54,712 nucleotides of DNA from assembly GCA_900318835.1 (NCBI GenBank), contig ONLW01000017.1, positions 1 to 54,712 on the forward strand, given 5' to 3'. How positions within the stretch are numbered: the first letter of the stretch is position 1; every line of letters begins with the position of its first letter. Origin of the DNA: an uncultured Bacteroidales bacterium (GTDB lineage: Bacteria; Bacteroidota; Bacteroidia; Bacteroidales; P3). The notes beneath the pieces are model-generated. The model searched no databases and was not told the DNA's origin. It was given only the letters and a program-made list of their open reading frames with translations. The position numbers and the translations under genes were made by a program. Shown here one piece after another: positions 1 to 54,712 of the stretch.

Positions 1-325
1 CATACCCCCACATTCACCCCCTCCTTGCAGAACATAAAACCGACCCCTATCAGGACAAATAAAGACAACTAGAGACACCAATTAAATGACCCCTTCGGCG
101 CATAAAACACCCCCGCCAGACCGCACTCAAACCATGCGGTTTGGGGGTTCAGCATTTACGGAAAAATCTTCGGAGATGCTTTGTGTGTGGGCATTGGGCG
201 GGAATGAATGGTTGGTATTTGGAAAAAAAAACTTGTACTCAGGAACTTTAGAATTGATTCCGATTTCAATTTGCCATGCTCTGCATCATCTTGTTGAGCC
301 TAAGTTGCATTTGTTTTTTTAATTG
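1..325. other. 5' intergenic stretch, no supported gene
   Basis: I see no convincing gene here. The one open frame (86-322, plus) encodes a low-complexity product without recognisable motifs and has no promoter or ribosome site of its own. The stretch probably separates holA from a gene outside the window. Confidence 0.5.
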
Positions 326-359
326 TTTTTGTACAGATGGGAAAATCTTCGTATCTTTG
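326..359 (+). promoter_or_regulatory. Bacteroidetes-type promoter of holA
   Basis: A -33 element TTTTTG (326-331) is followed after 20 bp by the -7 element TATCTTTG (352-359). This matches the Bacteroidetes consensus TTTG/TAnnTTTG. The holA start codon follows 26 bp downstream. Confidence 0.75.
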
Positions 360-385
360 CCGTTTAAACTAGCATTTGCGACCTC

Positions 386-1393
386 ATGGCAACAACTGAG
401 AAACAGCTGATTGAAGAATTAAAGGCAGGCATTTTCAGGCCCGTCTATCTCCTCACGGGAGAGGAGAATTATTATATCGACGTGATGAGCGACTACTTCG
501 AGAACGAGGTAATCGATGCCACCATGCGCGACTTCGACCAGTCGGTGGTCTATGGGCGCGACACGACGATGGCCGCCGTCATCAGCGATGCCAAGCGCTA
601 CCCCATGATGTCGCCCGTGCACCTCGTCATCGTCAAAGAGGCACAAGACATTGCCACCAACCAGTGGGAGCAGTTGGCTGAATACCTGAAGAATCCGTCG
701 GAGAAGAGTGCCATCATATTCTGCTACCGCCACAAAAAACTCGACAAGCGCACCGCCGCCTATAAGGCCATCGCCGCCAAAGGCTGCGTATACGAGACCC
801 CCAAGGTGTGGGACAACCAAGTGCCCGGCTGGATTGCCAAGCAGGTAAGCGCCAAAGGATTCAGCATCAACGAGAAAGCCACCTATCTCATCACCGAGTC
901 GGTGGGCAACGATCTGGGCATGATAGCCAACGAACTCGGCAAACTCTACCCCCTTTTGAAACCCGGCGAAGCCATCACAGAGGAACTGGTAGAGAAACAG
1001 ATAGGCATCAGCAAGGACTACAACGTCTTCGAGCTGCAAAAGGCTATCGGCCGACGCGACCCCGTGATGTGCAACCGCATCGTCAACTACTTCGCTGCCA
1101 ACCCCAAAAAGAACCCCATCCAGCTCGTCCTGCCCATCCTCTACGGATACTTCCTCAAGGTGATGTTCTACCATCAGCTTGAAAACAAGAGCGATGCGGC
1201 GAAGGTGCTGGGGTGCGCGCCAAGTTTCGTGCAGGACTACGCCGTGGCGGCAAGCAACTACAAACTCGGCAAGCTGGCCACCTGCATCGGCTACCTCTAC
1301 GAGACCGACCTGCGCAGCAAAGGCGTCCGCAACAGCGGCAACGTCACCGACGGCGAACTGCTAAAGGAACTGATTTTTAAAGTGATACACTGA
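386..1393 (+). CDS. holA: DNA polymerase III subunit delta
   Basis: This is the clamp-loader delta subunit, which opens the beta sliding clamp at primed sites during chromosome replication in the cytoplasm. At 335 residues it has the usual family length. The N-terminus carries the delta signature RPVYLLTGEENYYID (about residues 18-32), the degenerate counterpart of a P-loop. The middle holds the AAA+-like lid region with YETPKVWDNQVPGWI, and the C-terminus is the helical collar domain. The start is supported by a strong promoter just upstream. It precedes a TonB-dependent receptor gene by 88 bp on the same strand, but that gap contains an inverted repeat, so cotranscription is uncertain. Recognition rests on overall family similarity and is firm. 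Confidence 0.93.
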   Translation: MATTEKQLIEELKAGIFRPVYLLTGEENYYIDVMSDYFENEVIDATMRDFDQSVVYGRDTTMAAVISDAKRYPMMSPVHLVIVKEAQDIATNQWEQLAEYLKNPSEKSAIIFCYRHKKLDKRTAAYKAIAAKGCVYETPKVWDNQVPGWIAKQVSAKGFSINEKATYLITESVGNDLGMIANELGKLYPLLKPGEAITEELVEKQIGISKDYNVFELQKAIGRRDPVMCNRIVNYFAANPKKNPIQLVLPILYGYFLKVMFYHQLENKSDAAKVLGCAPSFVQDYAVAASNYKLGKLATCIGYLYETDLRSKGVRNSGNVTDGELLKELIFKVIH

Positions 1394-1400
1394 TTATAAT

Positions 1401-1457
1401 AACGGCTAATGACTCGAAAGACTGCGTAGCTTAGAGTAATTTGCGTAATTCGCCGTT
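1401..1457. repeat. Inverted repeat AACGGC(G)AAT...AATTCGCCGTT
   Basis: AACGGCTAAT (1401-1410) faces AATTCGCCGTT (1447-1457) as an imperfect inverted pair. The same pair recurs at 54565-54634, again shortly before a start codon. It looks like a small dispersed element or a leader hairpin. Confidence 0.5.
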
Positions 1458-1481
1458 AAAAAAAGAAAATCGACGTAGAAA

Positions 1482-3806
1482 ATGAAACATATACTATCAA
1501 TACTACTATTTAATTTAGCCGTGGTAGTGAGTGCCTGGGGACAGTGTACGGTGAAGGGAGTGCTGTTTGACGAGAAGAACGGTGAAGCCATTCCGTTTGC
1601 CAATGTGGTTCTTGAGGGGACGCCCCACGGATGCGCCACCGACATCAACGGATTCTTCCTCATCAACAAGGTCAAAGAAGGCACCTACACACTAAAAGTG
1701 AGATATGTAGGCTACGACGAATATTCCGAGCAGATCACTCTCACCAAGAACAAGACCCTCACCAAGACCATCCACTTGAAGCCCGCAGCGCAGATGCTCA
1801 AAGCGGTGGAAATCACCGACAGCAAAAAGGAGGAGCGCCAGATGCAGACGCAGGTCAGCGTGCAGAAAATCACCTCTTCACAAATCCAGCAGATGCCCTC
1901 CATCGGAGGCACCGCCGACCTGGCACAGTACATGCAGGTGCTGCCCGGCGTCAGCTCAACCGGCGACCAGGGCGGCCAGCTATACATCCGCGGTGGCTCG
2001 ATGATCCAGAACCTCTGTCTGCTCGACGGCATGATTGTCTACAATCCATTCCATTCCATTGGCTTATACTCCATTTTTGAAACCGATGTCATCCTCAATG
2101 CCAATATCTACACTGGTGGTTTCGGAGCCGAATACGGTGGCAGGATGTCGTCGGTGATGGATATCACCACGCGCGACGGCAACAAGCGTCATCACAGTGG
2201 CAAGATAGGCATCAACACCTTCGGTGCCAGCCTGATACTGGAAGGTCCCTTAAAGCGCGAGAACGCCACCTCGAAGAGCACCATCTCCTACCTCCTCACT
2301 GCCAAAAACTCCTACCTTTCCCAAACCTCCCCCAAACTGTACAGCTACATCGACGGCGGCCTGCCATTCGACTTCCTCGACCTCTACGGCAAACTGAGTT
2401 TCAACTCCGGGACGGGCAGTAAGCTAAACCTCTTCGGCTTCCGCTTCGACGACCAAGTCCTCGGCTACCAATCCATTGCCGACTACCACTGGAACAACTA
2501 TGGTGCCGGAACCAACTTCATGCTGGTCACCGGAGCTTCCGCCATTCTGGACGGAAGTGTCGCCTATTCGAAATATTCCATCACACTTGATGACGGCAGC
2601 AGCGACAAGAAATTCAGTGAAATAGGCGGTTTCAACGCCACCATGCAAATCACCAACTTCTTCGGCAACAACAAGTTCAAGTACGGACTCAGCATCGAGG
2701 GCTACACTACCGACTACCAGTTCGTCAACGAATACAAGAAAAAGATTTCGCAGCACGAGCCGTCGACCAACCTGTCGGCTTTCGCCACCTACAACATCAA
2801 GGCTGGCAAGTGGCTTCTCGACCCCGGTATCCGCTTTGTCTACTATGCCACCCTTTCCGAGCCCAGTCTCGAGCCACGTCTGGCGGCGAAATACAACCTC
2901 ACTCCCAACTTGCGTTTCAAACTTGCCGGCGGACTCTACAGCCAGATATTCCTTGACGCACGCTCCGACAACGACATCGTCAATCTCTTTAACGGCTTCC
3001 TTACCGGATCGGCAGACCTCAACAAGCCCGACAAATTCTTTGGCGAAAGCCGCAACTGCGTGCAGAAAGCCAAGCATGCCGTCATCGGTGTGGAATACGA
3101 CCTCACGGAGCATATCACCCTCAATGCCGAATTCTACTACAAGCACTTTGATCAGATTCTTAATGCCAACCGCAACAAGATGTATGAAGACGGTGCCACC
3201 TCCGACTATGCCGACCCTTCGAGCCCATACTTCAAGCCTGAATATCTGCGCAAAGACTACATAATTGAAGAAGGTTACGCTTCGGGACTGGACTTCAGCG
3301 CAAGGGTTGACTTGGAACGACTGTATGTGTGGGCCACCTATTCGCTGGGCTATGTGGAGCGTACCGATGAGACCCAGACCTACAATCCGCACTATGATCG
3401 CCGCCACACGGTGAACCTGCTGGCGACCTACGCTCTTGGCGAATGGCGCGAATGGGAAATCAGTGGCCGCTGGACTTTCGGCTCGGGCTATCCCTTCACG
3501 CAGACTCAGGGAATCTTCCAACGATTGCTCTTCCCCAGCGGCATCACCAGCGACTACACCTCTGAAAACGGAGACTACGGCATCCACTACGGCGACCTCT
3601 ACAAAGGGCGCCTACCGAGTTACCACCGTCTCGACCTCGGGGTGAAACGTAAATTTTCCCTTGGTTCACAGTCAATCCTGGAGCTCAGTCTCTCGGCCAC
3701 CAACATATACAGTCGTGAGAATATCTTCTACTTCAACCGTGCCACCTACGAACGGGTGAACCAGCTTCCCATCCTCGTCTGCTTCGGTGCCACGATGACG
3801 TTCTAG
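1482..3806 (+). CDS. TonB-dependent receptor with carboxypeptidase-like N-terminal domain
   Basis: This is an outer-membrane gated channel that imports an unknown ligand using TonB energy. Residues 1-21 form a signal peptide ending AWGQ. Residues about 22-105 are a CarboxypepD-reg-like beta-sandwich (GVLFDEKNGEAIPFANVVLEG...GYDEYSEQI). A plug domain follows at about 125-235, with LYIRGGS and a LLDGMIVYNPFH motif. The rest is a 22-strand barrel ending in an aromatic/hydrophobic terminus (GATMTF). At 774 residues it is shorter than SusC-type receptors, and no SusD partner is adjacent, so glycan import is not indicated. It resembles the FecA/CirA-like receptors of Bacteroidetes. The substrate cannot be read from the sequence. 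It is convergent with the kinase-like gene, with 56 bp between the stops. Confidence 0.9.
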   Translation: MKHILSILLFNLAVVVSAWGQCTVKGVLFDEKNGEAIPFANVVLEGTPHGCATDINGFFLINKVKEGTYTLKVRYVGYDEYSEQITLTKNKTLTKTIHLKPAAQMLKAVEITDSKKEERQMQTQVSVQKITSSQIQQMPSIGGTADLAQYMQVLPGVSSTGDQGGQLYIRGGSMIQNLCLLDGMIVYNPFHSIGLYSIFETDVILNANIYTGGFGAEYGGRMSSVMDITTRDGNKRHHSGKIGINTFGASLILEGPLKRENATSKSTISYLLTAKNSYLSQTSPKLYSYIDGGLPFDFLDLYGKLSFNSGTGSKLNLFGFRFDDQVLGYQSIADYHWNNYGAGTNFMLVTGASAILDGSVAYSKYSITLDDGSSDKKFSEIGGFNATMQITNFFGNNKFKYGLSIEGYTTDYQFVNEYKKKISQHEPSTNLSAFATYNIKAGKWLLDPGIRFVYYATLSEPSLEPRLAAKYNLTPNLRFKLAGGLYSQIFLDARSDNDIVNLFNGFLTGSADLNKPDKFFGESRNCVQKAKHAVIGVEYDLTEHITLNAEFYYKHFDQILNANRNKMYEDGATSDYADPSSPYFKPEYLRKDYIIEEGYASGLDFSARVDLERLYVWATYSLGYVERTDETQTYNPHYDRRHTVNLLATYALGEWREWEISGRWTFGSGYPFTQTQGIFQRLLFPSGITSDYTSENGDYGIHYGDLYKGRLPSYHRLDLGVKRKFSLGSQSILELSLSATNIYSRENIFYFNRATYERVNQLPILVCFGATMTF

Positions 3807-3862
3807 GAAGCAGATACGCTTTTTCAACGACAACATAGACAACGCAGACAACCGTCAAGCCG

Positions 3863-4492
3863 TTATTCCGCTATCTTCTTCCGGATGTTCTCGGCCAGGA
3901 AGGTGGCGACCTCCTCGGAGGTGAAACGGCTCACGCTGATGACAAGGTCGTAGTTGCGGGCGTCGTAGCGCGACACGCCGGCGAAGTACTTGGTGAAGGT
4001 CTCGCGGGCCTCGTCGGTCTCGTCTACATATTTGGCGGCGGCCTTTTCGTCGAGGCCCTCGCGTTCGGCGACGCGCCGGATGCGGATGTCGCGGTCGGCG
4101 ATGAGGAAGATGTGCAGCGCGTCGGGGTCGTCCTTGAAGATATGGAAGCCGGTGCGTCCCACGACGATGCAGCTCTCCCGCGAGGCCAGATTGCGCATGA
4201 TCTGCGCCTCGGAGTAGAAGAGTTCGCGCGAGGTGAGCTTCTTGCCCTCGGACTGATAGCTGTCGCCCACGGCGCCAAACTGGCGGTAGAACTGGCTGAG
4301 GTCATCCCAGAGGTTGAGTTTCTGGCCCTTGATGTGCAGGATCTCCTGCTCGTCGAGGCGGTACTTCTCGCAGATGGCCTCGAGGATGGCCTTGTCGTAG
4401 ACCTTGAGGCCGAGCAGTTCGCCCATACGGTGGGCGATGTCGCGCCCGCCGCTTCCGCATTCACGGTTGATGGTGATGATGGTTTTGCTCAT
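3863..4492 (-). CDS. Cytidylate kinase-like family protein
   Basis: This is a P-loop nucleoside-monophosphate-kinase-like protein of about 209 residues, found widely in anaerobes. Its substrate is not established and it is distinct from canonical Cmk. It begins MSKTIITINRECGSGGRDIAHRMGE. The RECGSGGRDIA segment is the family's variant Walker A loop (about residues 11-21). A second conserved block, CIVVGRTGFHIF, lies near residues 105-116, and IADRDIRIRRVAERE follows. I chose the ATG at 4492 because similarity begins there; the frame stays open to 4531 but the extra residues are low-complexity. A probable promoter lies about 370 bp upstream, so the mRNA would carry a long leader made largely of 22-bp repeats, which is unusual and may be regulatory. 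Confidence 0.85.
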   Translation of the reverse strand: MSKTIITINRECGSGGRDIAHRMGELLGLKVYDKAILEAICEKYRLDEQEILHIKGQKLNLWDDLSQFYRQFGAVGDSYQSEGKKLTSRELFYSEAQIMRNLASRESCIVVGRTGFHIFKDDPDALHIFLIADRDIRIRRVAEREGLDEKAAAKYVDETDEARETFTKYFAGVSRYDARNYDLVISVSRFTSEEVATFLAENIRKKIAE

Positions 4493-4529
4493 AATACTAT
4501 TCTTTTTGTTTTTGTAACCTTCCTCTATC

Positions 4530-4793
4530 ATCTCTGCAGAGAATGGCGCCTATCTCTGGAAAGAACGGCGCTTATCTTTGCAGAGAATGGCACTCATCTC
4601 TACGGAGAATAACTATCATCTCTCGGAAGAATAACTATCATCTCTCAGGAGAATAGCTATCATCTCTTAGGAATTCCTTAAGCATCTCTGCGCTCTTCCT
4701 TAACCATCTCTCCAGAGTTCCTTAACCAGTACTTTGGTACTCCTTAATCTGTTCTCCACTTCTCCTTAATCTGTACAGCATTACTCCTTAAAC
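4530..4793. repeat. Array of twelve degenerate 22-bp units around a central GGAATTCC
   Basis: Twelve consecutive 22-bp units start at 4530, 4552, 4574, 4596, 4618, 4640, 4662, 4684, 4706, 4728, 4750 and 4772 with almost no slippage. Most begin ATCTCT. Their second half changes from GAGAATGGCGCC-like on the left to TTCCTTAACC-like on the right. A palindrome AGGAATTCCT (4669-4678) lies near the middle, and GGAGAAT elements on the left mirror TCTCCTT elements on the right. Units contain small internal dyads such as CTCTGCAGAG and AGTAC...GTACT. There are no CRISPR-like unique spacers. The array lies in the presumed 5' leader of the kinase-like gene. Confidence 0.9.
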
Positions 4794-4869
4794 CTCTTAT
4801 GACAATCTTCCGGCCGTTGCCGTCGAGGCTGAGGCCGTTTTTTTATTCCTATCCGAAGATTTCGACATG

Positions 4870-4900
4870 CAAAGCTACAAAAAAAAGTTCGCCTGCGCAA
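4870..4900 (-). promoter_or_regulatory. Probable promoter of the kinase-like gene, upstream of the 22-bp array
   Basis: On the minus strand TTG (4900-4898), 20 bp and TAGCTTTG (4877-4870) match the Bacteroidetes promoter layout, with a weak -33 element. Transcription from here would cross the whole repeat array before reaching the start codon at 4492. Confidence 0.55.
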
Positions 4901-4920
4901 CAGGAAACACGAATCGTTAA

Positions 4921-4952
4921 GTGTATTTGCACAAAAAGTTTAGCAAATACAC
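4921..4952. repeat. Perfect 10-bp inverted repeat
   Basis: GTGTATTTGC (4921-4930) and GCAAATACAC (4943-4952) are exact reverse complements separated by 12 bp. The site lies about 20 bp upstream of the presumed minus-strand -33 element, where an operator would be expected. It has no T-run and does not look like a terminator. Confidence 0.6.
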
Positions 4953-5051
4953 CATGAACGACTGATTATTATGACAGAAAGTTACATTTTCTTCGACACA
5001 GAAAGTTAAGAAAAAACGCCCCCCAATCCCTCCTCCAAGGTGGAAATAAAC

Positions 5052-5078
5052 AAAAAAAGCCGACCATGGCAGGTCGGC
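5052..5078 (-). terminator. Intrinsic terminator, minus strand
   Basis: GCCGACC (5059-5065) pairs with GGTCGGC (5072-5078) around a 6-nt loop. On the minus strand it is followed by seven T (5058-5052). It lies just past the stop of the AraC-like remnant and would end transcription coming from the lysS-ung operon. Confidence 0.8.
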
Positions 5079-5096
5079 AACAATCCTCTTTTTGAG

Positions 5097-5250
5097 CTAA
5101 AGCATTCTGGTCGTCTGACTGCGGTAGTAGATGGGCGAAACCTCGTAATTGGTCTTGAAGTCGCGACTGAAAACAACACTTTAGCCCGCAGCAAGGTAGC
5201 CCAATCCTTCTCCAAATCATCCCCCATCTCCGCCTTGGCGATATAGAGCG
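5097..5250 (-). pseudogene. Decayed C-terminal fragment of an AraC-type regulator
   Basis: Minus-strand translation of 5171-5097 gives FSRDFKTNYEVSPIYYR followed shortly by a stop. This is the typical end of an AraC/XylS helix-turn-helix domain (FSR.FK...G.SP..YR). Upstream in the same frame there is a stop codon (TAA at about 5183). The neighbouring stretch to 5250 is open only in another frame (AKAEMGDDLEKDW...), so the reading frame is broken. The first recognition helix and all upstream domains are missing. The perfect terminator immediately downstream suggests a real gene once stood here. The frameshift could include assembly error, but the loss of most of the domain could not. Confidence 0.5.
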
Positions 5251-5341
5251 TGTCCGACGGTTGAGGTCAACGCTCTTTGCGGTCAGTACCATCCATCCGT
5301 ACAACTCGCAAAGAAGGCCTCCGTAATGTGTATCGTTTTCT

Positions 5342-6019
5342 TCATTTTATACGACTCCAGTCGACGGGCTGCTGGCCCTGCTGGATGAGCAGATTGTTGG
5401 TTTGGGAGAAATGGCGGCAGCCAAAGAAGCCCCTGTAGGCCGAGAGCGGTGAGGGATGCGGAGCCGTCAGCACATAATGCTTGGTGATGTCTATCAGTGA
5501 TTTTTTAGCGATGGCATAGCTTCCCCATAGAAGGAAGACAATGCCTGAGCGCTGACGGCTGAGGGCTTGGATGGCGGCATCGGTGAAGGTCTCCCATCCG
5601 TGGCGCTGATGGCTGCCAGCCTGGTGGGCACGCACGGTGAGGGTGGCATTGAGGAGCAACACCCCCTGCTCGGCCCAACCACTGAGGTCGCCACAGGTCT
5701 TAGGAATATTGGTGCCGAGATCGGAATTGATCTCGGTGATGATGTTGACCAACGAGGGCGGCACCTGAATACCCTGAGGGACAGAGAAGCAGAGTCCCAT
5801 GGCCTGGCCTGGCTCGTGGTAGGGATCCTGACCAAGGATAACCACCTTGACCTTGTCGAAAGGCGTACTGTCGAAGGCGCTGAATATCTTGCTTCCCGGA
5901 GGATAGCAGGTGTGCTGCGCGCGCTCGGCAACGAGGAACTCCTTGAGCTGTGCGAAATAGGGAGCCTCGAACTGCGGCCGTAGCACCTCGTACCAACTAG
6001 AGTCTATCTTTACTGCCAT
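5342..6019 (-). CDS. ung: Uracil-DNA glycosylase, family 1
   Basis: The enzyme excises uracil from DNA to start base-excision repair in the cytoplasm. At 225 residues it matches the usual size. The water-activating loop GQDPYH is at residues 63-68, with the catalytic Asp at about 65. The AMGLCFSVP and QGVLLLNATLTV segments form the uracil pocket, and the DNA-intercalation loop HPSPLSAYRGFFGCRHFSQTN lies near residues 186-206. It follows the MBL hydrolase gene by 9 bp and is the last gene of the probable lysS operon. Its transcript probably ends at the terminator at 5078-5052. The start ATG is the only one fitting the family N-terminus. Confidence 0.96.
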   Translation of the reverse strand: MAVKIDSSWYEVLRPQFEAPYFAQLKEFLVAERAQHTCYPPGSKIFSAFDSTPFDKVKVVILGQDPYHEPGQAMGLCFSVPQGIQVPPSLVNIITEINSDLGTNIPKTCGDLSGWAEQGVLLLNATLTVRAHQAGSHQRHGWETFTDAAIQALSRQRSGIVFLLWGSYAIAKKSLIDITKHYVLTAPHPSPLSAYRGFFGCRHFSQTNNLLIQQGQQPVDWSRIK

Positions 6020-6028
6020 TTGTTGTCG

Positions 6029-6724
6029 TCACATTAGAAATGAGTTATACTTTTTCTCCTTGCCTATTTGGCTGGCGATACCATGGCCGGGAAGAACACG
6101 GTAGTCGTCTGGCAACGTGAGGACACGGCGCTTGAGGTAGTCTATCAGCGTAGGATAGTCGCCACCAGGGAGGTCTGTGCGGCCAATGCTGAAATGGAAG
6201 AGGGCGTCACCGGTGATGACAGCCTTGTCAGCCGCCACCACATAGCACATGCTTCCAGGGCAATGACCAGGCACATAGCGGCACTCAATCGTGATTGCTT
6301 GATTGTTTGTTTGAGTATTTTTTGCGCCAGCACTCAAGCATTCAAGCTTTGACACATTCAGGCAATCTCCATCATTGATTTCCACCACATCCAAGTCGTC
6401 CATATTGTCGACAGCGAAACCCATGATGGAGCCATAGGCCTCAGCCTGTTTCAGCAGTTTACGTCCCTCCGGATGCATGGTGACAGGCAATTGGTAATGC
6501 TCGCACACCTGCCGCAAACCAGCGATATGATCCACATGGGCGTGGGTGAGCAACACCATCGTGGGTGTAAGCTTCTGGTCTGCAATATACTGTGTCAGCT
6601 GCGAGTCCTCAAAGGAAGCCTCGCAGGCGGGGTCCACAATGGCACATTGCCTGGTGACCTCATCAACAATCAGATAGCAATTAACCTCGAAGTGATTGAA
6701 TGTAAACTGCTTAATCATAGCCAT
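6029..6724 (-). CDS. MBL-fold hydrolase, glyoxalase II-like
   Basis: This cytoplasmic metallo-beta-lactamase-fold hydrolase is of the kind often called hydroxyacylglutathione hydrolase; the true substrate is probably a thioester. The metal motif THAHVDHIAG is at residues 60-69 (His61, His63, Asp65, His66). VPGHCPGSMCYVV, ITGDALFHFSIGRTDLPGGD and VLPGHG supply the remaining ligands. An oddity is the segment KNTQTNNQAIT between the metal-binding halves: it is encoded by a small dispersed repeat (6290-6355) also found at two other places in this window, and it looks like an in-frame insertion in a surface loop. It is 8 bp from the fimbrillin-like gene and 9 bp from ung, so cotranscribed. Confidence 0.88.
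   Translation of the reverse strand: MAMIKQFTFNHFEVNCYLIVDEVTRQCAIVDPACEASFEDSQLTQYIADQKLTPTMVLLTHAHVDHIAGLRQVCEHYQLPVTMHPEGRKLLKQAEAYGSIMGFAVDNMDDLDVVEINDGDCLNVSKLECLSAGAKNTQTNNQAITIECRYVPGHCPGSMCYVVAADKAVITGDALFHFSIGRTDLPGGDYPTLIDYLKRRVLTLPDDYRVLPGHGIASQIGKEKKYNSFLM
6290..6355. repeat. Dispersed CAATCA-type repeat inside the MBL gene
   Basis: On the minus strand this reads through GCTTGAGTGCT, then ACTCAAACAAACAATCAAGCAA. The same order of blocks is found at 52345-52428, and the CAATCA part at 43888-43925. It is in frame and encodes SAGAKNTQTNNQAIT. Confidence 0.6.
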
Positions 6725-6732
6725 GGAATAGT

Positions 6733-7980
6733 TTAAAGGGTAACGACTGCAACGGGTCTCAGGTGGTAGGAAACAGTAACAGAGGCACTAATCCAATAGT
6801 TCTCTCCACCGCCAAGTCTACGAAAGCCAAGACTATGGTCGCTTTCACGATAGAGGTAATCTTGTCCGTTAAGGGAGGCATCGTCAGACAAGAGTTTGGC
6901 TTCCACCAGTTGCATCTGCACTTGGGTAGGCACAGCCCAGCCGGTGACTTCAGCAACACCGCAGTTGGCCAAAGCTGGGGTAACATTGACATCGCTTCCC
7001 TCCACAATCGTCTCGTTAGGCGACATCAGCGTCACCTCATTTCCATCAACGGCAAGGACATAGCATCCCAGATAGGTAGAGCCTACTGTAGGTGCTCCAT
7101 TGTTCCCACCATTTCCACTACTTCCATTCTCATCGAAGGTAAACGAGATAGTTCGCTCGCCTACCCATGTTGCACCTGTGATGGTACCGCTGAGAGTCAC
7201 ACCAACAGCCTCGGTATAAGAGCCCACAATGCTGATGATATATCCAGCTGCCAACTCGTTATTACTGGAATAGGTATAGCTACTCGTGGTGCCGTCGATG
7301 GTAATATTCACGCTGATACTGGCCGGTTGACTACTAGGTGGCAACAGATGAGTCTCGTCTGTGGAAATCCACGTACGGTTGTCGGCTTGACGCGTAAGGG
7401 CGATGGTCTGCGTTCCGGTAGTGCCGTCATAGCTTCCATCAAGGATAAGCTCTTGATGCAGAGGCGCTATAGTAACGCTCACCGCTGTAGCGGCCACAGG
7501 AACATGGCTGATGGTTATGCCCTGTATCAGCATGGTCTTGCGCACCATACCGAGGGTGACGGTATTGGTACCGCCATCAACAAGAGACACCGTGGCAGAG
7601 GCGGTCATCAAGTCACCATGCAAGTGCCCACTTTGGAGCGCTACAATCGAAGAAGGTGTGGCACTGGCCTGGGTGGGCAGGGTGTAGTCATTATGCGACG
7701 CGCCACCGACAGCATAGACACTGTAGAGTCCTTCTTCTAGCGCAATGCTGAGCGTCTGCCCCTCGTCTCCAATGGTCTGCACCGCTTTGCATTCGTCACC
7801 TTGAAAGACATACACCTGCACCGGATAGCTCACCGTCTCGCCATCACCGCTGCCGGTCTTCACCTGCAATGTCGAATTGGGGGTCGATTCAGGGACGATA
7901 GTTGGCTCATCGTCCTTACTGCACGCGACAATTATCATCGCGGCAGACATCATACATGCGAACAATCTCCTTGTTTTCAT
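6733..7980 (-). CDS. FimB/Mfa2-like fimbrillin-family lipoprotein
   Basis: This is a predicted surface lipoprotein of 415 residues. The N-terminus MKTRRLFACMMSAAMIIVACSKDDEP is a lipoprotein signal with the lipobox VAC-S. Residues about 40-150 (SYPVQVYVFQGDECKAVQTI...EEGLYSVYAVGG) resemble the N-terminal beta-sandwich of FimB/Mfa2 and FimA-type fimbrial proteins. The middle is Thr/Ser-rich beta structure, then a Gly-Ser-Asn linker (ENGSSGNGGNNGAP). The C-terminal part (YLYRESDHSLGFRRLGGGENYWISASVTVSYHLRPVAVV) resembles surface beta modules. It could be a fimbrial anchor, a tip component or simply a fimbrillin-fold lipoprotein. It is odd to find it between lysS and repair/metabolic genes; it starts 39 bp after the preceding gene. 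Confidence 0.65.
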   Translation of the reverse strand: MKTRRLFACMMSAAMIIVACSKDDEPTIVPESTPNSTLQVKTGSGDGETVSYPVQVYVFQGDECKAVQTIGDEGQTLSIALEEGLYSVYAVGGASHNDYTLPTQASATPSSIVALQSGHLHGDLMTASATVSLVDGGTNTVTLGMVRKTMLIQGITISHVPVAATAVSVTIAPLHQELILDGSYDGTTGTQTIALTRQADNRTWISTDETHLLPPSSQPASISVNITIDGTTSSYTYSSNNELAAGYIISIVGSYTEAVGVTLSGTITGATWVGERTISFTFDENGSSGNGGNNGAPTVGSTYLGCYVLAVDGNEVTLMSPNETIVEGSDVNVTPALANCGVAEVTGWAVPTQVQMQLVEAKLLSDDASLNGQDYLYRESDHSLGFRRLGGGENYWISASVTVSYHLRPVAVVTL

Positions 7981-8019
7981 AGCATTTATGCTTTAAATCT
8001 ATTCATACTTATGGGCAAG

Positions 8020-9264
8020 TCATTGTCGTTTTTGGTAATGTAAAAAAGCCTTGCCGGTCTCGGTGAGTTCGAGGCGGGTGCCGGTACGGTCGAGGTTGGT
8101 GGACTGCGCCACGCGGTTGTCGCTGCTGATCTGCTTGAGAAAGCCGCTTCCCATCAACCTGTCCATATAGAGTTGTCTCACCTCTGGGAGTTGTTTCTCC
8201 CTCTCCTCTTTGGAACAGGTGATGCCGCTTTCGTCATTGTCGATCTTGAGGGTCTGCAGGTCGAAGCTCTTCACCAGCGTGTCGCCCACGATTTCCCAAT
8301 GACCTGATACGGTGATTTGGGTTGTGATCTTTCCCCTGAAGCAGTAGTGGTTCCATTTCTTGGTCTGGAGGGTGGTGAAAGTGCGGTCTTTGCGGAAGGT
8401 GTATTCGGTATGGTTGTCGTCGCTGGTCAGCACGGCGTCCCAGGTGCCCACGAGGTCGGCCTCCTTAGCACGGCGGATAACCATCAGGCTCTGGTTGCGG
8501 AATTCCTCGAGTTCCTTCTCGGTGATGCCCATCAGAAACTTGTTTTCCTCGTTGACATTGATGTACTGCAGCAGACTGTTGTAGAGGCTCCTCCGCTCGC
8601 TGCTCCAGCCGATGTAGTTTTGCACGCGGGGAGTTTGGAGCAGGCGGCGGCAGGTGGCCAGGATGGCTTCGTCGCTTTTCATGTCGTCCAACTCCATGAT
8701 GAGGCTGTATTCTTCCTCCCCGCTTATCGGTTTCTGGAAAAAGACGCTCTCTTTCCGTTGTCGTTCCATGAGGGAGCGGGCGCTGTAGAAATCCTGCACA
8801 TTGCCGAGGAACTTCTTGTCGCTCAGCGTGCGCCACGAGTCCTGGCTGCTGTTGAAGATGTGCTCGTTGCTGGTCGCCATCTCGAGTTCTCTGGGGAATC
8901 CGAAGTCAGTTACGTAATAGATGAAGGCCAAAATCGAATCGGAGCCAATCTCCTCCAGCCGGTGGCAATTCCGCATCAAATAGTATGAGATGGCGCAACA
9001 TTCATCTTCGTATTTTATGCGGTTTTTGACCACCTCGAGACTCTGGTCGATGTCGCTGATGATGGTCATGGCCAGCAGGCGGCGGGCTTTGTCGGCCTCA
9101 CGCTTCTCGAACCATGCGGCGGTGCCGAAGGTGAGAACGATAGAGATGGTGGTGGCGATGATAGTGAGCAGCAGCTCCTTGACGATGCTGCGGCTCTTGC
9201 CACTGCCTCCCTGATTCGTCGCCGGCTTGGACGACAGCTTAGGCATTCGGAATTCTACGTTCAT
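8020..9264 (-). CDS. Single-pass membrane protein of unknown function
   Basis: I do not recognise a named family with certainty. Residues about 25-50 (VKELLLTIIATTISIVLTFGTAAWFEKREADKARR) form one membrane helix with a short cytoplasmic N-terminus. The region to about residue 260 is helical and probably coiled. Residues from about 285 (LVGTWDAVLTSDDNHTEYTFRKDRTFTT) look like a lipocalin-like beta-sheet domain on the outer side. The C-terminal LDRTGTRLELTETGKAFLHY resembles a winged-helix-like end. It begins 2 bp after the lysS stop, so it is translated from the same mRNA, with the fimbrillin-like gene 39 bp downstream. Confidence 0.6.
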   Translation of the reverse strand: MNVEFRMPKLSSKPATNQGGSGKSRSIVKELLLTIIATTISIVLTFGTAAWFEKREADKARRLLAMTIISDIDQSLEVVKNRIKYEDECCAISYYLMRNCHRLEEIGSDSILAFIYYVTDFGFPRELEMATSNEHIFNSSQDSWRTLSDKKFLGNVQDFYSARSLMERQRKESVFFQKPISGEEEYSLIMELDDMKSDEAILATCRRLLQTPRVQNYIGWSSERRSLYNSLLQYINVNEENKFLMGITEKELEEFRNQSLMVIRRAKEADLVGTWDAVLTSDDNHTEYTFRKDRTFTTLQTKKWNHYCFRGKITTQITVSGHWEIVGDTLVKSFDLQTLKIDNDESGITCSKEEREKQLPEVRQLYMDRLMGSGFLKQISSDNRVAQSTNLDRTGTRLELTETGKAFLHYQKRQ

Positions 9265-9266
9265 CT

Positions 9267-10988
9267 TTAGTTAAACCAAGCATCAAACTGTTCCCTCTTG
9301 AGGGCGGGGATGTCGAGCTTCATCTTCTTGCGGAGGCCACCGAGGTCGTTGAAGAGCTTGTTGGGATTGACGGTCTTCAGATCCTCGTAGGTCTTGACAC
9401 CCGCTTTTTGCAGTACAGGCACCCATGCCTCGTCGACGCCGTGGGCCGTGAGGTCAGCACCTTCGTCCTCGGTCGACTTCTCGTGTACCTCGGGCTTCAT
9501 CTGCGGGAAGAGCAGCACATCCTGAATACTCTGGGCGCCAGTCATCATCATCACCAGTCGGTCGATACCGATGCCCATGCCGGAGGTCGGAGGCATGCCG
9601 TATTCGAGGGCACGGACGAAGTCCATGTCAATGAACATGGCCTCGTCATCACCTTTCTCACTGAGTCTCAACTGCTCCTGGAAGCGACCGAGCTGGTCGA
9701 TGGGGTCGTTGAGTTCAGAGTAGGCATTGGCCAGCTCCTTGCCGCAGACGAAGAGCTCGAAACGCTCGGTGAGCTCAGGATTATCACGGTGACGCTTGCA
9801 GAGGGGCGACATCTCGATGGGGTAGTCGGTGACGAAGGTGGGCTGGATGAGCTTGCCTTCGCACTTCTCTCCGAAAATGGCATCGATAAGTTTGCCCTTG
9901 CCCATGGTGGCATCGGTCTCCACGCCAAGCTGTTTGCAAGCCTCGCGCAGCTGATCTTCGTCCATGCCGCTCACGTCGACACCGGTCTCCTCTTTGATGA
10001 GTTCCACCATGGGTGCTTTGCGGAAGGGAGCCTTGAAACTGATGTCGTTACCCCATACCTTCACCTCAGTGGTGCCGTGCAGACGCATGGCAATGCGCTC
10101 AAGCATGGTCTCCACGAAGCGCATCATCCAGTTGTAGTCCTTATAGGCCACGTAAATCTCCATGCAGGTGAACTCGGGGTTATGAGTGCGGTCCATGCCC
10201 TCGTTACGGAAGTTGCGGCTGAACTCATACACACCCTTGAAGCCGCCCACGATGAGACGCTTGAGGTACAGCTCGTTGGCAATACGGAGGTAGAGGTCGA
10301 TATCCAAAGCATTGTGATGCGTAATGAAAGGACGCGCGGCAGCGCCGCCAGGGATGCTCTGCAGTACGGGGGTATCCACTTCGAGGTATCCCTGCTCGTT
10401 GAAATACTGACGCATCTCATTGACAATCAACGCACGCTGCACAAAAGTCTCGCGCACCTGCGGGTTGACGATAAGATCCACATAGCGCTGGCGGTAGCGC
10501 AATTCGGGGTCGCTGAATGCGTCGTACACCACGCCATCCTTCTCCTTGACGATGGGCAGGGGGCGCAGGCTCTTGCTGAGAACCGTGAGACTCTTCACAT
10601 GGATACTGGTCTCACCCATCTGGGTGACAAACACATAACCCGTCACACCAATGATGTCGCCAATGTCGAGCAGACGTTTGAAAACGGTATTATAAAGGGT
10701 CTTATCTTCCTCGGGGCATATCTCGTCACGCTTGATATACAATTGGATACGGCCCGTATGGTCCTGCAGTTCGACAAACGAGGCGGCACCCATGATGCGG
10801 CGGCTCATGATGCGGCCGGCAATGGAGATGTCCTGAAACAGCGTGTTGTCCTTGGGGAAACGCTCCAGGATGTCAGCGGCTTCTGCATCCACCTTGTAGA
10901 GGGCGGCGGGATAGGGATTGATTCCAAGCTTCTTGAGCTCAGCCAGTGAATTTCTGCGAATTTGTTCTTGCTCAGACAGTTCTGCCAT
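9267..10988 (-). CDS. lysS: Lysyl-tRNA synthetase, class II
   Basis: The enzyme charges tRNA-Lys with lysine in the cytoplasm. It has 573 residues. An OB-fold anticodon domain occupies about residues 55-140 ([31 protein letters not shown]). The class II core follows: motif 1 near [23 protein letters not shown], motif 2 [20 protein letters not shown] and motif 3 [14 protein letters not shown]. It is about 70 residues longer than the E. coli enzyme because of a C-terminal tail with a helix-hairpin-like segment ([34 protein letters not shown]), a form I associate with Bacteroidetes. It heads a minus-strand operon that ends with ung and has its own promoter at 11053-11023. Confidence 0.96.
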
Positions 10989-11022
10989 AATATCTGTTAT
11001 TTATTGTTTCTAAAATAAAATG

Positions 11023-11053
11023 CAAAGTTACAAAAGTTGAGCGATATGACAAA
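11023..11053 (-). promoter_or_regulatory. Promoter of the lysS operon
   Basis: On the minus strand TTTG (11053-11050), 19 bp and TAACTTTG (11030-11023) match the Bacteroidetes promoter consensus. The lysS start is 35 bp downstream. Confidence 0.75.
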
Positions 11054-11120
11054 AATTTTTTTAAATGATGTTAAAAAAAGACCCAGAAAACGTTATAAAA
11101 CCCCATTCGGGCCAGAAAGC

Positions 11121-11219
11121 CACAACCAACTATAAACCAGCTACAAACGCCTTACCAACTCCTAACCAATTCCTACCATGGTAGGAGTTGATAGGGGGTT
11201 GATAGGGGGATGGTAGGTA
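11121..11219. repeat. 11-bp-period palindromic array, site A
   Basis: There are nine consecutive 11-bp units without slippage. The left arm has units such as ACCAACTCCTA and ACCAATTCCTA; the right arm has GTTGATAGGGG (twice) and GATGGTAGGTA. The arms meet in a perfect 16-bp palindrome TCCTACCATGGTAGGA (11171-11186). The array begins 8 bp past the NlpC/P60 stop codon on the minus strand. Confidence 0.9.
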
Positions 11220-11227
11220 AAAAATAC

Positions 11228-11788
11228 CTATTTCACCCTTCGGATGGAATAAAGGCGATGGGTGTATTTCTCGCCGTCAAAGATTCCTGTGGAGTCAAGC
11301 TTGTCAATCCGTACGAAACCAGATGAATGAACAATACGTCCGTCACCCATGCAGATACCCACATGGATAACGCGTCCCTCGGAGTTCTGGAAGAAAGCGA
11401 GGTCGTCGCGCTGCACGTCACACAGGCAGACCTCGTCGCCGCAGGTTACCTGCTGTGAGGCGTCGCGCGGAAGCCATATACTGTTGGCTTTGAAGCATAT
11501 CTGAGTGAGACCGGAACAGTCGATACCGCCCTTCGAGCGGCCACCCCAGAGATAGGGGGTTGCAAGGAAACAGCGCTCAGCCAAGTCGGCAGCGTTTTCG
11601 AATGGCACATACTGTTTATTGTCGACCCAACCCTCGTAACCATCATACTCGCATTTCACCAGCGACCATTTCTCCTGTCGATCAAGCACTTCCACCGTGT
11701 CACCGAGCACCAGTTGGTTCACCATCTCGGCTCTATCCGTGGCCTCCTTCCGCATCGGCACTGCCGACAAAAAACAATACCCTTTCAT
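11228..11788 (-). CDS. NlpC/P60 cysteine peptidase with SH3 domain
   Basis: This is a predicted peptidoglycan endopeptidase of the NlpC/P60 family, which cleaves gamma-D-Glu-diamino-acid links in cell-wall peptides. It has 186 residues. An SH3-like domain occupies about 1-62 (EMVNQLVLGDTVEVLDRQEKWSLVKCEYDGYEGWVDNKQYV). The catalytic domain follows: TPYLWGGRSKGGIDCSGL holds the catalytic Cys in DCSG (about residue 91), and RVIHVGICMGDGRIVHSSG supplies the His. No signal peptide is visible, so it may act on imported muropeptides in the cytoplasm, as YkfC-type enzymes do. It follows the DUF4294 gene by 32 bp. A palindromic array rather than a standard terminator lies directly after its stop. Confidence 0.9.
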   Translation of the reverse strand: MKGYCFLSAVPMRKEATDRAEMVNQLVLGDTVEVLDRQEKWSLVKCEYDGYEGWVDNKQYVPFENAADLAERCFLATPYLWGGRSKGGIDCSGLTQICFKANSIWLPRDASQQVTCGDEVCLCDVQRDDLAFFQNSEGRVIHVGICMGDGRIVHSSGFVRIDKLDSTGIFDGEKYTHRLYSIRRVK

Positions 11789-11820
11789 TTCTCAAATACT
11801 ATCTATTAACTCTTAACCAG

Positions 11821-12576
11821 CTATAGCTGTCCCCGTTCTATTGACTTGATAATCCGTTCCATGAGCTCATCTTTCTTGTCGTGCTCAGGGTCATATTTGG
11901 TCTTGAGGTTGTAGCCAAACAAGCGCGCCAGCGCCTGATACAGACCTGCCCGGAACGACCCCCTCAGGTCACCCACCAGAGCGTAGGCCGTGCGGCTCGT
12001 CTCGCGGTCTATCAGCTTGATTAACACCAGTCCCTGCGAGAAAGTATACTTCGAAAGCTGGTCCTTGTAGTCGTCCTTCAGCTTCTGCTCGGCACGCTTG
12101 ATAGCAGCCTTACGTTCTTTCTTGGGGAGGTTCGAAATCTCCACTTCCAAGGCATCGAGCCTCCGCTTGGCCTCGCGGGCATAGGGGAGCATCATGCGCA
12201 CATTGCGGATGAGCTTGGCGTTCTTCTTTATCTCCTTGGCCGTCAGAAGCATGCCCGACGCATAGACATTCACCTCGCGCAAGTAGACCAGCGGGATGGT
12301 GTCACCGTCGAGGATGGTAGCGAAAGAATAGTGCTCCGAGGCAGCGCGTTTCAATTCCACCTTCGATGTCAGCTGGCGTCGGTTTAACTTGGTAGTCAGC
12401 GTAGAACGCAACTTTGTGGAATCACCACCCACAGGTCTTATTTTCCGCAAATCCAGCTGTCCCAACTTCAGATCCTTGACGGGAACTTTCGTCTCCTCCT
12501 GAGCCCAAGCCCCCGTTGTCAACAATCCTAACAGCAACAGCACTATATATTGACGGACGTTCATTTTCATAACCAT
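11821..12576 (-). CDS. DUF4294 family exported protein
   Basis: This is a Bacteroidetes-restricted family of unknown function. The N-terminus (MNVRQYIVLLLLGLLTTGAWAQEE) is a cleavable signal peptide, so it is periplasmic or envelope-associated. The core, about residues 85-235, has the family hallmarks: GDTIPLVYLREVNVYA, LIRNVRMMLPYAREAKRRLDALE, then KLIDRETSRTAYALVGDLRGSFRAGLYQALARLFGYNLKTKYDPE. It is predicted to be strongly helical and basic. Three in-frame ATGs lie within five codons (12576, 12570, 12564), so the exact start is open. It is the first gene of a two-gene operon with NlpC/P60, which hints at a cell-wall role, but that is inference. It is divergent from the ABC transporter operon. 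Confidence 0.82.
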   Translation of the reverse strand: MVMKMNVRQYIVLLLLGLLTTGAWAQEETKVPVKDLKLGQLDLRKIRPVGGDSTKLRSTLTTKLNRRQLTSKVELKRAASEHYSFATILDGDTIPLVYLREVNVYASGMLLTAKEIKKNAKLIRNVRMMLPYAREAKRRLDALEVEISNLPKKERKAAIKRAEQKLKDDYKDQLSKYTFSQGLVLIKLIDRETSRTAYALVGDLRGSFRAGLYQALARLFGYNLKTKYDPEHDKKDELMERIIKSIERGQL

Positions 12577-12632
12577 TGGTATCCAAATAACTCAAATTAT
12601 TGCATTTTATTATTCCGCCTCTTTGAAAAAAA

Positions 12633-12664
12633 TTTTGCTACCTCGAAAAAAAAAAGTATTTTTG
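12633..12664 (+). promoter_or_regulatory. Promoter of the ABC transporter operon
   Basis: TTTTG (12633-12637), 19 bp and TATTTTTG (12657-12664) match the Bacteroidetes promoter form. The ATPase gene starts 32 bp downstream. Confidence 0.75.
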
Positions 12665-12696
12665 CATCCCGAAAAAAATAAACACATTCATACATC

Positions 12697-13473
12697 ATGG
12701 AAGAGATTCTGCGCGTGGAAGAGCTGTGCAAGACCTTCACGCTCTCGCGCAAACAACAAAAAATTGAGCGTACCACCGCCAAACGCAAGACGGCGGTGGA
12801 CCACCTGAGTTTCAACGCCTACCGTGGCGAGATCTTCGGTTTGTTGGGTCCCAACGGTGCCGGCAAAACCACCACCCTGCGCATGCTGTCGACCCTCATC
12901 CGTCCCGACGAGGGCGACGCCATCCTCGACGGCTGCAGCGTGGTGAACGAGCCCGAAAATGTGCGCGCCAAGATTGGTTTCCTCACCTCTGAGCTCAAGC
13001 TCGAAGACTTCTTCACGCCCAACTACCTCTTCGACTTCTTCAGCCGCCTCCACGGCGTAAACGAAGGCACAATGATGGAACGCAAGGAGCACATGTTCAA
13101 GCGTTTCGGCATCGACAAATTCGCCGAAGTGAAAGTCGCCAACCTCTCCACCGGCATGAAGCAGAAGCTCTCGTTGGTCATCTCGCTGGTGCACGACCCC
13201 GAAATCATCATCTTCGACGAGCCCACCAACGGCCTCGACGTACTCACGGCCCGCACCGTCACCGACTACCTGCAGGAACTGCGTGCCGAGGGCAAAACCA
13301 TTATCCTCAGCACCCACATCTTCAGCCTTGTGGAGCGTCTCTGCGACCGTGTGGGCATCATCATCGACGGCCGCATGATTACCTGCGGCAGCCTCGAAGA
13401 AGTCTGCAACGGAATGACCCTCGAAGACCGCTTCTTCGAGATTTATAAAGAACAGAAAGGAGGTGAGGAATGA
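12697..13473 (+). CDS. ABC transporter ATP-binding protein (NatA-like)
   Basis: This is the cytoplasmic ATPase of an exporter. It has 258 residues, standard for the family. Walker A GPNGAGKTT lies near residues 51-59, the signature LSTGMKQKLS near 150, and Walker B IIIFDEPTNGLD near 167-178, followed by the H-loop STHIF. It belongs to the drug/Na+-type exporters (CcmA/NatA group). It overlaps the permease gene by 4 bp (ATGA), showing translational coupling, and is the first gene of a three-gene operon with a secreted hydrolase. The substrate is unknown. Confidence 0.92.
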   Translation: MEEILRVEELCKTFTLSRKQQKIERTTAKRKTAVDHLSFNAYRGEIFGLLGPNGAGKTTTLRMLSTLIRPDEGDAILDGCSVVNEPENVRAKIGFLTSELKLEDFFTPNYLFDFFSRLHGVNEGTMMERKEHMFKRFGIDKFAEVKVANLSTGMKQKLSLVISLVHDPEIIIFDEPTNGLDVLTARTVTDYLQELRAEGKTIILSTHIFSLVERLCDRVGIIIDGRMITCGSLEEVCNGMTLEDRFFEIYKEQKGGEE

Positions 13474-14678
13474 AAAGTAACGCTTTGACCATCATCAAGA
13501 AAGAGTTCGCCCGCTTCTTTGGCGACCGCCAGCTGATCTTCACCGCCCTCATCATGCCAGGATTGCTCATCTACCTCATCTACAGTTTCATGGGAACAGG
13601 TATTGAGAGCATGATACAGGAGGGAGCGAACGACAACGTCACCCTCCGCGTAGAGAATATGCCCGAGAGCATCGCCCCGATGTTCGACGGTGCTGACAGT
13701 CTCAACATCAACGTTCTCCCCTCCCCCTTCATCCAGAAAGACATCGACCTCCTGGAAGACAAGAACCTCAACACCGTACTCATGCGCTTCCCCGCTGGCT
13801 TCGATACCCTGCTAGCTACTTATGACCCCCAGAGCGGAGAACCGGCACCCAATATCGAAATCTACTACAACTCGACCAACAACGCCACCCAGCGTGTCTA
13901 CACCATGCTCACCTCCATGCTTACCGCTTTCGAGGAGAGCATCTGCAACCGATTCGACATTAACCGTGTGGACGAACTGAATGAGGAGGAGACCTCCTTC
14001 GACCAGGCCACCGACGATAACATCGGTGCCATGATCTGGAGCAAGATTCTGCCTATGCTCATCCTCATGATGCTCTTCAGCGGTGTGATGGCCATTGCCC
14101 CAAGCGCCATTGCGGGCGAAAAGGAACGTGGCACCATCGCCACCCTCCTCGTCACTCCCATGCGACGCAACGAGCTGGCCCTCGGCAAGATCATCTCCCT
14201 CAGCGGTATAGCACTCCTCAGCGGTATCTCCAGCTTCATAGGTATAGCCCTCTCGCTGCCCAAGATGATACAGGGTGACGTCGACACCTCGGCACTCGGA
14301 TTCCACTACACCACAGGCGACTACTTCGTGCTGCTGCTCACCATCCTCGCCGCCGTGCTCATCATGGCCTCTGCCGTCAGTCTCCTCTCGGCACTGGCCA
14401 AAGACGTCAAGAATGCCGGCACCATGGTGCTGCCGCTGATGCTCGTGGTGATGCTCTGCGGCCTGCTGCCCATGTTCCAGAACGGTGCCAGCGAGAGCAT
14501 TTTGATCTACCTCATTCCCTTCTACAACAGCATCGAGGTGATGACTGCTGTCTTTGCCCACGAGGTAATGTGGCAGCCCGTATTCGTTACGCTTGGCGCC
14601 AACATCATATACACCGGCATCGCCGTCTGGGGCCTTACCCGCATGTTCAACAGCGAGAAGATCATGTTCTCGAAATGA
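13470..14678 (+). CDS. ABC transporter permease (NatB/ABC-2 type)
   Basis: This is the membrane half of the exporter, with 402 residues and the ABC-2 architecture. One N-terminal helix (LIFTALIMPGLLIYLIYSFMG) is followed by a large extracytoplasmic domain of about 150 residues, and then five helices in the C-terminal half. The signature AIAPSAIAGEKERGTIATLLVTPMRRNELALGKI (about residues 207-240) is typical of NatB/YhaP-like permeases. It overlaps the ATPase and the downstream hydrolase by 4 bp each, so all three are made together. Sodium export is the role of the founding member; here the cargo is not determinable. Confidence 0.9.
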   Translation: MKSNALTIIKKEFARFFGDRQLIFTALIMPGLLIYLIYSFMGTGIESMIQEGANDNVTLRVENMPESIAPMFDGADSLNINVLPSPFIQKDIDLLEDKNLNTVLMRFPAGFDTLLATYDPQSGEPAPNIEIYYNSTNNATQRVYTMLTSMLTAFEESICNRFDINRVDELNEEETSFDQATDDNIGAMIWSKILPMLILMMLFSGVMAIAPSAIAGEKERGTIATLLVTPMRRNELALGKIISLSGIALLSGISSFIGIALSLPKMIQGDVDTSALGFHYTTGDYFVLLLTILAAVLIMASAVSLLSALAKDVKNAGTMVLPLMLVVMLCGLLPMFQNGASESILIYLIPFYNSIEVMTAVFAHEVMWQPVFVTLGANIIYTGIAVWGLTRMFNSEKIMFSK

Positions 14679-16021
14679 AAAAGGTAATCATATTAATATT
14701 GTTGAGCGTGGGCCTGACGGCCCACGCTCAGTATTGGTGGACAGGCTGGAGCCAGCAGACGGGGCTTGTCCTATGTATTCATCAGACCGATAGCAGCTAT
14801 GAGCTCTATAGTCCCCTACAAACCTCCGATCCCATCCCCGTCAGCAAATGGTCGCTTCAGGGAGACACCTTGCGTCTTGAGTGCGCTTCCATCGGATTCA
14901 AAACCACTCTTATAAAGCAAGATAGCATTTGGTCAGGCACGTGGCGACAAGGCATCATGAAAGAATCTATCACCTTCCATCCCTCCGATACCCTCTACCA
15001 ACTCCGTCGTCCACAAACCCCTCTCCCACCCTACCGATTCAATGAGGAAACCGTCACCACCGACTACACTGATTCCCAAGGCAATGCCATCCACCTCGAA
15101 GGTACTTTGAGTGTGCCGTACGGTTCGACCCTGCGGTATCCCTGCTTAATGCTGGTGAGCGGCAGCGGCCAGCAGAACCGCGACGAGGAGATCCTCTTCC
15201 ATAAGCCCTTTCTGGTTCTCGCCGACTATCTGGCCTCTCGCGGCATCGCCGTCCTCCGCTACGACGACCGCGGCATGGGCGCCAGCACAGGCCCTCTCGA
15301 CAGTGCTGACACCCGTCTCTTCGCCGAAGACGCCGAAGCCATGTTCAACGCATTGAAAGCCAACTCCCACATAGACCTCAACCGCCTCGGTATCGGTGGC
15401 CACAGCGAGGGTGGCGCTATCGCCCCCATGGTGGCCACAAGAAACAAAGACGTCAAGTTCATCGTTATGCTCGCCGGACAGGGCTGCACAGGCCTCGAAG
15501 TCCTTGTGCAACAGAACGAAGCGCTCTTCCGAGCCAAAGGGGTGAGCGACAGCCTCGTATCTATCCGCACACGCTGCATGCGCGACCTCTTCGGTCTGCC
15601 ACAAGAGAGCTCCGTAAAAGATTATCAAGTTGTTATCCTCCGCCAGACTTCCGGCCTCACCAAGGAGCAAATCGACAGCATCGACCTCCGCAAAGGCACC
15701 GCCTACACCCTCAAGCAGCAACTCGACAGCCGCTGGATGCGCACCTTCCTCTCCCTCGACCCAGCCGACTATCTCCCTAAGGTCCAGTGCCCTATCCTCG
15801 CCCTTCAAGGCTCAAAGGACTGCCAGGTGGTAGCCCTTCCCAACATTGCCAGAATCGCTGAGCTTTCAAGAAAAAACATTCATTATCGAATATTTACAGG
15901 ATTAAATCACCTATTCCAGCACTGTGCCACCGGTTCCCCCGACGAGTACGTTCAAATCGAGGAGACGTTTGCCCCTGAAGCCATGAAAGCCATTGCTGAC
16001 TGGATTCTGTCCCTTCCTTAG
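14675..16021 (+). CDS. Secreted alpha/beta hydrolase
   Basis: This is a predicted periplasmic esterase or peptidase-like enzyme. It begins with a signal peptide (MKKVIILILLSVGLTAHAQ). Residues about 20-115 form a beta-rich N-terminal domain, and the hydrolase fold starts at LEGTLSVPYGSTLRYPCLMLVSGSGQQNRDEE. The nucleophile elbow is GIGGHSEGGAIAP (Ser near residue 245), with the acid in ALQGSKDCQVV and the His in TGLNHLFQ. I chose the ATG at 14675, which overlaps the permease stop (ATGA), over a start 105 bp upstream because the signal peptide begins here. Coupling to the exporter suggests a shared substrate, perhaps a toxic ester, but that is inference. A palindromic array begins on the base after the stop codon. 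Confidence 0.88.
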   Translation: MKKVIILILLSVGLTAHAQYWWTGWSQQTGLVLCIHQTDSSYELYSPLQTSDPIPVSKWSLQGDTLRLECASIGFKTTLIKQDSIWSGTWRQGIMKESITFHPSDTLYQLRRPQTPLPPYRFNEETVTTDYTDSQGNAIHLEGTLSVPYGSTLRYPCLMLVSGSGQQNRDEEILFHKPFLVLADYLASRGIAVLRYDDRGMGASTGPLDSADTRLFAEDAEAMFNALKANSHIDLNRLGIGGHSEGGAIAPMVATRNKDVKFIVMLAGQGCTGLEVLVQQNEALFRAKGVSDSLVSIRTRCMRDLFGLPQESSVKDYQVVILRQTSGLTKEQIDSIDLRKGTAYTLKQQLDSRWMRTFLSLDPADYLPKVQCPILALQGSKDCQVVALPNIARIAELSRKNIHYRIFTGLNHLFQHCATGSPDEYVQIEETFAPEAMKAIADWILSLP

Positions 16022-16109
16022 CCCCATCCCCCACCCTACCATCTCCTACCATAGTAAGTCATGGGTAGGGGTTGGGTAGGAGATGGTAAAGAGTTGGGTA
16101 AGACTTGAT
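16022..16109. repeat. 11-bp-period palindromic array, site B
   Basis: There are eight 11-bp units. The left arm has ACCCTACCATC and TCCTACCATAG; the right arm has TAGGGGTTGGG, TAGGAGATGGT, AAAGAGTTGGG and TAAGACTTGAT. It begins directly after the hydrolase stop codon. Confidence 0.88.
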
Positions 16110-16147
16110 ACAAAGAAGACGCTTATTATCAGTCGCTTATAAAACGC

Positions 16148-16184
16148 AAAAAGCGCCCCTTTTTCTAGGAGCGCCCAATTTTTT
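16148..16184. terminator. Probable bidirectional terminator
   Basis: GCGCCCCT (16153-16160) and AGGAGCGC (16167-16174) form a stem with one mismatch around a 6-nt loop. Six T follow on the plus strand (16179-16184) and five on the minus strand (16152-16148). It lies between two convergent genes. Confidence 0.55.
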
Positions 16185-16213
16185 CATCAATTTTACATCT
16201 ACATAATTTCCAA

Positions 16214-16987
16214 TCAGTTATCCTCCACAGCACCTTTAATCTGAACCTTTGTAATCCCTTCGTCGATGATGGGTTGGACGAGGGCTTTCATCTCCTGCGG
16301 GGAGAATTTTTCGAGGCCCTGCATGGGGGTGGCTCGGTCGATGGTGTAGACCATCCATTCACGTGGTTTCAAGAGCCTTACGATGTCCATCATAGGGAGA
16401 ATCACCTCGGGACATGCAGAATCAAAACCATTCCCCCGCAGCATGCATGTCTGAAGGACGAAGTTGCCCTCAAACTGCTTGAGGGCCTCGATGACACGAT
16501 GGATATCATATCCCGGAGCGGGCATATTGATCTTCTCCACCAGCTCATTGGTGGGGGCATCGATTTTCATGATGGGATTGTCGACCCTACGCAACGCATT
16601 GAAAATCTCTGGGATATGGACACGTGTGGCGTTACTCAGGACACTTACTTTGGCATGGGGGTAGTATTGGTTGCGCAACCGTAGCGTGTCGTCAATAATC
16701 TGCGGAAACTCAGGATTCAGCGTCGGCTCGCCGTCACCGCTGAAGGTGATGCTGTCGACGGGAGTATTCTCTTTTGCAAGGCGTTGCAGCATACGCTCCA
16801 AATCACCCCGCACCTTCGCGGCAGTGGGCAGCACGGTATCGTTGCGTCCGTCACGGTTCCATCCGCACTCGCAATAGATGCAGTCGAAATTGCATATCTT
16901 GCCCTTCTCGGGCAGCAGGTTGATACCCAACGAGCTGCCGAGCCTCCGGCTGAATATGGGTCCAAAAACAGTCTCTTCGCGTATCAT
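16214..16987 (-). CDS. Radical SAM protein
   Basis: This is a radical S-adenosylmethionine enzyme of 257 residues, close to the group often annotated as 'Fe-S oxidoreductase' or wyosine/MoaA-like proteins; its reaction is unknown. The cluster motif CNFDCIYC (CxxxCxxC, Cys32/36/39) binds the [4Fe-4S]-SAM centre. SITFSGDGEPTLNPEF near residues 79-94 is the SAM-binding GGE-like motif, followed by KVSVLSNATRV. There are no extra C-terminal cluster cysteines in a SPASM pattern. It appears monocistronic, lying after the tRNA-Val unit on the same strand and separated from it by a terminator. The start fits the conserved N-terminus VFGPIFSRRLGSSLGIN. Confidence 0.88.
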   Translation of the reverse strand: MIREETVFGPIFSRRLGSSLGINLLPEKGKICNFDCIYCECGWNRDGRNDTVLPTAAKVRGDLERMLQRLAKENTPVDSITFSGDGEPTLNPEFPQIIDDTLRLRNQYYPHAKVSVLSNATRVHIPEIFNALRRVDNPIMKIDAPTNELVEKINMPAPGYDIHRVIEALKQFEGNFVLQTCMLRGNGFDSACPEVILPMMDIVRLLKPREWMVYTIDRATPMQGLEKFSPQEMKALVQPIIDEGITKVQIKGAVEDN

Positions 16988-17046
16988 GATAACAATATTT
17001 TTATCTAATTAACGTTATTTACATATGAAAGATTGTATCAATGAAC

Positions 17047-17069
17047 AAAAAAAGCCCCGTCGGCGGGGC
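17047..17069 (-). terminator. Terminator of tRNA-Val(CAC)
   Basis: GCCCCG (17054-17059) pairs with CGGGGC (17064-17069) around a TCGG loop. On the minus strand seven T follow (17053-17047). Confidence 0.85.
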
Positions 17070-17076
17070 AAATCTG

Positions 17077-17151
17077 TGGTCTGTGGGAGATTCGAACTCT
17101 CGACCTCTTCCGTGTGAAGGAAGCGCTCTGAACCAACTGAGCTAACAGACC
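17077..17151 (-). tRNA. tRNA-Val (anticodon CAC)
   Basis: The 75-nt cloverleaf reads GGTCTGT at the 5' end and ACAGACC plus A at the 3' end. The D-arm is GCTCAGTTGGTTCAGAGC, the anticodon stem CTTCC/GGAAG with loop TTCACAC (CAC, codon GUG), and the T-arm GAGAG-TTCGAAT-CTCCC with one A-C mismatch. CCA is not encoded. Promoter and terminator flank it, so it is a free-standing unit. Confidence 0.93.
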
Positions 17152-17228
17152 GTTTTCTTCGAAAACACAACAAAAGTTCACTCGCTTCGCTCATGCTCTT
17201 TTGCAATCTTTTCTGTCGAAAGCGGCTG

Positions 17229-17259
17229 CAAAAGTACAAAGATTTTTGAAACTGACAAA
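17229..17259 (-). promoter_or_regulatory. Promoter of tRNA-Val(CAC)
   Basis: On the minus strand TTTG (17259-17256), 19 bp and TACTTTTG (17236-17229). The spacer and -33 region are nearly identical to those of the other tRNA-Val at 19049-19019. Confidence 0.75.
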
Positions 17260-17272
17260 ATTTTTCTTCATC

Positions 17273-17389
17273 ATGGGAAAGAAAAAATGGAAACTGACAC
17301 AATCGCAAACCAATGGAATCTCCTGGATAGCAATAGCATTGATTGTTTCTACGGGTATTTATTTTTTTTTCAAAAAAACATATCCCTGA
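17273..17389 (+). other. Displaced N-terminal segment of the ComEA-like protein (frameshift)
   Basis: An ATG at 17273 opens a frame reading MGKKKWKLTQSQTNGISW, then the membrane helix IAIALIVSTGIYFFF, ending at a stop at 17389. The next frame continues directly as the helix-hairpin-helix protein. The two frames meet at nine T (17362-17370), C and seven A (17372-17378). Removing one base from either run would give one membrane-anchored protein of about 232 residues. This is a sequencing error, a true lesion or a slippery/phase-variable tract; the sequence alone cannot decide. Confidence 0.65.
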
Positions 17390-17972
17390 ACCATTAACCA
17401 CCGACTCAATCGGTGCGAAAAACATCCAAGAACTGGAAAATTTGGAAGATTCCGTCTACCGTTCACGCCGCAAGCAATACACCCGCCACAGAAATGTTAC
17501 ACAAAATCACGACCATTACACTTTCGAACCTCAAAGGATGTATACCACGGAGCCCCCCACGCCCACACGTAAACCGCTGGAGGTGGAGCTCAACAGCGCT
17601 GACACCACCACACTGACACTCCTTCACGGCATCGGTCCCACCTTCGCTCAGCGCATCATCCGCTACCGCGAGAGGCTAGGTGGGTTTGCCAGCACAGAGC
17701 AATTACTGGAAGTCTACGGCTTCACGCCAACTCTGCTGGGGCACATCGCGCCATACCTGCGGCTGGAGACCGACAACCTGCGCAAGATCAACGTCAATAC
17801 CGCTGAATTAAAGCAGCTCATCAAGCACCCTTACGTAGACTATTACTTTGCCCGCGACCTCGTCAACCTCCGTTCGCGCGGTGCCATCTTCACTTCGCCC
17901 GACGACCTCCGTGCCATCCCCACCTGCAACGACACAATGCTCTCCCGTCTCCTTCCCTACCTAGAATGGTGA
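17343..17972 (+). CDS. ComEA-like helix-hairpin-helix DNA-binding protein
   Basis: Residues about 75-200 contain two to three helix-hairpin-helix repeats: EVELNSADTTTLTLLHGIGPTFAQRIIRYRERLGGFASTEQLLEVYGF, then INVNTAELKQLIKHPYVDYYFARDLVNLRSRGAIFTSPDDLRAIP. Such domains bind double-stranded DNA without sequence preference. ComEA passes incoming DNA to the ComEC channel, and a comEC gene lies 1.8 kb downstream on the same strand. The frame begins at a poor TTG. The natural start is most likely the ATG at 17273 in another frame, which supplies the membrane anchor. Residues 20-70 are a polar linker. Confident as an HHH protein; the uptake role is inferred from context. Confidence 0.82.
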   Translation: MFLRVFIFFSKKHIPEPLTTDSIGAKNIQELENLEDSVYRSRRKQYTRHRNVTQNHDHYTFEPQRMYTTEPPTPTRKPLEVELNSADTTTLTLLHGIGPTFAQRIIRYRERLGGFASTEQLLEVYGFTPTLLGHIAPYLRLETDNLRKINVNTAELKQLIKHPYVDYYFARDLVNLRSRGAIFTSPDDLRAIPTCNDTMLSRLLPYLEW

Positions 17973-17977
17973 TACCT

Positions 17978-18006
17978 AAAAAAAAGGACAACCCAAACGG
18001 TTGTCC
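17978..18006 (-). terminator. Terminator between convergent genes
   Basis: GGACAACC (17986-17993) pairs with GGTTGTCC (17999-18006) around CAAAC. On the minus strand it runs into eight T (17985-17978), ending the lipoprotein gene. Confidence 0.85.
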
Positions 18007-18026
18007 TTGTCCTTTAGACTACCCTT

Positions 18027-18836
18027 TTATTGCTTTTGGAAAGTTGCCAAGAGGTTGGCGATGCCGCCATAGGCCATATTTCCATCCGCGACAAAAGTAA
18101 AGGAAAGACCACCCTCGTAGGCGCCGTGATTGGGATTCTCTCCGAAAGGAGTACGCCAAGGCGAGTTCTCTGGATCAGCATCATTCATGTGCTCCCAACC
18201 ACCTTCCCCATCCTCATAACGCGTGGTGGTAAACGTGGGATTGTCCATGTAGATGATGCCCTTCTCGTAACGGATAGTGCCCGTGTAGCGCTCACCCCAA
18301 GGAGTGATGATAACATCTCCAGTGGTACCGTTCACGTTGACAATCACACGGGCCACGGGGTGCTCTTCGCCCATCATCCAGTACCATTTGCCTTGGATGT
18401 CGTTGACGTTGGAGACGCAGGTAGCACTGTCCTTTACATAAGGAGCCCATACCTCATGAGACTCATCATATTCATCTCGCATCTTCAACATCATCACATC
18501 ACCGTCGTAAAGCATTTTCACAGGCCAGGTGTATTCAGTCTCTCTCGGCTCGACCTCCTGCCATACGGAATCGTTCTCCCATGCCCTGACGGGTGTTAAG
18601 GTGAGCGTGGTACTGTAGACGTAGGTCCCCTCCTCTTTGTAGTAATTTCCCGTTGTCATCTCATAGTGGCTGTCAGCCGCCAAGACAAGAGTGCTGAAGT
18701 CGTTCTCTTGGTACAAAGACCAGTTTCCCACAACGGAAAAGCCAGAGCCTTCTCCTGATTTCGGATTGTCGTCTTTAGTGCAGCCCACGGCCATCATGGC
18801 AAAAGCTGCAAGGGTAAAAGCAAATAGTTTTTTCAT
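18027..18836 (-). CDS. Lipoprotein of unknown function, lipocalin-like
   Basis: The 269-residue protein starts MKKLFAFTLAAFAMMAVGCTKDD, a lipoprotein signal with lipobox AVGC. The mature part is rich in Trp, Tyr and acidic residues and appears all-beta: VVGNWSLYQENDFSTLVLAADSHYEMTTGNYYKEEGTYVYS resembles the first strands of lipocalin-like Bacteroides proteins, and a second similar block begins at IQGKWYWMMGEEHPVARV. I do not recognise a characterised homologue. It has its own promoter and terminator and is therefore monocistronic. Confidence 0.75.
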   Translation of the reverse strand: MKKLFAFTLAAFAMMAVGCTKDDNPKSGEGSGFSVVGNWSLYQENDFSTLVLAADSHYEMTTGNYYKEEGTYVYSTTLTLTPVRAWENDSVWQEVEPRETEYTWPVKMLYDGDVMMLKMRDEYDESHEVWAPYVKDSATCVSNVNDIQGKWYWMMGEEHPVARVIVNVNGTTGDVIITPWGERYTGTIRYEKGIIYMDNPTFTTTRYEDGEGGWEHMNDADPENSPWRTPFGENPNHGAYEGGLSFTFVADGNMAYGGIANLLATFQKQ

Positions 18837-18861
18837 AATCGTTATAATTTAAATTTGACTG

Positions 18862-18892
18862 CAAAAATACGAAAAAAAAATGAATCAACAAA
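18862..18892 (-). promoter_or_regulatory. Promoter of the lipoprotein gene
   Basis: On the minus strand TTTG (18892-18889), 19 bp and TATTTTTG (18869-18862). The -33 element overlaps the T-run of the tRNA terminator just upstream. Confidence 0.7.
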
Positions 18893-18915
18893 AAAAGACA
18901 ACCTTTCGGGTTGTC
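18890..18915 (-). terminator. Terminator of tRNA-Val(GAC)
   Basis: GACAACC (18897-18903) pairs with GGTTGTC (18909-18915) around TTTCG. On the minus strand it is followed by seven T (18896-18890). Confidence 0.85.
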
Positions 18916-18921
18916 TTCATG

Positions 18922-18996
18922 TGATCTGCACAAGATTTGAACTTGTGACCTCTTGCCTGTCAAGCAAGCGCTCTAAACCAACTGAGCTAGCAGATC
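18922..18996 (-). tRNA. tRNA-Val (anticodon GAC)
   Basis: The 75-nt cloverleaf has acceptor GATCTGC/GCAGATC plus A, D-arm GCTCAGTTGGTTTAGAGC, anticodon stem CTTGC/GCAAG with loop TTGACAG (GAC, codons GUC/GUU), and a fully paired T-arm ACAAG-TTCAAAT-CTTGT. CCA is not encoded. Confidence 0.94.
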
Positions 18997-19018
18997 ATTT
19001 TCTTGCGATTTGCGGGTG

Positions 19019-19049
19019 CAAAAGTACGAACATTTTTGAAACTGACAAA
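19019..19049 (-). promoter_or_regulatory. Promoter of tRNA-Val(GAC)
   Basis: On the minus strand TTTG (19049-19046), 19 bp and TACTTTTG (19026-19019). A plus-strand TATTTTTG (19069-19076), probably serving the nitroreductase gene, lies just beyond, so the two units diverge from here. Confidence 0.75.
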
Positions 19050-19163
19050 ATAATTTGAAAAAAAGTTGTATTTTTGTCTCTTGAAGCGAGTACAATTTAT
19101 CAAATACAACACTATATATCAACATTATAACACAAATCTCAAACATTAAACTTTTTTTGAAGG

Positions 19164-19799
19164 ATGGCAGACAATTATCTCGAAAAAAGATACGAAGAGA
19201 CCCTCGGAAGTGGAAAAATCAGGGTAAAAAAGATAGGGCATACCGTCGACGAACTGCTGCTAGAAAATCGCAGCACACGAGGCTACAAGAAATCCTATAA
19301 GGTGAGTGTCGGTGAACTGGAGCGCATCGCTGGCGTATGCACTAAGATTCCCTCGGCACGCAACCAGCAGGTGTTGAGATTCAGACTGGTAACCCACGAA
19401 AATGGTGCCGATCGAGTGCTGCCGATCGTCAAGATGGGTGCTGCCTTGCCGGAGCTTCACCTGCCTCTTGCAGGCATGGAGCCCGAGGCTTTCATCGTCC
19501 TCTGCGCCACCGTGGCGGAGAACCCCATGGTGGACATCGACCTCGGCATTGCCGCCCAGAGCATGTTGCTGAAAGCCGTGGAGATGGGGCTCAATGGCTT
19601 GATTATCGCCGCCTTCAACCGTGCCAAACTCCAAGAAGAACTCAACTTGCCCTACCCTCCCCTGCTGGTGATTGCCATCGGCAAAGGCAACGAGCGCATC
19701 GAGCTGACACCCATTGCCGAAGGCGAGAGCCATGCCTACTACCGCCGCGACGGCACCCACTACGTGCCCAAGGTAAAACTCTCCGACCTAATCATCTAA
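19164..19799 (+). CDS. Nitroreductase family protein
   Basis: This is an FMN-dependent oxidoreductase of the nitroreductase fold, probably cytoplasmic, using NAD(P)H. The 211 residues include the family start LLLENRSTRGYKKSYKVSVGELERI (about 32-56), SARNQQVLRF as the FMN-phosphate contact (about 65-74), and DLGIAAQSMLLKAVEMGLNGLII (about 127-150), where flavin and dimer contacts lie. The C-terminal YRRDGTHYVPKVKLSDLII is also typical. The physiological electron acceptor is unknown. It is 4 bp upstream of comEC, so the two are probably cotranscribed, as are the UpxY-like and downstream genes. Confidence 0.87.
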   Translation: MADNYLEKRYEETLGSGKIRVKKIGHTVDELLLENRSTRGYKKSYKVSVGELERIAGVCTKIPSARNQQVLRFRLVTHENGADRVLPIVKMGAALPELHLPLAGMEPEAFIVLCATVAENPMVDIDLGIAAQSMLLKAVEMGLNGLIIAAFNRAKLQEELNLPYPPLLVIAIGKGNERIELTPIAEGESHAYYRRDGTHYVPKVKLSDLII

Positions 19800-19803
19800 A
19801 ACC

Positions 19804-21249
19804 GTGAGGCGTATCCCATTGGTACCCGTAGCTTTGGCCTTGATGGCTGGCATAGCGGTTTGTCACTGGACAACCCTGCCGCTACACCTATGGATTCTCC
19901 TTACGGCAACCGCCGCAATAGCAAGTGGCTCACTCTTGTATTTCAACAAGGGAAAGCATCCCACATCCACCGCCATCGCACTGGCCATCACCGTCTTCGC
20001 CATTGGTGTACTCCGTTGTCTTCCCGACGACCCGCACCATGACACCAGCCACTGGAGCCATTCCTCAGCCATGTCTCCCAAACACCCATCCTACCTAACC
20101 CTCAGGCTAAACGAGACACCCATTCCCCGGGAGCGTAGCTATCGGGCAACGGCAAAGCTAGAGTGCATTGGAAATCAAAAAACAAACGGCAATTTATGCC
20201 TCTATCTCCGTTGCGACAGTACCGCCGCCTTGCGCTACGGCGACCGCCTGCTGGCCCATGGCTATGTCGACCGGGAGAAAGGTTCACTCTACCTCACCTC
20301 CGCCCACTACCTCCTCACCGGCCGCGACAGCACCTCGCTCCGTGCACGATGCGAAGGAGTCAGGATGAAGCTATTGCAGCGCATGCAGGAGGGTCCTTTG
20401 GAGCCCCGCTATCGTGGCATCGCGGAAGCATTGACCCTGGGTTGGCGTGGCGATCTGGAGCCCAATCTGCAGACACAGTTCCGCGATGCCGGCATCATGC
20501 ACCTGCTGTGTGTCAGCGGATTGCATGTAGGACTGCTGGCCACCATCGTCGGCTGGCTACTCTTCTTTGTCGGAAAAGAACGTCGCGGCCGCATCATCCG
20601 AGGAAGCATCCAGCTGCTAACCATCTGGGTTTTTGCAGCCCTGACAGGTCTAGCTCCCGCCACGACGAGGGCCGCCTTGATGTTCAGTCTATTCATTATC
20701 AGCCACATGATGGCACGACGAACCGACTCACTCAACCTACTGGCCGCCGCGGCCATTGTCATGCTGGCCGTCGACCCCATGCTGCTCTTCAACGTCGGTT
20801 GGCAGCTATCGTTCAGCGCGGTAGCGGGCATCCTGCTCATGCGACCAGCCATCAATCTCAGCCACAATATCCTATGGCAACTGGCCGTCGTCAGCCTCGC
20901 CGCCACCCTAGCCACACTCCCAGTCTCCCTTGCCACCTTCCACCAAGTGCAGCCTTACTTTCTGATAGCCAACATTGTGATAATCCCTTTAGCACCCCTG
21001 ATGTTAGAGCTCGCCCTCCTCTACATGGCCGTTCCCTGCGGCATCACCGCCTTCGTTGTGAAATGGCCGCTGTGGTATGGCGACTGGCTTACCGATGGAA
21101 TCTCGCGGTTGCCCGGTTCCGTGATAACAGTTGCGGAACCTTCCAGTTGTACTATAGCATTATTTTCAGCGGCAACTATTTTTATATTAATAACAATAAA
21201 TATAGTGCTTCGGCGTTATAACAGCAAAAAAGACAAACGCTCATGCTGA
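19804..21249 (+). CDS. ComEC/Rec2 family competence channel protein
   Basis: This is a polytopic inner-membrane protein. ComEC forms the channel through which single-stranded DNA enters during natural transformation. The 481 residues comprise N-terminal helices, a DUF4131-like soluble region (about 90-190), and the competence domain starting GIAEALTLGWRGDLEPNLQTQFRDAGIMHLLCVSGLHVGLL, whose D/GI.HLL..SGLHV core is diagnostic. The later helices contain TGLAPATTRAALMF. There is no C-terminal metallo-beta-lactamase domain, as is usual for short Bacteroidetes versions. It starts at GTG 4 bp after the nitroreductase and overlaps the next gene by 7 bp. The ComEA-like gene nearby supports an uptake role. 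Confidence 0.9.
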   Translation: MRRIPLVPVALALMAGIAVCHWTTLPLHLWILLTATAAIASGSLLYFNKGKHPTSTAIALAITVFAIGVLRCLPDDPHHDTSHWSHSSAMSPKHPSYLTLRLNETPIPRERSYRATAKLECIGNQKTNGNLCLYLRCDSTAALRYGDRLLAHGYVDREKGSLYLTSAHYLLTGRDSTSLRARCEGVRMKLLQRMQEGPLEPRYRGIAEALTLGWRGDLEPNLQTQFRDAGIMHLLCVSGLHVGLLATIVGWLLFFVGKERRGRIIRGSIQLLTIWVFAALTGLAPATTRAALMFSLFIISHMMARRTDSLNLLAAAAIVMLAVDPMLLFNVGWQLSFSAVAGILLMRPAINLSHNILWQLAVVSLAATLATLPVSLATFHQVQPYFLIANIVIIPLAPLMLELALLYMAVPCGITAFVVKWPLWYGDWLTDGISRLPGSVITVAEPSSCTIALFSAATIFILITINIVLRRYNSKKDKRSC

Positions 21250-21782
21250 ATGATACCCCCCAATGGGTGGCCATATACACAAATCCCCGTGCCGAGAAGA
21301 AGACAGACTTGCGACTGAAAGAGCAGGGTTATGAGACCTATCTGCCGCTGCAGCGCAAACTTCACCAATGGAGCGACCGCTGGAAGAATGTCGACGTTCC
21401 CCTCTTTACCTCCTATCTCTTCGTCAAGATGTGCAAAAAAGACGTGGTACCGGTCCGCAATGTCGAGGGTGTGGGTTACATCGTGTCGTGGAGCAACAAA
21501 CCCGTCATCATACCCGACAAACAAATTGAGGCCATCCGTCGACTGATGGAGGCCGAGGCCGAGGTAAACGTCATAAACGACAGCAGGTTGAAGAATGGCG
21601 AGAGCGTCCGCATCATCGACGGTCCGTTCAAGGGGCTGGAGGGGATGCTTATCAGCGACTGCGAGGAGGGAAACTTCAGCATCACCATCACAGGCCTCAA
21701 CGTAGCCCTTATCATGCATATAGAGAAAGCATTGATCGAGCCCATCGCCAACGAGGCGAGAAAGGGGCTTTGGGAAATATAG
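21243..21782 (+). CDS. UpxY-like transcription antiterminator (NusG paralogue)
   Basis: This is a specialised NusG paralogue of 179 residues. The NGN domain starts WVAIYTNPRAEKKTDLRLKEQGYETYLPLQRKL and continues VPLFTSYLFVKM. A KOW motif, LKNGESVRIIDGPFKGLEGML, follows near residues 120-140. In Bacteroides, UpxY proteins let RNA polymerase read through the leader of capsular polysaccharide operons. No capsule genes are in this window. The gene overlaps comEC by 7 bp, so here it might act on a locus elsewhere, or on the downstream secreted-enzyme genes 32 bp away. The family assignment is firm; the target is unknown. Confidence 0.88.
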   Translation: MLNDTPQWVAIYTNPRAEKKTDLRLKEQGYETYLPLQRKLHQWSDRWKNVDVPLFTSYLFVKMCKKDVVPVRNVEGVGYIVSWSNKPVIIPDKQIEAIRRLMEAEAEVNVINDSRLKNGESVRIIDGPFKGLEGMLISDCEEGNFSITITGLNVALIMHIEKALIEPIANEARKGLWEI

Positions 21783-21813
21783 TGAACTATTCCGTTTTAC
21801 AAAAAAAGAGTAG

Positions 21814-23001
21814 ATGAGAATAAAACATTTCTACCATATCGCCATGCTGCTTGCGGTGGGCATGGCAATCTCTTGTGCCAAGGACAAGGAACCTGAACCC
21901 CATGCCACCGACCTGCCCTACGGTGAAGCCTATATCACCGACTCTGTGCGCTACGAAGAAAACCACATGACGGCCTATAACTTCGCCTATCCCTCAAAGG
22001 ATCCCTATGGAAATGACATCATGCTTTCGGGCACCATCACGTTGGGCGACAGTGTGAAAGCGCACGCCTATGCCAAAGCCCTGCTACTCTACAACCACTA
22101 CACTGTCTACCGTGCCGACCAATGCCCTTCGAAGGGCAACCTCACGGAGCAGAAGTTCATTGCCAGCCAAAACCTTATCACCATCTCGCCCGACTACTAC
22201 GGCTTCGGTTCCACTGGGCACCACAACCAGGCCTATTGCTTCTCGCAGGCCAACGCCCAAGCCAGCGTCGATGCCCTGCTGGCTGCTAAGAAAATCATGT
22301 CCGCCAAGGGCTACTCCTGGGGCGACATGTTGTTCAACATCGGCTACTCGCAAGGCGGACAAACCTCAATGGGCGTCGTGCGCCTCGTGGCAGAGAAGTA
22401 TCCCGACATCCACATCACCTACACCTTCGCTGGTGCGGGATCATACGACTTGCCCGAAACCTACCGCCAATTCTTCAGTTCCACCATTGCGGGCATGCCC
22501 AGCACAGTGGTCAGCGTACTGCTGGCATACAACGAGTTCAAGGGCCTTGGTGCCTCACGCAACCAAATGTTCAAGGAGCCGGTGCTCAGCCACATCGACG
22601 ACTGGATCCTCAGCAAACGCTACACCCGCGAGGAGATCGACAACAAGATAGGCACGCTCTCTTTCGCAGAATACATTGCCGACGAGATGATTGACACCAC
22701 CTCCAATTTCTTTCTGAAATTCCACAATGCCTTCGACCAGGACAACATCTGCAAAGGGTGGACTCCCCGCGGCAACGAAAAGATTATGCTTTTCCACAGT
22801 TCCAAAGACATCACCGTGCCGGTAGCCAACACCGAGAACCTCTACAACTTCCTAATCTCCAATGGAGTGCCCGAGAGCAACATCGACCTGCAAATCCATG
22901 ATATCGAAGGCAACGATGCCAATCCTGCCCACGAGAAAGCCGCAACAACCTTCAGCCTCCTGACCCTCACCAAAATGGTTGAGATGCTGAACAATCAATA
23001 A
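21814..23001 (+). CDS. Secretory lipase-like alpha/beta hydrolase lipoprotein
   Basis: This is a surface or periplasmic esterase candidate of 395 residues. The N-terminus (MRIKHFYHIAMLLAVGMAISCAKDKEPE) is a lipoprotein signal, lipobox ISC. The nucleophile elbow GYSQGGQTSMG lies near residues 178-188, preceded by SPDYYGFGSTGHHNQAYCF, an oxyanion-side motif typical of secretory (LIP-type) lipases and related Bacteroidetes hydrolases. A late segment IMLFHSSKDITVPVAN carries the acid, and HDIEGNDANPAHE a possible His. The M14 peptidase follows after 9 bp, suggesting a nutrient-degradation operon. The substrate is not known. Confidence 0.82.
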   Translation: MRIKHFYHIAMLLAVGMAISCAKDKEPEPHATDLPYGEAYITDSVRYEENHMTAYNFAYPSKDPYGNDIMLSGTITLGDSVKAHAYAKALLLYNHYTVYRADQCPSKGNLTEQKFIASQNLITISPDYYGFGSTGHHNQAYCFSQANAQASVDALLAAKKIMSAKGYSWGDMLFNIGYSQGGQTSMGVVRLVAEKYPDIHITYTFAGAGSYDLPETYRQFFSSTIAGMPSTVVSVLLAYNEFKGLGASRNQMFKEPVLSHIDDWILSKRYTREEIDNKIGTLSFAEYIADEMIDTTSNFFLKFHNAFDQDNICKGWTPRGNEKIMLFHSSKDITVPVANTENLYNFLISNGVPESNIDLQIHDIEGNDANPAHEKAATTFSLLTLTKMVEMLNNQ

Positions 23002-23010
23002 ACATCAACC

Positions 23011-24279
23011 GTGAAACACTTTTTTTCGATCATCCTTTGCCTAGGACTGTCGACAGTCGCAATGGCACAGTTGAAGCCGCGTCCCGACGCGTTCCATTCA
23101 GAACCGCTATCATTTGATTCAAAAGCAGTTACAATGGCCACAACAATGGACGAGATGGCCAACTGGGACCGCTACCCCACCTACAATACCTACATGTCCA
23201 TGATGGCGCACTGGGCCGAGGCATTTCCCTCGCTGTGCCATGTGGACACCATCGGAACGAGCATCCAGGGACACCTGATACTCAGCATGTATATCGAGAC
23301 GGAAGCCTCTGCCGAGGGTCCGGAATTCTTCTACTCGTCGACCATGCACGGCGATGAAGTGACGGGCTACGTGATGATGCTGCACCTGATTGACACCCTG
23401 CTGCACAGCTATGGCAACAGTCCTGAGCTCACCGACCTAATGAACCGTACCCGCATCAGTATCAACCCATTGTCAAATCCTGACGGCACCTACCACCGCA
23501 ACGACAACACCATCCAAGGGGCCCAGCGCGAGAATGCGAATGGCATCGACCTCAACCGCAACTACCCCGACCCCTTCGCACCCGCCAAAGTTGGCATCCC
23601 TCTGGAGAACCAGCTGATGATCAACTACCTCTCGGCTCACCACTTCCGCCTGAGCGCTAACCTCCATGGGGGTGCCGAGGTGATGAACTACCCCTGGGAC
23701 AGCTTCACCTCCAAGACCGTGAGACTCGATGCCGACCAAATGTCGCATCCCGCAGAAGACTGGTGGATAGAGGTATGCAAGCGTTTTGTCGACACCAGCC
23801 GGGCCTGCAACGAAAACCACTTCCGAGACACCTACACTTGCGGCTACACCGCCGGGGGCGACTGGTACCCCATTTCCGGTGGGCGGCAGGACTATGTGAA
23901 CGCCGTGCATAACTGTTTGGAAATGACGATGGAGATCTCGACCCAAAAGACCCTCAGCAGCGACCGCTTGCCAGAGTATTGGCACTTCCTAGCCCCGTCA
24001 CTCATCAACTATATCGCTGAAATACACAATCTTCCGGAAGATATAGGTATCATTTTGACGCCAGAACGGCAACTGACGCTGGGGCCCAACCCGACGACAG
24101 GAATCGTCACCGTCAACGGGGCCGAGGGTGCCTCTGTCGAGCTCTGCGACCTCCAAGGACGCCAGCTGATGGCCCCCACCCTCAAAAATGGCACTACTAT
24201 ACTCGATATGAGCCACTTAAACAGCGGTATCTATTTTTTGCGTGCCAGCGGGAAAACAGCCAAAATAATAAAGTTGTAA
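23011..24279 (+). CDS. M14 zinc carboxypeptidase with T9SS sorting domain
   Basis: This is a secreted metallocarboxypeptidase. The signal peptide MKHFFSIILCLGLSTVAMAQ is followed by the M14 domain (about residues 50-330). The zinc ligands are His and Glu of the segment STMHGDEVTGY (about 110-120) and a later His in ANLHGGAEVMNYPWD; NGIDLNRNYPDP is the substrate-carboxylate site. The last about 75 residues (LGPNPTTGIVTVNGAEGASVELCDLQGRQL...GIYFLRASGKTAKIIKL) are a type A T9SS C-terminal sorting domain, so the enzyme is exported across the outer membrane and anchored or released there. The palindromic array at 24313 lies after the stop. Confidence 0.92.
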   Translation: MKHFFSIILCLGLSTVAMAQLKPRPDAFHSEPLSFDSKAVTMATTMDEMANWDRYPTYNTYMSMMAHWAEAFPSLCHVDTIGTSIQGHLILSMYIETEASAEGPEFFYSSTMHGDEVTGYVMMLHLIDTLLHSYGNSPELTDLMNRTRISINPLSNPDGTYHRNDNTIQGAQRENANGIDLNRNYPDPFAPAKVGIPLENQLMINYLSAHHFRLSANLHGGAEVMNYPWDSFTSKTVRLDADQMSHPAEDWWIEVCKRFVDTSRACNENHFRDTYTCGYTAGGDWYPISGGRQDYVNAVHNCLEMTMEISTQKTLSSDRLPEYWHFLAPSLINYIAEIHNLPEDIGIILTPERQLTLGPNPTTGIVTVNGAEGASVELCDLQGRQLMAPTLKNGTTILDMSHLNSGIYFLRASGKTAKIIKL

Positions 24280-24312
24280 CAAACTGCTAATCAATAGTCT
24301 CTAGACACCAAG

Positions 24313-24408
24313 TCTTACCCAACTCTTTACCAACTCCTACCCAACCCCTTCCCATGTCCTACCAGGGTAGGAGTTGGTAGGGTGCTGACAGGTGGATGAC
24401 AGGTTGAG
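24313..24408. repeat. 11-bp-period palindromic array, site C
   Basis: Eight 11-bp units plus a partial one fill nearly the whole gap between two convergent stop codons. The left arm is TCTTACCCAAC, TCTTTACCAAC, TCCTACCCAAC, CCCTTCCCATG; the centre is TCCTACCAGGGTAGGA (24357-24372); the right arm has GTTGGTAGGGT, GCTGACAGGTG, GATGACAGGTT. It ends 1 bp before the AGCS stop. Confidence 0.9.
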
Positions 24409-24409
24409 T

Positions 24410-25999
24410 TCACCTATTTGAATCCTGCGGGGTGTCCCAATACTCGGAGCGGGTGATGCCGAGCTCGTGAGGATGGAACTCAGGGTCCTTGCCGGCTTTC
24501 TTCTGCCGCTCGTAATCCTTGAGGGTGCGAAAAGCCTGAGGCGAGAGGAGGAGGATGGCCACGAGGTTGATCCACGCCATGATGCCCACACCGATGTCGC
24601 CCAGTTTCCACACAAAGCCGCTGCTCTGCATGGAGGCCATGATGACGGAGGTGATGGAACCGATGCGGAGCACCCAGATGACAATCTTCTCACGGCGGTC
24701 GTCGCCAAAATACATGTCGGCACGCTCCAGCTCGTCGAGTTTCTCAGGATGTTTCTTGTAGATGCGGCGGCGCCAGCGGTTGAAGAGGTAGACAAGGTTG
24801 GTCTCGGAGTAATAGTAATAGGTCATGATGGTGGTGAAAGCGAAGAAGAAGAGAGCGACGGAGATAATGACGTTGCCCGCGCTGGAGCCTACGACCGTGC
24901 CGAGGGCCTCGGTGGTGTAGAAGACTCCCGGCTCGCCCTCCGGGGCACCGGGGTTCTGGAGGAGGTAGGTGACGGTGCCGTCGCGGCCCACGGCATCAAT
25001 TATATTATAAGTCTTGCAGGCCAGAATCATCATGGCCGTGGCGGTACAGACGAGGAGGGTGTCGATATAGACCGAGAAGGCCTGGACGAGACCCTGCTTG
25101 ACGGGATGCGACACCCTGGCGGCGGCAGCCACAATGGCCCCCGAACCCTGTCCGGCCTCGTTGCTGTAGATGCCACGCTTCACGCCCCAGGCAATGGTGC
25201 TACCTATCAGGGCTCCAGACACTTCATTGACACCCACGGCGCCACGCAGCATCTGCATGAAGACCTCGGGGACAATCTGCCAGTTGACAATCAATACCAC
25301 GACAGAGAGAAGGATGTAAACCACCGCCATCAAGGGGGCGATGACCTGCGCCACGTTGGCGATGCGCTTCACTCCGCCTATGATAATCAGTGCCATAAGT
25401 ACGGCCACAAACACCCCCATACACCACACCGGTACCCCGAAGGAATAGGAGCAGCTGAGGGCGATGTTGTTGCTATGGACAGTGGGCAGGAGGACACCGA
25501 AGGCCACCGCCGCCAGCACAGCAAAGAGCGCGCCAAAGAAGGGGCTGCGAAGACCGTTCTCGATATAGTAGGACGGGCCACCACGGAACTGTCCGTTGTG
25601 ATCCTCCTTATATATCTGGGCCAGCGTGGCTTCCACAAAGTCACTGCCAGCTCCAAAGAAAGCGATAATCCACATCCAGACAATGGCTCCGGGGCCACCG
25701 AAGCCTATGGCCGTGGCCACACCGACGATGTTGCCCGTACCCACACGGCCGGAGAGCGCCATGGAGAAGGCCTGGAACGACGAGATGCCAGTCTTGGCGG
25801 TCCGACTAGTCGGACTGGCCGGACTAGTCCGGCCAAACAGCAGCTTGAACATCTCACCGAAGCGGCGCACCTGCACAAAGCGAGTGCGGAACGAGAAATA
25901 GAGGGCCGCTACCAGGCACAGCGCCACCAACGCAGGACTCCACACCCAATCGTTGACGGTATTCACTGCCGACACAAACCAATTACCAATAGTTTCCAT
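24410..25999 (-). CDS. Sodium:alanine symporter family (AGCS) protein
   Basis: This is an inner-membrane Na+- or H+-coupled amino-acid importer (alanine/glycine). The protein has about 529 residues and eleven predicted helices. Family signatures include GRVGTGNIVGVATAIGFGGPGAIVWMW, where the substrate binds, DFVEATLAQIYKEDHNGQFRGGPSYYIENGL, and GIYSNEAGQGSGAIVAAAA. I start at ATG 25999 (METIGNWF) rather than 24 bp upstream, since the conserved N-terminus begins here. The loop LLFGRTSPASPTSRTAKTGISSF contains extra residues encoded by a perfect palindrome pair (25800-25835), an apparent in-frame insertion. Its promoter overlaps that of the divergent DUF4153 gene. Confidence 0.92.
   Translation of the reverse strand: METIGNWFVSAVNTVNDWVWSPALVALCLVAALYFSFRTRFVQVRRFGEMFKLLFGRTSPASPTSRTAKTGISSFQAFSMALSGRVGTGNIVGVATAIGFGGPGAIVWMWIIAFFGAGSDFVEATLAQIYKEDHNGQFRGGPSYYIENGLRSPFFGALFAVLAAVAFGVLLPTVHSNNIALSCSYSFGVPVWCMGVFVAVLMALIIIGGVKRIANVAQVIAPLMAVVYILLSVVVLIVNWQIVPEVFMQMLRGAVGVNEVSGALIGSTIAWGVKRGIYSNEAGQGSGAIVAAAARVSHPVKQGLVQAFSVYIDTLLVCTATAMMILACKTYNIIDAVGRDGTVTYLLQNPGAPEGEPGVFYTTEALGTVVGSSAGNVIISVALFFFAFTTIMTYYYYSETNLVYLFNRWRRRIYKKHPEKLDELERADMYFGDDRREKIVIWVLRIGSITSVIMASMQSSGFVWKLGDIGVGIMAWINLVAILLLSPQAFRTLKDYERQKKAGKDPEFHPHELGITRSEYWDTPQDSNR
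25800..25835. repeat. In-frame double palindrome with 9-bp units in the AGCS gene
   Basis: GTCCGACTAGTCGGAC (25800-25815) is a perfect 16-bp palindrome, followed at once by the perfect 20-bp palindrome TGGCCGGACTAGTCCGGCCA (25816-25835). The sequence also parses into four 9-bp units, which preserves the frame and adds residues of the type RTSPASPTSRTA. Confidence 0.9.
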
Positions 26000-26020
26000 A
26001 GTGTTAATGATTTGAAAATG

Positions 26021-26066
26021 CAAAATTACATTTTTTTTGCCACATCACCAAATATTTGTATCTTTG
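26021..26066. promoter_or_regulatory. Overlapping divergent promoters (AGCS and DUF4153)
   Basis: Minus: TTTG (26052-26049), 20 bp, TAATTTTG (26028-26021). Plus: TTTG (26036-26039), 19 bp, TATCTTTG (26059-26066). Each -33 element lies inside the other promoter's spacer, so the two polymerases cannot bind together. Confidence 0.8.
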
Positions 26067-26089
26067 CATCCGGAAAATATCATCTAACG

Positions 26090-27796
26090 ATGTCCAACAC
26101 GATAGTGAAAAAGACAAAACGGAAGATTGCCGAGTATACTGCCGCAATGACGACCCGTCTATGGCAGGGTTTGAAAAGCCATCCCGTAGAGCTACTTGTG
26201 CTGATTCACGCCACGGTGGCGGCGATTCTGAAAGGCGACCCCTGGTGGCAACTGCCGGCCTACTATGCGGCTTTTGCCGTGGTGCTGGCACTGTGCCTGT
26301 CGTTCCTCCGCAGCAGGCGGTGGACGGCGGTATCCTACTGGGCCGTGTTGCTGCTCTATGCGCTGACGGCCTTGCTGCCGAAGGCATGGAACAGCACGAG
26401 CGAATACTGGCTCCTGACGGCCCTGCTGCCTGCGGTGTACCTGCTGGCACGCAGCAGCTTCAACGCACGCTTCTTCAGCCTGATACGTTCCACAGTGGTA
26501 GCCGTGGGCGTTGGTCTTTTGACATTCATACTGCTAGAAATCATCAATTATACCATCTGCGATCTGTTCAGGATAAAGGGTTATACGACATATACGACAG
26601 AAGGCTATCTGGCGACGTTTTGTTATGTGTTGCTCACCCCAATGGTATTCATTGGCATGGAGAGCGGACATAACGAGATGAAGGCCAGCAAACTGGAAGA
26701 GGCGCTGGTCAACTGGCTGCTCACCTCGGCACTACTCATTTACAACATAATATTGTATGTCTACCTAGCGGTGATTGTGATACGCTGGGACCTGCCCAAT
26801 GGGTCGGTAGCCACCATGGTGTCGCTGTTCATTGGTGCGGCTGTGGCGGTGCGCTGGCTACGGCCGATGCTGAAGAGACAACCCTTGGAATGGTATTTCC
26901 GCTGGTTCGGATTGATAGCGCTGCCGCTGGTGGTGCTGTTCTGGGTGGCCATAGGCTACCGCATCGGCCAGTATGGCCTCACCATCGACCGCTGTCTCCT
27001 GGTGGCCACAGGGGCGCTGATGACGACCTTTGCCCTCTTGTCGCTCTTCAAGACCACCCGCGGAAGCTATTGGTTCCTGGTCGCCTACACCGTCGCCGGA
27101 TTGGTGCTGGCCGTGGGAGGTCCGCTGTCGGCACGCCAGCTGTCGCTGCGCTCGCAGACCGCCGTCATCGAGCAGTATGCCGAGAAGCTGGGAATCCTGG
27201 CCGACGATGGCACCCTGGCCTTGCCGTCGCGCAACGAGGCCGACACTGTCTACCGCCGTGAGCACCGCGCCGTCTACCAGGCCATGAACTATATCGAGAA
27301 CGACCTCTCCGACACCGTTTCCGTGCAGCAGCGCTTCGGGGTCTCCAAGGCGGAATACCTCAATCACCTATCGAGGAACACCACCGTCTATGCCACCGCC
27401 TGGAGGGCGGAACGCTACGACTATCCGGAAGAGTCCGAAATTGAGCCTGTCGCCAAGCAGATATGGGTGAATCCCGTTGAGTCTGTCGAGATTTCAGATA
27501 TCAGAGGCTACAGCAGGCTTTATTCCCATATAAGTGTCACCGACGGGAAAATAAGGCTTGGAGACACCGTCATAGAAGCCGATTCAGTGCTTGCCGTGCA
27601 GCTGGCCAAGATAGGATACACACTGGAGAGCAACCTCGACCAACAAAAAGTGGAGAAAAACGAGACAGAACTCTGCACCTACCGCTCGCCCAATGGGCGG
27701 ATACTGATGATTTTCGAATTCTTCAACATCGAGTGCGACTCCGTCAGCAACCACATGTCCTCCGGCGAGATAGTGTGTGCATTGATAAAAGACTAA
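26090..27796 (+). CDS. DUF4153 family membrane protein
   Basis: This polytopic inner-membrane protein of 568 residues belongs to the DUF4153 group common in Bacteroidetes; the function is unknown. Residues about 30-340 hold ten or more hydrophobic helices (WWQLPAYYAAFAVVLALCLSFL, AVSYWAVLLLYALTALL, STVVAVGVGLLTFILLEIINY and others). From about residue 350 the protein is soluble and polar: RRSQTAV-like helices, then a mixed domain with ESEIEPVAKQIWVNPVESVEISDIRGYSRLY. The start ATG is 23 bp after a strong -7 element. The frame is open far upstream, but that part is antisense to the AGCS gene and is not coding. It heads an operon of five plus-strand genes. Confidence 0.8.
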   Translation: MSNTIVKKTKRKIAEYTAAMTTRLWQGLKSHPVELLVLIHATVAAILKGDPWWQLPAYYAAFAVVLALCLSFLRSRRWTAVSYWAVLLLYALTALLPKAWNSTSEYWLLTALLPAVYLLARSSFNARFFSLIRSTVVAVGVGLLTFILLEIINYTICDLFRIKGYTTYTTEGYLATFCYVLLTPMVFIGMESGHNEMKASKLEEALVNWLLTSALLIYNIILYVYLAVIVIRWDLPNGSVATMVSLFIGAAVAVRWLRPMLKRQPLEWYFRWFGLIALPLVVLFWVAIGYRIGQYGLTIDRCLLVATGALMTTFALLSLFKTTRGSYWFLVAYTVAGLVLAVGGPLSARQLSLRSQTAVIEQYAEKLGILADDGTLALPSRNEADTVYRREHRAVYQAMNYIENDLSDTVSVQQRFGVSKAEYLNHLSRNTTVYATAWRAERYDYPEESEIEPVAKQIWVNPVESVEISDIRGYSRLYSHISVTDGKIRLGDTVIEADSVLAVQLAKIGYTLESNLDQQKVEKNETELCTYRSPNGRILMIFEFFNIECDSVSNHMSSGEIVCALIKD

Positions 27797-27825
27797 CGAA
27801 TTAACACATTAACACATTCGAAAAC

Positions 27826-28269
27826 ATGTTACAGATAGGCACTAAAGCCCCCCACTTCGAGGGCGTCATCGAGACGGGCGAACGCATATCGCTGACCGAC
27901 TTCGCCGGGAAGAAACTCGTCCTCTACTTCTATCCCAAGGACAGCACCCCCGGCTGCACCGCCGAAGCCTGCGACCTCCGCGACAACTACGAGCGCTTCC
28001 TCACCTTGGGCTACAACGTGCTGGGCGTGAGCAAGGACAGCGCCGCCAGCCACCAGCGGTTCATCGAGAAAAATCAGCTGCCGTTCCACCTTATCGCCGA
28101 CACCGACCTCACCATTCTCAAAGCCTACGAGGCCTGGGGCGAGAAGAAAAGCTACGGCAAAGTCTCCATGGGCACCCTCCGTACCACCTACGTCATCGAC
28201 GAACAAGGCACCATCATCGACGCCATCGCCAAAGTGAACACCAAGGATCACACCTCGCAGATACTGTAG
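27826..28269 (+). CDS. bcp: Thioredoxin-dependent thiol peroxidase (Bcp/PrxQ)
   Basis: This cytoplasmic peroxiredoxin reduces hydrogen peroxide and organic hydroperoxides using thioredoxin. It has 147 residues, typical size. The peroxidatic Cys is in YPKDSTPGCTAEACDLRD (about residue 45), and the second Cys five residues later gives the PrxQ CxxxxC pattern used for the intramolecular disulfide. GVSKDSAASHQRFIEKNQLPFHLIAD and RTTYVIDEQGTI complete the fold. It is 29 bp after the DUF4153 gene and 3 bp before the TonB-like gene. Its role is defence of an anaerobe against peroxide. Confidence 0.95.
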   Translation: MLQIGTKAPHFEGVIETGERISLTDFAGKKLVLYFYPKDSTPGCTAEACDLRDNYERFLTLGYNVLGVSKDSAASHQRFIEKNQLPFHLIADTDLTILKAYEAWGEKKSYGKVSMGTLRTTYVIDEQGTIIDAIAKVNTKDHTSQIL

Positions 28270-28272
28270 GCT

Positions 28273-29079
28273 ATGCAACGGGGAAAGTATAAATGCAAGC
28301 AGCTGAAAGCGGTACGCAAACGCATTGCCGACGAGAACGGCATACCGCTGGAACAGAAGGAATGCACCTATGACGGCCCCTGCCGCGGTACCTGCCCTTA
28401 TTGTGAGGCCGAGATGCGTTATTTGGAGCGGGCTTTAACCGACCATGTCCGGCTGGGCAAGGTAGCCACCGTGGCGGGCCTCAGTTTGGGACTAGCCGCC
28501 TGCGGTGGTGGAACAAACAATACCGTACTCACTACAATATCCGACTCATCCACTAAGATAGGGGAGGTGGACGTTGAAGGCGGACAGAGGAGTGTGTCTG
28601 ACACAGACACTGTATGCCCCGAAGTGACGACAGAAGGACTTGTCATTATGGATAGCGACCTGCCGGAACCACCGCCACTCCCTGACGATGAGATGATACT
28701 TGGTATGATGGATGAGCCTATACCCGAAGAAGGAGAAATAGTTGACGATGAGTTGGAAGGCATCTTTAGTGTGGTGGATGAGGACCCCACCTTTCCGGGT
28801 GGTATGGAGGCTATGTACAGGTTCCTTGCAGAGAACATCAAGTACCCGCAGGAGGCTAAAGACAACAACATCACGGGCAGGGTTTACGTCTCCTTCGTCG
28901 TGGAGCTCGACGGCAGCATCACCAATCCCCGCCTGCTTCGCGACATCGGTGGCGGCTGCGGCCAAGAAGCCATCCGTGTGGTGAAGTTCATGCCCCATTG
29001 GAAGCCCGGCAAGAACAAGGGGCAAACCGTCCGCGTGCAGTTTAATCTGCCTGTAAACTTTACACTAACAGATGAATAG
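28273..29079 (+). CDS. TonB-family protein with cysteine-rich N-terminus
   Basis: The C-terminal 90 residues (FPGGMEAMYRFLAENIKYPQEAKDNNITGRVYVSFVVELDGSI...VRVQFNLPVNFTL) form a TonB C-terminal domain, which contacts outer-membrane receptors. The N-terminus is unusual: about 60 cytosol-like residues with cysteines at 8, 31, 37, 41 and 44 (KCKQLKAVRKRIADENG...ECTYDGPCRGTCPYC), possibly a metal site. A short hydrophobic stretch ends LGLAACGGG, which reads as a weak membrane helix or an internal lipobox (Cys77). Acidic, proline-containing linkers span the periplasm. It starts 3 bp after bcp and overlaps the CDF gene by 8 bp. No ExbB/ExbD genes are nearby. Whether it energises receptors or does something else is open. 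Confidence 0.8.
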   Translation: MQRGKYKCKQLKAVRKRIADENGIPLEQKECTYDGPCRGTCPYCEAEMRYLERALTDHVRLGKVATVAGLSLGLAACGGGTNNTVLTTISDSSTKIGEVDVEGGQRSVSDTDTVCPEVTTEGLVIMDSDLPEPPPLPDDEMILGMMDEPIPEEGEIVDDELEGIFSVVDEDPTFPGGMEAMYRFLAENIKYPQEAKDNNITGRVYVSFVVELDGSITNPRLLRDIGGGCGQEAIRVVKFMPHWKPGKNKGQTVRVQFNLPVNFTLTDE

Positions 29080-29971
29080 GGAAAAAGAGATATACAAGGT
29101 AACACTAGTGGGTAGCGCGGCCAACGTGCTGCTCACTGTGTTCAAATTCGTGGCGGGCATCGTGGGACATAGCGCCGCCATGACGGCCGATGCCGTGCAT
29201 TCGCTCTCCGACCTGCTGACCGACGCCATGGTGCTACTCTTTGTGCGCATCAGCAGCAAGCCCGAGGATCATGACCACGACTACGGCCATGGGAAATACG
29301 AGACCATCGCCACCACCATCATCGGCATCGCGTTGGCGGCGGTAGCCGTGGGCATCGGATGGAAGGCAGTCGAGTCGATGCTCTACTGGTACAGTAGCGG
29401 CACACTGGAGGCGCCCGGCATGCTGGCGCTGTGGGCGGCGGTGGTGTCTATCCTAGTTAAGGAACTTATCTACCAATACACCATTCGTCGCGGGAAAGCC
29501 TTGAATTCGCCCGCAGTGGAGGCCAACGCATGGCATCACCGCAGCGACGCGCTCTCCTCTCTCGGCACGCTGGCGGGCATCAGCGGCGCCATCCTCTTGG
29601 GCGACCGCTGGACGGTGCTCGACCCGCTGGCGGGACTCGTCGTGTCGCTCTTCATCCTCCGCGTGGCGTGGAAACTACTGAAAGGCAGCTTCAATGAACT
29701 GCTGGAAGCCTCGCTTCCCGACGAAATTGAGCAGGAGATCCTTGAGATTGTCAACGCCTTTACCGACGTCAGCGACCCGCATCACCTCCGCACCCGCCGC
29801 ATCGGCAGTCGCTACGCAATAGAGTTGCATATCCGAATGGACGGCGCCATGCCATTAGCCGAAGCTCACTCCCGCACCTGCGAGATAGAGCAAGCCCTCA
29901 AGGCCCACTTCGGCGAGCGTACACATATCACCCTCCACGTGGAACCCCGAAGGGGAGACAAACACCAATGA
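29072..29971 (+). CDS. Cation diffusion facilitator family transporter
   Basis: This inner-membrane exporter of divalent metals (Zn2+, Fe2+, Mn2+ or Co2+) works in exchange for protons. The 299 residues give six helices and a C-terminal cytoplasmic ferredoxin-like domain. The helix II metal site AMTADAVHSLSDLLTDAMVLL supplies HxxxD-type ligands, and ANAWHHRSDALSSL in helix V the second HxxxD pair. The loop segment EDHDHDYGHGKYET is His/Asp-rich. It overlaps the TonB-like gene by 8 bp. A second CDF of a different subtype lies at 33031-34140. Metal specificity cannot be assigned. Confidence 0.9.
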   Translation: MNREKEIYKVTLVGSAANVLLTVFKFVAGIVGHSAAMTADAVHSLSDLLTDAMVLLFVRISSKPEDHDHDYGHGKYETIATTIIGIALAAVAVGIGWKAVESMLYWYSSGTLEAPGMLALWAAVVSILVKELIYQYTIRRGKALNSPAVEANAWHHRSDALSSLGTLAGISGAILLGDRWTVLDPLAGLVVSLFILRVAWKLLKGSFNELLEASLPDEIEQEILEIVNAFTDVSDPHHLRTRRIGSRYAIELHIRMDGAMPLAEAHSRTCEIEQALKAHFGERTHITLHVEPRRGDKHQ

Positions 29972-30006
29972 AAATAATCAAATAATGTGAGAAGTCTACA
30001 TCTGTC

Positions 30007-30411
30007 ATGAAAAACCTTAAAACACTTATCCTGCTGTGCCTAATGGCGTTGGGGTTCAACACAGAGGCACAAACATACGTCGGCACTATGACGGTAGACG
30101 GCTATAAACGCGAGAATGTCAAGGTAACGCTCAAGAAGACCGAGAAAGAGGGCATTGTGCTGACGATGTATCGCGTGAAGTTCGCGCGCTTGATGCCGGT
30201 GAAGATAGACTTCGACATCCCAAGGCTGAAGCTGGAGGGCGGTCGCCTTACAGCCGACGGCGTGGTGCCCGTGTCGGACGGCAAGCGTTATGAGAAATAC
30301 ACCATCCGCAACCTCGACGGCACCGCCGACAGCAAGCAGATAAGCTTCTCCTGCAAGATGGGCGACAAGCCCTTCTCATTCACCGGCCAGCGAAAGGAAG
30401 CCACCCGCTAA
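30007..30411 (+). CDS. Calycin-like secreted protein
   Basis: This small exported protein of 134 residues starts with a signal peptide (MKNLKTLILLCLMALGFNTEAQ). The mature part is all-beta: YVGTMTVDGYKRENVKVTLKKTEKEGIVLTMYRVKFARLMPVKIDFDIPRLKLEGGRL, the pattern of Bacteroides calycin-like proteins, a half-barrel related to lipocalins. The ligand is unknown. It lies 35 bp after the CDF gene and is likely the last gene of the operon. Downstream is the palindromic array at 30445, with no classical terminator. Confidence 0.72.
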   Translation: MKNLKTLILLCLMALGFNTEAQTYVGTMTVDGYKRENVKVTLKKTEKEGIVLTMYRVKFARLMPVKIDFDIPRLKLEGGRLTADGVVPVSDGKRYEKYTIRNLDGTADSKQISFSCKMGDKPFSFTGQRKEATR

Positions 30412-30444
30412 CCGATTGCCACCCGCTATCCCCCAACAGCAATA

Positions 30445-30521
30445 TTCCTACAACATTTCGACAATAGTTCAACGATGCGGCATCGTTGAAGTATCGTTGA
30501 AGTATCGTTGAAATGCCGTCA
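30445..30521. repeat. 11-bp-period palindromic array, site G (divergent sequence)
   Basis: Seven 11-bp units: TTCCTACAACA, TTTCGACAATA, GTTCAACGATG, CGGCATCGTTG, AAGTATCGTTG (twice), AAATGCCGTCA. The centre is TTCAACGATGC G GCATCGTTGAA. The unit sequence differs from sites A-E but the architecture is the same. It ends 12 bp before the dus stop. Confidence 0.88.
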
Positions 30522-30533
30522 AAAAACTTACCC

Positions 30534-31418
30534 TTAGCGATTTAGGAAGGCCACAGTCTCGTTGTAGCGGCGCAGGGTGGTAGCTTTCATGATGGCTTTC
30601 TTCTGTTTGTGCGGAATATCGAGATATTCCCAGAAGGCGTGGAGTCGTGAGAGAATCTGGCTATCGCCGCAGAGGTGCTCCGTGGCGTGACGGTAGATGA
30701 TGGTATGCATCTCCTTGATGACCTCGTGGGGTTCCTTGTCGGAGAGCTTCCACGGCCGCGCCAGCAGTCCCCGTCCAATCATCACCCCTTTCAACTGGTC
30801 ACTGACCACTGGCCATTGGTCACTCAAATCGCCGTTATACACCATCGGGTGCCTGCACGCCTCCATAAATCTCTCGAACGACTCTTTGTCGGCCACACCT
30901 TTGTACTGTTGTTTTCCAAGTCTTGGATGCAGTGTGACGTGTATCAGCGGCATCTCGTTGATGATTGGCATCACTCTCAGGCCCTCCTCCTCGCTCTCCT
31001 GTCCCAGTCGCATCTTGACGGAGAAGATCACTTCGGGGCGACGTTGCATCTCTTTGAGTATCTCCTCCACACGTTCAGGATATTGCAGCAATCCGCTTCC
31101 GCGCCCAGCTTTCACCTGCATCGGGAACGGACAGCCCATGTTGAGGTCTATCCTACTCCACCCCTGCCCTTGCAACGCGTCGCAGAGGCGGGCGAACTCG
31201 TCGCCGTCACGCGCAATCACCTGCGGCACCGTAGGCACGCCTACGTTAGCGGCAGGATCGGTATCCCGCAAATCTTTCTTCCTTATTTCGCCTTTCTCAA
31301 TCCTCACGAACGGCGTATAATACTCGTCCACCCCACCGACACACTCCCAGTGTGCCCGTCGGTAAACTGCATCGGTGTACCCCTGCAGCGGCGCAAAAGC
31401 GATGTAAAGGTTGCTCAT
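30534..31418 (-). CDS. dus: tRNA-dihydrouridine synthase family protein
   Basis: This FMN enzyme reduces uridine to dihydrouridine in tRNA D-loops. It has 294 residues and a TIM-barrel start IAFAPLQGYTDAVYRRAHWE, the FMN-binding PQVIARDGDEF region, and DLNMGCPFPMQVKAGRGSGLLQYPE, which contains the catalytic Cys. IHVTLHPRLGKQQYKG and GVMIGRGLLARPW bind FMN phosphate and tRNA. The segment SDQWPVVSDQL just before GVMIGRG is encoded by four 7-bp units (30795-30825) and looks like an in-frame insertion. It overlaps the rhodanese-MBL gene by 4 bp and ends a six-gene minus-strand operon. The Dus subtype (A, B or C) is not clear. Confidence 0.92.
   Translation of the reverse strand: MSNLYIAFAPLQGYTDAVYRRAHWECVGGVDEYYTPFVRIEKGEIRKKDLRDTDPAANVGVPTVPQVIARDGDEFARLCDALQGQGWSRIDLNMGCPFPMQVKAGRGSGLLQYPERVEEILKEMQRRPEVIFSVKMRLGQESEEEGLRVMPIINEMPLIHVTLHPRLGKQQYKGVADKESFERFMEACRHPMVYNGDLSDQWPVVSDQLKGVMIGRGLLARPWKLSDKEPHEVIKEMHTIIYRHATEHLCGDSQILSRLHAFWEYLDIPHKQKKAIMKATTLRRYNETVAFLNR
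30795..30825. repeat. 7-bp unit repeat inside dus
   Basis: CTGGTCA, CTGACCA, CTGGCCA, TTGGTCA and CTC follow without gaps; alternate units are near reverse complements. It encodes SDQWPVVSDQ in the dus protein. Confidence 0.8.
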
Positions 31419-32467
31419 TCGTAGTGACGGATGCGGACGTCGACGTCAGGCAGTTGGGCGGGGATGCCGCTGACGTCGGTCTCGCCGTAGTGGTAGGGGA
31501 AGAGGACTTTCGGCATGATTATCTTGGCGGCACGAATCAGCTGTTCGGGAGTCATCGTGTAGGGCTGGTTGCAGGGAAGGAAGGCGACGTCGATGTCCTT
31601 TATCTCGGCCATCTCGGGGATGTCCTCGGTGTCTCCGGCGATGTAGATGCGCAGGCCGTCGAGGGTGAGGATATAGCCGTTGTCGCGCCCCTTGGGATGG
31701 AACTGCTCACGTCCTTCGGTGGTATTGTAGGCGGAGACGGCCACTATTTCAATGTCTTCTGCCAATTGCATACGGTCTCCGTTCTCCATAGCCTCTCCCC
31801 ATCCGAACAGTTCCACGCAGCGCGAATTCATGACGACCTGTGTCCCATCAGTGGCTCCGGCGATGAGCTGGTTCAGTGAAGCTGGGGCGTAGTGGTCCGA
31901 GTGCTCGTGGGTAACGAGAATAATATCGGCCTTCGGCATCGCGGAGTAATCCACCGTGCGGCCGCGCAGATTGCTGCAGGGGTCAATCTCTATCTCCCAT
32001 CCGTCGTATTCGATGCGGATGCTCGAATGCATAAGCGCATGGATTTTCACCAGCTTGCCGCTTGGGGTGGAGAAGATGTCGGCCTCGACTGTGGAGGTCG
32101 GCTTGCCGGCCTTCTGCCAGGCGAGAATGCCGCCGTCGAGGTTGTACACCGTGCAGCCCTGCTTGGCGAACTGCTCTGCCGCCGTCATACTCCGTTTGCC
32201 GCTACGACAGTAAACGGCCACCGTGCCCTTGATGTCTTTGATGCGCTCCGCAAAGTCGGCCGCTTTCACGTCGATATTTTCCGCCCCGGCGAGGTGCCCC
32301 TCGGCATACTCCTTGGGGGTCCGCACGTCGATGAGCCGCACATCCTTCTGTACGATATTTTCAGTGAATTCCTCTACATTAACGGTCTTCACAGACTCAT
32401 TGTTTTTGGCATTACCGCAGCCACAAAACAGAGCCGCAAACAATGCTATCATAAGTATTTGTTTCAT
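31415..32467 (-). CDS. Lipoprotein fusing rhodanese and MBL-fold domains
   Basis: This is a two-domain envelope protein of 350 residues. The signal MKQILMIALFAALFCGCGNAK has lipobox FCGC. Residues about 25-120 form a rhodanese domain with the active-site loop VYCRSGKRS (Cys near 87), which normally carries a persulfide. Residues about 140-350 form an MBL-fold hydrolase of the UlaG/YtnP-like type with THEHSDHYAP as metal motif and IAGDTEDIPEM. The usual order in persulfide dioxygenase fusions is MBL first; here the rhodanese comes first and the MBL is of the L-ascorbate-6-phosphate-lactonase-like group. The long N-terminal extension to 32602 is antisense to the flavodoxin gene and excluded. 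Spacing to neighbours: 10 bp and a 4-bp overlap. Confidence 0.87.
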   Translation of the reverse strand: MKQILMIALFAALFCGCGNAKNNESVKTVNVEEFTENIVQKDVRLIDVRTPKEYAEGHLAGAENIDVKAADFAERIKDIKGTVAVYCRSGKRSMTAAEQFAKQGCTVYNLDGGILAWQKAGKPTSTVEADIFSTPSGKLVKIHALMHSSIRIEYDGWEIEIDPCSNLRGRTVDYSAMPKADIILVTHEHSDHYAPASLNQLIAGATDGTQVVMNSRCVELFGWGEAMENGDRMQLAEDIEIVAVSAYNTTEGREQFHPKGRDNGYILTLDGLRIYIAGDTEDIPEMAEIKDIDVAFLPCNQPYTMTPEQLIRAAKIIMPKVLFPYHYGETDVSGIPAQLPDVDVRIRHYE

Positions 32468-32477
32468 AATGATCAGT

Positions 32478-33011
32478 TTATTCTTTGATAAAACCAGCAA
32501 TCGGTTGTAGTGTATTGAAATCCACGAAGTCCACCTGCTTGCCATAGGTCTCGAGCATAGCCTTTGTTTCGGCGTTTTGCTGTTCTTCGGGCAGTTTTGC
32601 AACTTTCTTGACGAGCAGGGACATCATCAGACGGTATTTGAGGTTAAGTTTTGTGTAGTCGATGGCACCGCGGAGATGGAAGAGCCGACTTTCATTATAG
32701 AAGTGTTCCGGAATCTGGCTCTTAATGGACTGCCTGACATGGGTGACATTGGCGGAGTTAGTGGGGTCGGCCAAGCCGACAGTAATCACCATAAGCTCCT
32801 GCTGTGGAGACATCTTCGCGGCGGTCTGTTTTAGTCCCGTGACGCCACCAGCGTAAAGGCTACCAAGATAGACAATTCTGTCGTAATCGCCCAGGTTTTT
32901 TACCTCTTTGTATTCGACGGCCTCGAGGCCCGTCATCTCCGTCAGCCGCTCGGCATAGCGCCTCGCCGAGCCGTACCGGCTACCGTATAAAATGATTTGC
33001 TTTTTCACCAT
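32478..33011 (-). CDS. Flavodoxin-domain protein (HemG-like)
   Basis: This FMN-binding electron carrier or oxidoreductase has about 177 residues. The P-loop-like FMN phosphate site is LYGSRYGSARRYAERL (about residues 7-22). YDRIVYLGSLYAGGVTGLKQTA provides the second flavin loop. The family includes menaquinone-dependent protoporphyrinogen IX dehydrogenase (HemG) and uncharacterised flavodoxins. RLFHLRGAIDYTKLNLKYRLMM is a HemG-like C-terminal element, but haem synthesis is not otherwise indicated here. I use ATG 33011 (MVKKQIILYGS) because the extension to 33062 would overlap the CDF gene. It is 19 bp after the CDF gene and 10 bp before the rhodanese-MBL gene. Confidence 0.85.
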   Translation of the reverse strand: MVKKQIILYGSRYGSARRYAERLTEMTGLEAVEYKEVKNLGDYDRIVYLGSLYAGGVTGLKQTAAKMSPQQELMVITVGLADPTNSANVTHVRQSIKSQIPEHFYNESRLFHLRGAIDYTKLNLKYRLMMSLLVKKVAKLPEEQQNAETKAMLETYGKQVDFVDFNTLQPIAGFIKE

Positions 33012-33030
33012 ATTATGTTTCTCTGTCAAT

Positions 33031-34140
33031 TCACTCACTATAGTTGTGGTCAACCACAACAATCACCTGCATGTCGGGTACCAAAGGCTGCAACTCGGCA
33101 GTTAGCGTTCGAACGAGGGCAGCGTCATCGTGGACGCTGATGTCGGGCACTACGTCAACGGAGAGCATCCTATCCTTCTCGGAGTAGTAAAGGCCATGGA
33201 CCTGCACTATCTCCCTGTGTTCCGCTAAACGATGCACAACGGCACTCTGTAACTCGGCAACGGGTCCCTTACCGATGGCATTAGCGTAGATACCTACTGT
33301 CATAATGATGCCATAACGCTCGTACATAAGGACGGAGATGCGCCGTGTGAGGCCATGGATGTCGTGGGCGCTCATGGTGTCGTCGACGCCAATATGCAGC
33401 GAGCCAATCATCACGTCGGGTCCATAGTTGTGAAGGATGAGGTCGAAGACTCCATGTACCCCCTCCTGTTCGGCCACATCGTGCTTGATCTGGCGCACCA
33501 GCTCTGGAGAGACATTCATGCCCAGCAACTGGTTGATGGGGGATGCCAACATTTCGAAGCCTGCCTTGACGATGAACAGCGAGATGAGGGCACCAAGGTA
33601 ACCGTCGATGGAGATGTTCCACAGCAGCATGATACCCGCTGAGACGAGTGTAGCCAGGGTGATGAGGGCATCGAAGAGGGCGTCGGAACCCGATGCCACG
33701 AGGGCGTCGCTTTCCAGTTGCTCACCTTTGTGCTTCACATAACGTCCCAGCAGCAGTTTAACGACGATGGCCACAATGATGACCACCAATGTGACACTTG
33801 TATAGCTGGGTGTAGTGGGTTCAAAGATCTTTTTCACCGACTCGATCAAGGAGGTGACACCGGTGGCCAACACAATGAGGGAGATGACGATGGCGCTGAA
33901 ATACTCTACACGGCCGAAGCCGAAGGGGTGCTGGCGGTCAGCAGGGCGCTGCGAGAGTTTAGTACCCACGATAGTGATAACGCTCGAGAGGGCATCGCTG
34001 AGGTTGTTGACAGCATCCATCACAATTGCCACACTACCGGCAACCAGGCCCACCACGGCCTTGAATCCTGCCAGTAGCACATTGGTGCCGATGCCTATCC
34101 AACTAGTCCTAATAATCTGTGAATTTCGTTCTTGTTTCAT
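33031..34140 (-). CDS. Cation diffusion facilitator with extended C-terminus
   Basis: This inner-membrane divalent-cation exporter has about 369 residues. Helix II carries AIVMDAVNNLSDALSSVITI and helix V SDALVASGSDALFDALITLA, with Asp in place of some His ligands (DxxxD type), typical of Mn/Fe-type CDFs rather than Zn transporters. The sequence RPADRQHPFGFGRVEYFSA is a conserved loop. After the normal cytoplasmic domain there is an extra stretch of about 70 residues, including YYSEKDRMLSVDVVPDISVHDDAALVRTLTAEL. I choose ATG 34140, 1 bp after the serine hydrolase stop; 34167 is also possible. It is in the cupin-to-dus operon. Confidence 0.88.
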   Translation of the reverse strand: MKQERNSQIIRTSWIGIGTNVLLAGFKAVVGLVAGSVAIVMDAVNNLSDALSSVITIVGTKLSQRPADRQHPFGFGRVEYFSAIVISLIVLATGVTSLIESVKKIFEPTTPSYTSVTLVVIIVAIVVKLLLGRYVKHKGEQLESDALVASGSDALFDALITLATLVSAGIMLLWNISIDGYLGALISLFIVKAGFEMLASPINQLLGMNVSPELVRQIKHDVAEQEGVHGVFDLILHNYGPDVMIGSLHIGVDDTMSAHDIHGLTRRISVLMYERYGIIMTVGIYANAIGKGPVAELQSAVVHRLAEHREIVQVHGLYYSEKDRMLSVDVVPDISVHDDAALVRTLTAELQPLVPDMQVIVVVDHNYSE

Positions 34141-34141
34141 A

Positions 34142-35323
34142 TCATTGCTTTTTCTTCGGCCAAACATCGCTCATCTGCTCAAACAGAACAGGAATACGTG
34201 TGTAGCCATGGTTGTGCAGTCCAATTCTCACCATGACAAGGTTCTTGTAGGGGTTGACGTAAAGCACCTGCTCATAGATGCCGAGGGCGTAATAGCCCGA
34301 ATACTCGGGCCGGATGTAACCATCATAGTTGATGTTGTACCAGTTGAAATGATAGCCGTGATCACTGGTGTCGCAGTCAACGGTTTGGCGTATCCATTCT
34401 TCGCTCACGATGCGGCAGCCATTCCACATTCCATTATTAAGATAGAGGCAGCCAATCTTGGCGAGGTCGTGGATAGTGGTCGAGATGCCGCCGAAAGTGT
34501 GGGCGTTGTCGTGCTTGCGGCTGTCGATGTTGACAACGGCGGGATGTTCCATGCCGAGCGGCTTCCATACCCGCTCGCTGAGGTAGTCGGCGAAGCGCTT
34601 GCCAGAGGCACGCTCAATGACCACCCCGAGAATAGCCGACGTCATGCTCTCGTAGCGGAACTGGGTCCCTGGCTCACAACGGAACTTCAGCCCCTGAATC
34701 TGCTTCTGGATGTTATGCCCGTAGTTCAGCTTGGCCATTGCGCTAAGGTTCTTCAATCCCTCCCAGTTGACATCGTAGGTGTCGTCAAAGTCGAGTCCGC
34801 TACGCATGTCGAGAAGGTGGCGGATGGTAAGTTTCTTCCACATCGGGTCTTTCCTTTTCAGCTCGGGCAAATAGTCGGTGACGGGGTCGTCGATGCTGCG
34901 GATGTAGCCGTCGTCAACTGCGATGCCGCACATGAGCGAGGTGATGGACTTGGAAACGGAGAAGATGGTGGCCATGCGGTCGGCCGAGAAGTTGCCCCAG
35001 TAGCGCTCGTAAACGATGCTGTCGTCATGTATGACAAGCAGTCCCTGCGTGGTGCTTTCCTTGGTGAACGCCTCCAGAAAGGTCATGTATTCGCAGGGAT
35101 GCGCCGCGTTGGCGAAATGCGTGGTGTCGATCCAGTAGGCTCTCTTCCCAATGGGGAATTGGAAAGTGTACTCGCCATTTGCAATGGTGTCGACCTCGCG
35201 CTGCTCGAAACTGAAGATATTGGGGCCATTCTTACCGTCGGTCTTCAAGCCTCTGACAATGGAGCACGACGGCATTGCCAAATCGCAGATGGCGAGTAGT
35301 GCGACAAATATGGTTCTTTTCAT
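34142..35323 (-). CDS. Serine hydrolase, beta-lactamase/class C-like
   Basis: This is an exported serine hydrolase of the penicillin-binding-protein-like family (393 residues). The N-terminus MKRTIFVALLAICDLAMPSCS is a signal, with a possible lipobox ending PSC. The catalytic motif SVSK (Ser near 127) matches SxxK, and the YES motif of QFRYESMTSAILG corresponds to YxN/YxS. The third motif is HxG-like near IGLHNHG. Members include esterases, D-amino-acid peptidases and class C beta-lactamases; the 6-aminohexanoate-dimer-hydrolase subgroup is closest by eye. Antibiotic hydrolysis is not implied. The cupin gene precedes it by 9 bp. Confidence 0.9.
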   Translation of the reverse strand: MKRTIFVALLAICDLAMPSCSIVRGLKTDGKNGPNIFSFEQREVDTIANGEYTFQFPIGKRAYWIDTTHFANAAHPCEYMTFLEAFTKESTTQGLLVIHDDSIVYERYWGNFSADRMATIFSVSKSITSLMCGIAVDDGYIRSIDDPVTDYLPELKRKDPMWKKLTIRHLLDMRSGLDFDDTYDVNWEGLKNLSAMAKLNYGHNIQKQIQGLKFRCEPGTQFRYESMTSAILGVVIERASGKRFADYLSERVWKPLGMEHPAVVNIDSRKHDNAHTFGGISTTIHDLAKIGCLYLNNGMWNGCRIVSEEWIRQTVDCDTSDHGYHFNWYNINYDGYIRPEYSGYYALGIYEQVLYVNPYKNLVMVRIGLHNHGYTRIPVLFEQMSDVWPKKKQ

Positions 35324-35332
35324 CTTGGGATG

Positions 35333-35926
35333 TTATTTTATCGGTATCTCGGAATGCGGCACGGAGAGCGGCAGGCCTTTCTGCGAGAGGTAGAACATAT
35401 AGAGGACGACAGGCTTCTCGCCGCGGTTCTCGCCGTGGTGGACAGTGCCGACCATCTCGACGATGGCCTCGCCCTCATGGACGACCTTCTCGGTGCCATC
35501 CACAGCCACGATGGTCAACTCGCCCTGCACCAGCACGCCGTGATTCATCGCGTCGTGGTGGTGCCAGTCGAGCTTACTCCCCTGCGGAATGACATATTTC
35601 ACCGCCACCAGCTCGGGCCGTCCCTGCGGGTAGTCGGGCAGCGCGGCGCCGTCCCAGCTTTGCGAGGTACGGAAAAGCTCCGTCGTCTCCACCTGCTTTA
35701 GCATCTCGCAGATGGGGTCTTCGCGGAGAATCTTTGGGGCGGACTTGCCGGCAAGCACCAGCACCTTTTTGCCATTACGGTAGATATGCAGCTGGCGCGA
35801 GCGCACTACGGCGGTCAGCTCGGGGTCGTCCTGCAGGGCAAGCCATATCCGGTGGTACTCGCCATTCTCATCGAACAACTTCCGCTGTAGATAGGAGCAC
35901 ATATTGGTTGTATCGATAGTCTTCAT
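35333..35926 (-). CDS. Cupin-domain protein
   Basis: This is a cytoplasmic protein of about 197 residues. The C-terminal half is a cupin barrel: WHHHDAMNHGVLVQGELTIVAVDGTEKVVHEGEAIVEMVGTVHHGENRGEKPVVLYMFY. His residues in WHHHDAMNHG and HHGENRG would bind a metal. The N-terminal half (about 1-80) is a helical region with a small beta segment (RQLHIYRNGKKVLVLAG). The function is unknown; such cupins may be sensors, isomerases or dioxygenases. I use ATG 35926 (MKTIDTT). It is the first gene of the operon. Minus-strand TATCTTTG at 35957-35950 is the likely -7 element, with a weak -33. Confidence 0.84.
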   Translation of the reverse strand: MKTIDTTNMCSYLQRKLFDENGEYHRIWLALQDDPELTAVVRSRQLHIYRNGKKVLVLAGKSAPKILREDPICEMLKQVETTELFRTSQSWDGAALPDYPQGRPELVAVKYVIPQGSKLDWHHHDAMNHGVLVQGELTIVAVDGTEKVVHEGEAIVEMVGTVHHGENRGEKPVVLYMFYLSQKGLPLSVPHSEIPIK

Positions 35927-35949
35927 CTTGTGTGTCATTTTTCAAAGTG

Positions 35950-36016
35950 CAAAGATACGAAGAAAATCCAAACTTGGAAAAAAAATTGCCCATGTCAAGG
36001 AAAACATGTATTTTTG
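35950..36016. promoter_or_regulatory. Divergent promoters of the cupin operon and lipoprotein gene
   Basis: Minus-strand -7 TATCTTTG lies at 35957-35950; its -33 is weak. Plus-strand ATTG (35985-35988), 20 bp and TATTTTTG (36009-36016) precede the lipoprotein start by 26 bp. Confidence 0.65.
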
Positions 36017-36042
36017 CACCATCATTCAAAAAAAACAACAAG

Positions 36043-36648
36043 ATGAAGAACAATATCACTTTTATTGCTTTTGCAGCATTAATGGCATTGTTTGGATGTG
36101 GACAGAACCGGGACGAGGCAAAGCATTCCGCGTTCGACTGGGATAATAACGACAAAATTGAATACACCATCGACTACAAAGTTCGTTTTTCTGCCGACCA
36201 CGATAGCACCATGCTACTAACAGCAGAAAGCAATTATGGCACCATAAATGTCGTCAGTGTAGAATCAGAAAACCTAATAGGCACTGATGGAAAACTGGTA
36301 AAGAACACCTTTATTATACTTGAAGACTCTATTCCCATGAGCAAAAGCATTATCTTGCAACGTGGAGGCCTGTCATATTCAGGTGAAAACCTTGGGTATA
36401 TTCATAATCAAGTCGTCGGAAGCGACGATATGGTTGAGATAAGAACACTGGACAGCGACAATTACACGATGTATTCCATCCGCGACAACATGTTCTTCGG
36501 CCCGAACGACGAGCAGGGTTTCACTATCGGCGAAGGCCAGCGATTCTCCGTTGTCCTACCCGTCATGACAAAACAGCAATATCCCAAAGAAGAAGAAATC
36601 CACACAATCAAGATCGATTTCGATATAATAAGTGGCAAAACAGAATAA
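36043..36648 (+). CDS. Small lipoprotein of unknown function
   Basis: I do not recognise the family. The 201 residues start MKNNITFIAFAALMALFGCGQNRDE, a lipoprotein signal with lipobox LFGC. The mature protein is acidic with alternating hydrophobic residues, suggesting beta structure: EYTIDYKVRFSADHDSTMLLTAESNYGTINVVSVE and FTIGEGQRFSVVLPVMTKQQYPKEEEIHTIKIDFD. I start at ATG 36043, since the open frame upstream crosses the promoter. Its base composition is more AT-rich than that of its neighbours, which may point to recent acquisition or simply low expression. A strong terminator follows. Confidence 0.75.
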   Translation: MKNNITFIAFAALMALFGCGQNRDEAKHSAFDWDNNDKIEYTIDYKVRFSADHDSTMLLTAESNYGTINVVSVESENLIGTDGKLVKNTFIILEDSIPMSKSIILQRGGLSYSGENLGYIHNQVVGSDDMVEIRTLDSDNYTMYSIRDNMFFGPNDEQGFTIGEGQRFSVVLPVMTKQQYPKEEEIHTIKIDFDIISGKTE

Positions 36649-36672
36649 CCCAACAGAACACCTACCAATAAA

Positions 36673-36699
36673 TAAAGGGCGCCCGATGGGCGCCCTTTA
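36673..36699. terminator. Bidirectional terminator
   Basis: AAAGGGCGCC (36674-36683) pairs with GGCGCCCTTT (36689-36698) around CGATG, an 11-bp stem including the flanking T-A pair. It separates the lipoprotein gene from the convergent hydrogenase operon. Confidence 0.8.
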
Positions 36700-36720
36700 C
36701 TGTTGACAATCCTTGTGGGA

Positions 36721-37197
36721 TTATTTGTACTCGGCGATAATGCCGGGGACCATGTCGGGGGTGAGGCGGCCGTAGACCTTGTCGCCAATCATGGCGACGG
36801 GGGCGAGACCGCAGGCACCGACGCAACGGAGGGTGTTGAGGGAGAATTTGCCGTCGGGGGTGCACTTGCCGACCGGGATGTTCAGGTTGCGCTGGAAGGC
36901 ATCCAGGACTTTCTCGGCGCCACGGACGTAGCAGGCGGTACCGAGGCAGATGTCGATGGGGTGCTCGCCCTTGGGCTCCATGGTGAAGAAGCTGTAGAAG
37001 GAGACGATGCCATAGACCTTAGCCACGGGGATGTTCAACTCGTGGGCGACGACTTCCTGAACCTCGGCGGGGAGGTAGCCGAAACGGCCCTGCACCTGGT
37101 GGAGGACGTTGATGACCTCACCGGCACGGTTACCAAAGCTCTTGCAGATGTCTTTGATAACGTTGATCTTTTCTTCGGAAATTTTTATATTTGCCAT
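36721..37197 (-). CDS. hydC: NADH-linked [FeFe] hydrogenase subunit HydC (NuoE-like)
   Basis: This thioredoxin-like [2Fe-2S] subunit of 158 residues relays electrons between the flavin subunit and the hydrogenase core. The N-terminal helices (VIKDICKSFGNRAGEVINVLHQVQGRFGYLPAEVQEVVA) and the cluster motif ICLGTACYVRGAEKV...TLRCVGACGLAPVAMIG match NuoE. Four Cys are present: two in CLGTAC and two in CVGAC. In bifurcating hydrogenases HydA-HydB-HydC act together. It is the last of four cotranscribed genes, 18 bp after hydA. A strong terminator lies downstream. Confidence 0.93.
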   Translation of the reverse strand: MANIKISEEKINVIKDICKSFGNRAGEVINVLHQVQGRFGYLPAEVQEVVAHELNIPVAKVYGIVSFYSFFTMEPKGEHPIDICLGTACYVRGAEKVLDAFQRNLNIPVGKCTPDGKFSLNTLRCVGACGLAPVAMIGDKVYGRLTPDMVPGIIAEYK

Positions 37198-37215
37198 TGT
37201 AATTTCTTTTTAAGG

Positions 37216-39009
37216 TTATTTTGTGATCTCGACTTTGTCGCTCTTGTCGAAGTAGTGGGTGTGGAGCTGCTCGTGGCTGAGGTGGCCGCAGGGTTCACCG
37301 TAGTACTCCTTGTAGATGGCGATGATGTCGGGGTTCTCGTGGCTCTTGCGGATGGGCTTGCCAGCGTCCTCGCGGTAGGTGGCTTCCATGCGCTTCTGGA
37401 TGATGTTGCTGTTGCCGTGGTGGTAGGGCTGACCGGCGCCGCCGATGCAGCCACCCGGGCAGGCCATCACCTCGATGAAGTGGTAACCGTTGGGGTTGCC
37501 GTTGCGAACCTCTTCCATGAGCTTGCGGGCATTGCTGAGACCGTAGCAGATGGCGACCTTGACGGGCAGGCCGTTGAAGTCGACAGTGGCGGTACGGACG
37601 CTGTCGCCGTAGATGCCGCGGACGGCCTCGAGGTCGATCTTGGGCAGCGGTTTGCCACAGTAGATCTCGTAGGCGGTACGCACGGCGGCCTCCATAACAC
37701 CGCCAGTGGCGCCGAAGATGACGGCAGCACCGGTGGACTGACCGAGAGGACTGTCGAAGTCTTCCTCGGGCATGCTGTTGAGGTCAATGTTGTTCTGCTT
37801 GAGCATGTGGGCGAGCTCACGGGTGGTGAGGCTGAAGTTGACATCCTGGTCGCTGCCGTTGCCGAGCTCGGGACGAGCGCACTCGCTCTTCTTGGCCAAG
37901 CAGGGCATGATGGAGACGACGACGAGGTCTTCGCGTTTCACGCCGATCTTCGGGGCGAAGTAGTTCTTGGCGACAGCGCCGAACATACCCTGAGGCGACT
38001 TGGCGGTCGAGGGGTAGTCGAGCAGGTCGGGGAAGTTCTTCTCGTAGAAGGTGACCCAAGCGGGGCAGCAGCTGGTGAAGAGAGGCAGCTTGACGTTCTT
38101 GTCGCCAGCGAGGAACTGCTTCACGCGGCCGAGGAGCTCGGTGCCTTCCTCCATGATGGTGAGGTCGGCGCTCCAGTCGGTATCGAAGACATAGTCGAAG
38201 CCGAGGCGGCGGAGGGCAGCGGCCATCTTGCCGGTGACGATGGTGCCGGGTTCCATGCCGAACTCTTCGCCGAGGGCGACGCGGACGGCGGGAGCAGTCT
38301 GGACGACAACCTTCTTGGTCGGGTCGGCAAGGGCGCGACGGACGTCATTGATGTTGTCGACGAGGGTGAGGGCACCCACGGGGCAGACCTGGACGCACTG
38401 ACCGCAGTTGACGCAGGAGCTGTCGCCGAGTTTCTGCTCGAAGGCGGGAGCCACCACCGAGGGGAAGCCGCGGTTGACGCCGCTGAGGGCGCCGACGCTC
38501 TGGAACTTGGTGCACATGGTCTCGCAGCGGCGGCAGTAGACGCACTTGTCCATGTCGCGGTAGACGCTGAGGGTGGTGTCTTGCTCATAGTGGCTCTGTT
38601 CGCCTTTGAAGGGGATCTCGCGGATGCCCATCTTGGCGGCGAGGGCCTGGAGTTCGCAGTCGCCGCTCTTCTCGCACTGGAGGCAGTCGTTCGGGTGGTC
38701 GCTGAGGATCAGTTCGAGGACGGTCTTGCGGGCGTTGAGGGCGCGGGGCGAAGCGGTGAGGACCTCCATACCTTCGACACAGTCGGTGGCGCAGGCGGGG
38801 GCCAGATTGCGGCGGGGCTTGCCGTTGAAGTCCTTGGTGACCTCAACCATGCAGACGCGGCATCCGCCGGGTTTGTTTTCAAATTTCATTCCGTCGAGCT
38901 CGAAGTAGCAGAGCGTCGGGATATCGATACCGGCCATGCGGGCAGCTTTCAGGATAGTGGTGCCTTCGGGGACCTGGATCGCTTTGTTATCTATAGTGAC
39001 ATTAATCAT
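37216..39009 (-). CDS. hydA: [FeFe] hydrogenase catalytic subunit HydA
   Basis: This enzyme makes or consumes H2. It has 597 residues with the modular layout of group A3. An N-terminal [2Fe-2S] ferredoxin has Cys34, Cys50 and Cys53. A His-Cys cluster follows (His105, Cys109, Cys112, Cys118). Two [4Fe-4S] sites are at Cys156/159/162/166 and Cys199/202/205/209. The H-cluster ligands are FTSCCPAW (Cys314, the proton-relay Cys, and Cys315), MPCLAKK (Cys370), and MACPGGC (Cys517, Cys521), followed by GGAGQP. The C-terminal small-subunit region ends YYGEPCGHLSHEQLHTHYF. All catalytic residues are present. It is 20 bp after hydB. No maturases (HydE/F/G) are in this window. Confidence 0.97.
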   Translation of the reverse strand: MINVTIDNKAIQVPEGTTILKAARMAGIDIPTLCYFELDGMKFENKPGGCRVCMVEVTKDFNGKPRRNLAPACATDCVEGMEVLTASPRALNARKTVLELILSDHPNDCLQCEKSGDCELQALAAKMGIREIPFKGEQSHYEQDTTLSVYRDMDKCVYCRRCETMCTKFQSVGALSGVNRGFPSVVAPAFEQKLGDSSCVNCGQCVQVCPVGALTLVDNINDVRRALADPTKKVVVQTAPAVRVALGEEFGMEPGTIVTGKMAAALRRLGFDYVFDTDWSADLTIMEEGTELLGRVKQFLAGDKNVKLPLFTSCCPAWVTFYEKNFPDLLDYPSTAKSPQGMFGAVAKNYFAPKIGVKREDLVVVSIMPCLAKKSECARPELGNGSDQDVNFSLTTRELAHMLKQNNIDLNSMPEEDFDSPLGQSTGAAVIFGATGGVMEAAVRTAYEIYCGKPLPKIDLEAVRGIYGDSVRTATVDFNGLPVKVAICYGLSNARKLMEEVRNGNPNGYHFIEVMACPGGCIGGAGQPYHHGNSNIIQKRMEATYREDAGKPIRKSHENPDIIAIYKEYYGEPCGHLSHEQLHTHYFDKSDKVEITK

Positions 39010-39029
39010 TTCTAATATTCTTTTAAAGA

Positions 39030-40844
39030 TTATTTAATCGAGATGGCACCAAACTTACAGTTCTGGTAGCAGGCACCGCACTTGACGCACTTGGACTGTT
39101 CGATCACCATGGAAGCCAGCTTGTGGCCCGGGGCGATGTAGTCGGTGCGTGTGATGGTCTCGGCGGGGCAGTTCTTGGCGCACTTGCCGCAACCGATGCA
39201 CTTCTCGGGGTCGATGACATACTGCATGAGTTTCTTGCAGACGCCAGCGCGGCACTTCTTGTCGACGACGTGCTCGACGTACTCGTCCCAGAAGTTATCG
39301 AGGGTGCTGAGCACGGGGTTCGGCGAGGTCTGGCCGAGGCCGCAGAGGGCGCTGTCCTTGATGACGGCGGCCAGGTTGCGGAGGGCGTAGAGGTCGTCCA
39401 TGGTACCGCGGCCGTCGGTGATCTTCTCGAGGAGCTCGCAGAGGCGCTTGTTACCGATGCGGCAGGGGCTGCACTTACCGCAGCTCTCTTCGCAGGTGAA
39501 CTCAAGATAGAACTTGGCGATAGCAGGCATGCAAGAGGTTTCGTCCATGACGACCATACCGCCGGAGCCCATCATCGAGCCAGCAGCCACGAGGCTGTCG
39601 TAGTCGATCTCGGTGTCGAGGTGCTTGGCAGTGAGGCAGCCGCCGGAAGGACCGCCGGTCTGAACGGCCTTGAACTCGCGGCCGTCCTTGATGCCACCAC
39701 CAATCTCGTAGATAATCTCACGCAGGGTGATGCCCATGGGAACCTCGATCAGACCCACATTGTTGATCTGACCGGCGAGGGCGAACACCTTGGTTCCGGG
39801 CGACTTCTCGGTACCGATGGTGCGGAACCAGTCGGCGCCCTTGGTGATGATGACGGGGATGTTGGCGAAGGTCTCAACGTTGTTGACATTCGAGGGCTTG
39901 TCCATATAGCCGCGGACAGCGGGGAACGGGGGCTTCAGGGTGGGCTCGCCGCGCTGGCCTTCCATGGAGTGGATCAGAGCGGTCTCCTCGCCGCAGACGA
40001 AAGCGCCGGCGCCGTAGCGGAGCTCGATATCGAAGTTGAAGCCGCTGCCGAGGATGTCCTCACCGAGGAGGCCGTACTCGCGAGCCTGCTCGATGGCGAT
40101 TTTCAGACGGTCGATGGCCAGAGGATACTCGGCACGGATGTAGACGAGACCCTTGGTGGCGCCGATGGCGTAGCCACCGATGGCCATAGCCTCGACGATG
40201 CTGTTGGGGTCACCCTCGAGGATGGAACGATCCATGAAGGCGCCGGGGTCACCCTCGTCGGCGTTGCAGATGATGTACTTCTGGTCGGCCTGGTTCTTGG
40301 CGCAGAGACCCCACTTGACACCGGTGGGGAAGCCGGCGCCGCCACGGCCGCGGAGGCCGGACTTGGTCACCTCGTCGATAACCTGCTGCGGGGTCATCTC
40401 GGTCAAGCACTTGGCCAGAGCCTCGTAACCGCCACGGGAGATGCTCTCCTCGATGTTCTCGGGATCCACAAAGCCGCAGTTGCGGAGGGCGATACGGATC
40501 TGCTTGCGATAGAAGTCCATGTGCTTGGAGTCGGCGACATGCTCCTTGTTTTCGGGGTTGGTGTAGAGCAACTCGGGGACCTTACGACCCTTGATGATGT
40601 GCTCGTTGACGATACGCTCCACATCCTCGGGCTTCACGTTGGTGTAGAAGGTGTTGTCGGGCATGATCTTCACGATGGGGCCCTTCTCGCAGAAGCCGAA
40701 GCAGCCGGTCTTGATGACCTGTACGTCGTCCTTCAGACCCTTCTCTTCGAGGATCTTGTGGAAATTGTCGATGATCTGGAGGCTGTTGCTGGATTTGCAT
40801 CCGGTACCGCCGCAGATCAGAATATGCATTTTGTATTTTGCCAT
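39030..40844 (-). CDS. hydB: NADH-linked hydrogenase flavin subunit HydB (NuoF-like)
   Basis: This is the FMN and NAD(P)H-binding subunit, 604 residues. An N-terminal thioredoxin-like [2Fe-2S] domain has CGGTGC and TGCFGFCEKGP. The NuoF core carries GLRGRGGAGFPTGVKWGL (FMN/NADH site), ICNADEGDPGAFMDR, and the cluster motif ESCGKCSPCRIG. The C-terminus adds two [4Fe-4S] ferredoxin motifs, CIGCGKCAKNC and CVKCGACYQNC. This fusion is typical of HydB in electron-bifurcating or NADH-dependent [FeFe] hydrogenases, so the complex probably couples NADH and ferredoxin oxidation to H2 formation. It is 12 bp after the small ferredoxin gene. Bifurcation itself cannot be read from sequence. Confidence 0.95.
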   Translation of the reverse strand: MAKYKMHILICGGTGCKSSNSLQIIDNFHKILEEKGLKDDVQVIKTGCFGFCEKGPIVKIMPDNTFYTNVKPEDVERIVNEHIIKGRKVPELLYTNPENKEHVADSKHMDFYRKQIRIALRNCGFVDPENIEESISRGGYEALAKCLTEMTPQQVIDEVTKSGLRGRGGAGFPTGVKWGLCAKNQADQKYIICNADEGDPGAFMDRSILEGDPNSIVEAMAIGGYAIGATKGLVYIRAEYPLAIDRLKIAIEQAREYGLLGEDILGSGFNFDIELRYGAGAFVCGEETALIHSMEGQRGEPTLKPPFPAVRGYMDKPSNVNNVETFANIPVIITKGADWFRTIGTEKSPGTKVFALAGQINNVGLIEVPMGITLREIIYEIGGGIKDGREFKAVQTGGPSGGCLTAKHLDTEIDYDSLVAAGSMMGSGGMVVMDETSCMPAIAKFYLEFTCEESCGKCSPCRIGNKRLCELLEKITDGRGTMDDLYALRNLAAVIKDSALCGLGQTSPNPVLSTLDNFWDEYVEHVVDKKCRAGVCKKLMQYVIDPEKCIGCGKCAKNCPAETITRTDYIAPGHKLASMVIEQSKCVKCGACYQNCKFGAISIK

Positions 40845-40856
40845 GATTTAAAAGTC

Positions 40857-41252
40857 TTATTTGTCAATGGTTTCGTAGTTCACGGGGATGATGCCCTCGA
40901 CGAGTTCGCCGTTCTGGACGTACTTGATGAGGATTTCATCAGCGCGGTTGTTGTCGACGTGGCCGAAGACGATGGGGTCTTTGCCGGGGACGCGCACCTC
41001 AAGGGTGGGCTCGGCGTGGCAGTAGCCCATGCAACCCGTCTGGGTGAACACGGCCTGGATGCCCAGTTCGTCGGCCTTTGCCATCATGTGTTCCATAACC
41101 TGTTTGGCACCGGCGGCGATACCGCAAGTAGCCATAGCGACCTTGATCTGTACCAGACTCTCGGGATTCTCAGCCTTCTCACGGATGTCGAGATTCGACT
41201 GGAGCTTCTCGCGCATGGCTTTCAGGTCAGCCAAAGATTTAACTTTTGTCAT
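40857..41252 (-). CDS. Thioredoxin-like [2Fe-2S] ferredoxin of the hydrogenase operon
   Basis: A 131-residue [2Fe-2S] protein with the fold of NuoE/HydB N-terminal domains. The motif ATCGIAAGAKQV (about residue 43) and TGCMGYCHAEPTLEV supply the cluster cysteines. A helical N-terminus (LADLKAMREKLQSNLDIREKA) precedes it. Homologues sit beside hydA/hydB in many anaerobes and are sometimes called HydD or NuoE-like; it may be a fourth subunit or an electron shuttle. It is the first gene of the operon. Minus-strand TATATTTG at 41344-41337 is the best -7 candidate, giving a leader of about 80 nt. Confidence 0.88.
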   Translation of the reverse strand: MTKVKSLADLKAMREKLQSNLDIREKAENPESLVQIKVAMATCGIAAGAKQVMEHMMAKADELGIQAVFTQTGCMGYCHAEPTLEVRVPGKDPIVFGHVDNNRADEILIKYVQNGELVEGIIPVNYETIDK

Positions 41253-41336
41253 AGATGTGACTTTTTAGGATTAATATTATATTTATTTAACTAATTATCA
41301 AATACATACACAAGTACCCACTTGCGTATGACGGGA

Positions 41337-41344
41337 CAAATATA
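41337..41344 (-). promoter_or_regulatory. Candidate -7 element of the hydrogenase operon
   Basis: Minus-strand TATATTTG (41344-41337) matches TAnnTTTG, but no good -33 element lies 19-21 bp upstream. Such weak -33 sites often need an activator; that is inference. Confidence 0.45.
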
Positions 41345-41454
41345 CAAAATAAAAATGAAATGGATAAAAAATTAACAAAAAAACTCACCATTTCTGGTGA
41401 CCCCCTCCGAAAACAATCATCAATAAAGATTATGCAAAAATGAAAGAAAAAATG

Positions 41455-41462
41455 TATCTTTG
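41455..41462 (+). promoter_or_regulatory. -7 element of the ZIP gene
   Basis: TATCTTTG lies 20 bp before the start codon, giving a very short leader. The -33 region has only TATG (41431-41434) at 20 bp spacing. Confidence 0.6.
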
Positions 41463-41482
41463 CAACAGAAAAAAACGACATA

Positions 41483-42265
41483 ATGGAAGCTGTAACTATC
41501 GGAATACTACTGCCTTTAGCAGGGACAATGCTGGGGTCTGCTTTCGTGTTTTTTATGCGGAAGGAGATTCCCGACCAGCTACAGAAGACTCTGCTGGGCT
41601 TCGCCAGCGGAGTGATGGTGGCGGCAAGCGTGTGGTCGTTGCTGATACCGAGCATCGACATGGCTGTGACCCTCCTGGAAGGAGAGGATGGTTGGCGCGT
41701 GGTGCCTGCTGCGGTAGGCTTCCTTCTAGGCATGGGATTCCTACTGCTCATTGACGAGCTGACACCCCACCTCCACCTCGGCGCACAAAAAGCCGAAGGA
41801 CCTCGCAGCCGCCTGTCGCGCACCGCGATGCTGGCACTGGCCGTGACGATACACAACCTGCCGGAAGGCATGGCCGTGGGCGTGGTCTTCGCCGGCGAGG
41901 CGCAGGGACTGACCCTCAGCGCCGCGCTGGCGGTATCCATCGGTATTGCCATCCAGAACATCCCCGAAGGCGCCATCATATCGATGCCCATGCACGCCGA
42001 GGGCAACTCGCGCTGGCGGTCGTTCCTCATCGGCACACTGAGTGGAGTGGTGGAGCCCATCGGGTCGGTAGCCATCCTGCTGCTGGCGGGAGTGCTCGGA
42101 GTGGCCCTACCCTATCTGCTAGCCTTCGCCGCGGGCGCCATGATGTACGTGGTAATCGAAGAACTCATCCCCGAAACCGCCCAAGGGCGCCACACCAACC
42201 TCTCCACCATCGGTTTCGCCCTCGGATTCGTCCTGATGATGGCCCTTGACGTAGTGCTGGGGTAG
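41483..42265 (+). CDS. ZIP family metal transporter
   Basis: This inner-membrane importer of divalent metals (Zn2+, Fe2+ or Mn2+) has 260 residues and eight helices. The helix IV motif VTIHNLPEGMAVGVVFAGE and helix V SIGIAIQNIPEGAIISMPMHAEG are the binuclear metal site (HNxPEG and QNxPEG). The intervening loop LTPHLHLGAQKAEG is His-containing. GufA/ZupT-like proteins share this pattern. It is monocistronic, divergent from the hydrogenase operon. Metal supply for hydrogenase iron is possible but not shown. A single-arm 11-bp array lies downstream. Confidence 0.93.
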   Translation: MEAVTIGILLPLAGTMLGSAFVFFMRKEIPDQLQKTLLGFASGVMVAASVWSLLIPSIDMAVTLLEGEDGWRVVPAAVGFLLGMGFLLLIDELTPHLHLGAQKAEGPRSRLSRTAMLALAVTIHNLPEGMAVGVVFAGEAQGLTLSAALAVSIGIAIQNIPEGAIISMPMHAEGNSRWRSFLIGTLSGVVEPIGSVAILLLAGVLGVALPYLLAFAAGAMMYVVIEELIPETAQGRHTNLSTIGFALGFVLMMALDVVLG

Positions 42266-42324
42266 TCTTCTACTTAACATAATCTAAAAAAGAGACCTAA
42301 TAATCAGACCAATAAGACACCATG

Positions 42325-42368
42325 CCTTACTCTTCTCTTACTCTTCCCTTACTCTACCTTTACTTTAG
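42325..42368. repeat. 11-bp-period array, site F (one arm)
   Basis: Four units: CCTTACTCTTC, TCTTACTCTTC, CCTTACTCTAC, CTTTACTTTAG. The mirror arm is weak or lost. It lies 59 bp after the ZIP stop codon. Confidence 0.75.
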
Positions 42369-42438
42369 TCTTGGTTTTGAAAGAGTTGCGAAATCCTTGG
42401 AAAGGAGATAAAATTGTATAATATTGAAAAAGACCCCT

Positions 42439-42461
42439 CTACGATTGCACAAAAATCGTAG
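42439..42461. terminator. Weak hairpin downstream of convergent genes
   Basis: CTACGAT (42439-42445) pairs with ATCGTAG (42455-42461). The flanks are A/T-rich on both sides, but no clean T-run follows directly. It may end the minus-strand operon whose last stop is at 42544. Otherwise 42266-42543 holds only the one-arm array. Confidence 0.35.
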
Positions 42462-42543
42462 AAAATTCTTTTTAGACTAACAATCAAACATTTACAAAGC
42501 TTTTATTGTACTGGAGCCCACTTGCAGCGGACGGACAAAACGG

Positions 42544-42960
42544 TCAATCCTTGTGGTATCCAGCCCAGCCATTGTTGGACGGGGTGCCCTTCTCGTAGGC
42601 AATCTCTATTGGGTCGTGAGGGGCCAACTGTTCCCAGAGAGACTTCTTCAATGATGCCTTACCGTGATACACGCTATCGCCAACGTAAAAATAATATGAC
42701 ACCAAGTAATCACACTTGTGGTAACCGCTAGCAGTATATTTTTCCTTAACATGTGCGGTAATCCTGACTGGTTCATGATCAATATGGTGGAAGCGAACTC
42801 GTGCAGGAATGAGAAACCATAATACAAACAACAAAGGAATCCATACTGGAGACCAGCGCAGAATGCCACATCCAATCTTCTTACGTTTGGCTTTGGCTTG
42901 CAAGTTGTCCTTCTTGCCCTTTGTCGGATAGTTGGGCTTGCGGTTAACGTTGTGGGACAT
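42544..42960 (-). CDS. Small membrane protein of unknown function
   Basis: I do not recognise this gene with confidence. The 138 residues begin with a very basic segment (KKDNLQAKAKRKKIG), then one membrane helix (WSPVWIPLLFVLWFLIPARV). The remainder is a small soluble domain (HIDHEPVRITAHVKEKYTASGYHKCDYLVSYYFYVGDSVYHGKASL...DPIEIAYEKGTPSNN), which has the layout of DUF3592-like modules. The soluble part would lie outside the cytoplasm. It is 13 bp after the next small membrane gene and ends the operon that begins with the subtilisin. Confidence 0.6.
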   Translation of the reverse strand: MSHNVNRKPNYPTKGKKDNLQAKAKRKKIGCGILRWSPVWIPLLFVLWFLIPARVRFHHIDHEPVRITAHVKEKYTASGYHKCDYLVSYYFYVGDSVYHGKASLKKSLWEQLAPHDPIEIAYEKGTPSNNGWAGYHKD

Positions 42961-42973
42961 TTATGAATTAAAT

Positions 42974-43432
42974 TTACTTTATACTGCAAGGCACCTGGCC
43001 ATACTCCTCGATGGATTTCCGCCAACGCTTTGCTTGTATTTGTCTACCGAAAGTATAATAATAACTTGTATCGACAAGGTAAAGCTTGTTGTGCGCATAG
43101 ACATCCATAGAAGAAGATCGATAATAAAAATGCAACTCCACGCGGCGTACATATCGCCATTCAATGTCTACATGGCTGCACTTCTCTTCCTTATTCGTGT
43201 TCCCGTCAAATATGCATACTTTGTCGAGGCCGATACCCTTCTCGGTCAGTATAATGCTCTCATTGCGATGCTTGAATGCATCGTAAATCGGCCACAAGAT
43301 AAGCACACTTATCAATCCGTTGAAAACAACCGAGTTGATAGCCCACCAGCAGAAGCCGACAATGGCCGTTGCTGTCGCAATATTCACCCAGCAGATCGTT
43401 TTGGTGCGATAGACAAGGATTGCTTTCTTCAT
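42974..43432 (-). CDS. Small two-helix membrane protein of unknown function
   Basis: The 152-residue protein is unrecognised. It has two adjacent helices (ICWVNIATATAIVGFCWWAINSVVFNGLISVLILWPIYDAF) near the N-terminus and a soluble C-terminal domain starting RNESIILTEKGIGLDKVCIF, which resembles the PH-like (bPH) or STM-linked domains of small bacterial membrane proteins, a guess. It is 13 bp upstream of the gene at 42544-42960 and 27 bp after the flavodoxin lipoprotein gene. Both small genes are more AT-rich than their neighbours. Confidence 0.6.
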   Translation of the reverse strand: MKKAILVYRTKTICWVNIATATAIVGFCWWAINSVVFNGLISVLILWPIYDAFKHRNESIILTEKGIGLDKVCIFDGNTNKEEKCSHVDIEWRYVRRVELHFYYRSSSMDVYAHNKLYLVDTSYYYTFGRQIQAKRWRKSIEEYGQVPCSIK

Positions 43433-43459
43433 ATTGCTGGTATCCTTCCAATGTGTTTA

Positions 43460-43984
43460 CTAATTCATCAGCCGACTCTCGCCCCAGGTGTACTGCGGGT
43501 AGGCTTTCCTGAGGTCGTTGGCGGAGCCGTCGACGGTGCTGCCGCCGCTGGTGGCGAAAACGTTGAGCACCTTGCCGCTCAGGTCATGCGCCTCGATGAA
43601 GGTGTTGACGATGGTGGGAGCGGTGTACCACCACACGGGAAAGCCAATCCACACGGTGTCGTACTGTGCGATGTTCTCGCAGCGGCCCTTGATGGCGGGA
43701 CGCGAGGACTTGTCCTTCATCTCGATAGTTGAGCGCGAGGACTTGTCGCGCCAGTCGAGGTCGGCAGCGGTGTAAGGCTGCTCAGGGGTGATTTCATAGA
43801 GGTCGGCACCCAGCTCTTTGGCGAGCTCCTGTGCGGCGGCCTTTGTGGTGCCCGTGGCCGAGAAATAAACTACTAAGGTCTTCATATTGCTTGATTGTTT
43901 GATTGTCTGATTGTTTGAGTTGTTCTGTGCGCAGGCGCCCAGCATCAGGCAGCATGCGGCTAATAATAAAACAATGTTTTTCAT
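43460..43984 (-). CDS. Flavodoxin family lipoprotein
   Basis: The flavodoxin domain starts MKTLVVYFSATGTTKAAAQELAKELGADLYEI, with the FMN phosphate loop SATGTTK, and continues IWIGFPVWWYTAPTIVNTF and FATSGGSTVDGS. Ahead of it lies a lipoprotein signal, MKNIVLLLAACCLMLGACAQNN (lipobox GAC), and a linker NNSNNQTIKQSSN. The linker is encoded by the dispersed CAATCA repeat (43888-43925). A second ATG exactly at the flavodoxin domain start (43885) could yield a cytoplasmic form, so dual localisation is possible. FMN use on the periplasmic side would be unusual. It is 4 bp after the SMR gene. Total length 174 residues. Confidence 0.85.
   Translation of the reverse strand: MKNIVLLLAACCLMLGACAQNNSNNQTIKQSSNMKTLVVYFSATGTTKAAAQELAKELGADLYEITPEQPYTAADLDWRDKSSRSTIEMKDKSSRPAIKGRCENIAQYDTVWIGFPVWWYTAPTIVNTFIEAHDLSGKVLNVFATSGGSTVDGSANDLRKAYPQYTWGESRLMN
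43888..43925. repeat. Dispersed CAATCA-type repeat inside the flavodoxin gene
   Basis: On the minus strand it reads ACTCAAACAATCAGACAATC followed by AAACAATCAAGCAAT, an 8-bp tandem (AATCARAC). It is in frame and encodes SNNQTIKQSSN. Related copies are at 6290-6355 and 52345-52428. Confidence 0.7.
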
Positions 43985-43988
43985 ATCG

Positions 43989-44312
43989 TCAATTAACTAT
44001 TTTCAGTCCTACAATAGAGAGTACCAATGTGCTGAGGAACAGCAGGCGCCAGAAAGTGGCAGGCTCGTGGAAGACGAAGATGCCCAGCAGTACCGCGCCG
44101 ACGGCGCCGATACCCGTCCAGACGGGATAGGCAATGCCGATGGGAATGGTCTGTGTAGCTTTCGCCAAGAGTACTGCACTCAGCACGTAGAAGAAGGCAA
44201 AGCCCACTATCCACCACCACCATTCGCCACCCGTCGCTGGCTTGGCCTTTCCCAGACAGAAAGCGAAGCCCGTCTCGCAAAGGCCCGCAATAATAAGGAT
44301 AATCCAATTCAT
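43989..44312 (-). CDS. Small multidrug resistance (SMR) family exporter
   Basis: A four-helix proton-coupled exporter of about 107 residues. It starts MNWIILIIAGLCETGFAFCLGKAK, with the essential membrane Glu in LCETGF (Glu near 13). WTGIGAVGAVLLGIFVFHE and LSTLVLSIVGLKIVN are the conserved later helices. SugE/Gdx-type guanidinium exporters and QacE-type drug exporters share this pattern; the sequence does not decide. I use ATG 44312, 1 bp after the subtilisin stop; the frame's earlier start overlaps that gene. The protein should form an antiparallel dimer in the inner membrane. Confidence 0.9.
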   Translation of the reverse strand: MNWIILIIAGLCETGFAFCLGKAKPATGGEWWWWIVGFAFFYVLSAVLLAKATQTIPIGIAYPVWTGIGAVGAVLLGIFVFHEPATFWRLLFLSTLVLSIVGLKIVN

Positions 44313-44313
44313 G

Positions 44314-47067
44314 TCAGTACGTGCAAACAACAACTTTACGGGCTGGGAGATTGCCGACCTTAACCATATAGACGCCCACTGGCAATGCCTCGTTGCGTAC
44401 GTTGCGACCCATCATGTCATAGACACGCACCGCCATACCGTCGACACCGGAGACATGAATGCGGCCGTCCATAACCCATAATCCATAATCCAAGGTTTCC
44501 ACATCCCCAATGCCCTGACGATAGTCAATCTTTACACAGGAAAGCCTGACTATGCCCATTGTACCGCAGGCATGGTGGAAGAAACCGAGTTTCACCACCT
44601 GTCCAGCATAGGGGCTAAGGCTAATCTGGAACTCGCCACCGTTGTCGGTGCTGAGACGCTCGGGATAGAGGCCCACCGTATCATCTTCGGCGTTGATAAC
44701 CACGACAGCCAGACTGTCAAAGCCGGGTTCCCGACTGGAGGAAGTGGCATTGTAGAAGAGGGAGGTCTGGTCCTGGACACGCACCGAAGGCGTGATAAGC
44801 ATGGCATCAGGGCCTCCCGATGATGCTACTCCGACCGAAATCATCATACCTTGTGAGAGAGTCCACACCAGCGGGGCACCACTGAGAGAATAGTTCTCCC
44901 AGCAATTGAAGGCACCCTCGTTGAACACAGGCTCCCAAGGGAACTGGCTGATGGTGTCGCAGGGGGTCTCCGCAAAGTGGGCCATGAACATGGTATCGCT
45001 CCCTAGATTGAAGACCAACGGGTTGCCCCCGATGTTGCCAAGAGCATTATTCCAGTGGTCGAAAACATAGCCCATGGCGGGGGTAGCTTCAATGGTATGC
45101 TGTCCCTCGGGATGGCGTCCACGGCCGGTGACATGTCCCTGCACGAAAACATACGGAGAAGCATAGACATAGTACATCGGCACCGAGGTGGTGGGCAAGC
45201 CGGCGAAAGCATCAATCTTGCCCCAGCCCCAGAGGTTGCTGCCCGTCATGGGAATATCGTTGGTATAACGGTCTTGTCGACCGCTGGCGTGAAGCAGAGT
45301 GCGCACAGAGTCGACATTGAGCGAGGGGTTGTGCTGCAGCCAGAGGGCGATGACCCCCGCTGCCGCGGGCGACGACATCGAGGTGCCCTGCAACAAAGCA
45401 TAATAGTGCATCGTGCCATTAAAGAAAGCGGAGTCAACGGCCATGTCGTATTGGGATAAGGCAGTGGCATTGACAGAGGATGCCAAATACTGTCCAGGAG
45501 CGCAGATGTCAGGTTTCACTCGGCCATCCCATGTGGGACCATGCGACGAAAAATAAGAGAGGTCGCCCTCCTCTTTCTGGTCAAAATTAAGGAGGAAACT
45601 GCCATCTGTCCCATAGAGTTTGGTGCGAGTGGCATAGCTACCCACAGTGATGACATCAGTACCGTTGCCCCCCTCTCCGCCAATCGAATAGTCATCATCG
45701 CCCTCCACGGCCCGCGGGTCGCCGGCGTTGTAGAACTGCACCGCATCACTCCACATGTGGACATCGGCCGAGGTGGACTTGAGGATGATGCGGAAGAGGT
45801 CGGAGGAATTGAGCCTTCCCGCCTTGTAGAGTTTGATCAGTATAGACGGACGGTGGTTGCGCAGATTGTCGTGGTTGACGACGATGTTGCAGTGGTAGAC
45901 ACTGTCGCGCGGGGAGACCAAGTCGACACTGATGGTAGTATCGACAGCACTCGTCACGAAAGGAATGTCCATCACAAAGGTATGGTTGTCGTACCTGCCA
46001 TAGTCGTACAATCCCAACGAAACACTGAAGGTGTCACCCACGGCACCCCAAATGTCTATCTTCGAATTGTAGTTTTCCATCAGACTATTGTAGTTGTAGG
46101 TATACGCCATGGTATCGGTGGCCGAGAACTGATAGTGGCAATGGTTCGTGCTGCTGCCGCTGTTGGCCGCCGGGGCCACAAGGATGAGGCTGTCCAGCGC
46201 CGTGCCGCTGCTATCGCGCAGATAGTTCTCAAGGATGGTGCAGAAAGCATCCGTCCCGTCGTGCGGCCCACAAAGGGTACCGAAGCTCATGTTGATGACG
46301 CAGGGTTTGTGCACCGAGCGGGCATACTCGTGGATATAGCGGACGGCATCGAAAGCGCTAGCATCTTCCCAGTTGGAAGCAACCATCACGATGTCGGCAC
46401 CCGGAGCAATGCCGCGACAAGTATGGTCTGGGCCGCTCCCCGCCGCTATGCCCGCCACATGGCTACCGTGTAGTTCGTCGGCACAGTCTCTAGCCACACC
46501 CAGAATAGCCTCAGGCGTGATGTATTCGGTGCCATAAGTGAAACCCGCAGGAGGATTGCCTCTACTGTCGAACTGCTGCCACACACGCTTGATGCGCAAC
46601 GTGGTGCCCGTGGTGTCGTAGAAAGTGGGATGCCCGTACTCAAAGCCGCCATCGATGATGCCCACCACCACGCCCGTACCGTCGTAGCCCTGCGGCAGGT
46701 TGATGCCCCGATGGATATAGTCAACACCCAAATCGGCACGGGCATTCTCCAGATAAGGATGATTCTCCTGACCCAAGTCGATGTAGGAACAAAGGCCCGA
46801 GGCAACGAAGTCGACGAAACGCTTGACGGGAATCTGCACCGTCATCATATCCTTCACCACTGAGTTGACCTTCACCCCATAGGCATCCATAGCCTTGAGG
46901 TCGACACCCTCCGTGAGGGTAACAAAAGCGAGGAAACTCTCCGCCTGGCATCTGCCATCACGGATTTCCAAAGCCTTCAATGCCGCTGTGGGCGACAACA
47001 TAGTGTTCTGTGCCCATACAGCCGTCACGGCAGACAAAAAAACAATCAATACGGTAATCTTCCTCAT
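44314..47067 (-). CDS. Subtilisin-like S8 serine protease with T9SS sorting domain
   Basis: A secreted protease of 917 residues. A signal peptide (MRKITVLIVFLSAVTAVWA) and a pro-region (about 20-110) precede the S8 domain. Its catalytic triad is Asp in VVVGIIDGGFEYGHP, His in DELHGSHVAGIAAGS and Ser in LLQGTSMSSPAAAGV. A long beta insert lies between His and Ser (about 260-480), as in some lactocepin-like enzymes. A beta-repeat (EATPAMGYVFDHWNN...GNPLVFNLGSDTMFMAHF) follows. A jelly-roll-like domain and a type A T9SS signal (VRVYDMMGRNVRNEALPVGVYMVKVG...KVVV) end it. The ATG at 47067 is chosen because the signal peptide begins there. It heads a five-gene operon. Confidence 0.92.
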   Translation of the reverse strand: MRKITVLIVFLSAVTAVWAQNTMLSPTAALKALEIRDGRCQAESFLAFVTLTEGVDLKAMDAYGVKVNSVVKDMMTVQIPVKRFVDFVASGLCSYIDLGQENHPYLENARADLGVDYIHRGINLPQGYDGTGVVVGIIDGGFEYGHPTFYDTTGTTLRIKRVWQQFDSRGNPPAGFTYGTEYITPEAILGVARDCADELHGSHVAGIAAGSGPDHTCRGIAPGADIVMVASNWEDASAFDAVRYIHEYARSVHKPCVINMSFGTLCGPHDGTDAFCTILENYLRDSSGTALDSLILVAPAANSGSSTNHCHYQFSATDTMAYTYNYNSLMENYNSKIDIWGAVGDTFSVSLGLYDYGRYDNHTFVMDIPFVTSAVDTTISVDLVSPRDSVYHCNIVVNHDNLRNHRPSILIKLYKAGRLNSSDLFRIILKSTSADVHMWSDAVQFYNAGDPRAVEGDDDYSIGGEGGNGTDVITVGSYATRTKLYGTDGSFLLNFDQKEEGDLSYFSSHGPTWDGRVKPDICAPGQYLASSVNATALSQYDMAVDSAFFNGTMHYYALLQGTSMSSPAAAGVIALWLQHNPSLNVDSVRTLLHASGRQDRYTNDIPMTGSNLWGWGKIDAFAGLPTTSVPMYYVYASPYVFVQGHVTGRGRHPEGQHTIEATPAMGYVFDHWNNALGNIGGNPLVFNLGSDTMFMAHFAETPCDTISQFPWEPVFNEGAFNCWENYSLSGAPLVWTLSQGMMISVGVASSGGPDAMLITPSVRVQDQTSLFYNATSSSREPGFDSLAVVVINAEDDTVGLYPERLSTDNGGEFQISLSPYAGQVVKLGFFHHACGTMGIVRLSCVKIDYRQGIGDVETLDYGLWVMDGRIHVSGVDGMAVRVYDMMGRNVRNEALPVGVYMVKVGNLPARKVVVCTY

Positions 47068-47109
47068 CTTTAACACATTACATAATCCATTGAAAACAAT
47101 ATTAAAATG

Positions 47110-47117
47110 CAAATATA
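47110..47117 (-). promoter_or_regulatory. -7 element of the subtilisin operon
   Basis: Minus-strand TATATTTG (47117-47110) is followed by a 42-nt leader. A TTTG (47143-47140) lies 22 bp upstream, slightly long spacing. Confidence 0.55.
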
Positions 47118-47160
47118 AAAAGAAATCCTAAAAACGGAACAAAAATTATCGACCTGTCTC

Positions 47161-47248
47161 CACCCTATCACCGCCTACCACAGTGGGGGATGGGTAGGTG
47201 TTGGGTAGGAGATGGGTAAGTGTTGGGTAAGAGTTGATAGGTAGATAC
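47161..47248. repeat. 11-bp-period palindromic array, site D
   Basis: Eight units: CACCCTATCAC, CGCCTACCACA, GTGGGGGATGG, GTAGGTGTTGG, GTAGGAGATGG, GTAAGTGTTGG, GTAAGAGTTGA, TAGGTAGATAC. The left arm is short, the right arm long. Unlike the others it lies between two divergent gene starts. Confidence 0.88.
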
Positions 47249-47362
47249 ACTTTATTATCAAGTACTTACAAACGCATAAAAATAAACTGGATTGGAATTC
47301 CGAACAAAAAATTTTTAGTCTTCGGGATACAATATTTTTTAACATTTGGGGTTATTAGGAGC

Positions 47363-49240
47363 ATGGTAAACACGGGCACATACTTTTCCCGCCTGCGGGA
47401 GCTGGTGGCGCTGGAGCTCCGCGAGGAGCAAGAGGCCTACCGGCGAAGCCTCGAAAAGAAAGGGGCCTCGCTGACAGGCAGCATCCACGAACCCGGATGC
47501 CGCTATCCCGTACGTCTCGGAAACACCGCCTACAACCCTCTGGGCCAGCTCACTGTGGAGCTGCGCTATGAGATGGAAGAGGATGAGGTGGAGCTCGACT
47601 TCGAGCCCGGAAAACCTGCCACGGTGTTCTACCTAACCGACAATGGTGCAAAGGAATTGCCTCACCAATGCTATGTGGAGGCTGTGGGCGACGGCGTGAT
47701 GAGCGTCAGCCTCCCCTCGAAGGCCGCCCTGCAGAGTTTCAAAGACCTCGGAGAGAGACATTTGCTAGGTGTACAACTGGGCGTGGACAACACAAGCTAC
47801 CGAGTGATGCAAGAATCGCTTTCGGAAGCCGAACGGAAAGAAGACGAGCGCTTCGTGCGACTGCGCAACGTGCTCATTGGCAATGACAAGCCTGCTTTCC
47901 GGCAGTTGCCGCGACTGTCGTTCCCGTGGCTCAATCCCAGTCAGAATGACGCCATCCAGAAAGTGATTGAATGTCAGGAAGTTAGCATTGTCCACGGTCC
48001 TCCGGGAACAGGCAAGACCACCACCCTCGTCGAGGCCATCATCGAGACCCTCGAACGCGAGACACAGGTGCTCGTCTGCGCCCCCTCGAATGCCGCTGTC
48101 GACTGGATCAGTGAACAGCTGATGCGCCGCAGCGTCAATGTGTTGCGCATCGGAAATCCGCTGAGAATGAGCGACGAGATGATCAACTGCAGCTACGAAC
48201 GGCGCTATTCGTCGCATCCCGACTACCACGAGTTGTGGAACATCCGCAAGGAGCTGGCCGCAGGTGCCAAAGGCGAACGCACCCACCGCCTCCGCAATCG
48301 ACAGATGGAGCTGGAAATCAAGATTAACGCCGACCTTTTCGACGAAGCCCGCGTAGTGAGTTGCACCCTCATCGGGAGTGCCTATCGCTTGATGGAGCGG
48401 CGCCACTTCTCCACTCTCTTCATCGACGAGGCAGCACAGGCCCTCGAACCCGCCTGTTGGGCCACCATCTTGAAGGCCGACCGTGTGGTGATGAGCGGCG
48501 ACCACCAGCAGCTGCCGCCCACGGTAAAAAGTGTTGACGCGATGAAGGGCGGATTGGCCGATACACTAATGCAGAAAGTCGTCGGATTGCACCCGCAATG
48601 TGTCAGCCTACTCACCACGCAATACCGCATGAATGAGGAAATTATGTCATTCTCGTCGCGCTGGTTCTACCACAACCGCCTTCAGGCGGCATCCGAGGCC
48701 GCCCACCGGCTGGTGAGTCCCCTCGACACACCGCTCACCTGGCTCGACACTTCGCAACTGGGTGGAGAGGAACGTTCCAATAGCCATAAAAGCATCAGCA
48801 ACAGTGAGGAAGCCCGCCTCGTCATTCATGCCCTGCGCGACTATGTCGAGATGATCTCGCCGCAAAAGATTGAGAGCGAGCGCGTGGACTTCGGTGTCAT
48901 CACCCCTTATCGCGGTCAAGCACGACTGATACGGCGGTTGCTCAAGATGCAGCACTATTTCAGAAAGTTGAAGCGGCATATCACCGTCGGCACCGTCGAC
49001 GGCTTCCAAGGGCAAGAACGTGACGTGATTGTCATCTCGCTGGTGCGCGACAACGCCGAGGGCAACATCGGTTTCCTGCGCGACCTGCGTCGCATGAATG
49101 TCGCCATCACACGCGCTCGCATGAAACTAATCATAGTGGGCAACGCCCAAACCCTCAGCCGTCACCGCTTCTATCGCGAACTGGCTGAGCACTTCCGTCA
49201 CCATGGCGAGTTCATAGAGATACCACCTATTGAGAAATAA
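47363..49240 (+). CDS. UPF1/IGHMBP2-like superfamily 1 helicase
   Basis: A DNA or RNA helicase of 625 residues. The N-terminal 200 residues form a beta-barrel/stalk like the eukaryotic UPF1 and IGHMBP2 proteins. Motif I is HGPPGTGKTTT (about residues 213-223), Ia VLVCAPSNAAVD, II IDEAAQALEP (DEAA), III VMSGDHQQLPPT, IV/V TVDGFQGQERDVIVISLVRDN, and VI RRMNVAITRARMKLIIVG. The start ATG at 47363 is used because the frame upstream lies in the palindromic array and starts with TTG. It is followed 10 bp later by the purine permease gene. The biological role in Bacteroidetes is not defined; RNA turnover or R-loop removal are possibilities. Confidence 0.9.
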   Translation: MVNTGTYFSRLRELVALELREEQEAYRRSLEKKGASLTGSIHEPGCRYPVRLGNTAYNPLGQLTVELRYEMEEDEVELDFEPGKPATVFYLTDNGAKELPHQCYVEAVGDGVMSVSLPSKAALQSFKDLGERHLLGVQLGVDNTSYRVMQESLSEAERKEDERFVRLRNVLIGNDKPAFRQLPRLSFPWLNPSQNDAIQKVIECQEVSIVHGPPGTGKTTTLVEAIIETLERETQVLVCAPSNAAVDWISEQLMRRSVNVLRIGNPLRMSDEMINCSYERRYSSHPDYHELWNIRKELAAGAKGERTHRLRNRQMELEIKINADLFDEARVVSCTLIGSAYRLMERRHFSTLFIDEAAQALEPACWATILKADRVVMSGDHQQLPPTVKSVDAMKGGLADTLMQKVVGLHPQCVSLLTTQYRMNEEIMSFSSRWFYHNRLQAASEAAHRLVSPLDTPLTWLDTSQLGGEERSNSHKSISNSEEARLVIHALRDYVEMISPQKIESERVDFGVITPYRGQARLIRRLLKMQHYFRKLKRHITVGTVDGFQGQERDVIVISLVRDNAEGNIGFLRDLRRMNVAITRARMKLIIVGNAQTLSRHRFYRELAEHFRHHGEFIEIPPIEK

Positions 49241-49250
49241 TATTTGACTC

Positions 49251-50561
49251 ATGCTAAAGAAATTATTCGGCTTCGACCCTACTCAACACAAAGTAAGGAC
49301 TGAGATTGTGGCCGGTGTGACCACATTCCTTACCATGGCCTATATCCTGGCCGTGAATCCCGGCATCTTCAACGCCCTGGCCGACCAGGGAATGCCTACC
49401 AGCGCTGTCTTCACCGCCACAGCCCTCGCCGCCATCGTCGGCACCTTGGTGATGGCCATCTACGCCAAGAAACCCTTCGGGCTGGCGCCCGGCATGGGTC
49501 TCAACGCCTTCTTCGTCTTCACCGTCTGCCTCGGCATGGGCTACAACTGGCAGTTCGCCCTGACGGCCGTTTTCATCGAGGGCATCCTCTTCATCCTCCT
49601 CTCGCTCTTCAAGATACGGGAACTTATCGCCAACACCATTCCCGTGGGCATGAAAGCCGCCATCAGTGCCGGCATCGGACTCTTCATTGCCTTCATCGGG
49701 CTCAAGAACTGCGGCATCATTGTGGCCGACGAAACCACTTTTGTGGCCTTGGGCAATTTTGGCAACCACGCCACCCTCCTGTCCATTGTGGGCATCCTGC
49801 TCACCGGCATGCTCATCGTGCAGAAGGTCAGAGGCGGTATCCTCTGGGGCATTCTCATCACCACCCTCGTCGGCATTCCTTTGGGGGTGACCCACTTTAA
49901 CGGTGTGGCCGACATTCCGCCTTCGATTGCACCTATCTTCTGCCAACTCGAATGGCGCAACATCTTCACCCCCGACATGCTCATCGTGGTGCTCACCTTC
50001 CTTTTTGTAGACCTATTCGACACCGTGGGAACCGTGGTGGGAGTCTCGATGAAAGCAGGTATGGTGGACAAGGAGGGCCGGATTGAGGGTATCGGCCGCG
50101 TACTGATGTCCGATGCCGTCGCCACCACTACCGGTGCCCTGCTGGGTGCATCAACCACCACCACCTACGTGGAGAGTGCTGCCGGCGTAGGACAGGGCGG
50201 TCGTACTGGGCTTACCGCCTTTGCCATCGCCTGCTGCTTTGCGCTGGCATTGTTCCTCAGTCCTCTGTTCCTCGCCATCCCCGCTTCCGCCACCGGTCCC
50301 GCCCTCGTCATCGTCGGCGTCATGATGGCTTCCAACGTGGTCAAGGTTGACTGGGACAACTATTGCGAGTCCATCCCAGCCTTCCTCACCATGATCCTCA
50401 TGCCACTGTGCTACAGCATCAGCGACGGCATCATGCTTGGCATCGTCATGTATGTGCTTATGAACGTCTGCGCCGGGAAAAAAGGCATCAAAAAGATATC
50501 GCCCACCATGTGGGTCCTCTTCGTCATCTTCATCCTGCGCTACGTGCAAAAGAGCCTCTAA
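49251..50561 (+). CDS. NCS2 family purine permease (AzgA-like)
   Basis: An inner-membrane proton-coupled importer of guanine, hypoxanthine or adenine. The 436 residues have 12-14 helices. AzgA-type signatures are TEIVAGVTTFLTMAYILAVNP at the start, GLAPGMGLNAFFVFTVCLGMGY (substrate-binding helix), VDLFDTVGTVVGVSMKAGM and GASTTTTYVESAAGVGQGGRTGLTA. It follows the helicase by 10 bp and is convergent with the hydrogenase-homologue gene, with only 3 bp between stop codons. No terminator fits in that gap, so the two transcripts overlap. Confidence 0.94.
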   Translation: MLKKLFGFDPTQHKVRTEIVAGVTTFLTMAYILAVNPGIFNALADQGMPTSAVFTATALAAIVGTLVMAIYAKKPFGLAPGMGLNAFFVFTVCLGMGYNWQFALTAVFIEGILFILLSLFKIRELIANTIPVGMKAAISAGIGLFIAFIGLKNCGIIVADETTFVALGNFGNHATLLSIVGILLTGMLIVQKVRGGILWGILITTLVGIPLGVTHFNGVADIPPSIAPIFCQLEWRNIFTPDMLIVVLTFLFVDLFDTVGTVVGVSMKAGMVDKEGRIEGIGRVLMSDAVATTTGALLGASTTTTYVESAAGVGQGGRTGLTAFAIACCFALALFLSPLFLAIPASATGPALVIVGVMMASNVVKVDWDNYCESIPAFLTMILMPLCYSISDGIMLGIVMYVLMNVCAGKKGIKKISPTMWVLFVIFILRYVQKSL

Positions 50562-50564
50562 CTC

Positions 50565-51935
50565 CTAAATCTCTATCTCCCCACTTATCCTGTCGTCGCC
50601 CCACACCGAATACATCTTCGAGCGCCCTTCCCCCAGCGTCATCTTCCCTGCCTCCTCAAGGTGCAGGCGGTAGAACACACACTGGTGCAGGTCGGCATTG
50701 TCACACACCACGTCCGTAGCGAAAGCCTCGCACGTCGGCGCTCCACACACCCCGCAGTCAATCTGCGGCAGGTGCGTCTTCAGTTTCTCTATGCGCTCCA
50801 TTTTCTCCAGCGCCTTCGAGATATTCTCGTCCAGAACCATCATCGAGCGGGGCTGCACCTCTTCGACCAGCGAGTTGTCTATCAGATAGTCCCTGTACTC
50901 GTCCATCTCGCGGTCACGTGGCATCTCGCCATTGCGCTCCCGCTCCGCAGCACGGCGTGCTCGGGCATACATCCTCTCGCCACAGAGGAAACGGTTGTCG
51001 CACGAAAGCAAAGCGCCCGCGCAGCCCTGGTCGCAAGCTCTCAGTTCGAGGAACTCCACGCCCTCCACCTCATCGTTCTCCAACTTGTCAAGGAAGTCCA
51101 TCACATTCTGTATGCCATCGATGGCATAGCTGCGCTTGGCGGTGCAGAGGCGACGCTCACCGTTAGTGAGGGTAGATAGCACGGCGTCGGCACTCAGGCG
51201 GTGGCGCGTGACGGGTGGATATTGGTGGTTCTTTCCCATATCCTTGATGTGCTTGTAAACGCCATTGTAGAGCATATTCATATTGATGACGCCGTCTATG
51301 ATACTCTTCTCCTCGCCCACGGGGGCCTTGACGGCCGACACCTTGGCAGCACACGGCGTGATATAGAAGAGGCCTATCTGCTCCCGCGGAACACCACGGC
51401 GCTGCAACTCCTGCAAGGCGTACATGGCGCTGAGGTCGAGCGGCACCTTGATGGGCATCACATTCTCCGTCAGCGACGGATACTTGATTTGTATCAGGCG
51501 CACAATGGCGGGGCAGAAGGAGGAGATGAGGGGCCGGATGTCGGGATGCTCGCGGGCATACTTCTCCTTGGCCTCCTTATAGATGAGAGCGGCGCTCTCC
51601 ACCTCCATCACATGGGCAAAGCCCAGTTCATAGAGTGCGGCGTAGACCTTCGACACGCTGATATCATCGGGGAACTGTCCCAAGAACACCGACGGCAGCA
51701 AAGCCACCGAATGGGGATACTTGCGGAACATGCCGAAGTCGTCGTCTTTAATGGCGACAGCCTCTGCAGGACACACCTCATAGCAGCGGCCACAGTCGAT
51801 GCAGCGGTGTTCCTGTATGGCCGCCTTGCCAGCATTGATACGGATGGCCTCCGTGGGGCATATCTTCATGCAACGCGAGCAACCTATGCAACGCGGTTCG
51901 TCTATCTGGAGAGCGTGGTAAAACATTTTATACAA
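50565..51935 (-). CDS. Putative sensory [FeFe] hydrogenase homologue
   Basis: A 456-residue relative of HydA with the layout of group C/D sensory proteins. Two [4Fe-4S] motifs open it (Cys16/19/22/26 and Cys45/48/51/55). The H-cluster domain keeps the four cluster-ligand cysteines: SFCPA (Cys141), TPCAAK (Cys195), RACDQGC (Cys301, Cys305). The proton-relay Cys of TSCCP is replaced by Phe140, and the GG...QP loop is absent. C-terminally a putative Fe-S domain (DCGVCGAPTCEAFATDVV, Cys394/397/402, then Cys411) replaces the PAS domain of group C. Slow or no H2 turnover and a signalling role are expected by analogy. It overlaps the ATPase gene by 8 bp. Confidence 0.85.
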   Translation of the reverse strand: MYKMFYHALQIDEPRCIGCSRCMKICPTEAIRINAGKAAIQEHRCIDCGRCYEVCPAEAVAIKDDDFGMFRKYPHSVALLPSVFLGQFPDDISVSKVYAALYELGFAHVMEVESAALIYKEAKEKYAREHPDIRPLISSFCPAIVRLIQIKYPSLTENVMPIKVPLDLSAMYALQELQRRGVPREQIGLFYITPCAAKVSAVKAPVGEEKSIIDGVINMNMLYNGVYKHIKDMGKNHQYPPVTRHRLSADAVLSTLTNGERRLCTAKRSYAIDGIQNVMDFLDKLENDEVEGVEFLELRACDQGCAGALLSCDNRFLCGERMYARARRAAERERNGEMPRDREMDEYRDYLIDNSLVEEVQPRSMMVLDENISKALEKMERIEKLKTHLPQIDCGVCGAPTCEAFATDVVCDNADLHQCVFYRLHLEEAGKMTLGEGRSKMYSVWGDDRISGEIEI

Positions 51936-52341
51936 AATTTACTTCCATCTCGACGGTGGTGCCTACGCCCACCTCGGAGGTAACATTCATCTTGTCGACA
52001 TTCTTCTGCATGTTGGGCAAGCCCATGCCGGCGCCGAACCCCATGTCACGCACCTCCGGGCGGGCCGTGGAGTAGCCCTCCTGCATGGCCAGCGCGATGT
52101 CGGGAATTCCCGGACCCTTGTCGGCCACCACCATCTTAATCTTGTCGCTGTCGATGTCCACCATCACCTTGCCTCCGTAGGCGTGGGCGATGGCATTGAC
52201 CTCGGCCTCATAGAGCGCCACAACCACACGCTTCACCACCTGGGGGGGCACGTTCAGCTGCTTCAGCGTCTTCTTGACGGAACTCGAAGCCTTGCCGGCA
52301 TTGACGAAATCGCCTTCTATTACAGTGTATTCCTGATGCAT
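51928..52341 (-). CDS. RsbW/SpoIIAB-like ATP-binding protein
   Basis: A GHKL-fold ATPase of 137 residues, like serine kinases that act as anti-sigma factors. The N-box is VVVALYEAEVNAIAHAYGG (about residues 43-61), the G1 box DKGPGIPDI, and the G2 box RDMGFGAGMGLPNMQKNVD. In H2-sensing clusters of clostridia, such ATPases stand beside the hydrogenase homologue and a DRTGG protein, as here. I choose ATG 52341 (MHQEYTVIEG). The upstream 63 bp of open frame is made of the dispersed CAATCA repeat, encoding SAHAVKYSSIRQSDNQTIK, and might be translated if an upstream ATG is used. Confidence 0.87.
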   Translation of the reverse strand: MHQEYTVIEGDFVNAGKASSSVKKTLKQLNVPPQVVKRVVVALYEAEVNAIAHAYGGKVMVDIDSDKIKMVVADKGPGIPDIALAMQEGYSTARPEVRDMGFGAGMGLPNMQKNVDKMNVTSEVGVGTTVEMEVNFV

Positions 52342-52344
52342 TTC

Positions 52345-52428
52345 TTTGATTGTTTGATTGTCTGATTGCCTGATTGATGAGTATTTGACTGCGTGAGCAC
52401 TCAAGCATCAACACATTCAAGCATTAAT
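52345..52428. repeat. Dispersed CAATCA-type repeat before the ATPase gene
   Basis: On the minus strand it runs through AATGCTTGAATGTGTTGATG, CTTGAGTGCTCACGCAGTC and then four CAATCAG/A units. It is the longest of three copies in the window and fills the gap between the DRTGG and ATPase genes. Confidence 0.75.
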
Positions 52429-52765
52429 AAAGAGGTTTCATTCCGGCACCATAGAGGATACCGCAAGTCTTGAACATTGAGTAGGGTGTGCAGATGAGCA
52501 CCATGTCGTTCTCGTCGGCCAGTTCCACCATGTCTTCCGTCGGACGCTTGCCGCGCACGAAGATGACCACTTCGAGGTTGGCCATGTCGCAGGTGCGGAT
52601 AGTCTGTACATTGCAGAGGCCGGTAATCAGCACCGGCGTATCCTTGAGCGTCAGCACATCGCTCATCAGGTCGGAAGCAAAGCAGAATTCCTCTTCCCTA
52701 TCCAGCTTGTCGGCACCAAGCCCTACCGTGGCACCGAGTTTGTCTACGATTTCCTTTAAAGTCAT
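52424..52765 (-). CDS. DRTGG-domain protein
   Basis: A 113-residue cytoplasmic protein with a DRTGG fold, a domain known from phosphotransacetylase and CBS-domain proteins and thought to regulate or bind a ligand. Features are FASDLMSDVLTLKDTPVLITGLCNVQTIRTCDMANLEVVIFVRGKRPTEDMVELADENDMVLICT, where CDM replaces the DRTGG-like signature. In clostridial hydrogenase loci the same order DRTGG-ATPase-hydrogenase homologue is typical. It is the first gene of the three-gene operon, with a strong promoter at 52839-52808. Ligand and output are unknown. Confidence 0.82.
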   Translation of the reverse strand: MTLKEIVDKLGATVGLGADKLDREEEFCFASDLMSDVLTLKDTPVLITGLCNVQTIRTCDMANLEVVIFVRGKRPTEDMVELADENDMVLICTPYSMFKTCGILYGAGMKPLY

Positions 52766-52807
52766 AATTATTTTTTATTCTTTTTTTTAAGTATGGTTTT
52801 GTGGGTG

Positions 52808-52839
52808 CAAAGTTACGAAGTTTTTTTGACACACGCAAA
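52808..52839 (-). promoter_or_regulatory. Promoter of the hydrogenase-sensor operon
   Basis: Minus-strand TTTG (52839-52836), 20 bp, TAACTTTG (52815-52808) is an excellent Bacteroidetes match. The DRTGG start follows after 42 bp. Confidence 0.8.
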
Positions 52840-52870
52840 TATTTCTTCACATTTTCACCACAAAATACAT

Positions 52871-52898
52871 AAAAAACCCCGCCTTTTTCGAGGCGGGG
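52871..52898 (-). terminator. Terminator of the outer-membrane protein gene
   Basis: CCCCGCC (52877-52883) pairs with GGCGGGG (52892-52898). On the minus strand six T follow (52876-52871). Confidence 0.88.
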
Positions 52899-52927
52899 AC
52901 AATGCATTTTCCGGTTCGGTGTGGAGA

Positions 52928-53683
52928 CTACCACTTGAAACCGATAGTGACAGAGAGACCCAGGGTGAATCCGGAGGTGACAGTAGCCAGAACTGGACCG
53001 CTACTACTACTACCGGAGCCTATGCTTTCACCGAATTCCTTAGAGAACTTCTCGCTGGTGTAAAACGACGGGGTAAGGACATCCAGATTACCCTTCATGA
53101 AGAAGATATCATTAAAGTAGTAAGTGATACCTCCAGACACAATGGCGCCCAAGGAGAACCCAATACCTGCTGCTGTAAAATCCGCCAAGGGGAAAGTGGT
53201 GCCGTCGCCGCCGCTGGCTTTACCGGAAAAGAAAATATTCTCGTAGAGGCCAGCGCCTATGGTCCACTGCATGTCCCTGTTAATTTTAAAGGCAAAATAG
53301 AGCCGCTCGTTTCCATTGATAGCATTGGAAGAAAACGAGTAGTCGCAGGTCTGGCCCAGTACACTCCTGACAGTGGCACTGGTGGAGAGGGGACGATAGC
53401 TGAGTTCTCCTTCGAAACCAAAACTGAGAGTGCGGGAGAGATTTTTCTCCATACCCCAATAAATGCCTATCGAGGGCGTGATGATTGCAGTGGAGGCACT
53501 GCCGTCGAGTTTATACCCAGTAGGGACTTGGACAGTGAAAGGCTTGAATCCATGACCCACACCGGCGACAATACCCATACGGTTGTCGCCATCCCAAAAT
53601 CGGGAATAACGGGCATACATTTGAGCCTGTGAAGCGGATGACAATCCTGCAAGAAGGATTAAGCCTAGGAGAAGTTTTTTCAT
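52928..53683 (-). CDS. Outer-membrane beta-barrel protein
   Basis: A 251-residue porin-like protein. The signal peptide MKKLLLGLILLAGLSSASQAQ precedes alternating amphipathic strands: GIVAGVGHGFKPFTVQ, STAIITPSIGIYWGMEKNLSRTLSFGFEGELSYRPL, AGIGFSLGAIVSGGITYYFNDIFFMKGNLDVL and the end TLGLSVTIGFKW, with the terminal aromatic residue typical of barrels. A Gly/Ser loop (SIGSGSSSSG) is near the end. I start at ATG 53683; the frame continues upstream to 53812, but that part is not signal-like. The function is unknown. It is monocistronic, with a clear terminator. Confidence 0.82.
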   Translation of the reverse strand: MKKLLLGLILLAGLSSASQAQMYARYSRFWDGDNRMGIVAGVGHGFKPFTVQVPTGYKLDGSASTAIITPSIGIYWGMEKNLSRTLSFGFEGELSYRPLSTSATVRSVLGQTCDYSFSSNAINGNERLYFAFKINRDMQWTIGAGLYENIFFSGKASGGDGTTFPLADFTAAGIGFSLGAIVSGGITYYFNDIFFMKGNLDVLTPSFYTSEKFSKEFGESIGSGSSSSGPVLATVTSGFTLGLSVTIGFKW

Positions 53684-54320
53684 TGTTTTTTGTTGTTTTT
53701 TTGTTGTTAGTATTATTAATTTGTGATTTATATAATGATAATAGTGTTTCTCTTGTCTCCTCTGCGTCGGAGACCCAGCGTCCCATGCCTTTCCATTTCC
53801 ACGCCCCGACACAACGGCACAGTTCTCTTGTGCGAGGCTTCGTCAAACGAGATACATGGTTTCTATAGTTCCTGTGGGCAGCTCTATTGCCCCTCCACAA
53901 TATATTTGACAATTCTTTTGCCCAAACACTACAGGCGTATATTTAATTTAACATTCTTTAATTTTCAAAAGTTTTTCCAGAGTGCCCAGTTACTGGACCC
54001 CTCTATATATATTAGTTGCAAAAACAGGAAAAATGTAACACAAAAAACAGAACTTTAACTTTTGTTAACACAATTCCCTTTCCACATACCCGATTTCCTT
54101 ATACAATCCTTCATTTTTTCGAGGAACAAAAATCATGTCCCTCTACATATATAATAACCACCCAAGAGGTCGAAATAGGACATCCGGGGTCCGTTTTTTA
54201 TGTTTTTTTAACATTTAGGCCGTAAAATGCATTTTTTTTGCGTAAAAATCTATTGGAGGATCATCCATCCCATGTCAAAAAAGCACAGATTAGGGTGCAT
54301 AGAAAATCAAGGATTTGTCC

Positions 54321-54397
54321 TATCAACTCTTACCCATCCCTTACCCATGCCTTTGCCACCCCTTACCCATCGCCCACCTCGGTAGGAGATGGTGGGG
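54321..54397. repeat. 11-bp-period palindromic array, site E
   Basis: Seven units: ATCAACTCTTA, CCCATCCCTTA, CCCATGCCTTT, GCCACCCCTTA, CCCATCGCCCA, CCTCGGTAGGA, GATGGTGGGGT. The left arm is long, the right arm short. It lies in the long non-coding stretch. Confidence 0.87.
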
Positions 54398-54515
54398 TGG
54401 AAATAAGAAGAGGGGGCCATCTTCCTATTAAAAGAAAACGGTTTACACACACCTCCTCTCATACCCCATTAGGGGTTTCCGTTCAAAAAAAAATGCACTT
54501 TTAACATTTTTTTTC

Positions 54516-54544
54516 TTGACAACGGAACATTTTCGGATTATATT
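54516..54544 (+). promoter_or_regulatory. sigma70-like promoter boxes
   Basis: TTGACA (54516-54521), 17 bp, TATATT (54539-54544) is nearly the enterobacterial consensus, rare for Bacteroidetes housekeeping promoters. It lies 117 bp upstream of the last gene. A chance match in AT-rich DNA is possible. Confidence 0.4.
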
Positions 54545-54564
54545 ATATAGTGACAATGATTTTC

Positions 54565-54634
54565 AACGGCGAATTAAACGGATTGAACGAATCGCCACGC
54601 AGGTCAATTCGCCTAATTCGTAAAATTCGCCGTC
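54565..54634. repeat. Inverted repeat AACGGCGAATT...AATTCGCCGT
   Basis: AACGGCGAATT (54565-54575) faces AATTCGCCGTC (about 54624-54634), 10 of 11 positions paired. It is the same pair as at 1401-1457, and again lies shortly before a start codon. Confidence 0.6.
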
Positions 54635-54661
54635 AAATAAAAGAAAAATAAGCAGTTAGTT

Positions 54662-54712
54662 ATGGCAAAGCAAAGTTATGGAATCTTGGACGGGTACCGT
54701 GGTACGGTGGGG
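54662..54712 (+). CDS. DUF6266-like protein (partial, 5' end only)
   Basis: Only 17 codons are inside the window: MAKQSYGILDGYRGTVG. The pattern M-(G/A)-K-...-GIL-G-(F/Y)-x-G-x-VG is the N-terminal signature I associate with DUF6266 proteins, small Bacteroidetes proteins of unknown function. The rest lies outside the window. Upstream is the inverted repeat and the sigma70-like box pair. Confidence 0.6.
   Translation, partial: MAKQSYGILDGYRGTVG

Follow-up and report, generated by a model that had tools for sequence, protein, structure and literature searches.

Evenly spaced intergenic arrays with an 11-bp period and inverted arms in a little-known group of rumen Bacteroidales

REP/BIME repeats come with an associated Y1 (RAYT) transposase, and OmpR/PhoB-type sites are 11-bp direct repeats to which OmpR-type proteins bind head to tail, with 11 bp for each protomer. 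The helix may come close to 11 bp per turn where the strand bias between purines and pyrimidines is strong. Supercoiling domains of about 10 kb are believed to divide bacterial chromosomes, and we know of no evenly spaced DNA mark of such domains. As given in the available text of three sources, the BrickBuilt elements of Porphyromonas gingivalis are 23-nt direct repeats inside a MITE, with a leader and a tail and 19 copies in one strain (PMC4596501); the Rho utilisation (rut) site of RhoTermPredict is 78 nt long, with C over G and cytosines every 11-13 nt, and is followed by a pause hairpin (PMC6407284); and the E. coli gyrase motif is symmetric and about 130 bp long, with two 47-bp flanks and a GC periodicity of 10.75 bp (PMC6379681). 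Here, we describe intergenic arrays with an exact period of 11 bp. Titles and abstract starts in the open-access literature held no description that we recognised as these arrays, and they appear to be a new type of chromosome landmark. A sequence-only reading had named BrickBuilt as the nearest thing it could recall, which holds as a loose analogy, given that both consist of tandem short repeats in dispersed intergenic copies in Bacteroidales species. However, the 23-nt direct repeats inside a MITE in the available BrickBuilt text (PMC4596501) differ from the arrays, which have a period of 11 bp, inverted arms about a fixed dyad and an even spacing at about 90 per Mb, and membership of BrickBuilt was therefore rejected.

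The window, that is, the whole stretch of DNA analysed, comprises 54,712 nucleotides and belongs to a draft genome of 43 contigs (G000), of which 46 percent of bases were read. It contains seven arrays:

Array A, 11121..11219, no strand assigned: a 6-bp spacer (11176-11181) separates a pyrimidine arm (11143-11175) from a purine arm (11182-11214), with more distant left units reaching 11121; on the 3' side of a minus-strand NlpC/P60 gene whose stop is at 11228, and upstream of the gene for a class II (D, K, N) tRNA synthetase.
Array B, 16022..16109, no strand assigned: pyrimidine arm 16027-16048, spacer 16049-16054, purine arm 16055-16109; between convergent alpha/beta hydrolase-like and radical SAM genes.
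Array C, 24300..24408, no strand assigned: pyrimidine arm 24307-24361, spacer 24362-24367, purine arm 24368-24400; between convergent genes for an M14 peptidase with a Por sorting tail and a Na:alanine symporter.
Array G, 30444..30521, no strand assigned: unit ATCGTTGAAGT, unrelated to the main family, with inverted arms 30444-30478 and 30480-30514; between convergent genes, one without a Pfam match and one for dihydrouridine synthase.
Array F, 42308..42387, plus strand: CTTACTCTTCC-type units with the period and no clear dyad; 43 bp beyond the end (42265) of a plus-strand ZIP transporter gene.
Array D, 47161..47248, no strand assigned: purine arm 47184-47238, left side short and degenerate; between divergent subtilase and AAA helicase genes.
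Array E, 54321..54397, no strand assigned: pyrimidine arm 54322-54376, right side short; near the window end.

The sequence-only reading had claimed an exact 11-bp period at these seven sites, and counting matches in 44-base windows at lags 4 to 44 bears this out: all seven were found at lag 11 once the cut was lowered to 29. At a cut of at least 31 of 44 matches, lag 11 gave six separate places, lags 22 and 44 gave one each, and all other lags from 4 to 44 gave none, as did 20 dinucleotide shuffles of the window. The mirror-image arms of the same reading are in fact inverted repeats, with two arms around one centre in A, B and C. A dyad at which the arms meet, claimed for most sites, is present in these three and, with an unrelated unit, in G, but F has no good dyad. 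With a position matrix, D scored by its right-arm run alone and E by its left-arm run alone. An Rfam search of the window at the gathering score returned two tRNAs and no match to an array. The genome-wide excess of the period on which the sequence-only reading depended was present in the samples examined. In 702 kb of usable G000 sequence, lag 11 had 25 places at the cut of 31 compared with 8 at the next best lag; two of the places at every lag are short contigs of N, which were left out thereafter. Altogether, 97 intergenic 11-bp arrays were found in 1.07 Mb of G000 (about 90 per Mb).

Arrays of the main family share one design. An 11-bp position matrix trained on the G000 sample (consensus ACCAACTCCTA) located 56 elements in the 702 kb, nine edge arrays being left out of the count: 44 were two-armed, 6 had a left run only and 6 a right run only. 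All 44 two-armed elements have pyrimidine-rich units on the left, a 6-bp spacer and purine-rich units on the right. The dyad core of the G000 lineage is ACCAACTCCTACC-NN-GGTAGGAGTTGGT, with a variable central dinucleotide. Among 171 centred elements pooled from all fetched loci, a set in which both inner unit pairs were required and to which many loci were brought by the exact core, left units of different elements become less alike with distance from the centre, agreeing at 10.07, 7.86, 6.66, 5.34, 3.90 and finally 3.41 of 11 positions. Conservation is thus highest at the centre of the array and not at its ends. Adjacent units within an arm are more alike than permutation predicts.

With up to three mismatches allowed, the core pattern matches G000 132 times in the forward and 130 times in the reverse direction, many of these matches being one dyad read on both strands, and a reversed-pattern control gave none in the same genome. 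A second genome, G009 (95 percent complete), has 123 forward and 119 reverse matches. Across the genus, core matches occur in 25 of 120 genomes, 9 of which have at least 18 per strand, and 95 genomes have none; in other genera of the family only 2 of 70 genomes have any, with one or two hits each, and 16 genomes from other families of the order have no core match. The exact core is found in Bacteroidales assemblies that include, among the matches listed, RUG11699, RUG156 and UBA2939, several of them of rumen origin by name, and the arrays belong to a little-known group of rumen bacteria.

The period extends further than the core. An 11-bp array (cut 29) is present in 14 of 32 loci, each 7 kb or longer, from congeners in which core matches are few or absent; at any one of the other lags between 8 and 17, the same cut gives 0-6 of these loci (coding DNA included). 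Among 13 loci of at least 7 kb from other families, none has a lag-11 array, compared with 0-2 at other lags (coding DNA included). In 120 kb of the congener G132, which has 0 core matches, there are 12 arrays outside called genes at 30 or more of 44 matches, compared with none at lags 7-10 and 12-21 and three at lag 22. At a threshold of 9 of 11 positions, single linkage groups the consensus units of 125 arrays into 24 clusters; a shuffled pair reaches this level by chance in 1.3 percent of cases, and small clusters may join by chance. The largest cluster holds 93 arrays, namely the main family of G000 and G009 plus 8 arrays of G132, and 18 of the 24 clusters are single arrays. Among the congeners, the 11-bp period is kept while the sequence of the unit changes. 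One locus shows a CCT/CCC-to-CCG change that recurs in successive units and in the facing arm. In sister genera, two 20-kb stretches had no 11-bp arrays and a 3-kb piece gave one weak lag-11 hit at 28. A sister-genus locus (L254) has a 22-bp periodicity of hairpin-like look at 6957-7038 and 15850-15933, with no 11-bp signal, possibly a related design.

The arrays are intergenic: called genes (from our own script rather than a published gene finder) contain none of the 171 centred elements, 15 edge arrays being left out, and none of 50 arrays on five G000 stretches. We then compared intergenic regions roomy enough to hold an element, excluding 70 bp beside each start and leaving out regions under set lengths. 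In G000 and G009 together, 30 of 54 divergent regions hold an element, whereas tandem regions do so in 28 of 140 cases and convergent regions in 7 of 32 (divergent versus rest, p 1.8e-6, in two genomes that share positions by descent). The excess is seen in each genome alone: in G000, elements occupy 20 of 37 divergent regions versus 27 of 101 others (p 0.004), and in G009 they occupy 10 of 17 versus 8 of 71 (p 9e-5).

Spacing is more even than random intergenic placement predicts. The main set comprises 50 arrays of all units on the five G000 stretches (504 kb, 45 gaps), and its gap CV is 0.435, compared with 0.83-0.86 under six nulls. Only 2 of the 45 gaps are below 4.5 kb, compared with about 15 expected (14.5-15.8), and no draw of 1000 was as extreme in any of the six nulls. 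Gaps of this size are likewise scarce on other G000 stretches (0 of 19, 6.3-7.6 expected), in G132 (0 of 11, 3.6-3.9 expected, P at most 0.005) and in G009 (1 of 11, 3.0-5.0 expected, P 0.007-0.13), the last of which is not independent of G000. The gap CV of G132 (0.67) is not significant, and the result for other congeners (1 of 6, 2.2-3.3 expected) is mostly not significant. The closest pair found is on G000 contig C23 (about 33350-36900), in which a main-family array lies 422 bp from an unrelated 11-bp array (CTAGAGTATGG type); the pair adjoins six called tandem genes of about 425 bp each.

We tentatively prefer, at less than even confidence, to read the array as double-stranded DNA that acts as a chromosomal boundary site. 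A putative protein would bind the dyad core as a head-to-head pair, further protomers would join outward, head to tail, one per 11-bp unit and thus one per turn, and the resulting nucleoprotein block of about 80-120 bp would insulate neighbouring transcription units or supercoiling domains. The binding, the oligomerisation and the insulation are inferred. The divergent excess, the even spacing, the dyad core with its variable central dinucleotide and the lack of maintained long pairing between the arms all favour the DNA alternative of the sequence-only reading, namely phased protein sites. The spacer and arm order fixed in all two-armed elements and the outward decay of likeness support the same reading. 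OmpR/PhoB-type sites resemble the proposed arrangement in having one protomer per 11 bp, head to tail, but the arrays have several units on each side of a dyad and occur at very many loci. Less securely, 11-bp-period arrays, often with a dyad, could form a genus-wide chromosome ruler that stands about every 8-9 kb, most often between divergent genes, and partitions the chromosome into domains while the unit sequence turns over; we consider this possible but speculative. If the arrays do mark domains, it becomes possible to test which protein acts at the boundary, what rule sets the spacing and how transcription is affected. Some observations fit the preferred reading poorly: the 24 unit clusters among 125 arrays are awkward for one sequence-specific protein, and the strong C-over-G bias and its agreement with transcription would suit a reader of RNA better.

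That bias could mean that the arrays act as RNA or as an orientation-dependent block. In the pooled left arms of the main family, C makes up 37 percent and G 8.8 percent, and YC recurs in phase at 11 nt. They could therefore be two-way Rho utilisation sites, in which a transcript from either side would meet the C-rich, G-poor arm first, YC every 11 nt would load the Rho hexamer and the dyad would serve as the pause hairpin. We find this explanation doubtful. G000 encodes a Rho RNA-binding domain, and the C over G, the cytosine spacing of 11-13 nt and the hairpin that follows agree with the rut site in the available text of PMC6407284, although the arrays differ from that description in being exact repeats, two-way and most frequent between divergent genes, the setting with the least need for a terminator. 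In tandem regions, 42 of 57 arrays have their C-over-G strand in line with the direction of transcription, six arrays of weak skew being left out (p 0.0002 versus the pooled base rate; G000 25 of 34, G132 5 of 5, other congeners 6 of 7, G009 6 of 11). Array-free tandem regions agree in 60 of 132 cases in G000, 26 of 67 in G009, 64 of 113 in other congeners and 12 of 16 in G132, so that the 5 of 5 of G132 alone says little; G132 and the other congeners together reach 11 of 12 (p 0.016 versus the array-free base rate). Pyrimidine richness, with no skew filter, gives a weaker agreement of 42 of 63 (p 0.006), and the stronger arm lies upstream in only 39 of 71 tandem main-family elements (p 0.24). 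The phased YC does not exceed what composition predicts, as column-shuffled arrays have at least as many YC columns in phase, and Rho loading does not predict even spacing. Arrays also do not replace intrinsic terminators, which in tandem regions are commoner with an array (22 of 49) than without (32 of 125; p 0.018) and in convergent and divergent regions show no significant difference. A simple terminator is weakened by the divergent excess and these co-occurring terminators, and the arrays seem to mark transcription-unit borders rather than to replace terminators. The pairing that a short pause hairpin would use is kept in units 1 and 2 only: complementarity of left and right partners is 10.12 at unit 1 and 8.05 at unit 2, compared with 9.90 and 7.68 when partners are permuted among arrays, falls below permutation at unit 3 (6.10 versus 6.51) and shows no clear difference from it farther out. 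Base pairing between the arms is not maintained past unit 2, which counts against the long RNA hairpin with a mismatch at every turn that the sequence-only reading had offered as a ligand for an RNA-binding protein or RNase. Folding both strands of the seven sites against 100 shuffles each likewise gave this hairpin no support, given that only A (z -4.0, -2.1) and G (z -6.2, -5.3) fold clearly better on both strands, B is mixed (z -1.0, -2.6) and C, D, E and F are unremarkable. If the arrays are Rho sites instead of boundaries, they would provide a very regular natural example of the Rho-loading spacing rule, and either way a period kept without its sequence is an unusual feature.

The preferred DNA boundary site has also to be weighed against a mobile origin, in which the arrays would be relics of a MITE- or REP-like, non-autonomous repeat that spread in the lineage without host function, its copies being kept apart by target immunity or by recombinational loss between close neighbours. 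This is unlikely in our view, although copy number is high and lineage-specific, as the genus counts above show, and some outer motifs are in phase with the units (AAGAATCA, up to one mismatch, in 16 of 29 cases and GTTATCAG in 27 of 43 in one phase of 11; GTTGCAAA, among others, kept no phase). Exclusion is also stricter within the main family (0 of 48 gaps below 4.5 kb, a scarcity that supports the boundary site as well) than where another unit family is involved (2 of 17). Presence differs in a few orthologous regions, with G132 (7 regions with an array in neither genome, 0 in both, 1 in G000 only and 1 in G132 only), with other congeners (19 neither, 1 both, 1 G000 only) and among loci fetched by the core pattern, a biased set (57 neither, 19 both, 3 discordant). 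At the junction orthologous to that of array B in locus L168, no array was seen and both genes abut. However, presence agrees in 22 of 22 orthologous regions of G000 and G009 (16 neither, 6 both, 0 discordant), which supports a boundary site, and an earlier comparison with other cut-offs gave 26 neither, 5 both and none discordant. Four discordant ortholog pairs viewed by eye showed no clean empty site or target duplication (in the viewing of ortholog pairs, 6 of 23 were left out and the rest shown in part). With more distant species array positions are not clearly shared, which disfavours the boundary site. The protein encoded at window positions 26090-27796, taken as an orthology anchor, had no match in 8 genomes. 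At one orthologous position, G000 and G125 seemed to carry different arrays, but the intergenic DNA there was not alignable, and the case was discounted.

Conservation that peaks at the centre rather than the ends is also contrary to a mobile relic, as is a core that evolves somewhat more slowly than the flanking DNA. Across 13 ortholog pairs, a set biased by the requirement of a recognisable core and in which 10 pairs can come from pattern-fetched loci, identity is 0.876 in the core and declines to 0.493 by unit 6, compared with 0.741 (aligned columns) or 0.645 (all columns) in flanking DNA; paralogs fall from 0.863 to 0.296. Five pairs with G009 gave 0.836 for the core, 0.455 at unit 6 and 0.714 (aligned) or 0.635 (all) for the flanks. 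The core is hence more conserved than its flanks, moderately so in unbiased pairs, all pairs having required a recognisable core. Core identity above the flanks supports a boundary site, but its moderate size, weaker in pairs not chosen by their core, lowered the weight we give to that reading and raised that of a mobile relic. Like REP/BIME palindromes, of which genomes hold more than 100 dispersed copies according to the available text of PMC2817692, the cores are numerous (132/130 matches in G000), but the arrays form a strict, evenly spaced 11-bp ladder without dependence on a Y1 transposase: G000 has two Y1_Tnp matches and G009 none, despite nearly as many copies, which disfavours REP/RAYT. 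A phage or plasmid origin was rejected, given that viral contigs hold no exact copy of the core pattern, and plasmids and phages no match to array A. Size, symmetry and spacing suggested gyrase-like wrapping, in which the arrays would be strong gyrase sites, symmetric and wrapped, with two flanks phased at one turn; the available text of PMC6379681 and PMC12393610 describes sites of about 130 bp that are likewise symmetric, with flanks periodic near one turn. The arrays, however, lack the 11-bp GC modulation, their period being one of sequence repeats, and the 11-bp GC harmonic is below that of column-shuffled arrays in four of four groups (G000 0.64 versus 1.23, G132 0.87 versus 1.32, G009 0.96 versus 1.29, other congeners 0.93 versus 1.12), which makes gyrase sites very improbable. 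The REP/RAYT, BrickBuilt and gyrase-motif readings each fail on a feature examined, the MITE and terminator readings lack support, and an explanation outside those considered is improbable.

Other features of the window are recorded for completeness. A 22-bp-period array (twice 11) of about 12 units occupies 4530-4791, between cytidylate kinase-like and uracil-DNA glycosylase-like genes, at a distance of about 6.5 kb from array A that fits even spacing. An inverted repeat with 27-nt arms, 78 percent complementary and 14 nt apart, lies at 54566-54633, about 170 bp past array E. Short 8-bp tandem repeats are present at 43886-43924 and 52347-52376 (ATTGTTTG, TGATTGTC), and the gene at 19804-21249 has a Pfam Competence (ComEC-type) domain.
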